DNA of 64,000 nucleotides from Micromonospora sp. R77 (GTDB lineage Bacteria; Actinomycetota; Actinomycetes; Mycobacteriales; Micromonosporaceae): assembly GCF_022747945.1 (NCBI RefSeq), contig NZ_JALDST010000001.1:434001-498000 (forward strand), given 5' to 3'. The notes beneath the pieces are model-generated. The model was not told where the DNA came from. It was given only the letters and a program-made list of their open reading frames with translations, and made no database searches. Below are positions 1-64,000 of this stretch, one piece after another. Position numbers and translations under genes: made by a program. How positions within the stretch are numbered: position 1 is the first letter of the stretch; each line of letters starts with the position of its first letter.

Positions 1-2681
1 AGCTCGGCGACCCGCCCGGCGTGGTTCTCGGTCATCTCCTGGAACACCTTGCGAGCGAACCGGCCGTTGCCGAAGCCCTCGCCGCGGTCGACCGTGACGA
101 AGTAGCGGGCCAGGCTCGCGCGGGCCGCGTCGGACAGCCGGTAGTCGTGGTCGCTCGCCTGCTTGTCGACGATCCGCACCAACTCGGTCTCGTCGTAGTC
201 GTCGAAGGTGAGGGTGCGGGAGAAGCGCGACGACAGGCCGGGGTTGGCGCCGATGAAGCGGTTCATCTGGTCGGGATAGCCGGCGACGATCACCACCACC
301 TCCTCCCGATGGTCCTCCATCAACTTCACGAGCGTCGCGATGGCCTCGTTGCCGAAGTCGTTGCCCTGCCCTTCGGGCACGAGAGCGTAGGCCTCGTCGA
401 TGAACAGGACCCCGCCGAGCGCACGCTGGAATGCGGCCTGCGTCTTGGGAGCGGTGTGTCCGACGTACTCGCCGACCAGCATGCTGCGGTCGACCTCGAC
501 GAGGTGGCCGCTGGTGAGCATGCCGAGGGCCGCCAACAGTTGGCCGTAGAGGCGGGCGACGGTCGTCTTGCCCGTGCCGGGGTTGCCGGCGAACACCAGG
601 TGGCGTGACATGGGCGGTGGTGCCAGCCCGGCTTCGCGGCGGCGCTTCACGAGGTGCATCAGCTTGACCATCGTGCCCACGTCCCGCTTGACGCCGGTCA
701 GACCGATGAGCTCGTTGAGCTGGTCGAGCAGCGGCTGCAACGCGTTCTCCGGCGTCTCGGTCGGCGGTTCCCCGCCGGTCCCGTCCTTCTTCGTCGCTGT
801 TCGGGCGACCGCCGGCACCGTCTCCGCCGTCGCGGGCCACACCGGGGACCCCACCCGCTCGCTGTGACAGGCCTCGAAGACCGGGGCGGCGTCGTCCGCC
901 AGGCTGACGTCCTCGTCGGCGTCCCGAACGGCGCAGCGGCGCAGCACGGGGTCGGCCGCAGCGCCAACGTGGATCGCCGGGTAGCCGGTACGCGAGATGC
1001 TGACGTCCTCGGCCTCACCGTGCGCGCCCGCGGCGAAGTAGAGGCCGTTCTTCCGGACGTCGGTGATCGACACGCGGCGCAGCACGGGGCGGGCATCCGT
1101 CCACACCGCGAGCCCGCTCCCCCCGACCGTGTCGATCTCGCAGTCCTCGAGCACCGGCTCGGCGTCGGCGTCCAGGAAGACACCCGCCGCCCCGCAGCGT
1201 GCCACCGTCGACCTGAGCAGGGTCGGTGCCGAGCCGGCCGCGATCTCCACGCCGGTGTGGGCGATGTCGCGCACGGTGCAGCCGGCGAGCAGAGCCCGGT
1301 GCGGGGTGTCCACGCGCAGGCCGGTGCCGCAGTTGGTGATCGTCACCGCGCGCAGGACGGCGTCAGCCGCGTCGTCGACCTGCACGCCGACGAGTTCGGC
1401 GTGGTCGATGCCGGTGTCACTCGCGTAGAGCATCGCGCGACCGGAGGCCCGGATGCCGAGCTCGGCGGTCACGGCCACGGCGACGCCCAACAGGGTCACC
1501 GCCGCCGTGCCGGTGAGATGCACGGCGGTGAAGCCGCACTCACGCACCTGCGCGTCGCGCAGCTGCAGGTGGCTGTCGTCGACCGCGAAGACGCCGTTGG
1601 CCTTCGAGCCGGTCAGCGACCCGCCACGCCAGCGCACCTGGGCTTGGTCGCGCAGCGCCACGCCGGTCTGGGCGCTGTTGGTGACGCGCGCCGAGCGGAC
1701 CGCCAGCCGGCTGTCCTGCACGGCCAGTACGCCCGCGCTGCCCGCCCGGTCGAGGGCGCTGTCGTCGAGCAGCGTCGCCGACTCGCCGCCGGTCACGATG
1801 CCCGCGGCCCCGGTGCGGCTGATCTCGCACCGTCGCACCACGACTCCCCCGGTCGGGCCCGGTTCGGCGGGTACCAGGTCGTCGGGGCGGCCGGGGCGCA
1901 GCGCGGGCCACCAGTCGGCGCCGAGGCCGCCGCTGCCGAGGACGCGTACGCCGTCGCCACCGACGTCGTGGATGTGGCTGTCGAGCAGGCGCAGCGCGGC
2001 GCTCTCGCGTACCTCCACACCCGCATCCCCGGTCGAGCCGATGTCGCAGCGTTCGAGCACGGCCGTGGCGGTGTCGCCGACGCGCACGCCGACGCCCGAC
2101 ACGTCGTGCAGCACGGCGCCGGACAGCACCAGATGCGACGAGCTGTCCGCCACCACCCCGACCCCGGAGATCTTCGTGACGCGCAGGTCGTCGGCCGTCA
2201 GCCGGGCACCGTCGGCCACGCTGAGCGCGCACGGTCCGGTCTCCTCGACGGCGCAGCCGGTGAGCGTGGCTTCGGCCCGGCCGCCGACATGGACGAACCC
2301 GGCGCTGACCCGGCTGGACACCAGGTCGAGGTGGCCGGCCGAGACCAGCACGGCGACGCCGCCGGTCCCGCCTCCGCGTACGGTGATGCCGCGCAGCGTG
2401 ACCGAGCCGCCGCGGACCTGCACCGCGGGCCCGTCCGGCGCGACCAGTTCGACCACGCCGGATTCGTCCTCGGCGACGATCGTCACCTCGTGGTCCAGGA
2501 CCAGGCACTCCCGGTAGGTGCCCGGGGAGACCGCGACGACCGTGCCGGGCCTGGCGGCGCGGACGGCCGCACCGATCGTCTTGTGCCGGCTCCACACTCG
2601 GGTGGAGACCCGCTCGACCCGGCCGGTCGGTGGGGTACGGGCGGCGGCGGGAGCGGCGGCGACGAACGACTCAGCTGGCAC
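1..2681 (-). CDS. Right-handed beta-helix / AAA+ ATPase (CbxX/SpoVK-EccA type), C-terminus cut by window edge
   Basis: The reading frame starts at GTG 2681, which overlaps the end of the upstream membrane-protein gene by 11 nt, and stays open to position 1. Residues about 40-560 are a long series of short beta/turn repeats rich in V, A, G and D, as in parallel beta-helix (periplasmic copper-binding/pectate-lyase-like) folds. After a linker comes a CbxX/CfxQ AAA+ domain: Walker A GNPGTGKTT (Lys about residue 705), Walker B GVLFIDEAYAL (about 759), and the downstream SRF arginine-finger region. ATPases of this architecture accompany WXG100/T7SS-type gene sets in actinomycetes, where the EccA-like domain is thought to remodel or chaperone substrates. 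The cytoplasmic role here is inferred from the operon. The C-terminal end lies outside the window. Confidence 0.88.
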   Translation of the reverse strand, partial: MPAESFVAAAPAAARTPPTGRVERVSTRVWSRHKTIGAAVRAARPGTVVAVSPGTYRECLVLDHEVTIVAEDESGVVELVAPDGPAVQVRGGSVTLRGITVRGGGTGGVAVLVSAGHLDLVSSRVSAGFVHVGGRAEATLTGCAVEETGPCALSVADGARLTADDLRVTKISGVGVVADSSSHLVLSGAVLHDVSGVGVRVGDTATAVLERCDIGSTGDAGVEVRESAALRLLDSHIHDVGGDGVRVLGSGGLGADWWPALRPGRPDDLVPAEPGPTGGVVVRRCEISRTGAAGIVTGGESATLLDDSALDRAGSAGVLAVQDSRLAVRSARVTNSAQTGVALRDQAQVRWRGGSLTGSKANGVFAVDDSHLQLRDAQVRECGFTAVHLTGTAAVTLLGVAVAVTAELGIRASGRAMLYASDTGIDHAELVGVQVDDAADAVLRAVTITNCGTGLRVDTPHRALLAGCTVRDIAHTGVEIAAGSAPTLLRSTVARCGAAGVFLDADAEPVLEDCEIDTVGGSGLAVWTDARPVLRRVSITDVRKNGLYFAAGAHGEAEDVSISRTGYPAIHVGAAADPVLRRCAVRDADEDVSLADDAAPVFEACHSERVGSPVWPATAETVPAVARTATKKDGTGGEPPTETPENALQPLLDQLNELIGLTGVKRDVGTMVKLMHLVKRRREAGLAPPPMSRHLVFAGNPGTGKTTVARLYGQLLAALGMLTSGHLVEVDRSMLVGEYVGHTAPKTQAAFQRALGGVLFIDEAYALVPEGQGNDFGNEAIATLVKLMEDHREEVVVIVAGYPDQMNRFIGANPGLSSRFSRTLTFDDYDETELVRIVDKQASDHDYRLSDAARASLARYFVTVDRGEGFGNGRFARKVFQEMTENHAGRVAE

Positions 2682-3483
2682 AGTTCACCCGTACCTGACC
2701 GAACGCGACCCGGGCTCCGCCGGCGCCGGAGGTGTTCGAGGCGTCGAGTCCGACGGCGATCTGGTTCTGGTGCACGGGGTAGCTGCCCGCGTCGAACCAC
2801 CGGCCGGCATTCGCCTGCTGGTCGATCGTGAAGCTCGCGAACGGGGCACCGGACGGCCCCGCGGTCACCGTGTACGTGGCCTTGTCGACCAGCTTCGAAC
2901 CGGTCCTCGGGAGGTAGACACTGACGTGGCAGGAGTTGATGGCCTTGCCCGTGGTGAACCACCAGGTCGCTGACTGGCCGGTGACCGGCCGGCCGTCCTT
3001 CCTGCCGGGCTGCGGCAGCGTCACGGAGGTGCCGTGGCAGCCGCCCTGCGACCAGCCGCCCGCACCGATCGTGCGCCACTGCCCGGTACGGCCGCGGGCC
3101 TCGAACCCGCGGTCTCCGGCGGCCTCGCAGTCCCAGCCGGTCACCGCCTCGAAGGTGCCCGTCGGCCGGACGCTCGGCGCCACCGTGGTGCCCTTCGCCG
3201 CGGCCTTTTGCGCCGGTGTCATCGGCCGGACCAGGTTCCAGAACACGCCCACGACGACCGCGCCGACCGCCACCACCGCGGTCACGGTGATCAGGGTGGG
3301 CAGGCGTACGGTCGTCCGCTCGCTCGCCGGGCGTTCGGCGGCGTGCTCGACGAACGCGCGGACGAACTCGCGTCGCTGGCTGACCTCGGCCGACGCCTGG
3401 TGCTCGGGGGCCGGCGGGGCCGCCACCGTGGCGCGCCGCACCGGCTGCTCGGCGACGGGGTCGGTGCTCACCGGCTCGGTCAT
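2671..3483 (-). CDS. Single-pass membrane protein with extracytoplasmic domain, T7SS-cassette associated
   Basis: 270 residues. An acidic/Pro-rich cytoplasmic N-terminus of about 60 residues is followed by a transmembrane helix (about 66-88, TVTAVVAVGAVVVGVFW) and an external domain of about 170 residues with four to five Cys and several Trp. The Cys pattern (DCEAAG, GGCHG, NSCHVS, VNCAS) suggests disulfides. No family is recognised. The start ATG overlaps the stop of the small upstream ORF (ATGA), and the 3' end overlaps the ATPase gene by 11 nt, so translation is probably coupled across this part of the cassette. It may anchor the ATPase or the giant WXG protein at the membrane (inference). 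Confidence 0.8.
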   Translation of the reverse strand: MTEPVSTDPVAEQPVRRATVAAPPAPEHQASAEVSQRREFVRAFVEHAAERPASERTTVRLPTLITVTAVVAVGAVVVGVFWNLVRPMTPAQKAAAKGTTVAPSVRPTGTFEAVTGWDCEAAGDRGFEARGRTGQWRTIGAGGWSQGGCHGTSVTLPQPGRKDGRPVTGQSATWWFTTGKAINSCHVSVYLPRTGSKLVDKATYTVTAGPSGAPFASFTIDQQANAGRWFDAGSYPVHQNQIAVGLDASNTSGAGGARVAFGQVRVNCAS

Positions 3484-3611
3484 GCGACCGGTCGCCGGAG
3501 CGGCCCGGGCGCGGCGCCGAGGTCCGACCCGGCCGGCATCACGTCGGCCAGGGTCGGAACGTCCACTTGCAGCGCCCGGTGGACATGAGCGTCGTCGGTC
3601 GTGTGGTGCAT
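3480..3611 (-). CDS. Small hypothetical protein (43 aa)
   Basis: A 43-residue ORF starting at ATG 3611 (MHHTTDDAHVHRALQ...). A GAGGGGA-like ribosome binding site lies upstream, and the stop overlaps the next start as ATGA. The spacing and coupling argue that it is translated. The sequence is hydrophilic with no recognised domain. A start 32 codons further upstream is possible but lacks a good binding site. Confidence 0.5.
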   Translation of the reverse strand: MHHTTDDAHVHRALQVDVPTLADVMPAGSDLGAAPGPLRRPVA

Positions 3612-3725
3612 GCTCTCGTTCCCCTCGCGCGCCGGCCCGGTGAACCGGACATCGCGATCATCGCCCCGGCTGCGGGGACGCGGCCAACCCCCGCGAACGG
3701 GGGACACCGTCGCAGAACCCGTCGG

Positions 3726-6700
3726 TCAGCAGTCGAGAACCAACTCGGCGAAGCGTTCCAGCACGGCCCGGTTGGCGTTCGCGGATCCGGCCAGCCCCAG
3801 CAGGGTCTTCATCAGCGGGATTTTCGTCCCCACCAGCAGACCCTCCGCCGCCGACTGCACCTGCGCGGCCGGCACGGACCCGCCGCGAAGCGCCGTCTGG
3901 GCGTACCCGAGGACCCCGGCGAGGGCCACGTCGGAGCGGGCCGGGTTCGCCAGGCCGACGTACAGCTCCGGCAGGGCGCCCCGGACGGCGTCATCGGCCT
4001 CGAACAGGTCGAGCAGCAACAGGTCTCGTGCCGCCGCGTCCGGCTCGGACAGGAACGCCGCGACGGCGTCCAGGTGGCCGGCGAACCCGAGGGTTGCCAC
4101 GGCGTCCCGGGCCGGGCCGCGCTCCACCGCACCTCGCCGCACGCCGGACAGGCCGCCCGCCGTCACGTCCGACTGCGTGGCGCTCGCCGCCCCGGCAGGA
4201 CCGTCCCGCCACTGCTCGGGCAGCGGACTGAGCCAGTGCACCGCCGATTGCCCAGGCTCGACCGGCAGCCGGCCGATCAGGTCGAGACCGGCTCGCGCGA
4301 CCGCCGCCGGGACCGCGACCCCGGGCTCCCCGACCACGATCAGGGCGCCCCCGCTCTCGGCACCCGAGCGGACCCGGAGGGCGAGCTCCGGATCGGGTGA
4401 CCCGGCCGGCCGCGCCCACAGGCCCCACGGCAGATCCTCCAGGGTCCAGCCCTCGGGCAGCTCGAACCGATCGGGGTGATCGCCTCGCCGCAGCCCGTAC
4501 GGCGTCTCCGGCTCCCGGCCCGGCGGGGTCACGAGCCAGTGGTCCGCCCAGCGTCGCAGGCTCGGCGTGCCGTCCGCGGCGACCGGTGCCGCCCGTCGGG
4601 CCTGCCGCTCGTCGGCGGGCCGCTCGGTGTACGCCACGGTGACGCCGTAGCGATCACCGAGCGTGCCCAGCACCGACGCCGGCGCGGACGGGGCGTGCAC
4701 GACGATGGCGGCGCGCTGCGCCGGATCGGGCACCCGGTCGGTGACCTCGGTGAGGAAGCGGGCGAGATCCACGCCGGGCGACACGATGACGCGCTGCTTC
4801 CCGGCGATCGGCAGGAAGCTCTGCGCGATCGTCGTCATCACGTCCGCCGATGGGGTGCCCGACTCGGTCAGCAGGAGACCCGAGGCGACCGGCGCGACTC
4901 CGCTCGGCAGCGCCGCCCCCGCGTCGAGCAGCGCGCTGCGCAGCGCGCCGGGGCCGAGCACGTCCAGGTTCGGCGCCTCGATCGTCGTCTGCTGTGCGAG
5001 AAGGCGCAGGCCGGTGTCGACCGCCTTCGCCTCCGCCGCCGTCGCGGCACCGCGGAACAGACGGTCGTAACGGGTCAGCCAGTCGTGCGCGAAGGCGATC
5101 GACAGGTCCTTGACCACCGTCGGCGGCAGCGCGTCGCGGGTGGCCAGCAGATCCTCGAAGGCTCGCTCGGCGCGACGTAGCTCGGAGCCGACCTGCTCGT
5201 GGTGCAGCAGACGCCCGGGCACCGACCCGGGCAGCCCGGCCACCCGCTCCGCCAGCTCGGCGACGGCCGCCGCGATGGCGATATCCGTGCCGTTCCCCCG
5301 CTGCGCGCGGGCCCGGGCCGCCGCGTCCGCCTCGTGCAGCACCGCCTCGACCTCGCCGACGATGCGGGCCCGGACGTCGGCGGGCACGTCCCGCCCGTCG
5401 CGGTGCAGGCCGGCGCCGACCCCGACCCGAACGGCCTCGAGGACCGGCAGCGCCGCCTGTTCGTAGGCGGTCGGCGGTGCCGCCAGGCGGGCGGTCGCTC
5501 GGTCATCGGTCCTGGCGGCGGCCTCGGCGCGAGCGGCGTACTCACGAAGACGGGCGTCGGTGAAGTGGCGGGCGATCTCGCGGGCGATCTCGGCGGCGAC
5601 GCTGTCCCAGTGCGCGGCCCTGCTCGCCGCGAACGGGTCCAGCTGCTCGCGCACTTCCTTGCGCAGCCGCGCAAAGGCGTCGGTGAAGAACGACTCCACA
5701 GCGAGCGCGTAGGCCGAATCCGGTGGTATCGGCCGGCCGTGACGCTCGGCAGCATCCCGGTGGGCCGCCACGGCGGCGGCGACCGCCTCGTCGTGCCGGT
5801 GCGCCTGCAGGTACACGAACGCTTCCTGGCGGATGGTGGTGCGCAGGTGCGCGTACTGGTGCCGCCACTCCGCCTCGGCCCGAAGGAACATCGGATCGAA
5901 GACGCGTGCGCCCGCATCGATCGCGGGGGCGAACACCTCCCCGAACCATCGCCGACCGATGGTGACGTAGTCCGCCCGGAATCCGTCGAGGATGCCGGGA
6001 GCCAGGCCGTCGAGCGTCGCCGTGCCCGTGCGCTCGGTCTCGGCCCTGGCCTCGGCGAGCGCCGTGTCGAAGTCGCGAACCAGGTCGGGTCGGTGCCGCT
6101 GCGCCAGCAGCGCGGTGTCGAGACGGTCGGCGTACCGCACCCGCAGGGAGTTCGCGTCCCGGTGCCACTGCTTCGCCCGCTCGGCGTCGCTCAGGGCCGC
6201 GATCTTGTCGACGGGCCTGCGCAGCGCGTCCAGCTTCTCCTGGAAGGCCTGCCGCTGCAGGTCCTCCAGGCCGTGGAAACGCTGATTGTTCAGGGCGAGC
6301 TGCTCGACGGCGAACTGCTGGCCGAGGACCCGCAGGGACACCTCCGAGAGGCTCTGGTCCGGTGCGGTTGCCAGGCCCGCGCCGATCGACCCGTGGAACT
6401 TCGTCGCCGCGCTCTGCGCCGCCGCCCAGGCCTTGCCCGCCACGAACAGGTCGGTCCGGGCGCTGTCGAACTGCCGCTGCGCGTACGCCTGCCACACCGC
6501 CTCGCGGCCACCGTCCTCGGCGAAGCGCGCGTCGTCGCCCTGATGGCGGATGGCGTCGTGGTGGCGCAGCACCTCCGCGGTGAACGTGCGGCGCATGCGG
6601 TCCAGCACGGACACGGGCAGGGTCAAGCCGTGGTCGTAGTCGACCACATCGACCGCCCGGGTGAAGACGTCGTCGGCCAGCTCGGCCGCCTCGAGCTCCT

Positions 6701-9700
6701 GACGGAGCCGGACCGGGTCGCCGACCCACCGGTCGCCCAGCAGGTCGCGGATCGCCGGCGGGACCGCCCCCACGTCCCGCATCGTGTCCAGCGTGGCCAG
6801 GAACTCCGCATCGGCAACTGTCGGTTCGTCGGCGACGTCGGACGGTTGGTCCCTGACGGCCCGTTCGATGATTCCCGGGAGGGCGGCGGCCGCTGCGGCG
6901 ACGGCACCCTGCCAGGCCGCCGCCGGCTGGTTACGCCAGCCGTCGGCGATGCGCTTGGCGTATTTGGCCAGGACGCCGTCCAGATCGAGGAGGACCCCGG
7001 GATTCGCCGTGCGGAACTCGGCGACCGCGGCCCGCAGACGGCTGTCCGCGTCGAGCCCTGCCGCGTGCAGGTCCCGTTCCGCCGCGGTGGCCGCGAGGAC
7101 GCGGTCCTCGATGTCCCTGTGGGCCAACTCCTGGGGCGTCGGCGCCGTGGTGTCGCGCGCGGGCGGACGGCCGGACGGGACGGCGGGAGTGACGGTGGGC
7201 GGGGCGTCGATCGGGTCGCGGGACAACGGCGCCGCCATGGGCAGCCCGTCGCCCGGCCCCTCCGGCTGGACGCTCTCCACCCCACGAGCCGGGGCGGGCG
7301 CGGGGCCCGCCGACGGGCCGTTCAACGCAGCAAACCGCTGTCTGAGGACATCGGCCTGCTCCTTCAGGTCGACCGGCATACGTTCGGGCGGCGTCACGTC
7401 GTCCGCGAGGTTACGGTGGTCGGTGTTGTTGCCGGCCAACTCCCGGGGCGTCAGCGCCGTGGTGTCGCGCGCGGGCGGGCCGCCAGCCGGGGCGACGCGG
7501 GCGACGGTGGGCGGTGTGCCGATCGGGTCACGGGTCAGCGGCGCCGCCATGAGCAACTCGTCGCCCGGCCCCTCCGGCTGGACGCTCTCGGGCCGGTTCT
7601 GCTTTCCGGGCAGCGGCGTCACGTCGTCCGCCTTCATCCGGGCGCCGAGGTCGTCGATGACCTTGCCGAAGGTGTGCCTGTTGGCCTTGGCCTCTACGGC
7701 CGCCTGCGCCGCGAGCTCGTCAGCGTGCCGTCCTGCGGTGACGGCGGAGATCTTTTCGCTGATCTCCACCTGTACCTTTTCGACGCCGTCCCAGTCGTCC
7801 TTGCGGTACGCCTCCGCCAACCTACTGCGGGCACTGGCGACGAGATCGTCGGCGAGGCCCTCGCCGTCCGGAATCGTGAGGGCCGCGAACTCGTCGAAGA
7901 GCCTCGTCGTCAGCCGCGCCGACGCCAGCTCGGCACGGAAGGCGGACCGGGCCAGGTCGCGCAGCTCGGCGTCACCGCCGGCCAGGTCCTGCGTACGTAG
8001 CTTGTTCGGCGTCAGGTCGTGGCGGGCGTACATCTCCTCGACGAGGGTCTTGCGTACACGGACGACGGTCGCGCCGCGCAGGAGCGTTTCGCCCCAGCGG
8101 TCCTCGATGTCCCGGAGCAGCTGCGCGGTGGCGGCGTCGTCGAGGCCCGCGTCCTCGGCCAGTTCCCTGCCGAAGATCTGCAACTCCTTGAGGCCGGAGT
8201 CCGTCGGCACATCGAGCCCCGCCGGGAGTTCCTCGCGCGCCAGCGGGCCCTCCGGCACGTCCAGCTGCTGAAGCTGCTGGTCGAACGCGTCGTCCTGCGC
8301 CCGGGAACTCGAGTCCGAGAACTCGTCGGTGTGGCCCATCCGCTCCGAGACGGACGGCTCTGCCTTCGGCCCCGGCGACGGCTTGAGCGGGACACCCGCG
8401 TGCAGCTCGGGCAGCACGTCCCGGCGGAACGCCTTCTGGACTCCGGCTTGGGCCTGGAGCTCCCCGGAGGTCAATGCGGGGGCCTGCTCCGGCGGCACCG
8501 GCTTGGCGGCCGGCTCCCGCAGGGCGTCGAACGGCGTCCGCAGGTCGTCGAATCGCATCTCCAGCTTTATGTCGGTAAAGTGCTCGTTCAGCTCGGCGCG
8601 CATCGTCGACAGGTCCCGCCCAATACTCACCGGTTCGGTGATCTCCCTGATCCGGGCCTCGTCACCCTGCCGATAGGCGAGCGTCAGCCGCTCCCGTACC
8701 GCGTCGTCGAAGGTCCTTCCGAATCGCTCGAAGTCGTCTGCGTACAGCCGCACCCACTCGTCGTAGAGGCGGTTATCGACGCCCAAAACGGCCAGCTCGT
8801 CGCGGTAGACCCGCCGCGCGTTCCGGCCGCCGAGGCCACCGTCGAGGTCACGGGCGGCGAAGACCGCCGCGCGGTCCGGGTCCATGCCCGCCCGCACGGC
8901 GGTGTTCTCCAGCAGCGTCCGCTTCGCCTCGTCCAGCGAGAGCGTCAGGTCGTATCGCTCCTGGACCTCGGCCTGGATCCGGCTGATCTCCTTAGGCCAA
9001 AGCCCGGCTTGCTTGCCGAGGTCGTCAGCCGAGGCCAGCAGTTCGTCGAGCTGGTCTCGGTGCGACGGTTGGTCCGGCAGGCCCGAGGGGCTCTCCTCCG
9101 TGTCACGTTGGAAACGCGCCCACTCCTCTTCGGAGGCCACGATATCGTCGTGGCGCTGCCGCACCGGCGGCTCGACCCGGGTCGGCTCCGCGGGCGTCCT
9201 GAGGCCCATGGCCTCCGCCGTGCTCGCGCCGTTCTCGACATTGACCCGAGACTTCAACTCCCTGAGCGGCCCGGCACGGAAGTCCTTGGCGAACGCCTCC
9301 TGCGCGGCCCGCTCGGCGGCGGCATCGGAGGCCGCGACCGCCTCCTCGTCCGCTCTCCCGTGCCCGAGCTGCTCCAGCCGACGTCCCAGCTCTGCCGTGA
9401 CTCTCTCCGAGGCCGCGTCCTCCGCTGCTGCACGAAAGGCGACGGCACGATCGAGTTCACTCTGGATCCTCTCCTCAGTCGCGTCGTCACCGGTGCGCTT
9501 CGCCTGAGTCAGCTCCCTGCGGACAGCCTGCGTATACGGGACGCCGACCTCCTCGGCGCGGCCGATGCGCCAGTCCACCACCAGCTCGATCCTCCGGTTG
9601 TCGTCCGCGAACGCTCTGATCTCGGCCTTGAACTCCTGATGGGCGGCCCACGATCTCGCGGTGTTCGGTGACGTGGCTCGCTCCGCGAAGTTGCGGGCCA

Positions 9701-12176
9701 CGCCCTCGTCCATTCCGGCGCGCACGCCGATGTCCGTCATCAGCTTGCGCGTGACGGCCGCGTCGGCGCCCTTGCTCAATATCGCGTCGCCATGTCTGGT
9801 GTACGAGTCCAGTAGCTCGTCGATCTCCCGCCGGGGCAGCCCGGCCGCGGCACCGAATTCCTCGATCAGCTCCTTAGGACGCTCCATGTCCGCCGGCACG
9901 GCAGGAATATTCAGCTCGTCGAACTTCTGCGCGCGTGGTTCGGTCTTCGGGACCTCCGGCAACTTGTCGCTTCCCAGCCCGGTTATCCGGTCCAGCAGCG
10001 ACCGGGACGTCGGGGCGCCGGCCGACGGGGCGTTCAACGCGCCAAACCGCTCCTCAGGCGCCCTGACCAGCCCACTGTCCACCGGCCGCTTCACCGCCGG
10101 CGGCGCACTCTCGGCCCGCCGCACGGGCACGTCACCCGACTCCACCGGACGGCCCCGTACGGCAGCGGGGCCCTCCCCCCCACGAGCCGGACCAGACGCG
10201 ACACCCGACGGTCCTTCCAACGCCTCGATCTGCAGGCTCCTGACCTGCCCGCCGCCGACCGGCGCGGTGGGATGGGTGCCGGTGGGCAGGTCCGGCGTAG
10301 CGCCGGGGCGCGGGCCCATCGCGGGCGGCAGGCTCAGGCCGTGCGGCACGGGCGCGGGCCCGCTCGTCGCCGTGTGATGCCCGCGGCCCAATCCCGTCGG
10401 TACACCGACGACCGACGAAGCGGGCGTGGAGGGGGCGCTGACCGACCACTCCGACGCCGATGACGGGGTGACCCGGCCGGACTGCGTCGGGCTGGCCGGC
10501 GGGTTCTCCGCGGGGTACGGCGACCGCGTCGGCAGGGTGGTCACCTCTGGTTTCGCCACGGTGGTCGGCACCTGCCCGGCGGTCGGGGTGGTGGGCGATT
10601 CGGGGGTCAGCGCCCGGGTGGGCCCGGTGATGGTGGAGGCGTTCTCCGGGACGGCCGTACGGCCCGGCTGGTGCGGAGCGCCCGGGGCATGGGTGACCTC
10701 GGGTCCCCCGACCGTCATCTTCGGCGGCGGTTGACCGACCACGTCACTCCGCCCGGCGACGAGGTCGACGCTGCCCCGCTGGGACGGCGTAAGGCTGGTC
10801 GGCGAGAACTGTTCGCCGTTGACGACCCGTGTCGGCTGGCTGACGCTGCGGCCAAGCTCGAGATTGGCGACCGGTTGATCAGTTGGCCGACTGGCGACGC
10901 CGCCGGGATGCGGGGCCTCGCCCTTGACGGTGCCTCCACCGGTGTCGACCCGTAGCGAATGGCGAACGGTGCCGTCACGGTCGAGGTTGGCGACCGGCCG
11001 ATCACTGGCCGCCACCACAGGTGGCCGGGCGGCGCCCGACACCACAGGTGGCCCGTCGCCGGCCGACACCTTGGGTGGCCGGTTGGCCATGACGCCGCCG
11101 CCGGGCAGGGCGGTGTCGCCGGTGAAGGTGCCGTCACCCGGTCTCGACGGCGCGCCGACGTGCGGGCCGCCGCCGGAGACCGCCTGCCTGGTCGCGGTGG
11201 TAGGCGGCACCGGCGTCGCGGGGGTGGTGACGTTCTCGAAGGTGTGCGGGGCGGGCTGCGGAGTGGCCTGCTTGACGGTACGGCCGGCGCTGCCCACCGA
11301 CCCTTCGCCGGAGTGGACCCGCTGGTCTCCCAGGCCGCTGGTGGGGCCGCCTGGGCTCACGTCCGGGATGTGCGGTGGGGCCAGGTCGGTGGCGCTGACC
11401 GCTGCGTCCCGGACGGGCATGGGGGTGCCGTCGACAGTGTTGTTCCTAGGGAGCGTGTCTCCGGCGGCGTGCGTGCCGTTGGTGGTGCCGTCGCCCTTGC
11501 GTGTCGGCGCGGGCTTTGGGAACCCGCCGGGCCCGCCCCCGGCTTTCGTCCTTGGGAACGGGACGAGCTCGGCGGGACGGATGGAGAAAAGGCCGCCGAG
11601 GATGCTGGCGAGGAAGACGTTGACCAGGATCGGCATTGCCGAATAGTCGACGGGCACATTCATGACGCCGGAGACGGCGTCCCGGACCGAGAACTCCAGC
11701 ACGACCTGCCACGTGCCCCAGACAAGGGCGTTGATCGCAAAGTCGAAGAGCGCCGTGACGATCCTGCTCGCGAGGGTGCCCATGGCGGTCACCAGGCCCG
11801 CGAGCACGTCGGCGAGGATGGCCAGCGCCTTGAAGAGCACCGCGCCCAGGCCCATGGTGAGCAGGTCGAGGAAGGACAGCACGATTTCGACGATTAAGTT
11901 GGCCCTCTCCTTGTCGATCTGCTTCTGGACCTCGTCGGCGTAGTCGTCGAGGACCTTCGCGAACTCGTACGCGGAGTCCTTCACCTGTTTCAGCTTGAGT
12001 TCGACGTCGAGCGTGGCGATCTCCGCATAGAAGTTGGCTAACCCACGCCAGGTCGTTGCGTGGTACGCCTTGCTGACGCCGGCGCCCAGGGTCGTCAGCC
12101 GGTCGCCCTGTTCCCGCCACTCCGCGGCGAGCTGGCGCACCAACGCGGGATCGGCATGGCCGTTATATGAAGCCAC
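3726..12176 (-). CDS. Giant WXG-headed T7SS-type protein (2816 aa)
   Basis: The N-terminus (residues 1-95) is helical and carries a WXG turn (TTWRGLANFY, about residue 44), like ESX/WXG100 substrates. Residues about 95-195 contain a cluster of hydrophobic helices. Residues about 205-750 are a Pro/Gly/Thr-rich low-complexity stretch. Residues about 760-960, 1040-1200 and 1325-1500 are three diverged copies of an alpha-helical module. Residues about 1640-2400 are long charged helices. A Rossmann-like segment (about 2430-2640) contains QRVIVSPGVDLARFL. The gene starts 3 nt after the small WXG100 gene, which implies coupled expression. The layout resembles very large T7SS-exported effector or scaffold proteins. 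No toxin domain is recognised at the C-terminus, which ends in a helical repeat. Export by T7SS is inferred from the WXG head and the neighbours. Confidence 0.85.
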   Translation of the reverse strand: MASYNGHADPALVRQLAAEWREQGDRLTTLGAGVSKAYHATTWRGLANFYAEIATLDVELKLKQVKDSAYEFAKVLDDYADEVQKQIDKERANLIVEIVLSFLDLLTMGLGAVLFKALAILADVLAGLVTAMGTLASRIVTALFDFAINALVWGTWQVVLEFSVRDAVSGVMNVPVDYSAMPILVNVFLASILGGLFSIRPAELVPFPRTKAGGGPGGFPKPAPTRKGDGTTNGTHAAGDTLPRNNTVDGTPMPVRDAAVSATDLAPPHIPDVSPGGPTSGLGDQRVHSGEGSVGSAGRTVKQATPQPAPHTFENVTTPATPVPPTTATRQAVSGGGPHVGAPSRPGDGTFTGDTALPGGGVMANRPPKVSAGDGPPVVSGAARPPVVAASDRPVANLDRDGTVRHSLRVDTGGGTVKGEAPHPGGVASRPTDQPVANLELGRSVSQPTRVVNGEQFSPTSLTPSQRGSVDLVAGRSDVVGQPPPKMTVGGPEVTHAPGAPHQPGRTAVPENASTITGPTRALTPESPTTPTAGQVPTTVAKPEVTTLPTRSPYPAENPPASPTQSGRVTPSSASEWSVSAPSTPASSVVGVPTGLGRGHHTATSGPAPVPHGLSLPPAMGPRPGATPDLPTGTHPTAPVGGGQVRSLQIEALEGPSGVASGPARGGEGPAAVRGRPVESGDVPVRRAESAPPAVKRPVDSGLVRAPEERFGALNAPSAGAPTSRSLLDRITGLGSDKLPEVPKTEPRAQKFDELNIPAVPADMERPKELIEEFGAAAGLPRREIDELLDSYTRHGDAILSKGADAAVTRKLMTDIGVRAGMDEGVARNFAERATSPNTARSWAAHQEFKAEIRAFADDNRRIELVVDWRIGRAEEVGVPYTQAVRRELTQAKRTGDDATEERIQSELDRAVAFRAAAEDAASERVTAELGRRLEQLGHGRADEEAVAASDAAAERAAQEAFAKDFRAGPLRELKSRVNVENGASTAEAMGLRTPAEPTRVEPPVRQRHDDIVASEEEWARFQRDTEESPSGLPDQPSHRDQLDELLASADDLGKQAGLWPKEISRIQAEVQERYDLTLSLDEAKRTLLENTAVRAGMDPDRAAVFAARDLDGGLGGRNARRVYRDELAVLGVDNRLYDEWVRLYADDFERFGRTFDDAVRERLTLAYRQGDEARIREITEPVSIGRDLSTMRAELNEHFTDIKLEMRFDDLRTPFDALREPAAKPVPPEQAPALTSGELQAQAGVQKAFRRDVLPELHAGVPLKPSPGPKAEPSVSERMGHTDEFSDSSSRAQDDAFDQQLQQLDVPEGPLAREELPAGLDVPTDSGLKELQIFGRELAEDAGLDDAATAQLLRDIEDRWGETLLRGATVVRVRKTLVEEMYARHDLTPNKLRTQDLAGGDAELRDLARSAFRAELASARLTTRLFDEFAALTIPDGEGLADDLVASARSRLAEAYRKDDWDGVEKVQVEISEKISAVTAGRHADELAAQAAVEAKANRHTFGKVIDDLGARMKADDVTPLPGKQNRPESVQPEGPGDELLMAAPLTRDPIGTPPTVARVAPAGGPPARDTTALTPRELAGNNTDHRNLADDVTPPERMPVDLKEQADVLRQRFAALNGPSAGPAPAPARGVESVQPEGPGDGLPMAAPLSRDPIDAPPTVTPAVPSGRPPARDTTAPTPQELAHRDIEDRVLAATAAERDLHAAGLDADSRLRAAVAEFRTANPGVLLDLDGVLAKYAKRIADGWRNQPAAAWQGAVAAAAAALPGIIERAVRDQPSDVADEPTVADAEFLATLDTMRDVGAVPPAIRDLLGDRWVGDPVRLRQELEAAELADDVFTRAVDVVDYDHGLTLPVSVLDRMRRTFTAEVLRHHDAIRHQGDDARFAEDGGREAVWQAYAQRQFDSARTDLFVAGKAWAAAQSAATKFHGSIGAGLATAPDQSLSEVSLRVLGQQFAVEQLALNNQRFHGLEDLQRQAFQEKLDALRRPVDKIAALSDAERAKQWHRDANSLRVRYADRLDTALLAQRHRPDLVRDFDTALAEARAETERTGTATLDGLAPGILDGFRADYVTIGRRWFGEVFAPAIDAGARVFDPMFLRAEAEWRHQYAHLRTTIRQEAFVYLQAHRHDEAVAAAVAAHRDAAERHGRPIPPDSAYALAVESFFTDAFARLRKEVREQLDPFAASRAAHWDSVAAEIAREIARHFTDARLREYAARAEAAARTDDRATARLAAPPTAYEQAALPVLEAVRVGVGAGLHRDGRDVPADVRARIVGEVEAVLHEADAAARARAQRGNGTDIAIAAAVAELAERVAGLPGSVPGRLLHHEQVGSELRRAERAFEDLLATRDALPPTVVKDLSIAFAHDWLTRYDRLFRGAATAAEAKAVDTGLRLLAQQTTIEAPNLDVLGPGALRSALLDAGAALPSGVAPVASGLLLTESGTPSADVMTTIAQSFLPIAGKQRVIVSPGVDLARFLTEVTDRVPDPAQRAAIVVHAPSAPASVLGTLGDRYGVTVAYTERPADERQARRAAPVAADGTPSLRRWADHWLVTPPGREPETPYGLRRGDHPDRFELPEGWTLEDLPWGLWARPAGSPDPELALRVRSGAESGGALIVVGEPGVAVPAAVARAGLDLIGRLPVEPGQSAVHWLSPLPEQWRDGPAGAASATQSDVTAGGLSGVRRGAVERGPARDAVATLGFAGHLDAVAAFLSEPDAAARDLLLLDLFEADDAVRGALPELYVGLANPARSDVALAGVLGYAQTALRGGSVPAAQVQSAAEGLLVGTKIPLMKTLLGLAGSANANRAVLERFAELVLDC
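7249..7589. repeat. 312-bp-offset direct repeat inside the giant gene
   Basis: Two copies of a segment are offset by 312 bp (104 codons). A run beginning TCGCCCGGCCCCTCC at 7249 is identical to one at 7561. The similarity extends leftward through both linkers, which encode ESVQPEGPGD followed by PPARDTT and ELA. This looks like a recent in-frame tandem duplication of a Pro-rich linker. Confidence 0.8.
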
Positions 12177-12179
12177 GGC

Positions 12180-12671
12180 TCAGCTTTCCTCGGGCTTGTG
12201 CCAGGGGTAGGGGTTGTCGACGTAGTCGGCCTTGATCGGGTCGAGTGTGGTGTCCTTGCTCGGGGGCGGCGCGCCGTCGCCGCTGTCCTCCGGCTCCTGC
12301 GCCATCTGCTCACTGAAGGCTTTCCACATGTCCTTGACGGACAGCTCGACGCTGTCGTAGTTGGCGGCGGCGACGAGGACTCCGCCGCGGAGCTGGTCCA
12401 GCAGGCCTGGCGTCTCGACGGTCTCGCCGTCGGCGCTCGGCACCCCGAAGAGCCGCTCCTGGATGTCCGTGAGCCGGGTGTTGAACTGTGTGGCGGCGTC
12501 GGCGCTGTCGCCGATCCAACCGAGTTTGAGGTCGGTCCAGGTCTTGCCGATGGTCTCCCAGTGCTCGGCGATGCTGGTGATGATGCCCTTGATGGTTTCT
12601 GCGGCACTTTGCATCTCCGACGGCGACACGTCGATCTCCGTCGACGCGAGGTTGTAGTTGGCCTCGGCCAT
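12180..12671 (-). CDS. WXG100-family T7SS target (ESAT-6-like), 163 aa
   Basis: The start at ATG 12671 gives MAEANYNLASTEIDVSPSEM and is preceded by AGGGGTG. The 26 codons upstream of it do not look like protein. The protein has two amphipathic helices flanking a WXG turn (KLGWIGDSADAA, about residue 57), followed by an acidic Pro-rich tail. WXG100 proteins form helical hairpins, often as dimers, and are exported by T7SS. The 163-residue length is longer than the 100-residue norm because of the C-terminal tail. The neighbouring giant WXG protein may be its partner (inference from the 3-nt spacing). Confidence 0.85.
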   Translation of the reverse strand: MAEANYNLASTEIDVSPSEMQSAAETIKGIITSIAEHWETIGKTWTDLKLGWIGDSADAATQFNTRLTDIQERLFGVPSADGETVETPGLLDQLRGGVLVAAANYDSVELSVKDMWKAFSEQMAQEPEDSGDGAPPPSKDTTLDPIKADYVDNPYPWHKPEES

Positions 12672-12796
12672 CGCGTCACCCCTGCTGGTCCTGGTCCATC
12701 CCGTCGCCGAGACGCTAGCCAGGACCACGCCGAGTCCTCCAGCCCCCACTTCGGGGACGTTGTCGCCGTCACCCCCGGACCGCGAGGGTTGCGGGC
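12672..12796. promoter_or_regulatory. Divergent promoter region between the WXG operon and the acidic-repeat gene
   Basis: This 125-bp gap between two divergent starts must hold the promoters for both directions. I see no strong -10/-35 consensus and no clear palindrome. Confidence 0.4.
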
Positions 12797-13522
12797 ATGG
12801 ATATCGAGAACGTCGGCGAAGCCATGGGCGAAACCGACGCGGTGCCCGTCGACCTCGACCAGACCTGGGGGAAGGGCCGCAACGTCGACGGCGACGTCAA
12901 AGGCGAGGACTCCTCGCTCGTCTTTACGCGCCCGGAGCCGGACGGCAAGGGCGGCTTCGTCGATGCGGACGGCAACCCGGTCGACGAGGACGGTAAGTAC
13001 ATCCCGCAGTCCGACGGCAAGGGTGGTTGGGTCGACGGCGACGGCACGCCGGTAACCAAGGAGGGCGCGCCGCTGCCGCCCGCCGACGGTTCGATTCCCG
13101 GCGCGGTGACCCCCGGCTTTACGGTCAGCACCGGCAGCATCCGCGACGCCGAGACCACCATCCTCGGCCTGACGAAGACCGAGATCGACGCTTTCGAGAC
13201 GTTCCGTGACAGTGTCATGCAGCGGGCCAGCTGGATCTTTTACGCCGAAGCCTACGAGCAAACCGTGGTGCAGAAGCAAGGGGGCGGCCCCCCGACGAAT
13301 GGCAACACCTACGGAACGTTCCAGTGGGATGAAGTCGAATACTACCCGAACGTCGTTGACCCACACCCGGAGATGACCGAGCAGCTCCAGTACAGCCAGT
13401 ACCAGCTGCTGCAGTCCGTGGGTGGCGCGCTGGAGCTGGTGGGCCAGTACGTCGCCAAGCTGAACAACTCGGCCCAGATGTATGCCTCGGCAGACATCCA
13501 GTCCGCACCGCCCACCGACTGA
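12797..13522 (+). CDS. Acidic repeat-containing hypothetical protein divergent from the WXG operon
   Basis: 241 residues. ATG 12797 follows a GAGG site. Residues about 48-95 hold two tandem copies of a unit of about 23 residues beginning DGKGGFVDADGNPVDEDG and DGKGGWVDGDGTPV. The second half is helical and aromatic, with many Gln and Tyr (EQLQYSQYQLLQSVGG). No catalytic motif is seen. It has no signal peptide and no WXG turn. It is divergent from the WXG operon across about 125 bp, so shared regulation is plausible. The function is unknown. Its position suggests a T7SS accessory or substrate role. Confidence 0.75.
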   Translation: MDIENVGEAMGETDAVPVDLDQTWGKGRNVDGDVKGEDSSLVFTRPEPDGKGGFVDADGNPVDEDGKYIPQSDGKGGWVDGDGTPVTKEGAPLPPADGSIPGAVTPGFTVSTGSIRDAETTILGLTKTEIDAFETFRDSVMQRASWIFYAEAYEQTVVQKQGGGPPTNGNTYGTFQWDEVEYYPNVVDPHPEMTEQLQYSQYQLLQSVGGALELVGQYVAKLNNSAQMYASADIQSAPPTD

Positions 13523-13621
13523 GGATCCCGCCGCTCGGCGACGCGGCGTCGGCTCCTGGCATGGATCTCCCGAGCCGCTCGTGAACCTGGACCCGGTTCC
13601 ACCCGTCCCAGGGTCGGTCCG

Positions 13622-14002
13622 CGACCGAGGGCGGCAGCCACGACGAAGGAGCACCGGGCGTTCGAAGTCGCCGTCGCCACGGTCGAGGATCTCCTCGCGC
13701 TGGGCGGGCGCTACGACGTCCTGGCCCTGGACCTACCGGAGGCCGCCGACGCCGGAGTGATCTCACTGGTGTCGTCGGTGGGCCGGCCACTGGTCAGCGC
13801 CGGCTGGCAGCAGACCGGCCTGGTGGCCGCGGTACGCGCCGAAGCGCGCGGTTGCGTCGGACACCGCACCGAGCAGCAGGACATCGGCGAGGCCCTGCAC
13901 GTCATCGCCGGCGGCGGGTTCTCCGTCTGTCCCCGGCTGGTCGGCCGTTTCCGCGAGGAACTGGCCCGCGGCGGCGACGAGTCGGGCGACCGGCGGAGTT
14001 GA
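13622..14002 (+). pseudogene. Response-regulator receiver-like fragment, no start and no HTH
   Basis: An open frame from about 13622 to the stop at 14002 reads like the receiver domain of a LuxR-type response regulator: DVLALDLPE, SLVSSVGRPLVSAGW, and the end motif GGGFSVCPRLV. No convincing start codon or binding site is present, and the usual C-terminal LuxR HTH is absent. The most likely reading is a remnant. A diverged receiver-only protein is the alternative. Confidence 0.45.
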
Positions 14003-14081
14003 CCCGGGCCGCGATCGGGCTGGGTCACTACCGGCAGAAGCGGCCGGTGACCCGGGCCGCCTGAGCCGGCCACCCCGCACG

Positions 14082-14116
14082 ACGAACGGTCCGGGCACAT
14101 CGCCCGGACCGTTCGT
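14082..14116. terminator. 15-bp stem hairpin downstream of the mycosin-like gene
   Basis: ACGAACGGTCCGGGC (14082-14096) and its exact reverse complement (14102-14116) flank a 5-nt loop, 12 nt past the stop of the minus-strand S8 gene. Strong stem-loops without a U-tract are common high-GC terminators. Confidence 0.75.
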
Positions 14117-14127
14117 ACGCCGCCGGT

Positions 14128-15987
14128 TCAGTCCTTGGCCCGCGTCGACTTGGCACCCACCGAGGCCTTCGGATCCGCGACGCCACGATCCGCCGTCTCG
14201 TCAGGCGGCGGTGCGCTGACGGGCGCGCTGGCGGAGTCCGGTGTGGGGGCGGACCCCGCTGCGCGCGACGTCTGCACGGTGGGCGGCGGCGACGGCGCGG
14301 CCACGGGCTTCTCCGGCGTCCGGGTGCTCGACGTCGCCAGCTCCTGAGTGAGCTTGACCGACGGCGGCCGGACCGCCGCGGGGGGCGGCGGGGGATCATC
14401 GTGGGGCGGCTCGGCTGGCGCCTGCCCCTCCTCCGGCGCGATGCCGGCATCGGAGTCGTCACGCAAAAGCCGGCGGATGCGGAAGACCAGCAGCACCGCC
14501 GCGGCCAACGCCACCAACGCGACGATCACCAGCAACGTGGTACGCCCCCCGCCGGGGCCGGCGTCGATCGAGGCGAGCTGTTTCGCCCGCTCGCCGGCGG
14601 CGGTGGCCTCCTCGGGTAGCACTCTCGTCACCGACGCGGCTGGGTTGATCAGTCCGTAGCCGAAGCTGCCGTCCGGCACGGTGCCGTCGGTCATCTTGTC
14701 GGCGGTCACCTCGATCCGGTGCGCGACCTGCTCCGCGTCCAGGTCCGGGTACGCGGAGCGGACCAGCGCCGCGGTGCCGGCGACGAACGCGACGGCGTAC
14801 TGGGTGCCGCTGCCGGTCCAGTTGCCGGTGCCGGTGATGCCGACGCTGCTGACGTTCACCCCGGGGGCGACCACGTCGATGCCACCCTTGCGGTAGTCCG
14901 CCGCGCCCTGGCTGTCCACGCCGATGCCGGCGACGCGCAGGGTGCCCTCGCCGATCTCGGCCTCGGGGTTGACGGCCTGGGAGTCGAGCGACGCCCCCAG
15001 CACCACGAGGACGTTGCGCTGGGTCGCGGCGGCGATGGCGTCGGTGACCACCTTCTGGGTGGTGTCGACGTAGGAGCCGAGCGCGATGACTGTCGCACCG
15101 GCGCTCACCGCGGCGGTGATGCCCGAGGCGGAGTCCTGGGCCGACACCTTCGTGCCGGTGCCCGCGATCCGCACCGGCATGACCGTGGCGTCCGGGGCGA
15201 CACCGGCGATGCCGCCGCTGACGCCCTGCGCGACGATCAGGCCCGCCATCGCGGTGCCCGTGCCGAGGCAGTCGGTGTCACCCCGACCGTTGCCGATGAC
15301 GAGGTCCGAACCGACGGCGACGTGGCCCTTGAGCTGCGGCAGACTGCCGTCGACACCGGAGTCGACGACGGCCACCAGCTGGCCCTTGCCCTTGCTCTGC
15401 GGCCACGCCTTGTCCGCGGCCAGTCGTAGACCGGCCCAGTTGGACGAACCGCTCGATGCCGCCGCGGTGGCGCATTTGCCGCCGCCGCTGTTGCCGCCCT
15501 TGGATCCGCTGGTCTTCGCCGAGCCGGGACCGGAACCGCCGGAGCTGCCGGGCTGGCCGCCGCTGGAGCTTCCGCTGCCCGGCGGCGCCGTGGCCGAGGG
15601 CTGGACCGCTGCGGGTGAGGGCTTGACCGCCACGTCCGGGGCCTTGTCGGGCAGGACCCCGTACCGCACTCCGGCGCCGACGGCGTCCCAGGGCAGCACC
15701 AGCAGCCAACCGGCGTTGAGCTTGGCGCCGTCGATGAGTGTGGCGCCGTCGGGTTGGGGGCGCCCCACGTTCAGGTTGAAGATCTCGACAGATCGGGATC
15801 CGTCGCCGAGGACGCGCCCGGCGATCTCGGTGAGGTTCTCCTTCGCGCCGCCCTGGGCCGGGGCGACCGTGTAGTACTTGACGTACTGGTCGTCGGCCTG
15901 CGCGGCTGCCACGCCGGAGCCAAGCGTTCCGACCGCCACGGTCAACGCCAGGACGACCCGCGCTGCCACCCGGGTGATCAAGGACAT
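14128..15987 (-). CDS. Mycosin-like S8 family protein, predicted catalytically inactive, with LysM-like N-terminal domain
   Basis: 619 residues: signal peptide (1-31), a LysM-like domain (about 36-100, from YYTVAPAQGG to GWLLVLPW), a Gly/Ser-rich linker, a subtilisin fold (about 185-455), a transmembrane helix (484-503) and a Pro-rich cytoplasmic tail. This is the topology of MycP proteases of T7SS. The Asp motif is intact (VVDSGVD, D209). The His motif GHGTxVAG reads GTGTAMAG (His to Thr243), and the Ser motif GTSxAxP reads GTQYAVA (Ser to Gln396). The oxyanion Asn region is also not conserved. The fold is kept while two of three catalytic residues are lost, so a structural or regulatory role is more likely than proteolysis. 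Confidence 0.87.
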   Translation of the reverse strand: MSLITRVAARVVLALTVAVGTLGSGVAAAQADDQYVKYYTVAPAQGGAKENLTEIAGRVLGDGSRSVEIFNLNVGRPQPDGATLIDGAKLNAGWLLVLPWDAVGAGVRYGVLPDKAPDVAVKPSPAAVQPSATAPPGSGSSSGGQPGSSGGSGPGSAKTSGSKGGNSGGGKCATAAASSGSSNWAGLRLAADKAWPQSKGKGQLVAVVDSGVDGSLPQLKGHVAVGSDLVIGNGRGDTDCLGTGTAMAGLIVAQGVSGGIAGVAPDATVMPVRIAGTGTKVSAQDSASGITAAVSAGATVIALGSYVDTTQKVVTDAIAAATQRNVLVVLGASLDSQAVNPEAEIGEGTLRVAGIGVDSQGAADYRKGGIDVVAPGVNVSSVGITGTGNWTGSGTQYAVAFVAGTAALVRSAYPDLDAEQVAHRIEVTADKMTDGTVPDGSFGYGLINPAASVTRVLPEEATAAGERAKQLASIDAGPGGGRTTLLVIVALVALAAAVLLVFRIRRLLRDDSDAGIAPEEGQAPAEPPHDDPPPPPAAVRPPSVKLTQELATSSTRTPEKPVAAPSPPPTVQTSRAAGSAPTPDSASAPVSAPPPDETADRGVADPKASVGAKSTRAKD

Positions 15988-16062
15988 TCGCCACTCGCCT
16001 TTGTCGATGGGATACTCCCCCGTCCGCCGGGAGCGGACGCGGGATGATACGTCGGACCGAGG

Positions 16063-16815
16063 TCAGCTCGATCTGCTCGGCTCGCCGGCCGGGCTCAGCA
16101 GGTGTACCGAGACCACCGTGCCGGCGGATTCGCGTAGGACATTGAAGTAGGACAGCTCGGCGACGGTCACGCCCGTGAGGTCGCCCGTGACGTCCTGCAC
16201 GCCGGGCTGCCCGCGCCAGGCCACCACCCGGTGCGCCGCGCCGTCGGTCGTCACCGCGGACAGGACGTACGTCTCGCCCCCCGCGAGCCCGACGAGGGTG
16301 GCCCGCACCCGCGTGCCACCGTCGTCGAGTTCGGTCAGGAACACCGAGACGGTGACGCCCGACCTGTCGTCCCTCGCCGAGGCGTTCACCACCTCCGTGG
16401 TGACCGAGCGGCCGCGGGTGGCGGGCTCGCGCAGGAGCGCGCTGAGGCCGAGACCGCCGACGACCAGAACGATGGCCAGCAGGGCGCTGAGACGTACGAG
16501 ACGCCTGCGCCTACCGCGCGTACGGGAACCGGCCGGCCCGGTCCCGTCGCCGCGTGCGGAGGGACGGCTGTTCCGGCGCGGCGCCGGGCGTGTCCCCGGC
16601 GCCGCGGGCCCGGTGGCGCTCCCGGACCGCGCAGCCATGGCTGCCATCTCCAGAAGGGCGACGACGTCGACGACGGCATCGCCCTTCTCCCGGCAGGAGG
16701 CGCACTCCTGCAGGTGCCGGTGGACGGCGTCGCTCTCCGCCGGGCTCAGCTCGCCCAGGAAGTGCAACCCGAGGGTCGTCTCCTCGATGTGAGCGTCGCC
16801 GGTGCGGTCGGTCAT
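16063..16815 (-). CDS. Zinc-finger anti-sigma-factor-like membrane protein
   Basis: The start is placed at ATG 16815 (MTDRTGDAHIEE) because GAGG precedes it by 6 nt. An upstream ATG at 16827 lacks a binding site. The N-terminus carries a ZAS-type motif, H-x3-C-x2-C (RHLQECASCRE), typical of anti-sigma factors that hold ECF sigmas. A Pro/Arg-rich linker, a transmembrane helix (about LSALLAIVLVVGGLGLSAL) and an extracytoplasmic beta-rich domain follow. It lies just past the lysozyme-fold gene and two genes from an ECF sigma factor. Pairing with that sigma is inferred. Confidence 0.7.
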   Translation of the reverse strand: MTDRTGDAHIEETTLGLHFLGELSPAESDAVHRHLQECASCREKGDAVVDVVALLEMAAMAARSGSATGPAAPGTRPAPRRNSRPSARGDGTGPAGSRTRGRRRRLVRLSALLAIVLVVGGLGLSALLREPATRGRSVTTEVVNASARDDRSGVTVSVFLTELDDGGTRVRATLVGLAGGETYVLSAVTTDGAAHRVVAWRGQPGVQDVTGDLTGVTVAELSYFNVLRESAGTVVSVHLLSPAGEPSRSS

Positions 16816-16829
16816 CACAGGCCTCATGA

Positions 16830-18494
16830 CTACTTGATGAGCATCCAACGCTGGTCACGGGCGCGGTCCTGCCTCGTGTACTGCTCGACCCGGTAGCCGT
16901 TCCAGGTGCCGTCGGCGTTCGGCGGGCCCAGGTCATCGCCGAGCAGGTCCATGACCTTGCCCGAATTGCGGTTCTTGAGGTAGATCTGGCCCTCGCCTGC
17001 GTCGATGAGCTGCCATTCGGCGCTCGCCTTGACGGTCGGCTTCTCCAGCACGACCAGCTTCGCGTAGTCCTCCTTCGACGCGTTCTCGACGGCGAGCTTC
17101 TTGCCGTTGAAGGCGTTCGTGATGGTGACGTAACCGCCGCCGGCGTCGGCGATCCTCCAGTACATGTCCGCGGTGCGGAGATTCGCCCACAGGGTCACTC
17201 GGGTGTTGTCGGCGGCGCCAACGAGATCCCTGCCGGGCATGTCGAGGATCGATCCCGCCCACACGTTGTGCAACAGGTACTTCGCGCCCGGATCGAACTT
17301 CACGCCCTCGGGCCTGTTCGAGGGGGGCGCGGACCGCACCGGGGAGGACTTCGACGGCTCCGGCGTGGGCACCTTCGTAGACGTGGGCGTGGGCGTGGGC
17401 GGCGGCGACTTCGGGCCGGCCGGCTTGGTCGCCCGGCGACCCAGTCGGGAGTCCTTCTCGTACAGCGCGGCGTTCCGCGCGACCTCGTGAGCGAGCTGCG
17501 GCACGCTGGTGCGCGGCAGGCCGTTGGCGAGGCGGATGACGTCGGGACCCCACTGGTAGGCGCCCAGCGCCAGCGTGTACGGGTCGGCCCCGCTCAGCCC
17601 GGTGAACTGGTCCGTCAGGTCGCACATGGCGATGGTCATCGCGGGGATGGCGTCGGCCGGATTCCACATCGACGAGTCTTCGCGTGGCTGGTATCGATCC
17701 CACAGTTCGGTGGTGAACTGCGCGATGCCGGCCGCGCCCGACGACGAGCGCCGGTTGGCATCGAAGCCGGACAACACCCGGAGCTGCGCGGCGATCCGGG
17801 CCGGCGTCATGGTCGGACAGATCTTGCCGGCGGCGTTGATCGTGTCCACGAGGTCGTCCGGGACCTTCGGCCCGGCGGTCACCGGGCCGGTGGACTCGAC
17901 CCGCTCGGCGTTCGTGCTGAACTGCGGCTGGTTGGCGTACCAGTTCGCGTACGCCTTCACCTTGTCGACGTACGCCTTGACGGAGCCGGGCACGCCCTTG
18001 GCAGCCTTGACCGCGTCGACACCCACCTCACCGGCGGCGACCGCAGCGGCCCACAGGTCACCCTTGACACCGGCAGAGCGCAGCGTGCCGACGTGTTCGC
18101 AGGTCCGATGAGCCAGGGCGAGGATGTTCGCCCGCCGGTCGGTGCGCTGGGCGTCCTTCCACGGGCGCCACTTCTGCCAACTGCCGTCGTCCAGATCGGC
18201 GATGCCGCGGCTGCCGCCGGTCGCGCCGAAGGCGGTGGCGGCCATCACCTGCGCGGCGACCTTCGGCGGTGTCAGCGACGGGCAGGAGAGCGCCGCGGAC
18301 ACGACGGACGGGACGTCCTCGTCCGGCACCGCTGCGCCCTTGAGCTTCTCACCGGTCGCGATCGCGGGCACCACTTCGAAGGCGAGGGCGGCACAGACCA
18401 CGATGGTGAGGGACAGCGCCACCACCTCGGTGCGTCCACGGGTCGTCGATAGGAACCGTCGCCACGCCGGGCGTGGCCTCACTCTTCCAGTCAT
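16830..18494 (-). CDS. Membrane-anchored lysozyme-fold (SLT-like) protein with C-terminal ricin-type lectin domain
   Basis: 554 residues: transmembrane anchor (about 24-46), two SLT/lysozyme-like segments (about 70-190 and 215-335, the second with GAAGIAQFTTELWDRYQP), a Pro/Thr/Ser linker (about 345-395) and a beta-trefoil-like domain (about 395-554) with repeated W/L/G motifs. SLT enzymes cleave peptidoglycan using a Glu in an ES-x-F context. Here the two equivalent positions read TAF and LSGF, so the catalytic Glu appears absent in both. A binding rather than hydrolytic role is therefore possible. The gene sits between an ECF sigma gene and an anti-sigma-like gene. Confidence 0.7.
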   Translation of the reverse strand: MTGRVRPRPAWRRFLSTTRGRTEVVALSLTIVVCAALAFEVVPAIATGEKLKGAAVPDEDVPSVVSAALSCPSLTPPKVAAQVMAATAFGATGGSRGIADLDDGSWQKWRPWKDAQRTDRRANILALAHRTCEHVGTLRSAGVKGDLWAAAVAAGEVGVDAVKAAKGVPGSVKAYVDKVKAYANWYANQPQFSTNAERVESTGPVTAGPKVPDDLVDTINAAGKICPTMTPARIAAQLRVLSGFDANRRSSSGAAGIAQFTTELWDRYQPREDSSMWNPADAIPAMTIAMCDLTDQFTGLSGADPYTLALGAYQWGPDVIRLANGLPRTSVPQLAHEVARNAALYEKDSRLGRRATKPAGPKSPPPTPTPTSTKVPTPEPSKSSPVRSAPPSNRPEGVKFDPGAKYLLHNVWAGSILDMPGRDLVGAADNTRVTLWANLRTADMYWRIADAGGGYVTITNAFNGKKLAVENASKEDYAKLVVLEKPTVKASAEWQLIDAGEGQIYLKNRNSGKVMDLLGDDLGPPNADGTWNGYRVEQYTRQDRARDQRWMLIK

Positions 18495-18621
18495 GTTTCC
18501 ATTTCTCGAATCGTTCGATGAGCGACCGGGGAGTCGTACGCGACCAAGACGTACGGGCGAAGGCTACGGTTCACGTCCTCTGGTCTTCTTCTGCGACTTG
18601 TTCTCGGCTCGGAGATGGAAG

Positions 18622-19299
18622 TCACGGCCGGCCAGGTTCTCGCGTAGCGCGCAGGGCGTAGAACGTCCGGGACTTCACCGTGCCCTCAGGTACATCGAGG
18701 ACCTCGGCGACCTCCGACACCGGTCGGTCCTTGAAGTGGATCTCCACGAGTGTCTGACGCAGTCGCTCGGGCAACGCGTCCAGGGCAGCCCGCACCTCGT
18801 GCCGGTCGAGCATCCGCTCGGTCGGGTCCTCCGCCAGGGCGTGCGTGCCGATCTGCTCGTCGGAGATCTCCTGAGGCCGGGCCTCGGCCATTCGCACCTG
18901 ATCGATGAAGATGCGCTTGGCCACTGTGAAGATGTAGGCCCGGCTCCAGCGACCGTCCGCGTGTCGCGCCTCGGGGTTCCGCCAGGCCCGTAGTAGGGTT
19001 TCCTGAACGATGCCCTCGGCGCGGTGGACGTCGCCCCCGGTGAGCCGGGTGAGGAAGTTCAGCAGGACCGGGCCGTGTGTCTGCTGAAGGAACCGCAACG
19101 CCTCCACCTGGTTATCGGCGACGTCCCCTGCCACGGCTGCCGATTGCCCCGGATCGGGGACGTCCGGGTCCGAGCAGGCGGGATCGTGGCCACCGGAGGT
19201 GGGCGCGAAGGCGTTGGCCACCCGCGCATCGTGCCGGCTTTCTGGCGCTATGTCACCCTCTGCGGCCCTAGCCAGAGGTGACGGCCGCGGTAAGATCAT
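18622..19299 (-). CDS. ECF RNA polymerase sigma factor
   Basis: ATG 19299 (MILPRPSPL) is chosen because GTGGAG lies 5 nt upstream. A longer frame exists but reads as noncoding. Region 2 is evident (NFLTRLTGGDVHRAEGIVQETLLRAWRN), with the helix YIFTVAKRIFIDQVRM. Region 4 carries LDALPERLRQTLVEIHF and the HTH VSEVAEVLDVPEGTVKSRTF. The 225-residue length fits an ECF sigma with an N-terminal extension of about 65 residues. A likely target set is the lysozyme-fold gene 127 nt downstream and the anti-sigma-like gene after it. Confidence 0.87.
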   Translation of the reverse strand: MILPRPSPLARAAEGDIAPESRHDARVANAFAPTSGGHDPACSDPDVPDPGQSAAVAGDVADNQVEALRFLQQTHGPVLLNFLTRLTGGDVHRAEGIVQETLLRAWRNPEARHADGRWSRAYIFTVAKRIFIDQVRMAEARPQEISDEQIGTHALAEDPTERMLDRHEVRAALDALPERLRQTLVEIHFKDRPVSEVAEVLDVPEGTVKSRTFYALRATREPGRP

Positions 19300-19522
19300 G
19301 TTACTCCACAGTGACTTCAGCTCTCGCGCCAGTTCTTCCAGCTCACCGCAGGCCAGAGCCCTCCTGTTCGCCACGAGCCGGGAAGGACTGCGGCGCGGGT
19401 GACCACTTCGCCGGCCCGCTCCCGATCTGTTCTTCCGCGCAAGGCCACAATCGACTAACTCCGAGGACTGAAGGACCCAAGCGACCAACGCGCCACCATC
19501 GACCGGGAACTGCCGGACGGAC

Positions 19523-20791
19523 TCACACGGGCGATGTCGTCGGCCGCACGTGGACTCCCGTCGCGGAAACCCAGCCCTCGCCTGCTGAACCTCCCAGTCG
19601 GGTGAGGCGGCTGGCGATGTCAGCGGGGAGTCCGGTCGCGTCGCCGTGGGTCGTCAGTACGAGTCTCAGCGACCCGGCGTACGTGACGACGCCGAGGATC
19701 CGTTCGTCGCGAACCTGCGTCGACATCGTGGGTCCCCAGATCGCGACCGCCGACGTGTCGGGCTCGGCTGTGCCCAGGTTGGTGATCTCCAGGTCGGCGG
19801 TGGTCGCGGCCAGCATCGCCGCCTCGGCCTGAAGGGCGTCGGCGGGGTTGAGCGAGGCCAGCATCAGCGCCGCGTCCCGGGCGGCGCCCCGTGCTGCTCG
19901 CAGTTGTGCCGTCGCGTCCTGCGCGAGGGACCAGAGCGCGCTGCGGGCAGGGTCCCGCAGCACCACGGTCGTCGCCGTGAAGCGGTTAACGACGTCGTCC
20001 TCGAGACCCAGCGCCGCGCGGAGGTCGATGGGAACGTTGATACGGATGCTCTCGGCCCCGGTGAGCGCGGAGAGTGCCTGCGCGGCGGCGGCGCAGAGAG
20101 CACCCTGGACGGTCGAACCCTTGACGCGGGCGGTGGAGCGCAGGTGTGCGGTCGTCGCGGGGTCGAGTGCGGCGATCTCGATGCTCGGTGCCGTGGCGTC
20201 GAACGGTCGGATCGTGGCGACGGCCGGCTGCGCCGCAGGGCCCGGGGTGTGACCGGTCGGCCGCTCCGCCTGGGGTGGGCCCTCGAGCAGACTCTCCTGG
20301 TCGATGGGCACCGGCCGGGCCGGGGGCGTCTGCCCGGCGAGGATCGCGAGAAGGTCGTGTGCGGCGCGCAGCGCGCCGCGTCCGTCGGTGATCTGGTGGG
20401 AGAACGTCAGGAGGACGACGGTTCCACGGTCACCGGATGCGTCGCTCACGAGCGTCGCCCGCGCCAGCGGACTGCCGCCGGCGTCGATGGGACGCGTCTG
20501 CTCCTGCGCTGCCGCTTCGCGCCAGTCGTCCCCGCGGACCTGTCGGACACCGATGGGCTCGGTCGACGCCCGGAACGCCGGCCGTTCGCCGGTGCGGTCG
20601 ATGCCGACGGCGAGCAACGGGTGCGTCTGCTGGAGTCGCGCGAGCGCGTCCTCGAGCTGCTGCGCCGAGACGGGCGACGCGAGTTCGACGACGAGCGAGA
20701 ACTGTACGGGGTTACGACTGATGTAAAGGTCGATGACGTGCTCGAACGCCCCCAGCGGACGCACGACAGGGTGTGCTGGAGAGTGGCGCAT
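19523..20791 (-). CDS. Condensation-domain / PapA-type acyltransferase-like protein
   Basis: The start at ATG 20791 (MRHSPAHPVVRPLGAFEHV) follows GAAGGAC. 422 residues. The N-terminal half holds the condensation-superfamily motif SHQITDGRG (family consensus HHxxxDG, first His replaced by Ser). The C-terminal half shows the second subdomain features (INVPIDLRAALG, EITNLGTAE, STQVRDERILGVVTYAG). Relatives include PapA polyketide-associated acyltransferases and wax-ester or alcohol O-acetyltransferases that move an acyl group onto a hydroxyl. The substrate is unknown. No carrier protein or PKS is nearby, so it acts alone here or in trans. Confidence 0.78.
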   Translation of the reverse strand: MRHSPAHPVVRPLGAFEHVIDLYISRNPVQFSLVVELASPVSAQQLEDALARLQQTHPLLAVGIDRTGERPAFRASTEPIGVRQVRGDDWREAAAQEQTRPIDAGGSPLARATLVSDASGDRGTVVLLTFSHQITDGRGALRAAHDLLAILAGQTPPARPVPIDQESLLEGPPQAERPTGHTPGPAAQPAVATIRPFDATAPSIEIAALDPATTAHLRSTARVKGSTVQGALCAAAAQALSALTGAESIRINVPIDLRAALGLEDDVVNRFTATTVVLRDPARSALWSLAQDATAQLRAARGAARDAALMLASLNPADALQAEAAMLAATTADLEITNLGTAEPDTSAVAIWGPTMSTQVRDERILGVVTYAGSLRLVLTTHGDATGLPADIASRLTRLGGSAGEGWVSATGVHVRPTTSPV

Positions 20792-21149
20792 GTTGTCCTT
20801 CGGGTCGATCGGATGGGCCACGTCAGTGCTCGGACTGCTCGGCCCCGGTGCTGTCGTTCGTAACGGGTCGACGGGCGGTTGCACCCTGGATGAGACACCC
20901 GGCCGCAGCGGCACACTCAATCCCGCGCCCATGTGATTTCCGCCTCGGAGGCCGGTGAGCCGACGCTCGCTTCACCGACACGTCCGGTCCGTGCGGACGC
21001 TCGGCGGCCAGTGGGTGCGGTCACCCCGTCAACAATTGGCCAGCATCACCTCCGTCGCCACGGCCCTTCGCTGCGACCGGTCGCCGCCGTCCGACCCTCG
21101 CGCAAATCGCCGCCGTCGCCGTACGCCGTACGGAGATCGCACCGATCCG
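20792..21149. other. Intergenic region without a recognised gene
   Basis: These 358 bp lie between the acyltransferase start and the SGNH hydrolase stop and presumably hold the acyltransferase promoter and hydrolase terminator. A short inverted repeat (GTCCG ... CGGAC near 20980) and a CCGTACG repeat near 21120 are visible. I see no convincing ORF. Confidence 0.5.
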
Positions 21150-22274
21150 TCAACGGACATCGCTGAATGGGCCGCCGTCGAAGACGCGCTCAGCGAACCG
21201 GGAGCCGATCAGAAGGTGCGCCTCGGCGCTGGGGTGCAGGTTGTCCGGCAGCGGTTCGTCGTCCGGCCCGTACAGGTCGGTCCCCTCGAGGTAGTGGAGG
21301 TTCTTGTCCGCCGATCGGCGGTCGAACAGCGAGCGCAGCTCGGCACGGATCACCTTGAGGGTCAACCGTCCAGGGCCGGCCTCCCCGGCGGCGACGAACC
21401 GGACCTGGTCGCTGCCGAGCGTTGCCGGGTCGAAGGCACCTGGGCCAGGGGTCTCCTCATGGATCGCACAGAACAACGGCGAGATGAGCAGAAGCGGCGT
21501 GTCGGGATGCCCGTCACGGATGGTGTCCAGAAATCCGTGCACGGCGGGAACGAACGCACGCAGGCGCATCGCGTCGAGGTTCACGACGTTGATGCCGAGT
21601 TTGACGCTGATGACATCGGCCGGAGCGTCCCGGATCACCCGGGCCAGAAACGGGTCGACCAGCGCGCTACCGCCGAGACCAAGGTTGCGCAGCTCGACTC
21701 CGGCGCGGCGGGCCGCGACCGCCGGCCAGATCTCGCTCGGCGCGAGCGCGTTGGAGCCCTGGCTGATCGAGCTGCCGTGGTGCACCCACAGCGGCGCCAC
21801 GGTCCGGTCCGGTTCGATGGGGGCGTCGGCGCGTAGCTCGACGAGGTCGACCGTCTCGTTGTGCGGCAGCCATATCTCGACCCGGTGCCGGCCCCGAGCC
21901 AGACCGGAGACGGTGGTCGCGTGCGACTGCCCCGGCCGGAATGCCGTCTCGCCGGTGGCGAGGTCGACCTCGACCCGGTCACCACCGGCGAGTTCGTCAC
22001 GGAGCACCCGCTCGCCGTCGACGTAGACGTCGATGCGTCCGCGGGGCCGGTCGGCCCCCTTGTAGGCGAACCGGGTCGGGTGCGTGACCAGGGTGAACGA
22101 GGTAGCGGCCGTGGCGAAGACGACGCGTACGCCAGACGGTTGACTCTCCATCGCAAGCAGTTGGCCGTCCGGGAACTGCTCGCGTACCCAGGTAGGTAGC
22201 CGGTGCGGCCGCAGGCCACGCGGGGTGACCTCCACCTCGGCGGCGCCTCGGACGAGTTCTGGGGTAAGCGTCAC
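21150..22274 (-). CDS. SGNH/GDSL-type esterase with N-terminal beta-sandwich domain
   Basis: GTG 22274 (VTLTPELVRGAAEV) follows GGAG; upstream codons are not protein-like. 374 residues. The N-terminal domain (about 1-150) is beta-rich, and residues about 155-374 form an SGNH hydrolase: block I HHGSSISQGSNA (nucleophile Ser), block II GLGGSALVDP, block III KLGINVVN, and block V DNLHPSAEAH with the catalytic Asp/His. The two-domain layout matches carbohydrate-esterase-like SGNH proteins that deacylate sugars or glycoconjugates. No signal peptide is seen, so it is probably cytoplasmic. Confidence 0.85.
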   Translation of the reverse strand: MTLTPELVRGAAEVEVTPRGLRPHRLPTWVREQFPDGQLLAMESQPSGVRVVFATAATSFTLVTHPTRFAYKGADRPRGRIDVYVDGERVLRDELAGGDRVEVDLATGETAFRPGQSHATTVSGLARGRHRVEIWLPHNETVDLVELRADAPIEPDRTVAPLWVHHGSSISQGSNALAPSEIWPAVAARRAGVELRNLGLGGSALVDPFLARVIRDAPADVISVKLGINVVNLDAMRLRAFVPAVHGFLDTIRDGHPDTPLLLISPLFCAIHEETPGPGAFDPATLGSDQVRFVAAGEAGPGRLTLKVIRAELRSLFDRRSADKNLHYLEGTDLYGPDDEPLPDNLHPSAEAHLLIGSRFAERVFDGGPFSDVR

Positions 22275-22353
22275 GATCGAGTCTCCTTCGGACCGGGCCA
22301 GGTGTGGAGGGCCGTGTCGAGCGCCCGCTGCCACGGGAGAGTCAGTTTGCCCG

Positions 22354-22430
22354 CGCCCACATGACTCAACCTAACAAGTGTCGAGCTTTACCTACAACCT
22401 TTAGGTAATAGCCATCATTACCTAAGCAGA
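22354..22430 (-). promoter_or_regulatory. AT-rich operator/promoter upstream of the SGNH hydrolase
   Basis: TTAGGTAAT (22401-22409) and ATTACCTAA (22417-22425) form a perfect 9-bp inverted repeat with a 7-bp spacer. A third half-site, TAGGTAA on the minus strand, lies at about 22389-22395. Reading toward the hydrolase on the minus strand, TTGTAG and TAGGTT sit about 18 bp apart as possible -35 and -10 elements, overlapping the third half-site. This arrangement suggests repression by a dimeric regulator. The regulator is not identified. Confidence 0.6.
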
Positions 22431-22569
22431 TGGCGTTGGTCACACTCACGCGGGCGGGCTGCGGCTGCGTCAGCCGCCCGCGATCCCGCGAACCACCGCC
22501 TCGCGGGTGCGCGCCCTGATGGGCGACGACGTGCACCGGAAGCGGCCCGAGAACAACCGACTCGCCGGA

Positions 22570-22605
22570 CCAAGGGGGTACGCCGGGTACGGCGTACCCC
22601 CTTGG
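22570..22605. terminator. 16-bp perfect stem-loop
   Basis: CCAAGGGGGTACGCCG (22570-22585), loop GGTA, then the exact complement (22590-22605). It lies between the lipoprotein gene stop (22845) and the hydrolase promoter. This is one of the longest perfect stems in the window and probably a bidirectional or minus-strand terminator. Confidence 0.7.
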
Positions 22606-22844
22606 CACATGGAGATGAGAGCAGTGACCGCCGGTCGCGGAGTTCATGCCGTTCGCGGTCGACGTGGGCGACATCGCTGATCACTGGATGCTGCAACCAC
22701 TATCGGCTGCGCACCTGACCAACCGCCACCTGGACCGGCGTCCGCCCCCTCAAGGTGACGCAGACCGGCCCGAAGCACATGAGCCACGGCATCGGCACAC
22801 CGGACCGTTGGCGCGCCCGGACGCCCTGAGCTGACGGCTCCGCG
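22606..22844. other. Intergenic region without a recognised gene
   Basis: About 240 bp between the strong hairpin and the lipoprotein stop codon. Short open frames here lack binding sites and protein-like composition. I see nothing else. Confidence 0.4.
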
Positions 22845-23378
22845 TCATCCGGCGCTGAATGCCTCGATCTGGCACTCGCGTTCGAGTTCGTCGGCGTTCG
22901 GCGGGATGACCACGTTCGACGACTTCCAGCTCCAGCCGTCGTCGGTCTCCACGATGGGCATGCCCTTGGCCTTCAAACACTCCACATGCTTGTGCCACTG
23001 CTGCTTGTAGTTCGGGTTCAGGTCGGGGTCCATCTCCTCCGGCACGAAGTTGGGTTTCTTCGCGGCGCAGGCCCGGAACGTCTCCGGTGAGGCCTGGGAC
23101 GGGTCGACGAAGCCGGTGAGTTTGGCCTTCTCGGAGTCGTCGACCCGGGCGCCGTTGTCCTTCATGCACTGCCAATACGCGCGGGCCCACTTCTCCTGCT
23201 CGGCTGCGGTGGTGTCCAGCCGGGCGCGCGGCCCCTGTGCCGAAGCCGGCGACGACGACGCGGCCGGCGCCTGGGAGATCGACGCGACCTCGGGAACCGT
23301 CTGCTCCGGGGTCGCGCCGCAACCGCTCAGCAGGACCGCCAGCACTGATGCGGTCAATGCCGCCTGTAGTTTGGTCAT
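22845..23378 (-). CDS. Lipoprotein, MacAB-operon associated
   Basis: The start at ATG 23378 gives a classic lipoprotein signal: [20 protein letters not shown] with the lipobox LLSGC. A TTG 15 codons upstream is an alternative. The mature part (about 155 residues) is soluble, with conserved-looking Cys and Trp ([27 protein letters not shown]). It follows the ABC permease by about 50 nt on the same strand, which suggests a substrate-capture or accessory role for the exporter (inference). No named family is recognised. Confidence 0.78.
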
Positions 23379-23430
23379 ACGGCCAGTTTTCCTACTCTTT
23401 GTCGGGAAGCTGTCGGGCTGCAATTGCGAT

Positions 23431-24645
23431 TCAGGAGGCGAGCGCCTGCGCCGGAGGAAGCCGTGCCGCCTGCATCGACGGGTAGACCCCCGCGACCACG
23501 CCGATCAGCGCCGCCCCGCCGAGTCCGGCCAGGGCCGCGGACGCGGGTATCACCACCGGCCAGCCGAGCCAGGCGGCATAACCCGCCGTCGCCGCCGCGC
23601 CGATGAGGGTGCCGGCGAACCCGCCGAGCAGCGACAACACGACGGACTCGGTGAGGAACTGGCCGCGAATCTGGCCCCGGCTGGCGCCCAGCGCCCGTCG
23701 CAACCCGATCTCCGGGCGTCGTTCCAGCACCGAGATGACCATCGTGTTCGCGACGCCGACGCCACCCACCAGCAGCGCGACCACCGCCAGACCGAGAAAC
23801 AGTGCCGAGAACGTGTTCGCCGTCGCGCGTTTGGCGGCCAAGGCGTCCGACGGCAGGCTCACCCGTACCTGACCCGGGTTCGCCGGGTCGACGGTGGCCT
23901 GCAGGACCGACCGGACCTGTTCGATGGCCGGCTCGTACGTGCGCACGTAGATCACCGTGGGGCGCCGGTCGAAGTGCAGGTAGGTGGCCGCCGATTCCCA
24001 GCCGATGATCGCCGCCACGTCCAGGTCCGGGGAGAGTGGGACCGGGGCCAGGATGCCGCGTACGGTGAACCATTGGCGGCCGACCAGCACCTGCGGTGGT
24101 GGCTCTCCCGGCCTCAGGTCGGGGATGCCGAGCCGGGTGGCGGTCGCCGAGCCCAGCACGATCATCGGCAGTTTCGCGGCGGTCGCGTCGAGGAAACTGC
24201 CGCTGTGCATCCGAGCACGGAGGACCGGCAGCAGGTCCGGCGAGCCGGCCAGCACCGCGAGTCCCGCGCCGTCGCCCTCGGCGCTCTGATCCGAGCGGCG
24301 CAGCGGCGTGTGTGTGTTGGCCACCGCGGCCACCTGCCGCACCGGGCCGATCCGGGCGACCATGGCCGGGGCCTGCGCCGGCAGGGCCACCGCCTCCCCG
24401 GTGCCGCTCGGCGCCGGGGAGACCTGGAGGACGTCGGTGCCGAGAGCCGACAGTTCGGCCATCAGGTTGCGCTGGCTGGACGCCGGTATGCCGGTCACCA
24501 CGACGATCGTGGCGATGCCGATGGCGATGCCCAGCGCGGACAGCACGGCCCGCACCTTCCGGGTACGCAATCCGATCAGTCCGAGGGCCAGCAGGTCCAG
24601 CGGGGTGAGCCGGACGGGGCGGGTGGCACGGTCGACGGTTTTCAT
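23431..24645 (-). CDS. MacB/FtsX-type ABC transporter permease
   Basis: 404 residues with the FtsX topology: one N-terminal transmembrane helix ([20 protein letters not shown]), a large periplasmic-type domain (about 60-280), then three C-terminal helices with the typical [22 protein letters not shown] coupling motif. The start overlaps the stop of the ATPase gene (ATGA). With the adaptor and ATPase it forms a MacAB-like system, a family that exports peptides, lipids or antibiotics using mechanotransmission. The substrate is unknown. The divergent two-component genes probably regulate it. Confidence 0.9.
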
Positions 24646-25325
24646 GCCGTACCTCGGGCGGAGTCGGCGTGGATCCGGCCGTCGCGGACCTCGACCCGGC
24701 GCGGCAGGCGCGCCGCGATGTCCGCGTCGTGGGTGATCACGACGATCGTGGTGCCCTCAGCGTGCAGCCGGGTGAGCAGGTCGAGCACGGTACGCCCGGT
24801 GCTGGTGTCGAGGGCGCCGGTGGGCTCGTCGGCCAGCAGCAGCGCCGGATTGTTGGCCAGGGCCCGGGCGATGGCGACCCGCTGCTGTTCGCCGCCGGAC
24901 AGCTGGTTCGGCCGGTGTGTCATGCGGTGCGTCAGACCCACCCGGTCGAGGGCTTCGGCGGCCAGGGGGCGCCGCCGGCGGCGGGGCACACCCGCGTACA
25001 ACAGGCCGGTGGCGACGTTGTCCACCGCGGAGAGCCCCGCGGAGAGCCGGAACTGCTGGAAGACGAAACCCAGCCGCCGGGCGCGCAGGGCGGACAGCTG
25101 CCGGTCGGAGAGGCCAGCGACGTCCGTACCGTCGATCTCGACCGTGCCGGAGGTCGGCCGGTCCAGCGTGCCCATGGTGTTGAGCAGGGTCGACTTGCCT
25201 GATCCGGACGGTCCGACCACGGCCAACAGCTCCCCCGCGCCGACATCGAGGTCGACGGCGTCCATGGCCACCACCCCGCCGGGATAGATCCTGGTGGCCG
25301 CGCGCAGTCGCAACACCGGGGTCAT
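24642..25325 (-). CDS. MacB/LolD-type ABC transporter ATP-binding protein
   Basis: 227 residues. Walker A is GPSGSGKST (38-46), followed by the Q-loop [11 protein letters not shown], signature [14 protein letters not shown], Walker [13 protein letters not shown], and the H-loop VVITHD. It partners with the FtsX-type permease gene, which it overlaps by 4 nt, and it overlaps the adaptor gene upstream in the same way. This tight spacing indicates one transcript. Confidence 0.93.
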
Positions 25326-26503
25326 GAGGTGGTCACGACCCGGGTGCCCTCGCTCAGGCCGTCGCTCTCGACCTCGACCATGCCCCGGGCGATGAGGCCG
25401 GTGGTCACCGGGACGAGACCACCGCCGGAGACCTGCACGGCGTAACCGCCCTCGTGCAGCGCGAGCAACGCGCCGACCGGTACGGCGAGCACGTCCTCGC
25501 GGACCTCGGCGACGAAGTCGACCTCGACGGCGGCGGAGTCGAGCCGGGCAGCGTCGGCGGCCCGGACGAAGGCGACGGTGATCGTGATGGTGGGCGCGGC
25601 GTTGGGGTCGCCACCGGTCGGGTCGACAACGGCAGTGGTGCCGATCGACGCGACCCGGCCGGGCACCGACGTGCCGTCCGGCATCGTCACCTCTACCGTG
25701 TCCCCGCGCTGCGTCGTGCCGGCGTCGCCGACCTCGGCCGGCACGCTGATCACCTTGGTGGCGCCGGTGATCGTCATGAGTTCGTCGCCGGCCACGTCCC
25801 CGATCTGCGCGGTCAGCGCCGCGACGCGGATCGGCCCGGACTGGACGACCACATCGCCGCGGCCGACGACCCCGGTCTCCGGCCGGTGAAGATCACGCTG
25901 CCACGACTTGATCGCCGTAATCAGGGACCGGGTCAGGACCGCCTCGCCGCGCTGCACGGTCACCGGCGCGGACGGCGCCGCACTCGCGTGCGGGGCGGGT
26001 GCCGTGCTCGCGGGCAGGGCCGGCGTCGGAGCAGCAGCGGCGGGTTGGATGACGGAACCGGCCCGGGGCTGGGCGCCGATCCGGTAGCCGAGTGCCGTCA
26101 GATTGCGGGCGATCACGCTGACGTCGCGGCCGACAAGGCCACGCCGGTCGAGCGGGCGGTACAGCGGGACCTCGCCGTAGAACAACGGCACCGGCCGGTC
26201 GTCGATCCGGTAGACCGGCCGTCCCCGCTCGATGACACGGCCCACCGCGGGCAACCACGTGATCACCCCACCATCGGCGGCTTTCAGCGGCCTGGCCGCC
26301 CCGTACCCGATCGTGCCCGGCAGCGGTTTGCCGCTGCTCAGATCCGTCCGCACCACCGTGACGGTCTGCAAAGGCTGCGCGGTGGCGGCCGGCGAGGCGT
26401 TCGTGCCGGTCCGGCCACCGGTCGTCGCCCACACGGCGGCACCCGACCCGGCCAGCACGAGCGCGAGCGCGCCGTACCCCCAGAAGCGCTTGGTTGGTGA
26501 CAT
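25322..26503 (-). CDS. MacA/HlyD-like membrane-anchored adaptor protein
   Basis: The start is at ATG 26503 ([19 protein letters not shown]). 393 residues. An N-terminal anchor is followed by a beta-barrel/lipoyl-like extracytoplasmic domain with an embedded peptidoglycan-binding-like segment. The C-terminal part has the [12 protein letters not shown] and [19 protein letters not shown] strands typical of periplasmic adaptor folds in actinobacterial exporters. It heads the exporter operon and overlaps the ATPase gene by 4 nt. In Gram-positives such proteins sit outside the membrane and link substrate capture to the FtsX permease. Confidence 0.82.
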
Positions 26504-26569
26504 GAGCCGATCTTCGGAGAAGATTGTGGGGAACCTGTCGGGTCCGGCCGGCCGCCGCAAGATCGCACC

Positions 26570-26575
26570 TATAGT
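26570..26575 (+). promoter_or_regulatory. -10 element TATAGT, probable leaderless start
   Basis: TATAGT ends 7 nt before the GTG start at 26583. No Shine-Dalgarno sequence is present in the gap. That distance matches transcription starting at the start codon, as in actinobacterial leaderless mRNAs. No good -35 is visible. Confidence 0.6.
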
Positions 26576-26582
26576 CGGCGCC

Positions 26583-27275
26583 GTGTGTGCCGCCATCCTG
26601 CTCGCCGAGGACGACCCCAGCCAGGCCGAACTGGTCCGCCGCTACCTCGTGGCCAGCGGGCACGACGTCACCGTGGCGCCGGACGGGCAGCGAACGCTCG
26701 AGCTCGCCCGCTCCCGCCGGCCCGATCTGATCGTGCTCGACGTGATGATGCCGCGCCTCGACGGGCTGACCGTCTGCCGGGTCCTGCGCGAGGAGTCACC
26801 GGTCCCGATCCTCATCCTGACCGCCCGCAGCAGTGAGGACGACATGCTGCTGGGTCTCGACCTGGGCGCCGACGACTACCTCACCAAGCCGTACAGCCCC
26901 CGGGAGCTGATGGCCCGAGTGCGTACGCTGCTGCGCCGGGCCGTCCCTGCACCGGCCCGTCCGGAGCGGGTGCTGCGCATCGGTCGGATCGTCGTCGACC
27001 TGGACGGGCACACCGTCACCGTGGCGGACCGGCCGGTCGAGTGCACGCCGGCCGAGTTCGCGATCCTGGCAGCCATGGCGGCTCAGCCCGAACGGGTTCT
27101 CACCCGCCCGCAGCTGCTGGAGCACACCCGTGGCATCGACCGCGAGTCGACCAATCGGGCGATCGACACCCACATCATGAACCTGCGCCGGAAGGTCGAA
27201 TCAGATCCGCGCCGCCCCGTCCACCTGCTCACCGTCTACGGTGTCGGCTACAAGATCTCCGATGCGGCGCGGTAG
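26583..27275 (+). CDS. OmpR/PhoB-family response regulator
   Basis: GTG 26583 is chosen because the receiver domain begins immediately (CAAILLAEDDPSQAELVRR) and a -10 box directly precedes it. 230 residues. The receiver has the acidic pair EDD, phospho-acceptor Asp53 (LIVLDVMMPR) and Lys in YLTKPYSPREL. The C-terminal winged helix ends with VHLLTVYGVGYKI. It is divergent from the exporter operon and overlaps the kinase gene, so the pair probably controls the exporter. Confidence 0.92.
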   Translation: MCAAILLAEDDPSQAELVRRYLVASGHDVTVAPDGQRTLELARSRRPDLIVLDVMMPRLDGLTVCRVLREESPVPILILTARSSEDDMLLGLDLGADDYLTKPYSPRELMARVRTLLRRAVPAPARPERVLRIGRIVVDLDGHTVTVADRPVECTPAEFAILAAMAAQPERVLTRPQLLEHTRGIDRESTNRAIDTHIMNLRRKVESDPRRPVHLLTVYGVGYKISDAAR

Positions 27276-29028
27276 GGTCCCGCTCCGGCGCAGCCTGATC
27301 GTCCGGCTGCTGGCGGCGTCGCTGACGATCGCCGTCACCGCGATCGTGGCCACCGCCTGGCTCACGTTCCGCGCCACCACCCAGGTGATCCAGCAGGAGC
27401 GGAGCCAGTCGCTGGCCAACCACGCCCAGATCTACGACTCCCTGACCGGCTACGCCGCCACCCACACCAGCTGGGCATCCGCCGGTCCGCTACTGGCCGA
27501 CCTGGCCCGGCACACCGGACGGCGGATCACCCTGACCACCCGCGACCGGACGGTGCTGGCCGAATCCGCGCCAGGACCCGCACTGCACGGGACCGCACCG
27601 TCGGCAACCGTCGACCCGCTGCGGCTGGACGCCGGTCTCAGCGGCCGCCCGGACGGCAGCATCGACCCGAGAGTCATCGGGCCGTACGCCCTGTCCGCGA
27701 AGGAGGCGACGGTGCTGCGGGACGCCGCCGAGCGGACGGCGACCTGCATGGAGACATACGGCATCAGGACCGAGATCTCGGTACGGGCGTCCGGGCGCCC
27801 GGCAGTCGAGACGCTCGGTGCCGAGGACGCGGCGGCCCGCGCCGAGTGCACGCTGCCGTACCTGAATCTGGCGATGTCCAGTGAGCAGCGGCCGTTGGCC
27901 GACCTGGCCGAGGCGACCAGCACCTGTCTGGGCCGGCCCGGCGCGGTTCGGGCGATCTCTCCGGACTTCACCGCCGTTCTGTCCGCGGGCGCCGGCCCGC
28001 CGTCGGACGCCGTCGAGGACTGTGTCCTGGAGAGCCGCCGCGACCAGCTCCGGAGGTACGTCGCGCCGCCGGCGCTGGTCTTGGTCACCTCGCTGCGTGG
28101 CGAGGCCGGCGGCACGACCATCGACCTGTCGCGGCCCAGCCTGCTGCGCATCTTCGGGGTCACCGGTCTGGTGCTGGCGCTGGCCGTCGGCGTCACCGTG
28201 CTGGTCGGTGTCCGGCTGGTGCGCCCACTGCAGACACTGACCGACGTGGTCGGTGACCCGTCCGGGCGCCGGCGGCGGGTCACGGTGCGTACCCATGACG
28301 AGATCGGCCGGCTCGCTACTGCGTTCAACGAGCTCAGCGAGCACCGCGAGCAGCTGGAACGCCAGCGCAAGGACATGGTCAGCGACGTGGCGCACGAGCT
28401 GCGCTCACCGCTGACCAACATCCGCAGCTGGCTGGAGGGCGCTCAGGACAGGGTGGTCCCGCTCGACCCGCAACTGGTGGACCTGGTGCTCAACGAGGCC
28501 GTACTGCTCCAGCACGTCATCGACGATCTGCGCGACCTCGCCGCCGCGGACGCCGGGACACTGCGGCTGCACCCCGAGCCGACCTACATCAACGATCTTC
28601 TCGCGCAGGTCGTGGAGGCGCACCGAGGATCAGCGGAGCGCGCCGGCACGCTTCTCGTCAGCGAACCGGCCGACGACCCGCTGGTGACGGTCGACCCGAA
28701 CCGGCTCCGACAGATGGTCGGCAACCTGGTCACCAACGCGATCCGGCACACGCCGGCGCGCGGACGAGTGACCATCCGCTCCGGCGTGACGGCCGACCGG
28801 CTGACGATCTCGGTCATCGACACCGGCACCGGGATCCCCACCGCGGATCTCCCCCGCGTCTTCGACCGCTTCTGGCGCGCCGACGCTTCCCGAAGCCGAT
28901 CCACCGGCGGCAGCGGGCTGGGCCTGTCCATCGTCCGGCGCCTCGCCGAAGCCCACGGCGGCACCGTCAGCGCGGCGAGCGAGATCGGTGTCGGCAGCAC
29001 CTTCACCCTCAGCCTCCCGACAGCGTGA
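27262..29028 (+). CDS. Sensor histidine kinase
   Basis: The start at ATG 27262 overlaps the regulator stop by 14 nt. 588 residues: first transmembrane helix (about 12-34), an extracellular sensor of about 260 residues with several Cys, second helix (LRIFGVTGLVLALAVGVTVLVG), HAMP, and a DHp domain with DVAHELRSPLTNIRS (phospho-His about 378). The HATPase domain follows with an N-box (NLVTNAIRHTP), G1 (DTGTGI) and G2 (GGSGLGLSIV). It is the cognate kinase of the preceding regulator. The ligand is unknown; the exporter context suggests an envelope stress or peptide signal. Confidence 0.92.
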   Translation: MRRGRVPLRRSLIVRLLAASLTIAVTAIVATAWLTFRATTQVIQQERSQSLANHAQIYDSLTGYAATHTSWASAGPLLADLARHTGRRITLTTRDRTVLAESAPGPALHGTAPSATVDPLRLDAGLSGRPDGSIDPRVIGPYALSAKEATVLRDAAERTATCMETYGIRTEISVRASGRPAVETLGAEDAAARAECTLPYLNLAMSSEQRPLADLAEATSTCLGRPGAVRAISPDFTAVLSAGAGPPSDAVEDCVLESRRDQLRRYVAPPALVLVTSLRGEAGGTTIDLSRPSLLRIFGVTGLVLALAVGVTVLVGVRLVRPLQTLTDVVGDPSGRRRRVTVRTHDEIGRLATAFNELSEHREQLERQRKDMVSDVAHELRSPLTNIRSWLEGAQDRVVPLDPQLVDLVLNEAVLLQHVIDDLRDLAAADAGTLRLHPEPTYINDLLAQVVEAHRGSAERAGTLLVSEPADDPLVTVDPNRLRQMVGNLVTNAIRHTPARGRVTIRSGVTADRLTISVIDTGTGIPTADLPRVFDRFWRADASRSRSTGGSGLGLSIVRRLAEAHGGTVSAASEIGVGSTFTLSLPTA

Positions 29029-29129
29029 CCGGCCGCACCCACGCCCTGACATGACGGCTTGACCGTGCCCCTACGACACAGTTTCCACTCGGGCAGGTAC
29101 ACCTCGACACGCACTCGAAGGGCCTGCTG

Positions 29130-30068
29130 ATGGACACCTCACCGACCGTCGATCCACGACACCCGGCCATCCACGTGAAGCCGGCGTCGCCCACGTCGGC
29201 CCGGCCGGGCGTCGACGACTCCCGGCCGTTCGGCGCCCACCTGCGGATGGCCTGGTGGAAGCCGCTGGTGGCGATCGTCGTACCGCTGGTGATGCTGCTC
29301 GTGCTGCAGATTCTCGGCTATCAACTCGCCGGTGCTCTCACCGGCAGCGACGACCCGATGGCGGCGACCATGACGCCGTCGAAGTTCCTCGCCGTGAACC
29401 TCGCCACCATCGTGACCGGTGTGCTGGCGGTGCTGCTGCTGGCCAGGCTGGCCGGGGTGCCCTGGCGCACGCTGATCAGCTCACCGCGCTCGCTCGATCG
29501 GCGCCGCCTGGTGCGCTACCTGCTCAGCGCGGCCGTGTTGGTGGCGGCCGGCATCGGGGTGGTCGCCGTGCTGGCCCCCGACTCCCCGGGATGGGTCGCG
29601 TTCGGCGTGTCCGGCACCACCGTCGTCATGGTTGTCCTGACCTTGCTGACCACGCCGCTTCAGGCCCTCGGCGAGGAGCTGATGTTCCGCAGCGTCGCCC
29701 TGACCGCGGCGGCGTCCTGGGTGCGCGCAGTCCGTCCGGCGCTGGCCCTCGGTATCGTCGTCTCCAGCCTGCTGTTCGCGCTGTCGCACGGGTCCAGTGA
29801 CCCGTGGCTGTTCGGCTACTACGCCTTCATCGGCGCCTGCACCGCCCTGATGGCGATCATGAGTGGAGGTATCGAGGCACCGGTCGCCTTCCACGTCGCC
29901 AACAACGTCCTGTTCACGATCGTCAACACGGTGATGTCGGACGGCGAACCGTTCGCCATCGAACGCTCCTCCGGCAGCGGCGACGCCGCCGTGCTGCTCC
30001 TGGCCCTGGTCAACGTCGCCATGCTCGTGCTCGTCTGGTGGCGCGAGCGGAAGTCCCGTGCCGCCTGA
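29130..30068 (+). CDS. CPBP-family intramembrane metalloprotease
   Basis: 312 residues with about eight transmembrane helices. The family motifs are present: GEELMFRS (EExxxR), SHGSSDPW (second motif His) and AFHVANNVLF (third motif His/Asn). The start at ATG 29130 follows GAAGGG. CPBP (Abi/CAAX-like) proteins are membrane proteases or scaffolds used in peptide maturation and bacteriocin immunity. It follows the kinase gene by about 100 nt and its stop lies 32 nt before the MerR gene start. Confidence 0.87.
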   Translation: MDTSPTVDPRHPAIHVKPASPTSARPGVDDSRPFGAHLRMAWWKPLVAIVVPLVMLLVLQILGYQLAGALTGSDDPMAATMTPSKFLAVNLATIVTGVLAVLLLARLAGVPWRTLISSPRSLDRRRLVRYLLSAAVLVAAGIGVVAVLAPDSPGWVAFGVSGTTVVMVVLTLLTTPLQALGEELMFRSVALTAAASWVRAVRPALALGIVVSSLLFALSHGSSDPWLFGYYAFIGACTALMAIMSGGIEAPVAFHVANNVLFTIVNTVMSDGEPFAIERSSGSGDAAVLLLALVNVAMLVLVWWRERKSRAA

Positions 30069-30099
30069 ACCGCCCGAGCCGCCCGAAGGAGACGCGACC

Positions 30100-30843
30100 A
30101 TGGCCTGGAGCACCCGCGAGATCGCTGAGCTGTCGGGAACCACGATCAAAACGGTCCGTTACTACCACGAGATCGGACTGCTCGACGAGCCCGATCGCCG
30201 ATCCAACGGCTACAAGCAGTACGAGATCCGCCACCTGACCAGGCTCTTGCAGATCAAGCGCCTGACCGGGCTGGGTGTCCCGCTCGAACAGGTCGCCGCG
30301 ATGGGCACCGACCCCGACGGGCTGGTGTCGGTCTTCCGGGCCATCGACACCGAACTCGAAGCGACCGTGGAACGACTGCAGAACATCCGACGGGAATTGG
30401 CGGTCCTGACCCGGCCCGGGGCGGCGCCCGACGTCCCGGCCGGGTTCCACGCCGTCGCGGAACGTTTGCGCGACAACGACCGCGCCCTGCTCATGGTGTA
30501 CGCCCAACTGTTCTCCGACGAATCGATGCAAACGGTTCAGCAGGTCCTTCGGGACCGTCCCGACGACGCCTTGGACGAGGCCTTCCGCGACCTGCCCGCC
30601 GACGCCGACGAGGCCACCCGACAAGCGCTCGCCGAACGACTTGCGCCACTGATGGACCCCACGGCCACCACCAACCCGGTGACGCTCGCACCGAAAGCCA
30701 CCACACCCCGGCAGTCCGACGCCGCACGCAGCACCGCCGGCCAGGCCCTCGAGGCGCTGTACCACCGCGCCCAGCTCGACGTACTGCGCCGGGCATACGA
30801 GATCAGCAGCCGACCCGGAGGAACCGGAAGTCACGGCAGCTGA
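30100..30843 (+). CDS. MerR-family transcriptional regulator
   Basis: ATG 30100 (MAWSTREIAELSGTTIKTVRYYHEIGLL) follows GAAGGAGA. 247 residues. The N-terminal winged helix is typical of MerR (TIKTVRYYHEIGLLDEPDR), followed by the coiled-coil dimerisation helix (about 75-115) and a C-terminal effector domain of about 130 residues without a Cys metal-binding cluster. It is therefore more likely a drug- or small-molecule-responsive or TipAL-like regulator than a metal sensor. It may regulate the CPBP gene just upstream. Confidence 0.87.
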   Translation: MAWSTREIAELSGTTIKTVRYYHEIGLLDEPDRRSNGYKQYEIRHLTRLLQIKRLTGLGVPLEQVAAMGTDPDGLVSVFRAIDTELEATVERLQNIRRELAVLTRPGAAPDVPAGFHAVAERLRDNDRALLMVYAQLFSDESMQTVQQVLRDRPDDALDEAFRDLPADADEATRQALAERLAPLMDPTATTNPVTLAPKATTPRQSDAARSTAGQALEALYHRAQLDVLRRAYEISSRPGGTGSHGS

Positions 30844-30866
30844 AGAGCGATCCATCGAGCTTGGCG

Positions 30867-31609
30867 TCAGATCGAACAGCTCCACAACGTCTCGTAGGGG
30901 CTGCCCTGTCCACCAACTTCCGCGGGGTGACGGAGTGGCACGTGCGCGGTCATCCGTACGGGCCCGTTCTGGGTCATCCAGTACCAGATCGAGGTCTTCC
31001 AGGCCACGGCCGCGTCGGTCTCCACCAGCGAGGGGTTGGCCAGCAGCGGGAGCCCGAGGGCGATATCAGCGGCGTTGTAGTTGAAGTTCCAGCTGAGCTG
31101 GATCGGCCCACGCCCGTAGTAGTCAGCCTGGCCGGCTGGGCATCCGTACGGCTGGCTGGCGTCGCAGTACTGCGGATATTTGGCCTGATTCTGCTCGACG
31201 ACATGGACCAGGCCGCCGGTCTCGTGGTGCACGTTAGCCAGGAAGGCTGCGGCTTCTTGCCGCTGCACGATGGTGCTGCCGGTCCTGGTGAAGCCCGGGT
31301 ACGCGCTCAGCGCGGCCACCAGACCGGAGTAGGTGTAGAAGGAGTTCCGGCCCGGGAACATCTGGTTGAGCTGGGCCTCGGTGACCACGAAGTCGCCCGG
31401 GTTGCCGGGGGCGTGGTGCTGGTGGGCGGCGTGGACCCGCCGCAGGTACCGAGGTCGTTCCAGACGCCGGTGGTGCCGGGCGGCGCCTCGTTCCGGGTCC
31501 ACCACTTCGCCTGGTAGTTGTGGCCGTTCGCGGAGACCTGGTTCCCTCCGGTATAGACGGCCGAGGGCTGCCACGGCACCGCACAGGCGGCGGCGGAGGC
31601 TGAGGTCAT
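30867..31609 (-). pseudogene. GH19 chitinase with N-terminal CBM5/12 domain, frameshifted
   Basis: One minus-strand frame from 31609 gives a short secretion-signal remnant and a CBM5/12 chitin-binding domain (AVYTGGNQVSANGHNY, WWTRNEAPPGTTGVW). At about 31390-31420 coding moves to another frame, which carries the GH19 catalytic domain (TEAQLNQMFPGR, catalytic-type VHHETGG, YYGRGPIQLSWNFNY) to the stop at 30867. The last 30 or so residues diverge from the family after MTAH, and the signal peptide is mostly missing. A frameshift plus two ragged ends indicates a dead gene, unless part of this is sequencing error. It sits next to an intact GH18 chitinase and an AA10 monooxygenase. Confidence 0.8.
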
Positions 31610-31635
31610 CGGGACGATCGCGGGTCGCCACTCGC

Positions 31636-31670
31636 GGTGGGGAGGGACCGGTGCGTGGTCCCTCCCCGCC
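31636..31670. terminator. Terminator of the GH18 chitinase gene
   Basis: GGGGAGGGACC (31639-31649) and its exact complement (31657-31667) flank a 7-nt loop, and the stem extends three more pairs with one G-U. It lies 27 nt past the GH18 stop on the minus strand. Confidence 0.8.
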
Positions 31671-31696
31671 GTGTGGGTGGTGCGTCGGCGCTCGGC

Positions 31697-33397
<1,701 letters not shown>

Positions 33398-33433
33398 GGG
33401 GATCCTTCCCGTTGTGCGTGCCTAACTGGTGGG

Positions 33434-33522
33434 CGGTACGGGAGCGCGCCAACGTGCACCTGGTCAGGTGCTCGTCCAACGCGCGCTCCCGTACCTCGGT
33501 ACGAGTGGGGGTTCCCGTACCG
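33434..33522. promoter_or_regulatory. Nested inverted repeats between the AA10 and GH18 genes
   Basis: A 15-bp inverted repeat (33435-33449 with 33481-33495; arm GGTACGGGAGCGCGC) encloses a 16-bp near-perfect palindrome GCACCTGGTCAGGTGC (33456-33471). Immediately beside it a second inverted repeat pairs CGGTACG (33497-33503) with CGTACCG (33516-33522). The same CGGTACG core occurs four times. The block lies 37-125 bp upstream of the GH18 start and 70-158 bp past the AA10 stop, so it may be a terminator, an operator or both. Confidence 0.65.
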
Positions 33523-33591
33523 CCGTGCGTGTCCCCGGTGGGTGGTCCAGGGTCGGACCGCCGGCGCCGGTAGGGCCGGCGGAGTTTGCCG

Positions 33592-34347
33592 TCAGAGGCG
33601 CTGCCAGAGCGCGGCGGTGCTCGCCGGCTCCCAACCCTCCAGCGCCGTGTGTGCCTGCAGGCACCGGTAGTCCACGCCGCCGTAGCTGACGACGGTGCCG
33701 GTGGCGTACGCGGTACCGGCCTGCCACCCCTTGGTGCCGGGAACGATGGTCGGGGGCGTGGTCGTCGGCGGCGTGCTGGTCGGGGGCGTGGTCGTCGGCG
33801 GCGTGCTCGTCGGGGGCGTGGTCGGAGTCGTGCCACCGCCGACCTGGAGGTCGATGCAGGCGTAGAAGGCAGCGGCCGTGTCGGCGATGTTCCAGCGCGC
33901 CAGCAGCTTCTGCCGTCCGCTGTAGCCGCTGAGGTCGACGTTGTGGGTCACGGTGGCGTTGGGCTGACGACCGGCGTCGTCGAAGACGGCGATGCGGCGA
34001 TCACCGATGAAGTACTCCCAGGTGCTGGTCGAGTGCCGTGCGGTCAACGCCCAACTGAATGTGACGTTACGGCCGACCGGGGTGGCGCGCCACGCCTTGC
34101 TGTCGTCGTTCAGCTCCGGGAAACGCTCGTTCCCGCCGTTGCACTGCATCGAGCCCTTCGGCGCCTCCACGCTCTGGGGTTCGAACTTGACGTTGCCGCA
34201 GTCCGGCACGATGCCCTGCGCGCACTGCGCCTGCCGGCTCGGCGGGTTGGACACGTATCCGTGTGCCTGCGCGGGGGACGCCACGAGGGCCGAGGTCAGG
34301 ACGGTGCTGCCGACCGCCAGGGGCAGCAGAAGTTTCTTGCGCTTCAC
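33592..34347 (-). CDS. AA10 lytic polysaccharide monooxygenase with C-terminal CBM5/12
   Basis: The start is placed at GTG 34347 (VKRKKLLLPLAVGST), giving a 30-residue signal peptide that ends at AQA. The mature protein begins with His (HGYVSNPPSRQAQC), the copper-brace N-terminal His of AA10 enzymes. The second brace His is in TARHSTSTWEYF. A TPP/TST linker follows, then a CBM5/12 chitin-binding domain (YATGTVVSYGGVDYRCLQAHTA split around the linker). The enzyme oxidatively cleaves crystalline chitin and so assists the GH18 chitinase encoded downstream. ATG codons further upstream (34380 or 34398) are alternatives. Confidence 0.93.
   Translation of the reverse strand: MKRKKLLLPLAVGSTVLTSALVASPAQAHGYVSNPPSRQAQCAQGIVPDCGNVKFEPQSVEAPKGSMQCNGGNERFPELNDDSKAWRATPVGRNVTFSWALTARHSTSTWEYFIGDRRIAVFDDAGRQPNATVTHNVDLSGYSGRQKLLARWNIADTAAAFYACIDLQVGGGTTPTTPPTSTPPTTTPPTSTPPTTTPPTIVPGTKGWQAGTAYATGTVVSYGGVDYRCLQAHTALEGWEPASTAALWQRL
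33745..33835. repeat. Short tandem repeats encoding the AA10 linker
   Basis: About 36-bp units alternating GGGGGCGTGGTCGTCGGCGG and GCGTGCT(C/G)GTC encode alternating TPPTS and TPPTT on the minus strand. This is ordinary linker low complexity, not a mobile or CRISPR repeat. Confidence 0.7.
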
Positions 34348-34526
34348 GGGTTCACCGCTTTCTGGTTGACGCGACCGCATTCCATTGCGCTGAGGCAATG
34401 GGAAACGGTGGTGGGGGTGTGCGACCTCAGTACCGTAAAACGCGCGACTCCCTCAGGAAACAAGGTTAACTATTGCTTCAGGTACTGATGATGTGGAATC
34501 AACAAAGGACCGGGCACCGCCAGAAA
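34348..34526. promoter_or_regulatory. AT-richer promoter region upstream of the AA10 gene
   Basis: About 180 bp with notably lower GC than the surroundings (for example AAACAAGGTTAACTATTGC near 34458). It presumably carries the AA10 promoter on the minus strand. I see no exact operator consensus. Confidence 0.45.
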
Positions 34527-34577
34527 AGCGGCGGTCCCGCCTGGGGCCCCGAAGGACACCCGAGCGGGACCGCCGCT
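34527..34577. terminator. 14-bp stem-loop after the collagenase gene
   Basis: AGCGGCGGTCCCGC (34527-34540) and its exact complement (34564-34577) flank a 23-nt loop. It lies 18 nt past the ancestral stop of the M9 gene (34595), which supports that stop as the original gene end. Confidence 0.75.
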
Positions 34578-34594
34578 CCTGCCGGTGTGCAGGG

Positions 34595-37246
34595 TCAGCG
34601 GGTGACCGACAAGGTCACGCCCGCACAACCCGTCGTACCGGACAGGCTGACATAGTGGTAGCCGGGTTTGGGCGCGGTGACCAGGAGCGTCTCCGAGTTG
34701 CCCTTCGCCGCCGAGCGCCGCAGGTAGGAGTCCCTGGACGCCCATCCGTCGGGGTGGTAGTAGAGGTCGCAGTCACCCGTTCAGCCGGCCGACGAGATAC
34801 CCAGCCGGTCCGTGCCGGCGGGCACGAGCAACCACAGGTAGTCGTAGTTGCCGGCGGCCGCGGCACGACCGGTCCGTTGGCAGTCCAGACCCAGGCTGTT
34901 GCGGTCAGGTCCGGCACAGGTCCGCACCACCGAGCCAACGGTGACCGACCGGCCGACCGTCGCCGTCGCGCCCTTGTCGTCGGTGACGGTCAGCCGCACC
35001 TGGTAGGTCCCGTCGGTCCGGTACGTCTTACGCGGGTTGCCGGCCCGCGAGGTGCTGCCGTCGCCGAAGTCCCACGTCCTGGCGACGACCCGACCGTCGG
35101 TGTCCGAGGACCTGTCGGTGAACGAGAGGGTCCGTCCACTGCTTCGGTGCGTGAAGTCCGCGGTCGGGGCCTGGTTGACCGCCGGGTCCGGCGAGGTGGT
35201 GGTGTCGGGTGACACGCTCGGCGACGCGGAGGGCGACCCGCTCGGCGCCGAGGGACTGGGCGAGGACGGCGACGGCGTGGGCGAGGACGCGCTCGGCGTG
35301 GGTGAGGCTTCGTCCGACGGCGTTACCATCCGCTGACACCCCCCGCTCGCGCAGGCGGCCAGCCAGGTGAACCAGGAGTTGTCGTAGCGGGTGCCGATGT
35401 CGGCGGTGAGCAGTCGACGGGCGGCGGCGTAGTCACCGGTGCGGTACGACCGGAGCACGGCGTCGACGTCGCCGCGATGGTTCTCGATCATGTGCCGGAC
35501 CGCGAGGTAGCCCCACAAGTAGACCCGGGTGCTGTCCTGCCCGTACCCGGTGTCGAAGACGGTGCGCAGCGAGTAGGTCCGCCGGCCGGCCTCGGCCACC
35601 GCGCTGCTGTAGACCTGCCCACGGTAGTGGTAAGAGACGTACTCGGCGAATCCCTCGATCCACCACACCGTCGGCGTCTGCGTGGCGGTGCCGAAGTCGC
35701 CCCGCATGTCGAAGCGACCGTCCAGATAGTGGGTGTACTCGTGGTTGAGGTTCCAGATCTCGAAAGTGGGCCTGGACCACTCCGCCTCGTACGCGATGAA
35801 CCTGGCCTGATTTCCGGTCGCGGCGGGATTTCCTTCCAGGTACATGCCGCCGTTGTTCGTGTCGATGCCGAAGGTCGCTCCGGCGTAGGCCCGGTAGTCG
35901 TTGCTGGAGTTGTAGACGACGACTTCCAGCGCGGTGTTGTTGTCCGCAGCCACCGGACCAGGGTCTCGGACCAGCCGATGGAAGAAGGCGTCCTGAGCCA
36001 GCAGACTGCGGCAACTCGCCTCGGCCTCGGCGATGGTCATCTGCTGGGCGCGGATCCGCAGCGTGGGGCTGCAGATGTGCCGGAAGACCAGCACGTCGTT
36101 GAGCTGTCCGGCCAGGCCACACGTCTGGTAAGCCGCACAGGACGGGCGGTCGTACGTGTCCGCCATCTCCGCCGTGCCGATCCACAGCGAGGCCGTCGGA
36201 CCGGTGCGCCCACTGTGGGCGAGCACGTCGCGAACCTGCTCACGGGTACGGCCGCGCAGGGCGTCGTACTGGAGGAAGCGTCCGAGTTCCCGGCCCGCGT
36301 TGACGACCAGGAAGTCCTGCTCCGTGCCGAGCACCCTCTCGTGCTGCCGGGCGAAGTCGTGCAGGGTGTCCAGCAGCTGCGGGTCGGCGCGGACCGCGGC
36401 GACGAAGTCGGGGTCCCGGCGGCCGTGGAACAGCAGCGTGAACGCCTGGTTCACCGCGTTGACCATCCACCACGAGCGGTTGTACTTCGGCCCGTACGAC
36501 GACAGCGTGCCACGCACCACCGGCAGGTAGAAGCGGTTGAGGCCCAGTTCGTCGGCGAGGACCAACGCTTCGGTCCGGATCTCCCCGTTCACGTCGTTCA
36601 CCACGGCGAGCGCCGGGTTGGCGAAGAGCGTGTCCAGGGCCGGTCGGGCCGCTGCCGCGAGTCGCTGGTCCGGCTCATCGCCGTGGGCGCGCCGGAACGC
36701 ATGCCCGGTGCTGAGGTAGAGCGCGAACTGAGCCGCGTGGGACGGACTCTCGCGACGACCTGCCTCCTCCGCGAAGGCCCGGACGATGGTGGTCAGTTTG
36801 CCGTCCTCGAAGGCGCGACTGCCCTCGGTCCGCCCGAGCTTCGACAACCCGGCGATGCACTCGGTGGTCGACCGCTTCACCCGGTCGACCAGGTCGGCAC
36901 CGCGCTGGTCGGTGTAGTCACGGGTGACGCACTGACCCCCGGCTGGGGCTGCCCCGGTGACCGGCCGGCGCTTCAGGGCCACCGACGCGTCGTCGTAGCT
37001 GCGGTACGCCTGGTCGTGCGAGGCCGGAAGCGGAGCCCGTTCGTCCAGCGGCTCGGGTTCATGGGACACGTGATCGAGCGTGTCGTTCGACGACAACGGC
37101 ACGATCGGGGAGGCCGAGGTGGGACTGGCGGCGGGTCGCCGCTGGTGCGCGGTAGTCCAGGCCACGGCGCCCGCGGACAGGAGCACGGTCGCGATGCTGA
37201 GCGCCAGCAGTGCCCGTAGGCGCTGACGTCGGGGATCTCTTCTCAT
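34595..37246 (-). pseudogene. Secreted M9-family collagenase with PKD and PPC domains, interrupted by an in-frame TGA
   Basis: The start at ATG 37246 (MRRDPRRQRLRALLALSIA) follows AAGG and gives an anchor/signal peptide. The N-terminal M9 domain covers about 90-420. The catalytic domain has the zinc motif HEYTH (about 502-506) and the downstream Glu in WWIEGFAEY. A Ser/Pro linker, a PKD domain (PTADFTHRSSGRTLSFTDRS) and a PPC-type domain follow. Translation stops at TGA 34781-34783 (after GISSAG). The same frame then continues for 62 codons with clear PPC sequence (TGDCDLYYHPDGW, YHYVSLSGTTGCAGVTLSV) to TGA 34595. The expressed product, 34781-37246, would still have the full catalytic and PKD domains and may be active with a truncated binding domain. 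Confidence 0.85.
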
Positions 37247-37535
37247 GCGAGACCTTCGTGGGAGAGAGGGGAAGCCGCCGCCGGGTGGGATTCCGGCGAT
37301 CGCAGTCCGCGGACATCGTCCGGATGCGGAGGACGTGCGGCACGCTGTCCGGCGGCGGTGCCGGTCCGGGACGGGCCGCACCACGATGGTCGTGAGATGG
37401 TGCGCCCGCTTACCGACGTCGGGACGCTAATGGCGTGAATTCGCGGGGCACAAGCCAACTAAGCCGATCGAAAGAATGCGCCGGGCCGTATCTCCGGCTT
37501 CTTAATAACGGGGTTCGGCGAGTTGGCGGCCACCG
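37247..37535. other. Intergenic region upstream of the collagenase gene, left of IS21
   Basis: 289 bp holding the presumed collagenase promoter. I see no credible ORF. It ends in CACCG, the left target duplication of the IS21 element. Confidence 0.5.
37531..37535. repeat. IS21 target-site duplication CACCG, left copy
   Basis: CACCG is repeated exactly at 41363-41367, immediately outside the opposite IS21 end. Confidence 0.8.
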
Positions 37536-37605
37536 TGTCGGCTCCGCCTGAAAACTGACCACGTGGTTCCGGCTGAATCGGGACCACCTCCTGAAGCATC
37601 GGGAG

Positions 37606-38832
37606 GTGCTGAGCGTGGAGGACTGGGCGGAGATCCGGCGGCTGCGGCGGTCGGAGGGTATGGCGATCCAGGCCATCGCACGGCGGTTGAGGATGTCTCG
37701 CAACACCGTGAAGAAGGCCCTGGCTAGTGATGAGCCGCCGCGGTATCGGCGGGCGGCGAAGGGCTCGATCGTGGATGCGGTCGAGCCGCAGATTCGGGCG
37801 TTGTTGGCGGAGTTCCCGGAGATGCCGTCGACGGTGATCATGGAGCGGGTTGGGTGGACCCGGGGCAAGACGGTGTTCTGTGATCGGGTGCAGCAGTTGC
37901 GGCCGTTGTTCCGGCGCCCGGATCCGGCTCAGCGGACGGAGTATCTGCCGGGTGAGTTGGCGCAGTGTGATCTGTGGTTCCCGCCGGCGGACGTGTCGTT
38001 GGGTTTCGGGCAGGTCGGCCGGCCGCCGGTGCTGGTGATGGTGTCGGGGTATTCGCGGTGGCTGTCGGCGGTGATGATCCCGTCTCGGCAGTCGGCGGAC
38101 CTGTTGGGCGGGCACTGGACGCTGATCTCGGGGTGGGACCGGACGCCGAAGGCTCTGGTCTGGGACAACGAGTCCGCTGTCGGGCAGTGGCGGGCCGGAC
38201 GGCCGCAGCTGACGGAGGCGATGAACGCCTTCCGCGGGACCCTCGGCATCCGCGTGATTCAGTGCCGGCCGGCGGATCCGAAATCGAAGGGCCTGGTGGA
38301 GCGGGCCAACGGCTATCTGGAGACGTCGTTCTTGCCCGGCCGCCGGTTCGCCTCACCAGGCGACTTCAACGCCCAACTCACCGAGTGGTTGGTGCGGGCG
38401 AACAACCGCCGGCACCGAATGTTGGGTTGCCGACCCGTGGACCGGTGGGATGCCGACCGGGCCGCGATGCTGTCGCTGCCGCCGGTCGCGCCGGTGGTCG
38501 GTTGGCGGCAGAGCACCCGGTTGCCTCGGGATCATTACGTCCGGTTGGACGGCAACGACTACTCGGTGCACCCGGCCGTGGTGGGCCGACGGGTGGACAT
38601 CGTCGCCGACGCCGACCGGGTGCAGGTGTTCTGCGAGGACCGCCTCGTCGCCCGGCATGACCGGTGCTGGGCCAAGCATCAGAGCATCACCGATCCCGCT
38701 CACCGCCAGGCCGCCGCCGATCTGCGAACAGCGGCCCGACAGGTGCCGGCGCCGGCGGTCACGACCGAGGTGGAGCACCGTCGGCTGGCCGATTACGACC
38801 GCATGTTCGGCCTGGACGAGGTGGCCGCCTGA
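37606..38832 (+). CDS. istA: IS21-family transposase IstA
   Basis: 408 residues. GTG 37606 (MLSVEDWAEIRRLRRSEGM) matches the usual start of these proteins. GTG 37615, with GGGAGG upstream, is an alternative. An N-terminal HTH (AIQAIARRLRMSRNTVKKAL) precedes an rve integrase core: AQCDLWFPPADV (first Asp), VWDNESAVG (second Asp) and the downstream Glu near KGLVERANGYLE. The C-terminal beta-barrel has DGNDYSVHPAVVGRRV. The frame is intact, so the element could still be active. Confidence 0.93.
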   Translation: MLSVEDWAEIRRLRRSEGMAIQAIARRLRMSRNTVKKALASDEPPRYRRAAKGSIVDAVEPQIRALLAEFPEMPSTVIMERVGWTRGKTVFCDRVQQLRPLFRRPDPAQRTEYLPGELAQCDLWFPPADVSLGFGQVGRPPVLVMVSGYSRWLSAVMIPSRQSADLLGGHWTLISGWDRTPKALVWDNESAVGQWRAGRPQLTEAMNAFRGTLGIRVIQCRPADPKSKGLVERANGYLETSFLPGRRFASPGDFNAQLTEWLVRANNRRHRMLGCRPVDRWDADRAAMLSLPPVAPVVGWRQSTRLPRDHYVRLDGNDYSVHPAVVGRRVDIVADADRVQVFCEDRLVARHDRCWAKHQSITDPAHRQAAADLRTAARQVPAPAVTTEVEHRRLADYDRMFGLDEVAA

Positions 38833-39620
38833 TGGCCACCAAGACCAACCGCAACGTCGCATCGGAGATCGCGTTCCTCACCCGCGCCCTCAAGGCGCCG
38901 TCCCTCGCTGCCTCCGTCGAACGCCTGGCGGAGCGGGCCCGAGCGGAATCCTGGACGCATGAGGAGTTCCTCGCCGCCTGCCTGCAACGCGAAGTCGCCG
39001 CCCGCGAAGCCCACGGCGGTGAGGGACGCATCCGTGCAGCTAGGTTCCCGGCCCGCAAGAGCCTGGAGGAGTTCGACTTCGACCACCAACGCTCTCTGAA
39101 GAGGGAGACGATCGCCCACCTGGGCACCCTCGACTTCATCACTGGCCGAGAGAACGTCGTCTTCCTCGGCCCGCCCGGCACCGGCAAGACCCACCTGTCC
39201 ATCGGCCTCGGGATCCGGGCCTGCCAAGCCGGCCACCGCGTCGCGTTCGCCACCGCCGCTCAATGGGTGTCCCGCCTGGCCGACGCCCACCACGCCGGCC
39301 GGCTGCAGGACAAACTGGTCAAGCTCGGCAGGATCCCGCTGCTGATCGTCGACGAGGTCGGCTACATCCCCTTCGAAGCCGAAGCCGCGAACCTGTTCTT
39401 CCAACTCGTCTCGAACCGCTACGAACGAGCCTCGCTGATCGTCACCAGCAACAAGCCCTTCGGCCGCTGGGGCGAGGTGTTCGGCGACGACGTGGTCGCC
39501 GCAGCCATGATCGACCGCCTCGTCCACCACGCCGAGGTCATCTCCATGAAGGGCGACAGCTACCGACTCAAAGACCGCGACCTCGGCCGCGTCCCCGCAG
39601 CCAACAAGACCAACGACTAA
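38832..39620 (+). CDS. istB: IS21-family helper ATPase IstB
   Basis: 262 residues. ATG 38832 overlaps the istA stop (TGATG), the usual IS21 coupling. It is an AAA+ protein with Walker A GPPGTGKTH, Walker B LLIVDEVGY, and sensor region IVTSNKPFGRWGEVF. It is the ATP-dependent target-selection partner of IstA. No frameshift is seen. Confidence 0.95.
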   Translation: MATKTNRNVASEIAFLTRALKAPSLAASVERLAERARAESWTHEEFLAACLQREVAAREAHGGEGRIRAARFPARKSLEEFDFDHQRSLKRETIAHLGTLDFITGRENVVFLGPPGTGKTHLSIGLGIRACQAGHRVAFATAAQWVSRLADAHHAGRLQDKLVKLGRIPLLIVDEVGYIPFEAEAANLFFQLVSNRYERASLIVTSNKPFGRWGEVFGDDVVAAAMIDRLVHHAEVISMKGDSYRLKDRDLGRVPAANKTND

Positions 39621-39668
39621 AGATCAACAAAACCGAGGTGGTCCAGTTTCAGCCGGACCACGGTGGTC

Positions 39669-39676
39669 CCGTTTGG
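39669..39676. repeat. ISL3 target-site duplication CCGTTTGG, left copy
   Basis: The exact second copy is at 41342-41349 on the other side of the ISL3 element. Confidence 0.88.
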
Positions 39677-41341
39677 GGCTCTGGCACACATTTTGTGAGT
39701 CGCGCTCGTCGGTAGTTCGGGTTGGGTGCCGGGATGGAGATCATTCCGGCGTTGCTGCCGCACCTGACGGGCCTGCGGTTGGACGCGGTGGTGGTCCGGG
39801 GTGTCGGGGTCAGGATCGATGCGGCGACACAGACTGTGCGGGCGCGGTGTGGCACCTGCAGCACCTGGTCGACCACTGTGCATGGCCGCTATGTGCGGAG
39901 GCTGGCGGATGTCAGGTTGGGTGGTCACGAGGTGCTGGTCGCGTTGACGGTCCGCCGATTCACCTGCGTGAACGGCGAATGCGGGCGGCGGACGTTCGTT
40001 GAGCAGGTGCCCGGGCTGACTCGTCGGCATGCCCGTCACACCGTCGTGGCGGCCGGTGACCTGGAGGCCGTCGCGGTGGCGTTGGGCGGTCGCCCGGGCA
40101 GCAGGCTGGCGCATCGGTTGGCGGTGTCGGTCTCCCGGTCAACGTTGATCCGGATGATCCGCCGGATGCCCGACCCGCCGCCGGTGACACCGACGGTGCT
40201 GGGCGTGGACGACTTCGCCCGCCGTCGTGGGCACCGCTATGCGACCGTGCTGCTCGACATGCACACCCGCCGACCGATCGACGTCCTGCCCGACCGCACC
40301 GCCGACACCCTCGCCGCCTGGCTGCACGAACATCCCGGTGTTCAGATCATCTGCCGCGATCGAGGCGGCAGCTACGCAGACGGCGCCCGCAAGGGAGCAC
40401 CTGATGCGATCCAGGTCGCCGACCGGTGGCACCTGCTAAAGAACCTCAGCGACACCGTCGAGAAAGTCATCCGCGGGCACCGCCGATGCCTACGCACCCA
40501 CACCGAACCAACATCTGCCCTGGCCGCGCCGGCCGACGAGCCGGGCGAGACGGGGCGTCGGGCGGCGAACACGCGCCAACGCCACGCGGCCGTGCACGCT
40601 CTGCGAGCCGAGGGGCTGTCGATCAGCGCGACCGCCCGCCGCCTCGACATGAACGTCAGAACCGCCCGCAAGTACGCCCACGCCTCCACCGCCGAGGCGT
40701 TGATCGGCCCGAACGCCAGCAGCAGACCCAGCGTCCTCGCCCCGTTCCACTCCTACCTGCAGCAACGCCTCACCGACGGCGTCCATCAGACCGCTGACCT
40801 GCACGCCGAGATCCTGGCCCGCGGCTACCACGGCAGCCTGCGGGTGCTGCGCGACTGGCTCACCATCAACCGCAACCGACCCGCCCCTGCGACCGCAGTC
40901 CGGGTGCCGTCGGCCCGGCGGATCACCGCCTGGATCATGCGACCCGGCCACAAACTCACCGACGACGAACACGCCGCTCTCGCCGACGCCCGCCGCCGCT
41001 GCCCGGACCTCGACACCGTCGCCGACCTCGCCCGCGGGTTTGCCGCCCTGGTCCGCCACCAAGGCACCGGGCAGCACCTCGACGCTTGGATCAACCGCGC
41101 CCGCCGCGCCGGATACCCCGAGATCCGCGGCTTCGCCGCCGGTCTTGTCAGCGACCGCGACGCCGTCGTCGCCGGCCTCGCCCAGCCATGGAGTTCAGGT
41201 CCGGTCGAGGGCCAGGTCAACCGCATCAAGACGATCAAGCGACAGATGTATGGCCGGGCGAACCTCGACCTCCTCCGCAAACGCGTCCTGACCAACTCGT
41301 GAGCCGCCATCAAGATCAATCACAGAATCTGCGCCAGAGCC
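39677..41341 (+). mobile_element. ISL3-family insertion sequence (1665 bp) nested in IS21
   Basis: The terminal inverted repeat GGCTCTGGCACACATTTTG (left) matches the right end GGCTCTGGCGCAGATTCTG (read on the minus strand) with few mismatches. CCGTTTGG directly flanks both sides (39669-39676 and 41342-41349), the 8-bp target duplication typical of ISL3. The insertion lies inside the right terminal region of the IS21 element, so it is the younger event and separates istB from the IS21 right end. Confidence 0.92.
39722..41302 (+). CDS. ISL3-family transposase
   Basis: The intact frame starts at GTG 39722, with ATG 39734 as an alternative. About 526 residues. The N-terminal zinc-ribbon-like domain has CGTC and CVNGECGRRTF cysteines. 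The DDE domain has VLGVDDFARRRGHRYATVL, the second Asp in IQVADRWHLLKNL, and the final Glu in WSSGPVEGQVNRIKTIKRQMYGRA, an ISL3 hallmark. A HTH insertion (LSISATARRLDMNVRTARKY) lies between them. The frame is complete, so the IS may be mobile. Confidence 0.95.
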   Translation: MGAGMEIIPALLPHLTGLRLDAVVVRGVGVRIDAATQTVRARCGTCSTWSTTVHGRYVRRLADVRLGGHEVLVALTVRRFTCVNGECGRRTFVEQVPGLTRRHARHTVVAAGDLEAVAVALGGRPGSRLAHRLAVSVSRSTLIRMIRRMPDPPPVTPTVLGVDDFARRRGHRYATVLLDMHTRRPIDVLPDRTADTLAAWLHEHPGVQIICRDRGGSYADGARKGAPDAIQVADRWHLLKNLSDTVEKVIRGHRRCLRTHTEPTSALAAPADEPGETGRRAANTRQRHAAVHALRAEGLSISATARRLDMNVRTARKYAHASTAEALIGPNASSRPSVLAPFHSYLQQRLTDGVHQTADLHAEILARGYHGSLRVLRDWLTINRNRPAPATAVRVPSARRITAWIMRPGHKLTDDEHAALADARRRCPDLDTVADLARGFAALVRHQGTGQHLDAWINRARRAGYPEIRGFAAGLVSDRDAVVAGLAQPWSSGPVEGQVNRIKTIKRQMYGRANLDLLRKRVLTNS

Positions 41342-41477
41342 CCGTTTGGGGCGGCGTTGACACACCGGTCGCGCGAGGCGACGGGTCGGGCATCGCGTCA
41401 TGTTATGGGGCCGATGTCATGGCCGACGGCGGCGCGCCGCAGGACGATGGAGGACCAGGCGCAGAATCGGAAGACTC

Positions 41478-42176
41478 ATGGCGAAGGTCCTTCTCATCGA
41501 TGACGACGCCCGTTGCCGGGCACGGACGAGTCGCCAGCTGACGCGGCTGGGCCACGCGGTGGCCAGCCTCGACACCGAAGCGGTCGGGGCCGCCGCATCC
41601 GCTCTCCTGCGCCGCGGCACCCGGCGACCGGATGTGGTGGTCATCGATCCCTTCGTCAGTGACATGCATGCCCTGCCGATGGTGCAGATGGTGTGCGCGA
41701 CCGCTCGCCGGCCGGTCCTGGTGATGACCGCCCCTCGACCGGATCACGAGATCGCTCGCATTCTCGTGGCGGGCGCGGACGACTATGTCGGCAAGCCGGC
41801 CTCACCCCTCGTCCTGGACGCCCGGATCGGGGCCATTCTGCGTCGCCGCCCGGTCGAGGAGGAGGCGGACCAGCTGATGGTCGGTCAGCTGCGCCTGGAT
41901 TCCGCGTCACGTGAAGTCAGTGTCGCCGGACGAGCCCTGTGTCTGACCCGGACGGAATTCGATCTCATCGCGCGGCTGGCAGAAGCACCGGGCAGGTATG
42001 TTCCCCGGGCCCGACTCGCCGAACTCCTCTCCCCCGACGGCTCCCTCTCTGTCGGCGCGCTCAACACCTTGCTGTCACGGCTGCGGGCCAAGCTGGGAGA
42101 ATCGGCCCGGCAACCCCGCTATCTGCACAGCAGCCGCAGCAGAGGCATCGCGCTAATGGATGCGGAACGGGGTTAG
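41478..42176 (+). CDS. OmpR-family response regulator, orphan
   Basis: ATG 41478 (MAKVLLIDDDARCRART) follows GGAAG. 232 residues. The receiver has the acidic DDD, phospho-acceptor Asp57 (VVVIDPFVSDM) and Lys (DYVGKPASPLVL). The winged-helix output domain carries CLTRTEFDLIARLAEAPGRYVPR. No adjacent kinase is encoded on the same strand. The upstream region now abuts the IS21 right end, so the native promoter may have been displaced. Confidence 0.87.
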   Translation: MAKVLLIDDDARCRARTSRQLTRLGHAVASLDTEAVGAAASALLRRGTRRPDVVVIDPFVSDMHALPMVQMVCATARRPVLVMTAPRPDHEIARILVAGADDYVGKPASPLVLDARIGAILRRRPVEEEADQLMVGQLRLDSASREVSVAGRALCLTRTEFDLIARLAEAPGRYVPRARLAELLSPDGSLSVGALNTLLSRLRAKLGESARQPRYLHSSRSRGIALMDAERG

Positions 42177-42197
42177 CTGACCGAACGCGCCCGGCGG

Positions 42198-43151
42198 TCA
42201 CCGGGGCTGAGCACTGAGAGAGCTCTGCCACCAGCGATGAAAGCCGGGATTGTCCTGCGCGTGAGCGGCTATCGCCCGAGTGACCGCATCGACCAGCGTG
42301 CTCGCCTCGCGCGAGGAGAACGTGACGCGCTGCCACACCAGGCTCAGCCTGGCCATCTGCGCCTCGTCGGCCAGCGGCAGGGTCACGGTACCCGGAGCCG
42401 CCGGCCAGGACGGGTCCACCAGGCGGACGCATCTGCCCTGAGCCACCAGCGGCCAGGCAGCGCCGCTCGGCGCGTCGTAGCGGAGCAGCGGCTCGAAGCC
42501 CTCCTTACGACAGGCGTGACGCAGCGCGGCGAGGGACCCGTCGTCGGCGCCGGGCGGCCGTACCCAGAACTCCTGGCGCAGGTCCGCGAGCCGCACCGAC
42601 TCCCGACCCGCCAGGCTGTGCCCCGCCGACATGGCCACGAAGATGGGATACCTCGGCAGCAGGATGCGGTCCATCAGCCCCTCGGGCAGCTGCGGGACGA
42701 AGCCTTCGACGAAGCTGACCAGCCCGACATCGAGCAGTCCCCTGGCGGTCAGGTCGAGCAGGGTCCGGGACGAAGGCTCGATACGCAGCCCGACGGCGGT
42801 CCCGGGCATGGCTTCCTCGACGCACCGCACCAGGCTGCTGCTGGCGGCGACGTGCACCGCTCCCATCCGCAGCAGTTCCCGGGACGGGGCACTCACCGGC
42901 AGATTCTCCAGGATCGCGTCCAACTCGCCGAGCACGACCCGGGCACGGCTCAACAGCTGGCGGCCCGCGTCGGTGGGGACCACGCCGCTGCGGCTACGGA
43001 CGAACAGGCGGGTGCCGAGTGCCTCCTCGATCCGGCGCAACTGAGTGGTCAGCGCCGGCTGGCTGATCCCCAGTCGCACCGAGGCGCGGCTGATGCTGCC
43101 CACCTCCGCGATGGCGGAGACGGCTCTCAGATGGCGCACCTCAACCTGCAT
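42198..43151 (-). CDS. LysR-family transcriptional regulator
   Basis: ATG 43151 (MQVEVRHLRAVSAIAEVGSISRAS). 317 residues. The N-terminal winged HTH is canonical (RLGISQPALTTQLRRIEEALG), followed by a periplasmic-binding-like effector domain. It is convergent with the preceding response regulator, with a 21-nt gap. The target and ligand are not evident. A likely candidate target is the DUF305 gene upstream on the same strand. Confidence 0.9.
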   Translation of the reverse strand: MQVEVRHLRAVSAIAEVGSISRASVRLGISQPALTTQLRRIEEALGTRLFVRSRSGVVPTDAGRQLLSRARVVLGELDAILENLPVSAPSRELLRMGAVHVAASSSLVRCVEEAMPGTAVGLRIEPSSRTLLDLTARGLLDVGLVSFVEGFVPQLPEGLMDRILLPRYPIFVAMSAGHSLAGRESVRLADLRQEFWVRPPGADDGSLAALRHACRKEGFEPLLRYDAPSGAAWPLVAQGRCVRLVDPSWPAAPGTVTLPLADEAQMARLSLVWQRVTFSSREASTLVDAVTRAIAAHAQDNPGFHRWWQSSLSAQPR

Positions 43152-43250
43152 GCGCCCACGATACGGAGACCTGCGGCAGCGCCCGACCACTCACACCGCC
43201 CCGATCATCGATGGGCAGATCTTCATGCGCGTCCGACGGCCGGGCCGGCG

Positions 43251-43856
43251 TCAACCGTTGAGCAGGCGAAGCGCCTCGCGTACCTGGGCCTGCCGTGACC
43301 GGGCCAGCCGGGCGGCCAGCTCCCGCACCTGCGGGTCGTCACCGGTCTTCCGCGCCGCCGCGAAGTTCGCCGCTATCAGTTCGTGGGACATGAAAAGGTT
43401 CAGGAAGAGCTTGTCCGCTTCCTTGCCGACGGGGCTGGCCATGAGTTGCGCGAGGTCATCCGGCCTGACGCTCTCCAACGCGTCGGAGGTGCCGTGACCG
43501 CCGTGGCCCTCCGACGATCCGACGTGGATGTCTGTGGGCATCGTCGACCCGGCATTCGTCTTCAGCAGGCGATTCATGTCGGCGATCTCTGCTTTCCGGG
43601 TCACGGTGATCGCGGCGGCGAAGGTGCGGACGTCCTCGCGACCGGCCCGCTGTTGCCCGAGCTTCGCCAGCTCCAGCCCACGCTCGTCGTGCCCGACCAG
43701 CAGCCGCAGGAAGGCCGCGTCGTTGTCGGCCCGCACGACCGGCGCACTGGCCAGGGGTGGGGACGCCGAGCCTTGGTCGGCGGACTGCGCGCCGTCACAT
43801 GCCGAGAGCGTGAGGGCCGCCAACAGGACAGGTACGACAAGACGGGTACGACGCAC
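43251..43856 (-). CDS. DUF305-family lipoprotein
   Basis: GTG 43856 (VRRTRLVVPVLLAALTLSACDG) is chosen because GGAG precedes it and a lipobox LSAC follows directly. 201 residues. The four-helix ferritin-like DUF305 domain is recognised by VGHDERGLELAKLGQ and the LFMSHELIAANFAAA helix, with His residues placed as in family members. A HVGSSEGHGGHGTSD loop is His-rich. DUF305 proteins often accompany copper handling, but no metal site is proven here. Confidence 0.87.
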   Translation of the reverse strand: MRRTRLVVPVLLAALTLSACDGAQSADQGSASPPLASAPVVRADNDAAFLRLLVGHDERGLELAKLGQQRAGREDVRTFAAAITVTRKAEIADMNRLLKTNAGSTMPTDIHVGSSEGHGGHGTSDALESVRPDDLAQLMASPVGKEADKLFLNLFMSHELIAANFAAARKTGDDPQVRELAARLARSRQAQVREALRLLNG

Positions 43857-44031
43857 GACCGACTCCGAGGTGGGTTGATGGACGGGAACCGCCGAGTTGA
43901 CGAGATCCGGGGAATGCGGATACCAACCGCGAGGGGCAGGACGTCCCCGATCAGCGGTGGTCGCCAGCGACGGTATCAGCGCCGGCCGGTCGGCTACCTT
44001 GGCGAATTGTTGGATGTTCCGGAACAAAACT

Positions 44032-45339
44032 TCAACCGCGTGATGACCGGTCCAGCGTCGTCTGACGAGGCGGCAGCGGAAAGCTCAGGACGATCCGGGC
44101 GCCACCCAGCTCCCTGCTTCTCCCGATCTCCAGCCGACCGCTCGCGTGCGTACACATCCGATGCACGATGTCGAGGCCCAGGCCGCTCGACGCGGCTCCG
44201 CTCACTCCACGCTGCACCGCCTGGTCGGCGTCGGTGATACCGGGTCCGCCGTCCTCGACGACGAGGGCCCGCGCCGTGACGGTCACCCGGAACGGTGTAC
44301 CGGCCGGAGTGTGCCGGAAAATGTTGCCGAGCAGTGCGTCGACGGCGCTCACCAGCTCCGCCCGTGGTACCGGTACCGGCACGGGCGTCGTGCCACCACG
44401 CCACTGCCACTGCCGCTGCTGGTGTTCGGCGGGAAGGGCCCAGAACGACAGCCGGTCGTTGACCACCTCGGCCAGGTCACAGCCCTCGGCGCTACCGGCC
44501 GTACCCGGATTTCGCGCCGCCGTGATGATCGCGTCGACCTCGGCCTCGATCGCGTCGATGCCCTCGATCAACCGCTGCTGGAGGGTGCCGCCGGCGAGGG
44601 ACTCCGCGTCCAGGCGCAGCGCCGTCATCGGTGTCCGTAACCGGTGCGACAGATCTGCGGCACGTTCCCGTTCCTTCAACAGCAGAGCGTGGAGGCGCTC
44701 CGCCATGAGATTGAACGTCCTACCGACCTCGGCCAACTCGGCCGGTCCGGACGGCTCGACGCGGGCCTGCAGGTCGTGCTGACCGATCCGCCGGGCCGCC
44801 GCGGCCAGGTGCCGCGCCGCCGTGACCGGGCCTGCAGCGAGCCGATCGGCCAGGACGGTCGAGCTGGCCACCAGCACGGCCGCCAGCACCACCATGGACA
44901 ACCGCGCCGGACCTACCCCGCGCTCCAACTCGGTCCGCGGCACCCAGACCTCGATGACCCCGATCCGGCCCGGCGCGAAGGTCGACGGCTGCAGGAAGAC
45001 CACGCCGTCGGGGACGTCGGCGGTCAGCGGCTGCCCGGTGTCCATGACGAGCCGCAGATCAGCTGGCTCAGCGCGCGGCACACCGATCGGCTCCTCGTCC
45101 GGAAGATGCAACGCGAGCCGGCCATCGGCACCGGCAGGGGTGCTCGCCACCACGCGCTCCAGCACCGCGCGGTCCTCGGTAACCGTGACCGCGGCGATGA
45201 CGACCGCCGTCTCACCGCGGGCGTCGGCGATCGCCCGGTCGTGGGCGATCTGGCCGGCCAGGAGGGCCAGCGGGACGAGGAAGGCGATGGCCACCATGGA
45301 GGTGACCGCCAGCGCGCCGCGAACCAGTCGGCTTCTCAA
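44032..45339 (-). CDS. Sensor histidine kinase
   Basis: 435 residues. Two transmembrane helices (about 10-30 and 137-155) flank an extracellular sensor. A HAMP domain and a DHp helix follow with the H-box DLSHRLRTPMTALRLDAESL (His about 232). The HATPase domain is compact, with N-box DALLGNIFRHT, GGPGI and SGLGLDIVHR. The start overlaps the upstream regulator stop by 4 nt (ATGA), which indicates a bicistronic pair. The RLRTPMTALRLDAE H-box variant is common among actinobacterial kinases. Confidence 0.92.
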   Translation of the reverse strand: MRSRLVRGALAVTSMVAIAFLVPLALLAGQIAHDRAIADARGETAVVIAAVTVTEDRAVLERVVASTPAGADGRLALHLPDEEPIGVPRAEPADLRLVMDTGQPLTADVPDGVVFLQPSTFAPGRIGVIEVWVPRTELERGVGPARLSMVVLAAVLVASSTVLADRLAAGPVTAARHLAAAARRIGQHDLQARVEPSGPAELAEVGRTFNLMAERLHALLLKERERAADLSHRLRTPMTALRLDAESLAGGTLQQRLIEGIDAIEAEVDAIITAARNPGTAGSAEGCDLAEVVNDRLSFWALPAEHQQRQWQWRGGTTPVPVPVPRAELVSAVDALLGNIFRHTPAGTPFRVTVTARALVVEDGGPGITDADQAVQRGVSGAASSGLGLDIVHRMCTHASGRLEIGRSRELGGARIVLSFPLPPRQTTLDRSSRG

Positions 45340-46040
45340 GGCGAACTGGTCAGCATCAGCCCGACACCACGGATCGTCCGTAGCATGCCGGGCCGGGCGG
45401 CGGACTCGCCCAGCTTCCGCCGCAGGATGGAGGTGTGAGTGGCGAGCGTCTGATCACCCCTCATCAGCGGTTGCTTCCAGATCGACAGGTACAACTCCTC
45501 GCGGGTGATCACCCGGTCCGCACGTTCCGCCAGGTAGCGCAGCAGCTCGAACTCCTTACGGGTCAGCGTCATCGGGCTGCCGTGGAACAGGACCGAACGA
45601 GTGTTCGGATCGATCCGTAACGGCCCGACCGCCACGATCTCGGACAGCGGCGGATCGAGGTCCCGGCGTGGCGTGCCGGAGCCGCCTCGGCGCAGGACCG
45701 CCGCGATCCGGGCCAGCAACTGCGCTGCGGAGAAGGGCTTGGTCACGTAGTCGTCCGCACCGGCGTTCAGCAGGCGCACGATGTCGTGTTCGGCCCGGCG
45801 GGCGGTGGCCACGATCACCGGCACCGAGCTGACGGCTCTGATCATCACCAGTGCGTCGGCCCCGTCCATGTCCGGCAGCCCGAGGTCCAGCACGATCACC
45901 GACGGCTTGACGGACATGGTCAACGTGAGCGCCTCCATCGCTGTCGTCGCCGGCTGCACGAGGTAGTCGGCCTTGGTCAGCGCCAGGGTGAGAGCCCGTC
46001 GTACGGAGGGGTCGTCTTCGACGATCAGCACCAGCGGCAT
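45336..46040 (-). CDS. OmpR/PhoB-family response regulator
   Basis: ATG 46040 (MPLVLIVEDDPSVRRALTL) follows AAAGG. 234 residues. The receiver has phospho-acceptor Asp52 (VIVLDLGLPDMDG) and Lys in YVTKPFSAAQ. The winged helix ends in MLRTIRGVGLML. It is coupled to the kinase gene downstream. It diverges from a small membrane or secreted protein gene across 33 bp, a possible direct target. Confidence 0.93.
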   Translation of the reverse strand: MPLVLIVEDDPSVRRALTLALTKADYLVQPATTAMEALTLTMSVKPSVIVLDLGLPDMDGADALVMIRAVSSVPVIVATARRAEHDIVRLLNAGADDYVTKPFSAAQLLARIAAVLRRGGSGTPRRDLDPPLSEIVAVGPLRIDPNTRSVLFHGSPMTLTRKEFELLRYLAERADRVITREELYLSIWKQPLMRGDQTLATHTSILRRKLGESAARPGMLRTIRGVGLMLTSSP

Positions 46041-46073
46041 GACGTCAGCCTTTCGATGTGTCAGGGTGTTCGG

Positions 46074-46634
46074 ATGCGTGGATGGCGAACCGTCGGTGTC
46101 GTAGCTGCCTGGGCCGCCTTCACCTCGGCCAGCACGGCCGTCGTGTGGTACGGGCTCGGTCCCGTACGAGATGCTGCAGTCCCCCACCGGGTGCAGACGC
46201 TGACACAGGCCGAACTGCACCAGATGGCCAGGAACGCCCGAGCCACCCCGTCGTCGAGCCCCGCGCCCAGCGTCGCAGCGCCATCACCCACGACCACCGC
46301 GACTCCCCGTCAGACCCGGTCACCGGGCAAGTCACCCACCCGACCGGCCGACCAGCCGTCCCGCGACGGGTGGAAGCAGGTCAGGGAGAAGGACGGCACA
46401 TACTCCTACGTCCGTCGGTTCGAGGTCGAGGGAGGACAGACGACCATCCGGGCGGTCTCCGGCAAGATGATTCTCGGCTCGGCGACGCCCAACCCCGGCT
46501 ACTCGGTGAACGTCGAGCAGAGCAGCCCGGACCGGCTGCTCCTGCGGTTCATCTCCCGCGACCGGGTGATCATGATCGATGCTCTCTGGTGGGAGGGCCG
46601 ACCCTTCGTCACCGTGACCCCACTGGGTGGCTGA
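46074..46634 (+). CDS. Small membrane-anchored or secreted protein beside a two-component system
   Basis: ATG 46074 (MRGWRTVGVVAAWAAFTSA) follows AGGG. 186 residues. An N-terminal hydrophobic segment is followed by a Thr/Pro/Ser-rich linker and a C-terminal beta domain of about 90 residues (EVEGGQTTIRAVSGKMIL, VNVEQSSPDRLLLRFISRDRV). No family is named. Its start lies 33 bp from the divergent response-regulator start and its stop lies 3 nt from the convergent CAP gene stop. The envelope location is inferred. Confidence 0.72.
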   Translation: MRGWRTVGVVAAWAAFTSASTAVVWYGLGPVRDAAVPHRVQTLTQAELHQMARNARATPSSSPAPSVAAPSPTTTATPRQTRSPGKSPTRPADQPSRDGWKQVREKDGTYSYVRRFEVEGGQTTIRAVSGKMILGSATPNPGYSVNVEQSSPDRLLLRFISRDRVIMIDALWWEGRPFVTVTPLGG

Positions 46635-46637
46635 CTG

Positions 46638-47639
46638 TCAGCCGTTCGAAAAGACATGCACACCCCACCACCCGCTGCTGTCGTGGTAAAGGCCGACGCC
46701 GACCTCGGTCCACTCCCGAGTCGTCTGATTCTTGTAGTGCCCGGGGCTCGTCCGCCACATATCCTGCAGCCTGCGCGCGGCCTGCTCGGCATTGAGGTCA
46801 CCGTCGCTCCACCAGACGATGTTCTCGCTGGTAGTGGTTCGCTGGCCGCGTACCAGGTAGTCCCGTTCGCTCCCGGAGTGGTGGAACGAGGTCCGGCGCA
46901 TGAGTTCGGCCCACCTGCGGGCGAACTGGCTGAGGTCCCCCTCCTGCGCCACCGGCGGCAGACCCACCTTGGCCCGTTCCTCGTTGAGCAGTGTGAGCGA
47001 CCATCGTTCGGCCTCGGCATTGACCTGCCCGGCACTCGTCCCACCGGGCCTGGACGAACCACCGGTCACCTGCGGCCTACCGGGTCGAACTGGTCCGCCG
47101 GACTCGACAGGGCGACTACCTGTGCGCGGTGACTGGCTCTTCGCCGGCACCGGCGTGGGGGAGGCCACCGGCTCATCGGGCAGACTGCTCGTCGACGGTA
47201 CGGAGCTGGCAGTGGTCGATGGGGCCGCCGCGCTCACAGAGATGCCGGGGACCACCCGGTCGGCGGCCTGCGGCGCAGTCGATTCGGGTGCTGCCGACCA
47301 TACGGTGGTCGGCTGTTTCCTCGGTTCCAGTCCGGTGAGCATCGTCTGAGCCCCGGCCGCCATCGCCACCACGAACACCGCCACGCCGGCGAGGAACACC
47401 AGCCGCCTCCACGAAGCAGGCTTCCCGGACGGCAACGCCCCGGACCGATCAGCCGGAGGCGGCAGCACGCCCAACTCCGCGAGGCGCGGGTCGAACTCCG
47501 TCCAGTTCGACCGCCACGGCGGCGCACCTGAGGCGGAGAACTCCTCATCTTCGAGGTGACGGCCCTGCCCCGTCGCTGCTGCGGCGTAGTCCGTAGGCCG
47601 GTCGGACATGCTGCGGTGTCCATGATCCCTGCTGTTCAT
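46638..47639 (-). CDS. Membrane-anchored CAP-domain (SCP/PR-1) protein
   Basis: 333 residues. ATG 47639 follows GGAGG at a slightly long spacing; ATG 47609 is an alternative. An acidic cytoplasmic region is followed by a transmembrane helix (about 84-104), a Ser/Pro/Thr linker and a C-terminal CAP domain (about 205-333) with FHHSGSERDYLV, SENIVWWSDGD and SPGHYKNQTTREWTEVGVG. The cavity His and Glu of the CAP fold are visible. CAP proteins are extracellular; the function of bacterial members is mostly unknown. Confidence 0.87.
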   Translation of the reverse strand: MNSRDHGHRSMSDRPTDYAAAATGQGRHLEDEEFSASGAPPWRSNWTEFDPRLAELGVLPPPADRSGALPSGKPASWRRLVFLAGVAVFVVAMAAGAQTMLTGLEPRKQPTTVWSAAPESTAPQAADRVVPGISVSAAAPSTTASSVPSTSSLPDEPVASPTPVPAKSQSPRTGSRPVESGGPVRPGRPQVTGGSSRPGGTSAGQVNAEAERWSLTLLNEERAKVGLPPVAQEGDLSQFARRWAELMRRTSFHHSGSERDYLVRGQRTTTSENIVWWSDGDLNAEQAARRLQDMWRTSPGHYKNQTTREWTEVGVGLYHDSSGWWGVHVFSNG

Positions 47640-48474
47640 ACCGTCCGGTCCTCCATCGGTGTTTCTCCTCCGTCACCCTCCGACGGACCGCCATCTCGAC
47701 CTGTCGGAGAGGTGAGCGGCCCAGACGGTACCGGCCGGGGCCCGCAGAAAGACGGCTGCTTGTTGATTGCCTGAGAATGGCGAGTCGCTTCGCCCGTCCT
47801 GCCCCGTTGTCGGCCACCGAACCTCACGTTTGTCTTAGGCGACGGAACGCATCAGGCGCGATCACTGACCCGGGAGTGAGAAGGCGAGACCTGAAGAATG
47901 CATCCAGCGAAGGTAACGAGAATCGAAATCAGCTTCGCCAGCCGCATTCCCTTGGCAAGACTGACTCGGCTGGCGCAGCAGCGCAGGCGATCGACCCGGT
48001 GGCCGCATTGGCGGCGGGCTGCCTCGCGCCCGGGCAACCCGTGTCCACCTGTCCGACAAGAAGGGGCATCACACCGTGCAAAGCCGGTCGTGGAGCTGTA
48101 AATCGACGGGAAAGCCTCCAGCGGCTCCCCTCCCGCGGCGGATACGGAAGGAGCGGCCAGACACTCCCGTTCCCCCGGGGCAGGGCGACGCCGACGAGCG
48201 GTCGACGCCTGGCGATCATCGCGGGTGGCCGCACTCGGCCGGCTGAGGTTCGGCATCACGTCGTCGCCCTGATCAGCTCGAACGACGCAAAGGCGAACAC
48301 GGCCGCCGAACAGGAACACCCCCGCCGGCCGTGGTCATGGCGCCGACGCCAACCGATCAACGTACGGCGGTCGTCGCGCCACCACCGGCGGTCGGCGAGC
48401 AACCACGTACTGGGCGGCGCTGCCACCGGGCCTGACCCGCGAGCGGCGGTCGCCGGGCGACTGCTCTCGGAGCG
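47640..48474. other. 835-bp region without a recognised gene
   Basis: Several frames are open but none has a binding site, conserved motif or protein-like composition. GC is somewhat lower and more uneven than in flanking genes. The promoter of the CAP gene should lie at its left end. I found no riboswitch consensus. The region opens the decayed part of the window. Confidence 0.45.
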
Positions 48475-48597
48475 TCAGGCACGGAAGCGGTAGCCCATGC
48501 CGGGTTCGGTGATGAGGTGCTGCGGCCTGGCGGGGCCGTCCTCGATCTTGTGGCGCAACTGCGCCATGAACTGGCGCAGGTCGCCCGGTCTCGTCGT
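48475..48597 (-). pseudogene. C-terminal fragment of a KdpE-type response regulator
   Basis: The minus-strand frame ending at TGA 48475-48477 reads RPGDLRQFMAQLRHKIEDG then PARPQHLITEPGMGYRFRA. This is the characteristic end of the KdpE winged-helix domain, which in intact genes reads MAQLRRKLE...HLITEPGMGYRF. No receiver domain precedes it. It is an isolated gene tail left by deletion. Confidence 0.75.
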
Positions 48598-48660
48598 GGC
48601 GCGCCAAACGGGCCCGGCGCAGCCTCAGCGGGGCACCCCGGCTGCGGGTCGTCGGCGTCG

Positions 48661-49060
48661 ATCATGTTCGAGAATAGCGGCACCGGCGAGGAAGCCGAAC
48701 TAGGTGGCGCGCCGCGCCGTGTCGTGACTGGACAGCACCGAGGTGGTCGTTGCACCCACGCCGTGGTACGCGGCCATCGACTCCTCGATCGCGGCGCTTG
48801 CCGGTCGGGGTCCCAGACGGTGCCGAGGGAGTCGAAGCTGAAACCCTGGTGTATCTCGGCGAGTCAATCACGTCGTACCCGCCGTCGACGCCGCCGGAGG
48901 GATAGAACGGGCTGAGCCAATCGCGTCCACGCCGAGTTCGGCCAGGTGCGGCAGGCGTAGGTGATGCCCGGAGGTCACCGACTCCGCCACCTCGCCGTCG
49001 CTGAACGAGCGCGGATAGACCCGGTAGACCATCGCGTCACCCACCACCCCGCTGGCGCGG
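48661..49060 (-). pseudogene. Internally deleted GH13 alpha-glucosidase pseudogene
   Basis: Reading on the minus strand, an N-terminal piece starts near ATG 49032 (AMVYRVYPRSFSDG, LRLPHLAELGVDAI). After a 1-nt shift it continues as WLSPFYPSGGVDGGYDV. Then, without the expected middle of the barrel, the sequence jumps to EIHQGFSFDSLGTVWDPDR, AIEESMAAYHGVGA and LSSHDTARRAT, followed by an in-frame stop. These match the start and the later catalytic region of GH13 alpha-glucosidases (family versions: YQVYPRSFAD and WVLSNHDVVRHATR). One large deletion, two frameshifts and one stop show a dead gene. Confidence 0.8.
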
Positions 49061-49256
49061 AGGAACGAAGAAACCGTAATACAGCGTTGCAGGATTGTTT
49101 CCACCAGCCAAGCGCCGGAGGTGTACACACTCGATCGACTGTGGGCTAGCTGGCGGTGTGGCGGGAGGGTCGTCTTCCGGACCACCGGGGACGACTCCAG
49201 CACCCGCCGGTGATGGCTGCCCTCGCGCGACCCGAGCTGGCGCATCAGAGGGTCCG

Positions 49257-49658
49257 CTAGCCGACGGGTCGCGCGGTACTGGCTCGTCGGCTGGCGACAG
49301 CACATTGGGCGCCGGGTTGGCGGGGACCGATGTCGCTCTGCTCGTCGGGAATCGGCTCGACCTTCCGCTTGCCCTCGGTCGGCTGCCGTGGCGGCATGTC
49401 GATGCCGATTGCTCGGGCGTACTCGGCGAGGATGCCGCCGGCTTCGGCGAGCAGCCATGAGCCGTCGCGGAGCTTGACGGTTCCTGGGCGTAGTTGCCCA
49501 GTGCGGTTGGCAAGGGGTTGTTGGCTCCGGTGGTCAGGGCGCGGAACTCGGCTCGGGCGCTCTCGGCGTCCTGGATGACGACCTTGGTCAGGTCCTGCTG
49601 TTAGCCGTTGGAGACGTGCAGGGTCGCGGAGCGCGGCGGCGATGTCGGGCAGGGTCAC
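49257..49658 (-). pseudogene. Degenerate hypothetical gene of the integrative-element type
   Basis: A GTG at 49658 with GGAGG upstream begins VTLPDIAAALRDP. Coding then hops frames: QQDLTKVVIQDAESARAEF and TGANNPLPTALGNYAQ in one frame, GTVKLRDGSWLLAEAGGILA and YARAIGIDMPPRQPTEGK in another. A stop interrupts the first hop (SNG then TAA). I do not recognise the family. The position before a replication-type gene suggests a mobile-element origin. Confidence 0.55.
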
Positions 49659-49988
49659 GGTTGGTACCTCCGAGTGAGGTCGGCTGCGGGATCGGGTCCG
49701 GCGGTGATGCAGCGGGAATTGATGAGCTGAGGTCGGGTCGCACTGGGTGTTCTTCGACGCAGGCGGTCGTAGCGGATCAAGGTGGCGGCGGCTTGTTCGG
49801 TTGGCCTGGTGAGCCGTAGGGCGCCGGATGATCCAGTTGCTGGCGGTGCCGAACAGCACCGAGTAGCCGGCGTGGCAGGATTTGACCCCCGAGCCCAATC
49901 GCCAGATGCTTTAGCGTCGACAATGGGCAGGTGGGCCGCTGGTTCGGCACCGCTGTTGCGGCGCGACGGCCGACGGCGGGCCGCTGGA
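49659..49988. other. 330-bp region with no recognised gene
   Basis: It lies between the degenerate hypothetical ORF and the stop of the HTH replication-type gene. I see no coherent reading frame, hairpin or repeat. Confidence 0.4.
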
Positions 49989-50750
49989 TCACGCCACACC
50001 GCCGAGTGTCTCGGCGCGGCAGGGGCCGCAGTTGCGGGCGGGACTGCCCCGGTGTCGAGCGCATTGGTCGGCGCGACGGCTGTCGGCGGAAGCGCCGGTG
50101 GCGGTTCGTGCGCGCGGACGCGCGGATATTTCTTTGATGGTTAAGGACGGTTCGTCTGAAGCACGCTTCGTGCCGTTCGGTCGCGTGCTTCGTGTCGTCA
50201 GGTAGTGGGCTTCACCCCGTCTGGACGTCGGCTTCACCCCGTCAGGTAGTGGGCTTCGCCCCGTCCGGGGGTGGGCTTCACCCTGTTTGGACGTCGGCAA
50301 CGCCCGGTCGAGGGCGCTGCCTTGTCCCATGGAGAACGGTGCTGTGCCCCGCTTGGTCCCGGTTGTCAGACCGGCTGTCCGGGCCTCGTCGTTCCGGTGT
50401 GGTTGCTGGCACTCGCCCGGCTGAGGTTGCGCGAGAGGTTCCTGGGAGCCGGGTAGCGGCCGGCGGCGGTCCAGCGCCAGGTCCCAGACGACAGGTCGGC
50501 GGTCGGCCGCCAGGAAGGCGGCGCGGCTTTGGTCGCCACGGCGGATCAGACCGAGCTTTTCAAGGGTTTTCAAGTCGCTTTGCACGGATCGGACTGTTTT
50601 GCGGGCGTAGAAGGCGAGGCGTTCTTGGCGAGGGAAAGCGCCTCGGCCGGCATCGTCGGCGTGGTTGGCCAAGCCGATGAGCACGGCGAGGCAGGACGGG
50701 GGAACGTCCGGTGCGTGGGCGAGCGCCCAGGTGACAGCCTCGACGCTCAT
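49989..50750 (-). CDS. Helix-turn-helix replication-type protein of an integrative/plasmid element
   Basis: ATG 50750 (MSVEAVTWALAHAPDVPPS) follows AAGGCGG. 253 residues. The N-terminal winged HTH (CLAVLIGLANHADDAGRGAF, QERLAFYARKTVRSVQSDL, LEKLGLIRRGDQS) is the type found in actinobacterial plasmid and ICE replication-module proteins. The middle contains repeated GEAH and GVKP motifs coded by short DNA repeats. The C-terminus has a Cys/His cluster (CARHRGSPARNCGPC). It is intact, although its neighbours are decayed. The proposed role in replication initiation or regulation is inferred from relatives and from the Replic_Relax gene nearby. Confidence 0.72.
   Translation of the reverse strand: MSVEAVTWALAHAPDVPPSCLAVLIGLANHADDAGRGAFPRQERLAFYARKTVRSVQSDLKTLEKLGLIRRGDQSRAAFLAADRRPVVWDLALDRRRPLPGSQEPLAQPQPGECQQPHRNDEARTAGLTTGTKRGTAPFSMGQGSALDRALPTSKQGEAHPRTGRSPLPDGVKPTSRRGEAHYLTTRSTRPNGTKRASDEPSLTIKEISARPRARTATGASADSRRADQCARHRGSPARNCGPCRAETLGGVA
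50208..50300. repeat. Imperfect tandem repeats inside the HTH gene
   Basis: Four imperfect copies of GGCTTCACCCCGTC spaced about 20-24 bp apart encode repeated GEAH/GVKP motifs on the minus strand. They are coding repeats; similar runs are known in relatives of this protein family. Confidence 0.6.
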
Positions 50751-51059
50751 CACGCCGCCTTCGACATGTCGGTTCGTCGCGTGCTGGTCCCGCAACGCCG
50801 GCCTTTCAGGTCCAGCAGCGGGATACGGCGGTGGGCGTAGGCAACTGAGGCGAGTCCCGTGCCGCTGGCTGTTGTCGGTCGCACGGCTGCAGTGAGGGGT
50901 GACCGCTGTCGCATCGATCTTTCTCCCTTTGTCCGTAAGTAGATGACGAGTGCAGGGCTCGCCCCTGCCGTCCTGAACGGGCGGCGACTGATTGATGTCT
51001 GCCTTCGCCACCAAGGTCAAGTCGTGCTGTGGGACTGCGGCATAGCGACCGCCATCTCC

Positions 51060-51400
51060 GCCCCGAGGTGGGGCCGTCGAGGTGGTGCTTCAGCCGCCCG
51101 GTACAGCGAGGTACCGGAGGGCCGCTGGGCTCACCGCGTGCCCAGCCAAGGACTTTTCGCGGCGCGGTCGTACGGGCCGGCGAAGAGTTCTCGGGTGGCG
51201 GGTGGGCCTCAGCGGTGGCGGCCCAGGAGAAGATGCAGGGCAGCGGCCGCCTGGGCGGGTACGACGCCGCTACCGAGGACGCGCAGCGCTCCGGTTCGTG
51301 GTAGATCCAGCGTGGGGTCGATGACCCAGGCCGGCGGGCAGACCCATAAGCCTTAGGGTTCTCGAGCGTCCGGGCTAGATCATCTGGACTATCGGTGGGG
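51060..51400 (-). pseudogene. Decayed hypothetical gene
   Basis: Minus-strand reading gives RTLENPKAY, then in another frame VCPPAWVIDPTLDLPRTGAL and SGVVPAQAAAALHLLLGRHR, followed by a stop. Further remnants run toward 51060. The composition is coding-like but the frame is broken at least twice. I do not recognise the product. It is part of the same decayed integrative-element region. Confidence 0.5.
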
Positions 51401-51873
51401 TCCGGGTGTGGCTTGGCCCATGACGACGCCCGGTGGTTCGAGCGGTATGGCCGCCCCGCTCCTCCTGGACGCCCTGGCCGCCGATTGAGAACCGCGAGTC
51501 GCCGCTGTCTAAGGCTGTCCTGGCGGGGATATCCCTCGGCTGTCCATACAACCCTCCACTTGGTGGCATCGGACGGCGCAGCAGAGCGCGGTCGCGCAGG
51601 TCGAAGCAGTCGCATGGTCATCTCCTCGACAATGAGCACGGGCGGACGGGATGGGTGCGTTGTACCGGGGTGGGGGCAAGCGCCCGGGTGCGGATGTCGG
51701 TCTGATCAACGGGGTGCCGGAACGGGCAGGTGAGGAGTTGCTGGAGTCGCCCCCGCGTCTGCCGGGTGGCCGGGGTGGTTAGGCCTGCCGGTGCGCGATA
51801 CGGGATCGCCTCGGTGATCGCTCATGTCGATGTTGGCTCCACACCGCGCGGGTGTCGGCGACACTTCCAAACC
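51401..51873. other. Decayed or noncoding stretch left of the inverted-repeat element
   Basis: No frame with conserved motifs or a good start was found. It probably includes the degraded 5' end of the hypothetical gene on the minus strand. Confidence 0.4.
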
Positions 51874-51890
51874 GGCGTTTGTGTGCTCTG
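51874..51890. repeat. Inverted repeat, left arm of the noncoding element
   Basis: GGCGTTTGTGTGCTCTG is the exact reverse complement of 53111-53127. Weaker similarity extends outward (AAAC, GTGTC) and inward (GAAC, CC and the CTCACAG iterons). Confidence 0.85.
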
Positions 51891-51906
51891 GTGAACACCT
51901 GCGCCA

Positions 51907-51933
51907 CTCACAGCGGCTCACAACGGCTCACAG
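51907..51933. repeat. Left iterons (three copies of CTCACAG/A, 10-bp period)
   Basis: CTCACAG 51907-51913, CTCACAA 51917-51923 and CTCACAG 51927-51933 are spaced exactly one helical turn apart. They are in inverted orientation to the right-hand CTGTGAG set. Confidence 0.8.
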
Positions 51934-53054
51934 AACCGCGCGTCCCACCACACGCTGACCCCCGAGCCGGCAGCGCACCGTCCCCACGCCAGTCACCGTG
52001 GCAGCGAACGAGGTTTCGATGACATGCCGGGTCGCGGCCGGTTCCTGGCCACCCCGCACGGGGCCACTGACACGCCGTCGCGGCACCGACATGCCAGATG
52101 GCCACGAGAGCCAGGCAACAGGACACGCACTGATGCCAGCCGATGGCCCCATCGCCACGACATGTCCGCCTGTCGCGAAGAACGCCATGTCCAATAGACG
52201 GTTGACGGACCGGCCAAATGACCCCGGCGGTGTCACAGCGATGCGGTCAACACAGGCCCGGCCGCGCTTGTGGCCGGTCGGATGCCGTCGGACACCTCTG
52301 ACACACGGACGGCCACACTGTCCCAGCCCTGCCCGGCAAGACATCGGACCGGGCACGTGCCCGCGATGTCCGTCGGCGGCCATGGACGGACGACGGCCTC
52401 CGACATGTAACACGGGGGTCTTGTCAGCGAGCGTGTCGTCACGGCCGTGACCACCACCTCCCTGGAGGACATCATGTTCATCGGCGTTCTTCGTTGACAT
52501 CGCCCCGCCCGCACTTGACATCGGGATCGGCGCGCCGCGAACCCGGGTGCGGGTCCGTGCCGGAACCGGTAGCACGCCGGCATGACGCGCCGGGCGAGCG
52601 AGACGGCGGGGTGTTGTCATCCCGACGGAGCCGTGGCTAGGCCGGACAACCGAGAGAATGCCTGCCACCACGTCCCTGATCAGCTGTCCGCCCAGCCCCG
52701 CTGTCACCGTCGGTCGCAGGACTCGGCGTCTGACATTCGGTGTCCGGCGCCGGATGACAGAGGTCATCCGGCGGACGGCCTGTTGGGCGCAGAACGGCTC
52801 GCCAAGGACAGGCGAGGGTCGCTGGACGGGTCGTGCCGGCACTGACCCCTGCCTCCCGCTACGCCGATTGACAGTCCACCGGCCGGTGAACGGTTCTGGT
52901 CGACAGAAGTCGCGGACTCCCGGACGGACTGGCCGACACCTCCAACGGCGCCCCTACTGGTCGCCGGATCCGCCCGCAGCCACTTCGTCCGGCCGCAGTC
53001 CGCTAGCCGTGATCAGCCCCTCCCAAACCATGCCGGATCAGGGTTGTGTGGACA

Positions 53055-53093
53055 CTGTGAGGGACTGTGGGAGCCCTGTGAGAGCTCTGTGAG
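53055..53093. repeat. Right iterons (four copies of CTGTGAG/CTGTGGG, 10-11-bp period)
   Basis: Copies begin at 53055, 53065, 53076 and 53087. The second reads CTGTGGG, the others CTGTGAG. They mirror the left iterons. Confidence 0.82.
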
Positions 53094-53110
53094 AGAGGGA
53101 GGGCGTTCGT

Positions 53111-53127
53111 CAGAGCACACAAACGCC
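53111..53127. repeat. Inverted repeat, right arm of the noncoding element
   Basis: CAGAGCACACAAACGCC, the exact reverse complement of 51874-51890. Confidence 0.85.
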
Positions 53128-53577
53128 GTTTAGAGGGTGCGGGACACGTATCGCGAGGCCAGCGGCTCCCCACCGCCGCCCTTACCAAGCCGCTCCGCAG
53201 GTGCTGCCATCTGCGGGGTATGACCCACCCCGATCCACGTCCGCAGTGCAGCTGTCTCGCCCGGAACGGCGGCCCTCCGAAGCGCAGAAGCCCGGCAACC
53301 CCTCACGCCACAGTGCCCCCCGGCAGGGCAATCGGAGTGCCCGCGGCCAATGCGAGGAGGCCAGCCCCGCATGGGTGGCCCCATCGGCTTCCGGCCTTGC
53401 TGTCCCTGCTGCGGTCCGTGCTGCCTGCCGTTTCGCGGTCCGTCTTCAGGTGGACCGCGACACGGACGGGTCCCCGCGTCCGTCAGTGCAGGCCAACCCA
53501 GGCCTGACCGATCCGACCGCTGCTCAGAGACACCTGCGGTGTCATCTCCCCCAAACGCACATCCGAAAGGGAACCTC
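53128..53577. other. 450-bp leader upstream of the Replic_Relax gene
   Basis: No conserved ORF was recognised. It presumably contains the promoter for the downstream gene. An open frame in phase with that gene runs back to about 53350 but its composition is Cys/Pro-rich and not protein-like. Confidence 0.4.
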
Positions 53578-54447
53578 GTGCCCGACCAGGTCCTGCGCGT
53601 GCAGTCCGTCCTGACCGCCCGCGACCACCTCCTGCTTCAATGGCTCACCGACCACGGCGTGTTCACCACACCGCAGCTCGCCCACGCCCTGTTCCCCTCC
53701 CTGGACTACGCCCAACACCGCCTCACACGCCTCACCGCCCTGCACGTCGTGGACCGGTTCCGGCCCTTTCGTCCCGACGGCGGCTCGTTCCCGTTCCATT
53801 ACGTCATCGATCAACTCGGCGCGGAGATCGTCGCCGCCCAACGCGACCAACCACCACCCCGCCCCGGCCACGCCAAGACCAACCGGCGGCGGTGGACCGC
53901 CGCCCGCACCCTCGGCCACCGCCTCGGCGTCAACAGCTTCTTCACCGACCTCGCTGGCCACGCCCGCACCCACCCCGACCACACCCTCACCCGCTGGTGG
54001 CCCGAATCCCGCTGCGCCCAAACCGGCGCGTTCGCCCGCCCCGGCGACCCCGTCGCCCTACACGCCTTGGCCGCCCCGATCCGCCCCGACGGACACGGCA
54101 TCTGGACTACCCCCCGCGCTCAGGTGCCGTTCTTCCTCGAACACGACACAGGCACCGAACCCCTCGCCGAACTCATGCGCAAACTCATCGGCTATGCCCG
54201 CCTCGTCGACGCCGGCGGACCCCGCTGGCCTGTGCTGTTCTGGCTCCACTCCGCCACTCGCGCCCACCACCTCCACCAACACCTCACCACCATTCGAGTG
54301 CCCGTACCCGTCGCCACCGCCAGCCGCGACCACGCCACCCACGGACCAGCAGGACCGGTCTGGCACCTCCACGGCCACCCCGGGCCACTCACCCTCGCCG
54401 ACCTCGCCACCACCATCCCGGACAACAGCCACGGCAGCCTCGACTAA
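53578..54447 (+). CDS. Replication-relaxation (Replic_Relax) family protein
   Basis: GTG 53578 (VPDQVLRVQSVLTARDHLLL) follows AAAGGGAA. 289 residues. An N-terminal winged HTH (WLTDHGVFTTPQLAHALFPS, AQHRLTRLTALHVVDRF) is followed by a nuclease-like alpha/beta domain with PDG-type strands (APIRPDGHG, VPFFLEHDTGTEPLAELMRK, PVLFWLHSATRAHHLH). This layout is that of the Replic_Relax family found on actinobacterial plasmids and integrative elements, associated with replication or transfer. It points away from the inverted-repeat element, 450 bp downstream of its right arm. Confidence 0.85.
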   Translation: MPDQVLRVQSVLTARDHLLLQWLTDHGVFTTPQLAHALFPSLDYAQHRLTRLTALHVVDRFRPFRPDGGSFPFHYVIDQLGAEIVAAQRDQPPPRPGHAKTNRRRWTAARTLGHRLGVNSFFTDLAGHARTHPDHTLTRWWPESRCAQTGAFARPGDPVALHALAAPIRPDGHGIWTTPRAQVPFFLEHDTGTEPLAELMRKLIGYARLVDAGGPRWPVLFWLHSATRAHHLHQHLTTIRVPVPVATASRDHATHGPAGPVWHLHGHPGPLTLADLATTIPDNSHGSLD

Positions 54448-54605
54448 TTGACATCGACCTCCGCCGACCCGCCGCAGGACCCTCGCACCCACCGAGCGCC
54501 AGCTGTCGAATCCTCCCCGCAGCCCGACAGCATCCACACCTCTGAATGCCGAAATCCTCGCCGGACATCGGAGGCCTGCTCCCCGACTTGACCTTGGGTA
54601 TGAAA

Positions 54606-54966
54606 TGAGCGTGGATCCCACAACGGGGTGCGGGGTAAGACGGTGCTGACCGACGTCGGGCCGGTGCAGATTGAGGTGACCCGGGCTCGGGACGGCACGT
54701 TCGAGCCGCAGATCGAGCGCCAGCGCCAGCGCCGGTTACCCGGGGTCGAGGACATGGTGACCTCGCTGTCGGCCATGGGATTGACGACCGGCGAGATCCA
54801 GGCCCACCTGGCCGAGGTGTACGGCGCGGACGTGGCCAGAGAGACGATCTCCACGATCACCGACAAAGTCGTCGACGCGAGATCTCCCACGCCGATCAGC
54901 AGTGGGCGTCGACTCATCACCACGGCCCGGCCCTGCTGCATAGGGTCGACCCACGTCGCGGGTTGA
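54606..54966 (+). pseudogene. IS256-family transposase fragment (central part)
   Basis: The frame GSHNGVRGKTVLTDVGPVQI continues with RDGTFEPQIERQRQRRLPGV and SLSAMGLTTGEIQAHLAEVY, diagnostic of IS256 transposases before the DDE core. The sequence turns non-homologous after VARETISTITDKVVDA. A stop precedes it in frame, so both N- and C-terminal parts are gone. Confidence 0.82.
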
Positions 54967-55130
54967 CCGAGCACGACTTCGATGCCATCAAGAGCTGGCT
55001 CAGGCGGGCGCGGTAGTGCGATCTGGACGTCGTCGCAGTCGCCGTGCTTGACGGGCTGTCTGACCACTCGGGACCGACGTTTGCGAACGGTGCGCGCGGA
55101 ACGGGGGCACCGGTAGCCTGCTTAGCTGCT

Positions 55131-55700
55131 CTACGGGGACGGAATGTTCGGTAGCTGGTCGTCGTCGCGTCCGGTCTGGGGTAGCCCGGCGGCAGCTGCG
55201 ATGGTCTTGACGGCCTCGTTCAGTCCGGTGGTCTCGGGTAGGACGAGTTCGTCGGGCCAGCCCAGGACGTCATGGGCGGCGTACCAGCCGCTCATGTGCT
55301 TCGCGGTGAACTCGCTGGCCTGTGGGCGGGTGAGGTGCCGGCGCAGGGTCTCGGCAAGGGAGACGTCGAGGTAGCAGAACAGTGACCGGCCGCGGTGGTC
55401 GTCCCGCAGGGCGGTCAGCATGCTGCGGTAGCGGCTGCTGTGCATAATGCCTTCCAAGACCACGTGGTAGCCGTGGTCGAGGGCGAACCGAGCGGTCTGC
55501 GCGATCAGGGCGGGTGCGGCGCCGCCGGGCAGGTCCCGTTCGCGCAGCAGGATGCGGCGCAGGTAGTCCTGCTCGACGAGGGCGCAGCCCCGGCCGTGCC
55601 GGCGCCGTAGCTTCCGGGCGATGCTGCTCTTGCCGGAGCCGGAGTTGCCCCGGATGCAGACGAGGATCGTGTCCGGGCTGCCCGTGGGTTCAGCGCGCAC
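55131..55700 (-). CDS. P-loop kinase-like AAA protein
   Basis: 189 residues. GTG 55700 follows AGGAGG. Walker A GNSGSGKSS lies at residues 18-26, followed by ALVEQDYLRRILL, HVVLEGIMHSSRYRSML and an Arg-rich lid (RRHLTRPQASEFT). This is the layout of small-molecule kinases such as chloramphenicol phosphotransferase or zeta-like kinases. The substrate is unknown. It lies 14 nt after the pentapeptide-repeat gene and belongs to the operon headed by the RiPP maturase remnant and precursor. Confidence 0.78.
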   Translation of the reverse strand: MRAEPTGSPDTILVCIRGNSGSGKSSIARKLRRRHGRGCALVEQDYLRRILLRERDLPGGAAPALIAQTARFALDHGYHVVLEGIMHSSRYRSMLTALRDDHRGRSLFCYLDVSLAETLRRHLTRPQASEFTAKHMSGWYAAHDVLGWPDELVLPETTGLNEAVKTIAAAAGLPQTGRDDDQLPNIPSP

Positions 55701-55714
55701 GATGCCTCCTCGCT

Positions 55715-56377
55715 TCAGGTGTTGCGCACGGTGAGGTTGAGGGCGGCGACGGTCAGCTGGGTGAGGTCAGGAAGTTGGTCCTCACCGAGGGTGACGCCGC
55801 GTAGGTTGTCCAGCGGCGTCTTGAGCCCGTGGAGGCGGCTGCCCCGCAGGTCGGCCCCGTCGAGGTGGCAGGAGTCCAGTTCCAGGCCGGCGAGGTCACA
55901 TGACCGCAGTGCGACGCGCGGTAGCCGGCAGGAAGACCACGCGCCGTTGGTGAGAGTGCAGTCGGTGAATGCGACCGAGCCGGCGGCGGCGACGCGGTGG
56001 AAGGTGGCGTAGTCGAATCGGCAGCCGTCGAACAGAACGTCCTTGAGGCGGACGTCGGTGAGTCTGGTGCCGGTGAACCGGGAGCCGGTGATCGCGCACC
56101 GTTCGATGGTGATGCCGGTCAGGGTCGCTCCGGAGAAGTCGGTGCGGGTGATCTCGCAGCCGAAGAGGCTGCCGGCTTCCCACGTGCTCTCGCTCAGGTC
56201 CACACCGGTGATCAGGCTGCTGCGGATGCTGACGTCTTCAAGGTGCACGCCGCGCCACGCTGCGCCCTCAACCAGGACCTCGGTGAGGCTGTCGGCCAAG
56301 TCCGTCGTGGTGTCGAGGTCTTCCGGCTCGAGGTCCGGCAACAGGACCTTCACATCGCCGATCGTGCTGGTGCGCAT
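55715..56377 (-). CDS. Pentapeptide-repeat protein
   Basis: 220 residues. ATG 56377 follows GAGGA. Residues about 45-205 are continuous five-residue repeats with central Leu/Phe and flanking small or polar residues (for example ITRTDFSGATLTGI, ADLRGSRLHGL), which should fold as a quadrilateral beta-helix. Such proteins can mimic DNA and protect gyrase, or act as scaffolds. The operon position with a RiPP precursor suggests a self-protection or accessory role (inference). Confidence 0.87.
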   Translation of the reverse strand: MRTSTIGDVKVLLPDLEPEDLDTTTDLADSLTEVLVEGAAWRGVHLEDVSIRSSLITGVDLSESTWEAGSLFGCEITRTDFSGATLTGITIERCAITGSRFTGTRLTDVRLKDVLFDGCRFDYATFHRVAAAGSVAFTDCTLTNGAWSSCRLPRVALRSCDLAGLELDSCHLDGADLRGSRLHGLKTPLDNLRGVTLGEDQLPDLTQLTVAALNLTVRNT

Positions 56378-56397
56378 GTGTCCTCAACCTGTGCGGG

Positions 56398-56422
56398 CGC
56401 GGGGTGGGCACGCCACCCCGCG
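56398..56422. terminator. 10-bp stem-loop between the RiPP precursor and the pentapeptide gene
   Basis: CGCGGGGTGG (56398-56407) and its complement (56413-56422) flank a 5-nt loop, 20 nt past the precursor stop. Such a hairpin often boosts precursor mRNA over downstream genes in RiPP operons. Confidence 0.65.
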
Positions 56423-56442
56423 GGTCCCCCTGGTGGGGGCGG

Positions 56443-56625
56443 CTACTTCTTCTTGTTCCAGTTGTCCCAGCCGGGTCGGCTGTCGAACTTTCCGCGGTTG
56501 TCCCAGGTGGGCCGGTTGTCGAACTTCGCCGCGTCGATCGACGCTACCGACCGCTGCGGGTCGACGCCGAGGCGGGCGAGTTGCTCGGGTGCGGCGTTGA
56601 CGAGGACCGCGAGAGCGTTGGTCAT
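56443..56625 (-). CDS. amcA: Cyclophane RiPP precursor peptide, AmcA-like
   Basis: 60 residues. ATG 56625 overlaps the upstream stop (ATGA) and is preceded by a strong AAGGAGG site. A leader of about 33 residues is followed by a core with repeated aromatic motifs: FDN, WDN, FDS and WDNWN, ending in KKK. Precursors of multiple-cyclophane peptides (AmcA with maturase AmcB, a radical SAM/SPASM enzyme) show the same aromatic-x-Asn/Asp/Ser spacing, at which the maturase forms ring-to-side-chain crosslinks. The maturase here is truncated, so the peptide is probably not modified in cis. Family assignment is by motif memory, not a search. Confidence 0.78.
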   Translation of the reverse strand: MTNALAVLVNAAPEQLARLGVDPQRSVASIDAAKFDNRPTWDNRGKFDSRPGWDNWNKKK

Positions 56626-57401
56626 GAGGTTCCTCCTTGAGGGGTGAGGTGATCCGCAGCCGCACGGACGAGGGCCTGACGGGTGGTTCGGCAGTAGGTG
56701 GTCTCGCGGGTGGTGAACGTCGCGTGCTCGAAGTAGCGGTTGCCGGCCTGGGTGCCCCGGCAGAAGCCGTAGAAGGCGCAGTGATCGGCACAGTCGTTGA
56801 GGGCCGTGACGAACTCGGCGACGTAGTCCAGGTCGCCGGCGCGGGCGAGCATGGCGGTGATGGGCTGATGGAGGACGTTGCCGGCGATGAAGTCGCCGTA
56901 TCGCGGCTCGGTGATGCCGAGCAGCTCCGGTGACAGCAGCGCCACGATCGCCGACCGGGTGGCGGCGACCTCTCCGGCCGGCAGGCCGGTCGGCACCAGC
57001 GCGAGGGTGGTGTCACCGAGCCCCCCGGTCCAGTTCCAGTCGTAGCCACGGGTATTGAAGCTGACGCCCATGTAGTAGGGCGAACCGGTGACGTCAGCGC
57101 GGTAGCCGGCCGCCCCGGTGGTCGCGTACAGCTCCGCGGCCGCCCAGTAGAACTCGTCACCGACACCCGCGTCCTCGTACGGGCCACCGCCGACGTTGTC
57201 CGTGCCCGGCGCCAGCCGGTTCGGGTTGGCCTTCGCGGCGGCGTACGCCTTCTCGGCGGCGGCTAGCGCGCGGCCGGAGAAGGCCGCGTCGTACGGCTTC
57301 CACAGCCGCGACGCCTGCGCGGCGGTCGCCGCGAGGTTCAGCGTCGCCGCGGTGCTGACCGGCGCGGGCCTGTCCCGCTCCGTGCTTGAGGGCTTGGTCA
57401 A
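56622..57401 (-). pseudogene. Chimeric ORF: GH9 cellulase fragment fused to the C-terminus of a radical SAM/SPASM maturase (AmcB-like)
   Basis: The frame is open for 259 codons. The first 11 residues come from IS-derived sequence. Residues about 12-150 are the second half of a GH9 cellulase domain (VSTAATLNLAATAAQASRLW, GDEFYWAAAELYATTG, SPYYMGVSFNTRGYDWNW). From about residue 151 to the end they are the SPASM tail of a peptide maturase (PRYGDFIAGNVLHQPITAM, CADHCAFYGFCRGTQAGNRYFEH, RTTRQALVRAAADHL; Cys 204, 208, 214, 237). The radical SAM CxxxCxxC domain and the first half of GH9 are both absent. It is a recombination scar, not an enzyme. Confidence 0.8.
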
Positions 57402-58020
57402 CGAGGTAGGGCGTGGCTACCTCGGGCACCACCCGCAGGCGTTGATGGACGCCACCGAAGTCCGCGTGCGCCGGCCGATCGCGGGTCGAGCCGGCTGAGA
57501 CCGATTCGTGTCCGGTAAGGCCCGACTCAACACCATCAAAGCCTTGGTGATCTGCGATCCGCTCGGTCGGCTGCTGTTCTGCGGCGAGACACGTCCCGGT
57601 TCGATGCATGACCTCACCCAGGCCCGCACCGCTGGTCTGGTCGGCCTTCTCCTGAACGCGCCCCTGGGCGTGCAGATCCTGGCCGGCGCCGGCTACCAGG
57701 GCCTCGGCACCGACACCAACGGCGCGGTCATCACCCCCAGACCCAAGCCGCGCAAACGTCAAACCACCCTGCCACCGAGCGTCATCGCCGCCCACGAGGC
57801 GGCACGCAAACGGCACTCCTCCCAGCGCATCCGGGTCGAGCACGCCATCGGACACCTCAAGAACTGGCGGATCCTCGGCCGCTACCACGGCCGACGCGAG
57901 TCCTTCGACACCACCATGCGCACCATCGCCGGGCTCCTGTCCGACCACCAACACACCGACCGCACCGAACACCACCCTGAACGAATCCGTGCCCTACCCG
58001 CCGCACCCCACCTCCGATGA
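57370..58020 (+). pseudogene. IS5-family transposase fragment
   Basis: The coding match begins near 57380 (VLEGLVNEVGRGYLGHHPQA, LMDATEVRVRRPIAGRAG), is interrupted by TGA at 57496-57498, and resumes as DRFVSGKARLNTIKALVICD through LLLNAPLGVQILAGAGYQGL and RIRVEHAIGHLKNWRILGRY. These are DDE-domain blocks of IS5-group transposases. The N-terminal third is missing and the left junction abuts the GH9 remnant, so this IS probably took part in the rearrangement. Confidence 0.8.
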
Positions 58021-58061
58021 AACGGCGCAGCTCCCGCTATCGCCGACCACGCACGAGGTCG

Positions 58062-59039
58062 TTAGCCCATTGATTCGTCGGCGATCCCGGGGAACGCCGC
58101 CGGATGCCGGCAAATCCAGTCCCAGTACGCTGGCGACCGGCGGGCCTGCGATCGATAGAGGCCGCGCACAAGGCCCAACACCCGGTCCGGCAACTGCCCA
58201 CCGGCCAGGGCCGGGTCCCACGCCAGGTAGAGATGCCTCGCGGGCGACTCGGCCAGGCCGTGCAGGGGCACCACCCGGTAGGGGGGTATGGAGTGGGCGA
58301 GCGCGCTGGTGAAGGCGACCGCCCGCCCTGCGTCGATTAGCTGCCGGCCCGCGGTGGACGATGTGGGTACCACCTCTGCCGTCGGGTAGTTCGCGAGAAT
58401 CCGGCTTTCCCAGTCGAACGGCGTCTGACTACGCGGGCTGACCACCCACCGCTCGGAGTCCAGTTGTGCCATCTCCAGCAGGTCAGCCGCACCGAGTGGG
58501 TGCGCCCGCCCGATCTGCACCCAGATCGGTTCGTGCACGACGGTGGCCACGTGCAGCGGTGCGGGAACGTCCAGCGGTTCGCTGGGGAAGGCCGCCAACA
58601 GAGCCATGTCCAGCTGCCCCCGCCGCAGCATGGCTGACAGTTCGGCGGCGTCGTCGGTGAGCCAGTCCAGCTGCCTCTCCGGCATTCCGCTGGAGATGTG
58701 CTCAGCCATCCGCCTGCTGCACAGCTCGATCAGCCCCAGCCGCAGCCGCGGCATCGGCTCCGATGGGCTGCGGACCTCCCGGATCACCTGCTGCCACTGC
58801 TCGGTCAGGGTCGGCAGCCGGGCGGCCAGCGCCGAGCCGGCCGAGGTGAGCGCCACGTGCACCGTGGAACGTTCGAGTAGCCGCTGCCCCAGGTCACGCT
58901 CTAGGCGCTGGATCCGCCGGACCACGGCGGAGGGTGACAGGTGCAACCGCTCGGCGGCGCGGCCGAACGAAAGCTCCTCGGAAACCTCGGCGAACGCCTC
59001 GAGATCGGGCCACTGCACACCGCTGTTTATACCTCCCAT
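58062..59039 (-). CDS. LysR-family transcriptional regulator
   Basis: 325 residues. The N-terminal HTH is clear (SFGRAAERLHLSPSAVVRRIQRLERDLGQRLL), followed by a substrate-binding-like domain. It diverges from a secreted-protein gene across 156 bp, the usual position for a LysR target. The ligand is unknown. Confidence 0.9.
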   Translation of the reverse strand: MGGINSGVQWPDLEAFAEVSEELSFGRAAERLHLSPSAVVRRIQRLERDLGQRLLERSTVHVALTSAGSALAARLPTLTEQWQQVIREVRSPSEPMPRLRLGLIELCSRRMAEHISSGMPERQLDWLTDDAAELSAMLRRGQLDMALLAAFPSEPLDVPAPLHVATVVHEPIWVQIGRAHPLGAADLLEMAQLDSERWVVSPRSQTPFDWESRILANYPTAEVVPTSSTAGRQLIDAGRAVAFTSALAHSIPPYRVVPLHGLAESPARHLYLAWDPALAGGQLPDRVLGLVRGLYRSQARRSPAYWDWICRHPAAFPGIADESMG

Positions 59040-59195
59040 CGATGAACGCCGAGCAACGTACCCACCCGGTCACGTGCATAGTTGCGCCGCGCGCAGCAGG
59101 AGCGCGGGCCGTGGTGCAACATTGTCACTTCCGGTTTCTGCCATATCTGTCCTTCCCTTGATGGTGCTGGTTCACTCCACTACGGAAGGTGCGAC
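59040..59195. promoter_or_regulatory. Divergent promoter region, LysR gene and secreted-protein gene
   Basis: 156 bp between divergent starts, with an AT-richer patch (TGTTTATACCTCCCATCGATG) near the LysR start. No exact T-N11-A box can be singled out by eye. Confidence 0.4.
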
Positions 59196-60176
59196 ATGCA
59201 CGTGCTTTCGGCCCCGTACCGCGCTCTGGCATGGGTGCGCGGGGGCCTACGAGTCACCGCCATCACCCTGCTGGCCACCCTGCTGATCGGGCTGGGAGGC
59301 GCCACCCCTGCCCGCGCCGATGGTCTCAGGCAGTTCCAGGTTGGGTCGCAGACCCAGGTCAGCCTCCAGTTCGGCGGCGCCAACTCGCCGTACGACCCGG
59401 GCTGCTATCAGGTCCAGATGGACCGGCCGGACCCCCGCTGGCCGGGATCGATCATGAGCTTCTACATCACCGCGAACAACTGGTACCCCGGCTCGTGGGG
59501 GCTCCCGCTGAACTTCTCCTACACGTCGTACTGGCAGACGGTGTCGGTGGGGACCGCCGGCGGAGTGATCACGGAAGGCGGCACCAGCGTCAGCGGTGCG
59601 CTGGCCACCATCGAGCCGGGCGCGATCGTCACCGTGACCCGGGTTTCCACCATCCCGATCAGCCTTCCCGGCAACCCGTACGGCTGGACCTGCACGCCGC
59701 CGGGTGGTGAGCAGTGTCGGGACTTCACCGTGACCGGCGAGTACGGTGCGGTGACCTATGGCGTCCTGCTCGGCAACTCCGACTCCCGCAACGTCATCGA
59801 CAGCCTCGCCTACGCCCAGCTCAAGGGACGATTCTGCTGGCAGGACGGCAAGGTGACCCAGCATCTGATCAAACCGATCCAGTACGACTTCACCTCCTCC
59901 CCCGTACCCCCCGGGCTCTTCTTCTCCTTCCAGAACCCCCGTAACGGCCTCGAGTACTCCAATCAGGACGGCGCCCGGTACCAGATCGATCAGGCCGGCG
60001 TCGACGTCCACCTGGACATCCCTGAGGACATCGAGATCTCCGGCGTGAAGATCCCCAAGTTCGGCTCCCGCAAAATCGGATCGATCAAGTTCGACACGGC
60101 CCTCAAAGGTGACGGCACCGTCGACATCGAGAACGCCTCCAAGGTGTGGCTGGGCCCCCTAGAACCGAAGTTCTGA
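59196..60176 (+). CDS. Secreted hypothetical protein
   Basis: ATG 59196 (MHVLSAPYRALAWVRGGLRV) follows GGAAGG. 326 residues. A signal peptide (about 1-36) ends at PARA. The mature part is beta-rich and aromatic (SYTSYWQTVSVGTAGGVITE, VTVTRVSTIPISLPGNPYG) with paired Cys near 175-190, suggesting an extracellular beta-sandwich. No family is recognised. A perfect terminator follows. LysR control from the divergent gene is likely. Confidence 0.8.
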   Translation: MHVLSAPYRALAWVRGGLRVTAITLLATLLIGLGGATPARADGLRQFQVGSQTQVSLQFGGANSPYDPGCYQVQMDRPDPRWPGSIMSFYITANNWYPGSWGLPLNFSYTSYWQTVSVGTAGGVITEGGTSVSGALATIEPGAIVTVTRVSTIPISLPGNPYGWTCTPPGGEQCRDFTVTGEYGAVTYGVLLGNSDSRNVIDSLAYAQLKGRFCWQDGKVTQHLIKPIQYDFTSSPVPPGLFFSFQNPRNGLEYSNQDGARYQIDQAGVDVHLDIPEDIEISGVKIPKFGSRKIGSIKFDTALKGDGTVDIENASKVWLGPLEPKF

Positions 60177-60206
60177 TCGGACGGCGGCTGGCGGAGGACG
60201 ACAGCC

Positions 60207-60235
60207 GGTGGCCGGGCCGAAGAGGCCCGGCCACC
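60207..60235. terminator. 12-bp stem-loop after the secreted-protein gene
   Basis: GGTGGCCGGGCC, loop GAAGA, exact complement; it starts 31 nt past the stop at 60176. Confidence 0.8.
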
Positions 60236-60239
60236 ACGC

Positions 60240-61320
60240 GCCCCCGGCCAGATTCGGGCCAGGATGGTCTTCGTCGTGTCGATCTCGCCCTATTGACCAG
60301 GTCCTTGCGCTGCTAGGCGAGCATGATCCGACCGGCGGGAGGCTGCCGGTAGCGATCGAGACGAGCCAGGGACTGCTGTTAGCTGGTCTCCGAGCCGCGG
60401 GTCGACAGGCGTTCGCGATCAATCCTCTTGCCGTGTCGCGTTGTTGGGACCGGTATCGGGCCTCATGCGGCAAGTCGGAGGCGTTCGACGCGATGGTGCT
60501 GGCGAACATCCTGCGCACCGACGCGACCGCGCATCGGCCACTGCCCGCCGACAGTGAGTTGCTGCAGTCGCTGCGGGTCGTGACCCGGGCGCAGCAGGAT
60601 GCTGCATGGGACCAGATCACGCTCACCAACCGGATCCGTACGCTGCTGCGGATGTTCTCTACCGCCGCCCTGGCGGCGTTCGAACGCGGCGGACGGCACC
60701 GGCTCGACTCGCCGGCCGCCCGGATGATTCTTGCCGCGGCGCCGACGCCTGCGGCCGCAGCTGCGCTGGCTCCCCACGAGCTCGCGGCGTTGCTGCGCTG
60801 CGCTGGCCGTCAACGCGGCATCGCCGCCGAGGCGGACAAGCTGCACGGCATCCTCCGCGGCGAGCAGATGCGCCAACCAGCAGCCGTCGAGCAGGCCATG
60901 GGCCTGCACCTTCAAGGACTGGTGCGGCAACTCGACGCGATCTGCCAGACGCTGCAGCAGCTGGAGCAGCGTGTCGACGAGGTGTTCAGGGCTCACCCCG
61001 ACGCGAAGATCGTCACCAGCGTCCCCGGTCTCGGCGTGCAGCTCGGCGCCCGGCTGCTGGCCGAAATCGGCGACGACCGCAGTCGCTTCGCCGACGCCCG
61101 CGCGTTACGTGCTTTCGCCGGTGCCGCGCCGGTGACCCGTTCCTCGGGCAAGAGCAGTTTCGTGCACGCCCGCCCCGCCAAGACCGACCCGATGAACTGG
61201 AGTCAGGCCCAGCTTGACGGCCGCCTACCGATCACCCTGCGGACAGCCGAACAGGTCAAGAAGATCCTCCGGTTCAGAGCACCGTCAGATCCGATCGCCA
61301 GCCGCTACGCCCAGTACATG
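60240..61320 (+). pseudogene. IS110-family transposase, truncated at both ends
   Basis: An open frame carries the middle and C-terminal transposase blocks: GRLPVAIETSQGLLLAGLRA, DRYRASCGKSEAFDAMVLAN, RIRTLLRMF and the transposase_20-type IVTSVPGLGVQLGARLLAEI with FAGAAPVTRSSGKS. The N-terminal DEDD start (usually W-x-D-x-H) is missing. After the Ser-containing block (SSGKSSFVHARPA) the expected ending is replaced by unrelated sequence that runs into the IS3 left end. Confidence 0.78.
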
Positions 61321-61380
61321 GGGTCTGCTGCACCGATAGGTGACATCTGAGATGGCTTGCCCTGCGGGCGGGCTGGAAAA

Positions 61381-61698
61381 ATGTCGCTGTGCCCAAGCCC
61401 TACCCCCCGAGAGTTTCGTGATGACGTCGTGCGTGTCGCTCGTGACCGCGAGGCGGGAGTGACCGTCGAGCAGGTCGCGAAGGACTTCGGGGTGCACCCG
61501 ATGACGTTGTTCAAGTGGCTGCGCCAGTCCGACGTTGACGCCGGGACCAGGTCCGGGACGGCTAGCAGTGAATCCGCCGAGCTGCGCGAAGCGCGCAAGC
61601 GGATCCGGTTGTTGGAACAGGAGAATGAGGTCCTGCGCCGGGCCACCACCTACCTGTCACAGGCGAACCTGCCGGGAAAAGGCTCTACCCGCTCGTGA
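61381..61698 (+). CDS. IS3-family transposase OrfA
   Basis: 105 residues from ATG 61381. HTH (VEQVAKDFGVHPMTLFKWLR) then a leucine-zipper-like coiled coil (LREARKRIRLLEQENEVLRR). Relatives begin PKPYPREFR. Here that start is reachable from GTG 61389 only if one C is removed from the run of Cs at 61402-61408. So either the ATG start in the present frame is used or a C insertion has damaged the native start. Confidence 0.82.
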   Translation: MSLCPSPTPREFRDDVVRVARDREAGVTVEQVAKDFGVHPMTLFKWLRQSDVDAGTRSGTASSESAELREARKRIRLLEQENEVLRRATTYLSQANLPGKGSTRS

Positions 61699-62558
61699 GC
61701 GAGTTGGCCGCCGACGGGATCCCCGTCGCGGTGACGTGCCGGGTACTGAACATCGCTCTCCAGCCCTACTACCGGTGGCTGGCCCGACCAGTCACCAGCG
61801 CCGACCTGGTGGCGGCGTATCGGGCCAACGCGTTGTTCGACGCCCACCGTGATGATCCGGAGTTCGGTTACCGGTTCCTGGTCGACGAGGCCCGCGACGC
61901 CGGGCAGCCGATGGCCGACCGCACGGCGTGGCGGATCTGCTCGGGTAACGGCTGGTGGAGCGCCTTAGGTAAGAGGAAGCGTCGGGGCAAGGGCGGCAAG
62001 GTAGGCCCACCGGTGCACGACGATCTGGTCCAGCGGGACTTCACCGCCGACGGCCCGAACCGGCTGTGGTTGGCCGACATCACCGAGCACCACACCGGCG
62101 AGGGCAAGCTTTACCTCTGCGCGATCAAGGACATCTGGTCCCACCGGATCGTCGGCTACTCCATCGACTCGCGGATGAAGTCCCGCCTCGCCGTCACCGC
62201 ACTCGACAACGCCGCCGCCAGACGTGGTGACCTGGCCGGTTGCGTGTTGCACACCGACCGCGGGTCGCAATTCCGGTCCAGGAAGATGCGGCGTGCTCTG
62301 GACCGTCACCGGATGGTCGGCTCCATGGGTCGCGTCGGCGCCGCCGGCGACAACGCCGCCATGGAGTCCTTCTTTGCCCTCCTGCAGAACAACGTCCTCA
62401 ACCGGCGAACGTGGGCCACCCGCCAGCAACTACGGATCGCGATCGTGACCTGGATCGAACGGACCTACCACCGTCGCCGACGCCAGCGGTCGCTGTCCCG
62501 GTTGACCCCCGTTGAATTCGAGACCATCATGCACCCACCGGCCAGTCAGGCCGCGTGA
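61695..62558 (+). CDS. IS3-family transposase OrfB (rve integrase core)
   Basis: 287 residues. GTG 61695 overlaps the OrfA stop by 4 nt. The DDE core has NRLWLADITEHHTGEGKLYL (first Asp), VLHTDRGSQFRSRKMRR (second Asp) and NAAMESFFALLQNNVL (Glu). The C-terminus ends with the family LTPVEFE. The frame is intact. Confidence 0.93.
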   Translation: MSELAADGIPVAVTCRVLNIALQPYYRWLARPVTSADLVAAYRANALFDAHRDDPEFGYRFLVDEARDAGQPMADRTAWRICSGNGWWSALGKRKRRGKGGKVGPPVHDDLVQRDFTADGPNRLWLADITEHHTGEGKLYLCAIKDIWSHRIVGYSIDSRMKSRLAVTALDNAAARRGDLAGCVLHTDRGSQFRSRKMRRALDRHRMVGSMGRVGAAGDNAAMESFFALLQNNVLNRRTWATRQQLRIAIVTWIERTYHRRRRQRSLSRLTPVEFETIMHPPASQAA

Positions 62559-62590
62559 CTACACCTGTCACCTGCCGGTGCAGCAGACCC

Positions 62591-62789
62591 GCCGGAGGTG
62601 CTGAACGCCTACGTGGCACGGTATCTAGACGAGGACGAGGGAGCCCCGTCACTAGCCAGCGACCGGATCACGTACGCGCCCGACGGGACGGCGCTGGTCG
62701 CGGACCGGGCGACGATGTTGGGAAGCATGATGCAGATAACCGCCGACCGGGCCGCCACCAAGCTGTCTCTCCACTGGCAAGTCGTCTAG
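62591..62789 (+). pseudogene. C-terminal gene fragment cut by the IS3 element
   Basis: The frame entering from the IS3 right end reads EVLNAYVARYLDEDEG, SLASDRITYAPDGTALVADR and MLGSMMQITADRAATKLSLH, then stops at 62789. The composition is coding-like and there is no start. The family is not recognised. The missing 5' part was probably removed with the IS3 insertion. Confidence 0.55.
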
Positions 62790-62924
62790 CTCGAGGTAGT
62801 ACTCGGGCCACAGATGGTGATCGGAAGCTTCGGTGTCGATTCGCTGGATGTGGTTAAGGCAGCAGGAGCCGCACAAGCCAGCCATCTTCACGGGTCAGCA
62901 GTAAGCGAGGAGCGCCGGACGGGG

Positions 62925-63173
62925 GATGGTAAGACGAAGGTGTAAATCCTGATCGAGGAACAGCGCCCGATGTCTGAGATGTCTATGGTCGCCGCAGATT
63001 CCGCCACGGCGGCGATGCAGGGGTCGGGCCATCCGGCGGATGGAGTCGACGCGGAGCTGATCGCCCAACTGGTAGAGCAGGTCCGGACTGCTGGGTTGCA
63101 GCTGACCGACAATGGCAGTCTATTGCAGCAGCTGACGAGGCGGATCCGGGAATCGGCGTCCACCTGGCGGTGA
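62925..63173 (+). pseudogene. IS256-family transposase N-terminal fragment with left IS end
   Basis: An IS256-type terminal sequence containing GACGAAGGTGTAAATCC (62933-62949) is followed by ATG 62970 and a frame with DGVDAELIAQLVEQVRTAGL and GSLLQQLTRRIRESA, the conserved start of IS256 transposases. The rest of the enzyme is missing after residue 67. It is the complementary part of the family to the 54.6-kb fragment, though not necessarily the same copy. Confidence 0.78.
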
Positions 63174-63642
63174 TGAGTTTCGACCGACCGGAACGGGCCG
63201 CCGCAGGTGGACCACCCGCCGGAAACCCACTCTGAACGCCTCCGACGTCGCCGTCGAACCCGTCCGTCGGCTGTCGGGGGTGTCGGCCGGACGCTCGTCG
63301 CGCTCCCGCGGTCGCCGCAGCATCACCGGCTGGCTCATCGCCCGTTCCGCCTCCCCACCTGCTCGCCGTCGCGGTCGCCGACCGCGCCCCCGGCGCCTCG
63401 GGGCGCGGACGGAGCGGTCGACGGCCGCTCTATGACGCGACCGCCCTCTCAGTTCAGCGCGGGTTCAAGGTTTTTCCACCCGGTGCCCTGCGGAGAAATC
63501 CGGGACCACCGCTGAACCGGGACCGGGGCCGGCGCGTAGTCGGTACACCGCGGTCCGTGGACGGAGGGCGGCACGCCGGGGCCGGCGGCGGAAGGCCGCC
63601 CGCCGGCTGACCCAGTCACACCCAGCGTTCGAAGGAGTGACC
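63174..63642. other. 470-bp region without a recognised gene
   Basis: Only low-complexity Arg/Pro-rich frames are open. It presumably contains the promoter of the edge gene. A GC-rich stem-like sequence lies near 63580-63610. Confidence 0.4.
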
Positions 63643-64000
63643 ATGTCCGACATCCCCTACGACTACGAGCCGGATCCGCTGGATCCGTCGCACCGCGCCC
63701 AGACCTTAACGTCGTGGAGACCGAGTACGAGCTGGAGGCCACGGACCGGCACTACAGTCTGCCGGTCAACCCGTACAGCCAGTCGACGTACACGTATGCG
63801 TCGTCGTCCACGGTGCCGCCGCAGTTCACCGACTCGTTCAACAACGGTCGGCGGATGTCCCCGCCGGCACCGGCGCGGTCCGGCCGGCAGAGCTCGACCC
63901 GGGACTCCGTCGCCGGTCCACCTTCGTGGCCACCGAACCGGACCGGCTCGTGGAGAAGGCCATTCGGGTGGGGGCGGTGACCACGCCGGAGCCGGTCGAT
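63643..64000 (+). pseudogene. Frameshifted gene at the right window edge
   Basis: ATG 63643 (MSDIPYDYEPDPLDPSHRA) follows AAGGAG. By about 63700 the protein-like signal moves to another frame (NVVETEYELEATDRHYSLPV, NPYSQSTYTYASSSTVPPQF). Near the edge it moves again (RSTFVATEPDRLVEKAIRVG and VTTPEPVD). Two or more indels are implied, or sequencing error. The family is not recognised and the 3' part lies outside the window. Confidence 0.5.

Follow-up and report, generated by a model that had tools for sequence, protein, structure and literature searches.

Mirrored, iteron-bearing arms enclose a putative bidirectional transcription-control hub of integrative conjugative and mobilizable elements in Micromonosporaceae

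The window analysed here, a stretch of 64,000 nucleotides from Micromonospora sp. R77, contains a segment of 1.25 kb lying between a gene for an HTH_36 protein and a gene for a Replic_Relax protein (PF13814), a MobC-type relaxase family (Table 1). The segment is bounded by an exact inverted repeat, as the original prediction had it, though of 18 bp rather than 17 bp (51873-51890 and 53111-53128), which sits within a 30-bp repeat of 87% identity. Exact inverted pairs of at least 17 bp and less than 1.5 kb apart were absent from all 30 of 30 first-order Markov shuffles of the window, against two such 17-mer pairs in the real window, both contained in the one 18-bp repeat. Inside the boxes lie facing iterons, CTCACAG at 51907, CTCACAA at 51917 and CTCACAG at 51927 on the left (spacings 10 and 10 bp) and CTGTGAG at 53055, CTGTGGG at 53065, CTGTGAG at 53076 and CTGTGAG at 53087 on the right (spacings 10, 11 and 11 bp); five of the seven are exact and two carry one change. 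These coordinates bear out the predicted phased iterons, three left and four right at 10-11-bp spacing. The right arm box has CGTTTA in place of the GGTTT of the family.

Table 1. Features of the segment and its flanks, in window coordinates
Feature	Position	Strand	Remarks
HTH_36 protein	49992..50750	-	70% identical homologue in ICE L009; not a conserved neighbour of arms
Left outward leader, R1orf type	51823..51868	-	ends in start codon (ATGAGCGA), exactly 48 bp from GGTTT
Left arm box, 31 bp	51869..51899	+	inward strand AAACCGGCGTTTGTGTGCTCTGGTGAACACC; outward, begins GGTGTTCACC and ends GGTTT
Left iterons, three, CTCACA(G/A), 10-bp spacing	51907..51933	+	first iteron 7 bp inside box
Operator-like array, non-coding	51941..53050	.	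12 TGACA/TGTCA and 11 GGACA/TGTCC sites
Right iterons, four, CTGTG(A/G)G, 10-11-bp spacing	53055..53093	-	
Right arm box, 31 bp	53102..53132	-	outward side toward relaxase gene
Replic_Relax protein (PF13814), MobC-type relaxase family	53578..54447	+	E 2.4e-52 on the longer ORF from 53350

Pfam recognizes no family at E 1 in the longest ORF inside the segment (304 aa), and a tblastn search of the related loci in the BLAST database (E 1e-3) finds it nowhere but in the window. The view that no credible ORF lies inside is thereby upheld, and a decayed gene as the origin of the segment was rejected. A custom GC-frame gene finder also made no call inside the segment, a weak result since the same finder misses the HTH_36 gene. 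No Rfam match was obtained at E 0.5 in window positions 49000-56000 or in the related loci L009, L010 and L076. The GC content of 67-69% is like that of the flanks. What the original prediction missed is that the interior is rich in short palindromic pentamers: TGACA/TGTCA occurs 12 times, where 200 dinucleotide shuffles give 2.5 and never more than 7, and GGACA/TGTCC 11 times against 4.2 expected.

The left outward leader is apparently the remnant of the first gene on that side. On the right, the GTG at 53578 is our choice of start codon for the Replic_Relax gene. A Mutator-type transposase fragment (Pfam; pieces at 54628-54966) follows directly after this gene, and IS110-like and IS3-like ORFs, judged by eye, lie at 60208-62558. 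The element looks eroded on its relaxase side. Type IV secretion (T4SS) proteins (VirB4, TrbL, PrgI and the coupling protein) have no tblastn match anywhere in the window, and a search confined to tyrosine integrases (PF00589) found none in it; the nearest PF00589 match lies about 64 kb to the right of the window. We therefore take the window copy to be a mobilizable element or, more likely, the remnant of one. Two other loci of the same genome, L009 and L010, do encode VirB4, TrbL and PrgI, L010 the coupling protein as well. The relatives L070 and L066 have an integrase of their own.

When the segment was used as a query in its own genome, arms were found again at 3.460 and 6.055-6.057 Mb, and a six-arm, sequence-only model (R1) found a further single arm at 3.927 Mb, adjoining another Replic_Relax gene. 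The genome holds five Replic_Relax (PF13814) genes, the fifth locus (L033) having only a weak arm-like match (E 0.57). Among 151 genomes, 43 carry arms (R1, E 0.001; the window's own included), 42 of them from Micromonospora and one from another family. A 40-arm model (R2) gave 29 of 397 genomes of the order (28 of the same genus, one other) and one of 396 genomes of the phylum, namely the window's own; searches across more than 40 genomes carried stricter filters, by which weak matches are lost. Forty loci from relatives were chosen from the R1 match list and 45 sources were rescanned under a plus-then-minus pairing rule. With matches below 25 bits left out (12 in this rescan and five in the second set below), 91 arms were recovered in 44 of the 45 sources, and 86 of these form 43 inward-facing pairs. 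The arm pattern is +- in 36 loci, +-+- in three, +-- in one and a single arm in four, and the opposite order occurs in none; the unpaired arms are those of L032, L098, L101 and L102 plus the third arm of L095. A second set of 47 loci, found via the interior protein described below and overlapping the first set in several genomes, has both arms in 35 cases, one in eight and none in four, and all of its 78 arms face inward. Its hosts with arms belong to Micromonospora, Salinispora, Plantactinospora, Actinoplanes, Amorphoplanes and Paractinoplanes; the single Virgisporangium locus of this set has no arms. The recurrence of the arms in related ICEs and mobilizable elements confirms the predicted cis-acting locus of actinobacterial integrative elements.

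We refer to the arm-bounded unit as a hub. Hubs occur in tandem at L070:9076-10817, L081:8247-10221 and L100:438-2550, where a short hub (about 365 bp, CTGACAG class) accompanies a longer hub that belongs to the CTCACAG class; in L100 a piece of a Replic_Relax gene lies between them.

A neighbour survey by tblastn with proteins of L009, L010 and the window revealed two layouts around the hubs. In the ICE type, represented by 26 loci with TrbL and an interior gene, one arm points toward TrbL, followed by PrgI, VirB4 and the coupling protein where the stretch reaches that far (in L010 a pilin comes first on this transfer side), and the other arm points toward a gene that we call R1orf and an N4/N6 DNA methylase gene. 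R1orf has no family match: N6_N4_Mtase appears at E 0.18 in two of 15 proteins and RsrI methylase at E 0.18. With weak matches only, its identification as a known methyltransferase was rejected, even if it looks methyltransferase-like by eye. In the smaller elements, to which the window belongs, one arm points toward Replic_Relax, and in L070, L081 and L100 the other points toward an xis-like protein of the HTH_17 type (one of the three matches reaches the Pfam cut-off), which in L070 is followed by a tyrosine integrase. Two different Replic_Relax-like genes stand in a row beside one arm in L067, L079, L083, L086, L094, L095 and L099. The original prediction proposed to look for the arms between homologous HTH and Replic_Relax genes elsewhere. 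Replic_Relax recurs beside them and HTH_36 is no conserved partner: tblastn matches to the latter occur in four of 44 sequences, namely the window, L009 (70% identity), L032 (28%) and, as a 21-residue piece, L098.

Read outward, the 31-bp box of the family consists of GTTCGCCA, then a motif like GC(T/A)(C/G)ACA, then GGTTT. Other box-like sites of at least 12 bits are absent from 1.01 Mb of related loci, in which real arms score at least 30. Of the 91 arms, 64 have their first iteron 7 bp from the box, and 78 of 116 successive iteron spacings are 10 or 11 bp, with a further 23 at 20-22 bp. In five close relatives the box-holding blocks are 84-100% identical and the non-coding interior mostly 20-70%. 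A hairpin or dyad in the box was rejected, as its pairing value of 0.62 equals that of shuffled columns (0.61). Counted over 89 distinct arms, uncorrected for kinship, 65 combine TGTG in the box with CTCACAG-type iterons and 15 combine TGTC with CTGACAG-type iterons; five are discordant and four are ties. Since box and iteron classes co-vary, a single protein probably reads both. On the R1orf side, the start codon lies 48-50 bp from the GGTTT of the arm in all 28 of 28 related sides, an indirect pointer to transcription starting at the arm edge. This fixed distance counts against the leading proposal of the original prediction, a plasmid-type replication origin or a partition site, for which the iterons, the inverted repeats and the HTH gene on one side speak. 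Moreover, the HTH gene is no conserved neighbour of the arms, the segment has no AT-rich stretch, and the eight window ORFs scanned include no partition family. We consider this explanation very improbable, and an iteron plasmid origin, which here would be without a conserved adjacent rep gene and an AT-rich region, was rejected.

Between the arms, TGWCA palindromes are denser than in the flanks in all 43 of 43 pairs. The array shows no clear helical period by eye, and in footprinting across five close relatives six of 16 sites are fully conserved compared with 15% of 5-mers overall, which is a weak signal. A gene of one family lies inside 34 of the 43 interiors, some copies being broken, and is absent from the window; gene annotation in the longer interiors covered this gene (INT) only. 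Its product is predicted to fold like a sigma factor, with sigma region 2 and region 4 folds, which would make it a sigma-70/ECF-like factor. As a candidate iteron binder INT gave one separating column only. In L010 a GC-rich hairpin at 8321-8345, kept in five of five close relatives, follows the sigma-like gene and is perhaps its terminator. The interior gene of L076 (8483-10474) and L077 (8463-11433) has the opposite orientation although the flanks are collinear, which would fit recombination between the arms; the same appears to hold for L098, to judge from its R1orf side.

Such inversions, together with inverted arms around interiors of 0.36 to 6.9 kb, could suggest a transposon- or MITE-like unit delimited by terminal inverted repeats, or a phase switch that works by inversion. 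However, the flanks are homologous, in whole or in part, in eight loci compared with L010, so that the unit has not hopped there; 26 ICE loci keep the hub between TrbL and R1orf; the inversion is confined to two of 26 ICE loci, which are similar to each other; and the window copy encodes nothing. Homologous rather than unrelated flanks in the loci compared led us to reject a MITE or transposon, including the simple MITE that the original prediction had named as an alternative, and a unit of this kind, mobile or invertible, is in our view the least probable of the explanations weighed.

In 28 loci, comprising 26 of 26 TrbL-side leaders plus L066 and L080, the stretch that separates the transfer-side arm from the first transfer genes contains a conserved block of about 95 nt (L010:7828-7922, minus strand); the block was not seen in the two leaders of the window. 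Folding of three copies yields a three-way junction, at modest z-scores (-1.0 to -2.3), and the closing stem of the block, in 25 of the 28 related sequences, has 94% of cells paired with a covariation score of 0.228 against 0.148 when shuffled. Three of its loci gave no Rfam match. The block is a candidate origin of transfer (oriT) or leader RNA. In L010, GTGTCAGCGCA occurs as a direct repeat at about 10085, just outside the R1orf-side arm, and at 7885, in the transfer-side leader block.

The hub itself might be an oriT, at which the MobC-type relaxase (Replic_Relax) would bind the direct-repeat iterons via a winged helix and nick near the arm edge. One study (PMC5357655) equates the Replic_Relax domain with the MobC relaxase; another (PMC11104534) uses Replic_Relax as a relaxase model, yet lists it in an element labelled MOBT. 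The hub is placed between the transfer-side and opposite operons and adjoins the relaxase gene in mobilizable elements, and it is the sole cis-element that we found common to ICEs and window-type elements. TraX of pAD1, a studied MOBC relaxase, is described in PMC12857230 as having a winged helix and binding five direct repeats 70-120 bp from the nick, and one Replic_Relax protein (L070) also matches helix-turn-helix families, weakly. Against this, it would be odd for an element to have its oriT in two mirror copies, the box has no conserved hairpin, and the structured block in the transfer-side leader of the ICEs competes for the same role. In addition, L074 and L076 differ in box and iteron class, as do L096 and L092, yet within each pair the relaxase helix-turn-helix is nearly identical; the third relaxase of CTGACAG type (L090) differs, with no close partner for comparison. 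In the two pairs tested the relaxase does not track the iteron class, which speaks against it as the iteron binder. An oriT is the main rival to a promoter hub and is judged unlikely, though the two functions may be combined. The earlier suggestion of a transfer locus is right in part, in that the segment lies between transfer-related operons.

We favour, with a probability of about 0.6, the reading of the segment as a two-way hub that controls transcription in the integrative conjugative and mobilizable elements of Micromonosporaceae, because mirrored directional boxes precede divergent operons, the start codon lies at a fixed distance on one side, phased sites lie upstream and a sigma-like gene lies between the boxes. 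Each arm would comprise an outward-facing promoter (the 31-bp box) and, upstream of it, helically phased iterons that serve as activator or repressor sites. One arm would drive the transfer side (the T4SS operon in ICEs, the relaxase in mobilizable elements) and the other the opposite side (R1orf and DNA methylase genes, or the xis-like gene and integrase). In ICEs, the polymerase subunit that recognizes both arms is probably the product of the interior sigma-like gene, and the TGWCA array may be the binding field of a regulator that silences the hub or coordinates its two arms. The window copy has kept both arms together with the array, has neither the sigma gene nor an integrase, and faces a relaxase gene; whether remnant or mobilizable-element copy, it may respond in trans to the ICE at G000:C1:6.055 Mb, with whose boxes its own share the TTTGTGTGCTCTG core.

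We suggest more tentatively, at slightly worse than even odds, that this is an undescribed mobile-element switch, in which mirrored iteron promoters enclose a palindrome array and their own sigma factor and sigma-less mobilizable copies listen to a resident ICE. As foreseen, we could match the locus to none already described; the literature search covered open-access papers by title and abstract, with subscription journals largely outside it. The arm model provides a searchable signature for a mobile-element family in Micromonospora, Salinispora, Actinoplanes and relatives, and it names a candidate transfer switch, in which a sigma factor encoded by the element would read both mirrored promoters and parasites would exploit its signal. 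The two arm classes, CTCACAG and CTGACAG, would then allow one to predict which mobilizable element answers which ICE.

Control regions of ICEs are already known, and the mirrored-arm architecture would be a new variant of them. Orf7 of Tn916 is a sigma-factor-like regulator encoded by a conjugative element, and the sigma-like protein predicted here is likewise element-encoded; we know of no mirrored arms or operator array in Tn916-type systems. The oriT of pAD1 is, to our knowledge, one site and not two mirrored ones. Its MOBC-kind relaxase has a winged helix and binds direct repeats (PMC12857230), a role that the iterons might likewise play in the present elements; here, relaxase and iteron class do not co-change in the two pairs tested. 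Like the actinobacterial T4SS-type ICEs surveyed in PMC3218068, the ICEs described here have a VirB4-type ATPase, a coupling protein and chromosomal integration; the relaxase search of that survey was limited to MOBF, whereas the present elements have Replic_Relax proteins and the hub. The AcaCD promoters of IncA/C plasmids, SGI1 and MGIVmi1 (PMC4207636) are similar in that one activator system serves divergent transfer promoters of a conjugative element and its sites also precede xis and mobilization genes of unrelated islands. They differ in belonging to Gammaproteobacteria and in using an activator complex and not a sigma factor, and they have no mirrored arms around a palindrome array and resident regulator gene. 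According to the same source, SGI1 and MGIVmi1 are excised and mobilized through AcaCD of IncA/C plasmids, and a response in trans of the window copy to a resident ICE would, by analogy, resemble their mobilization.
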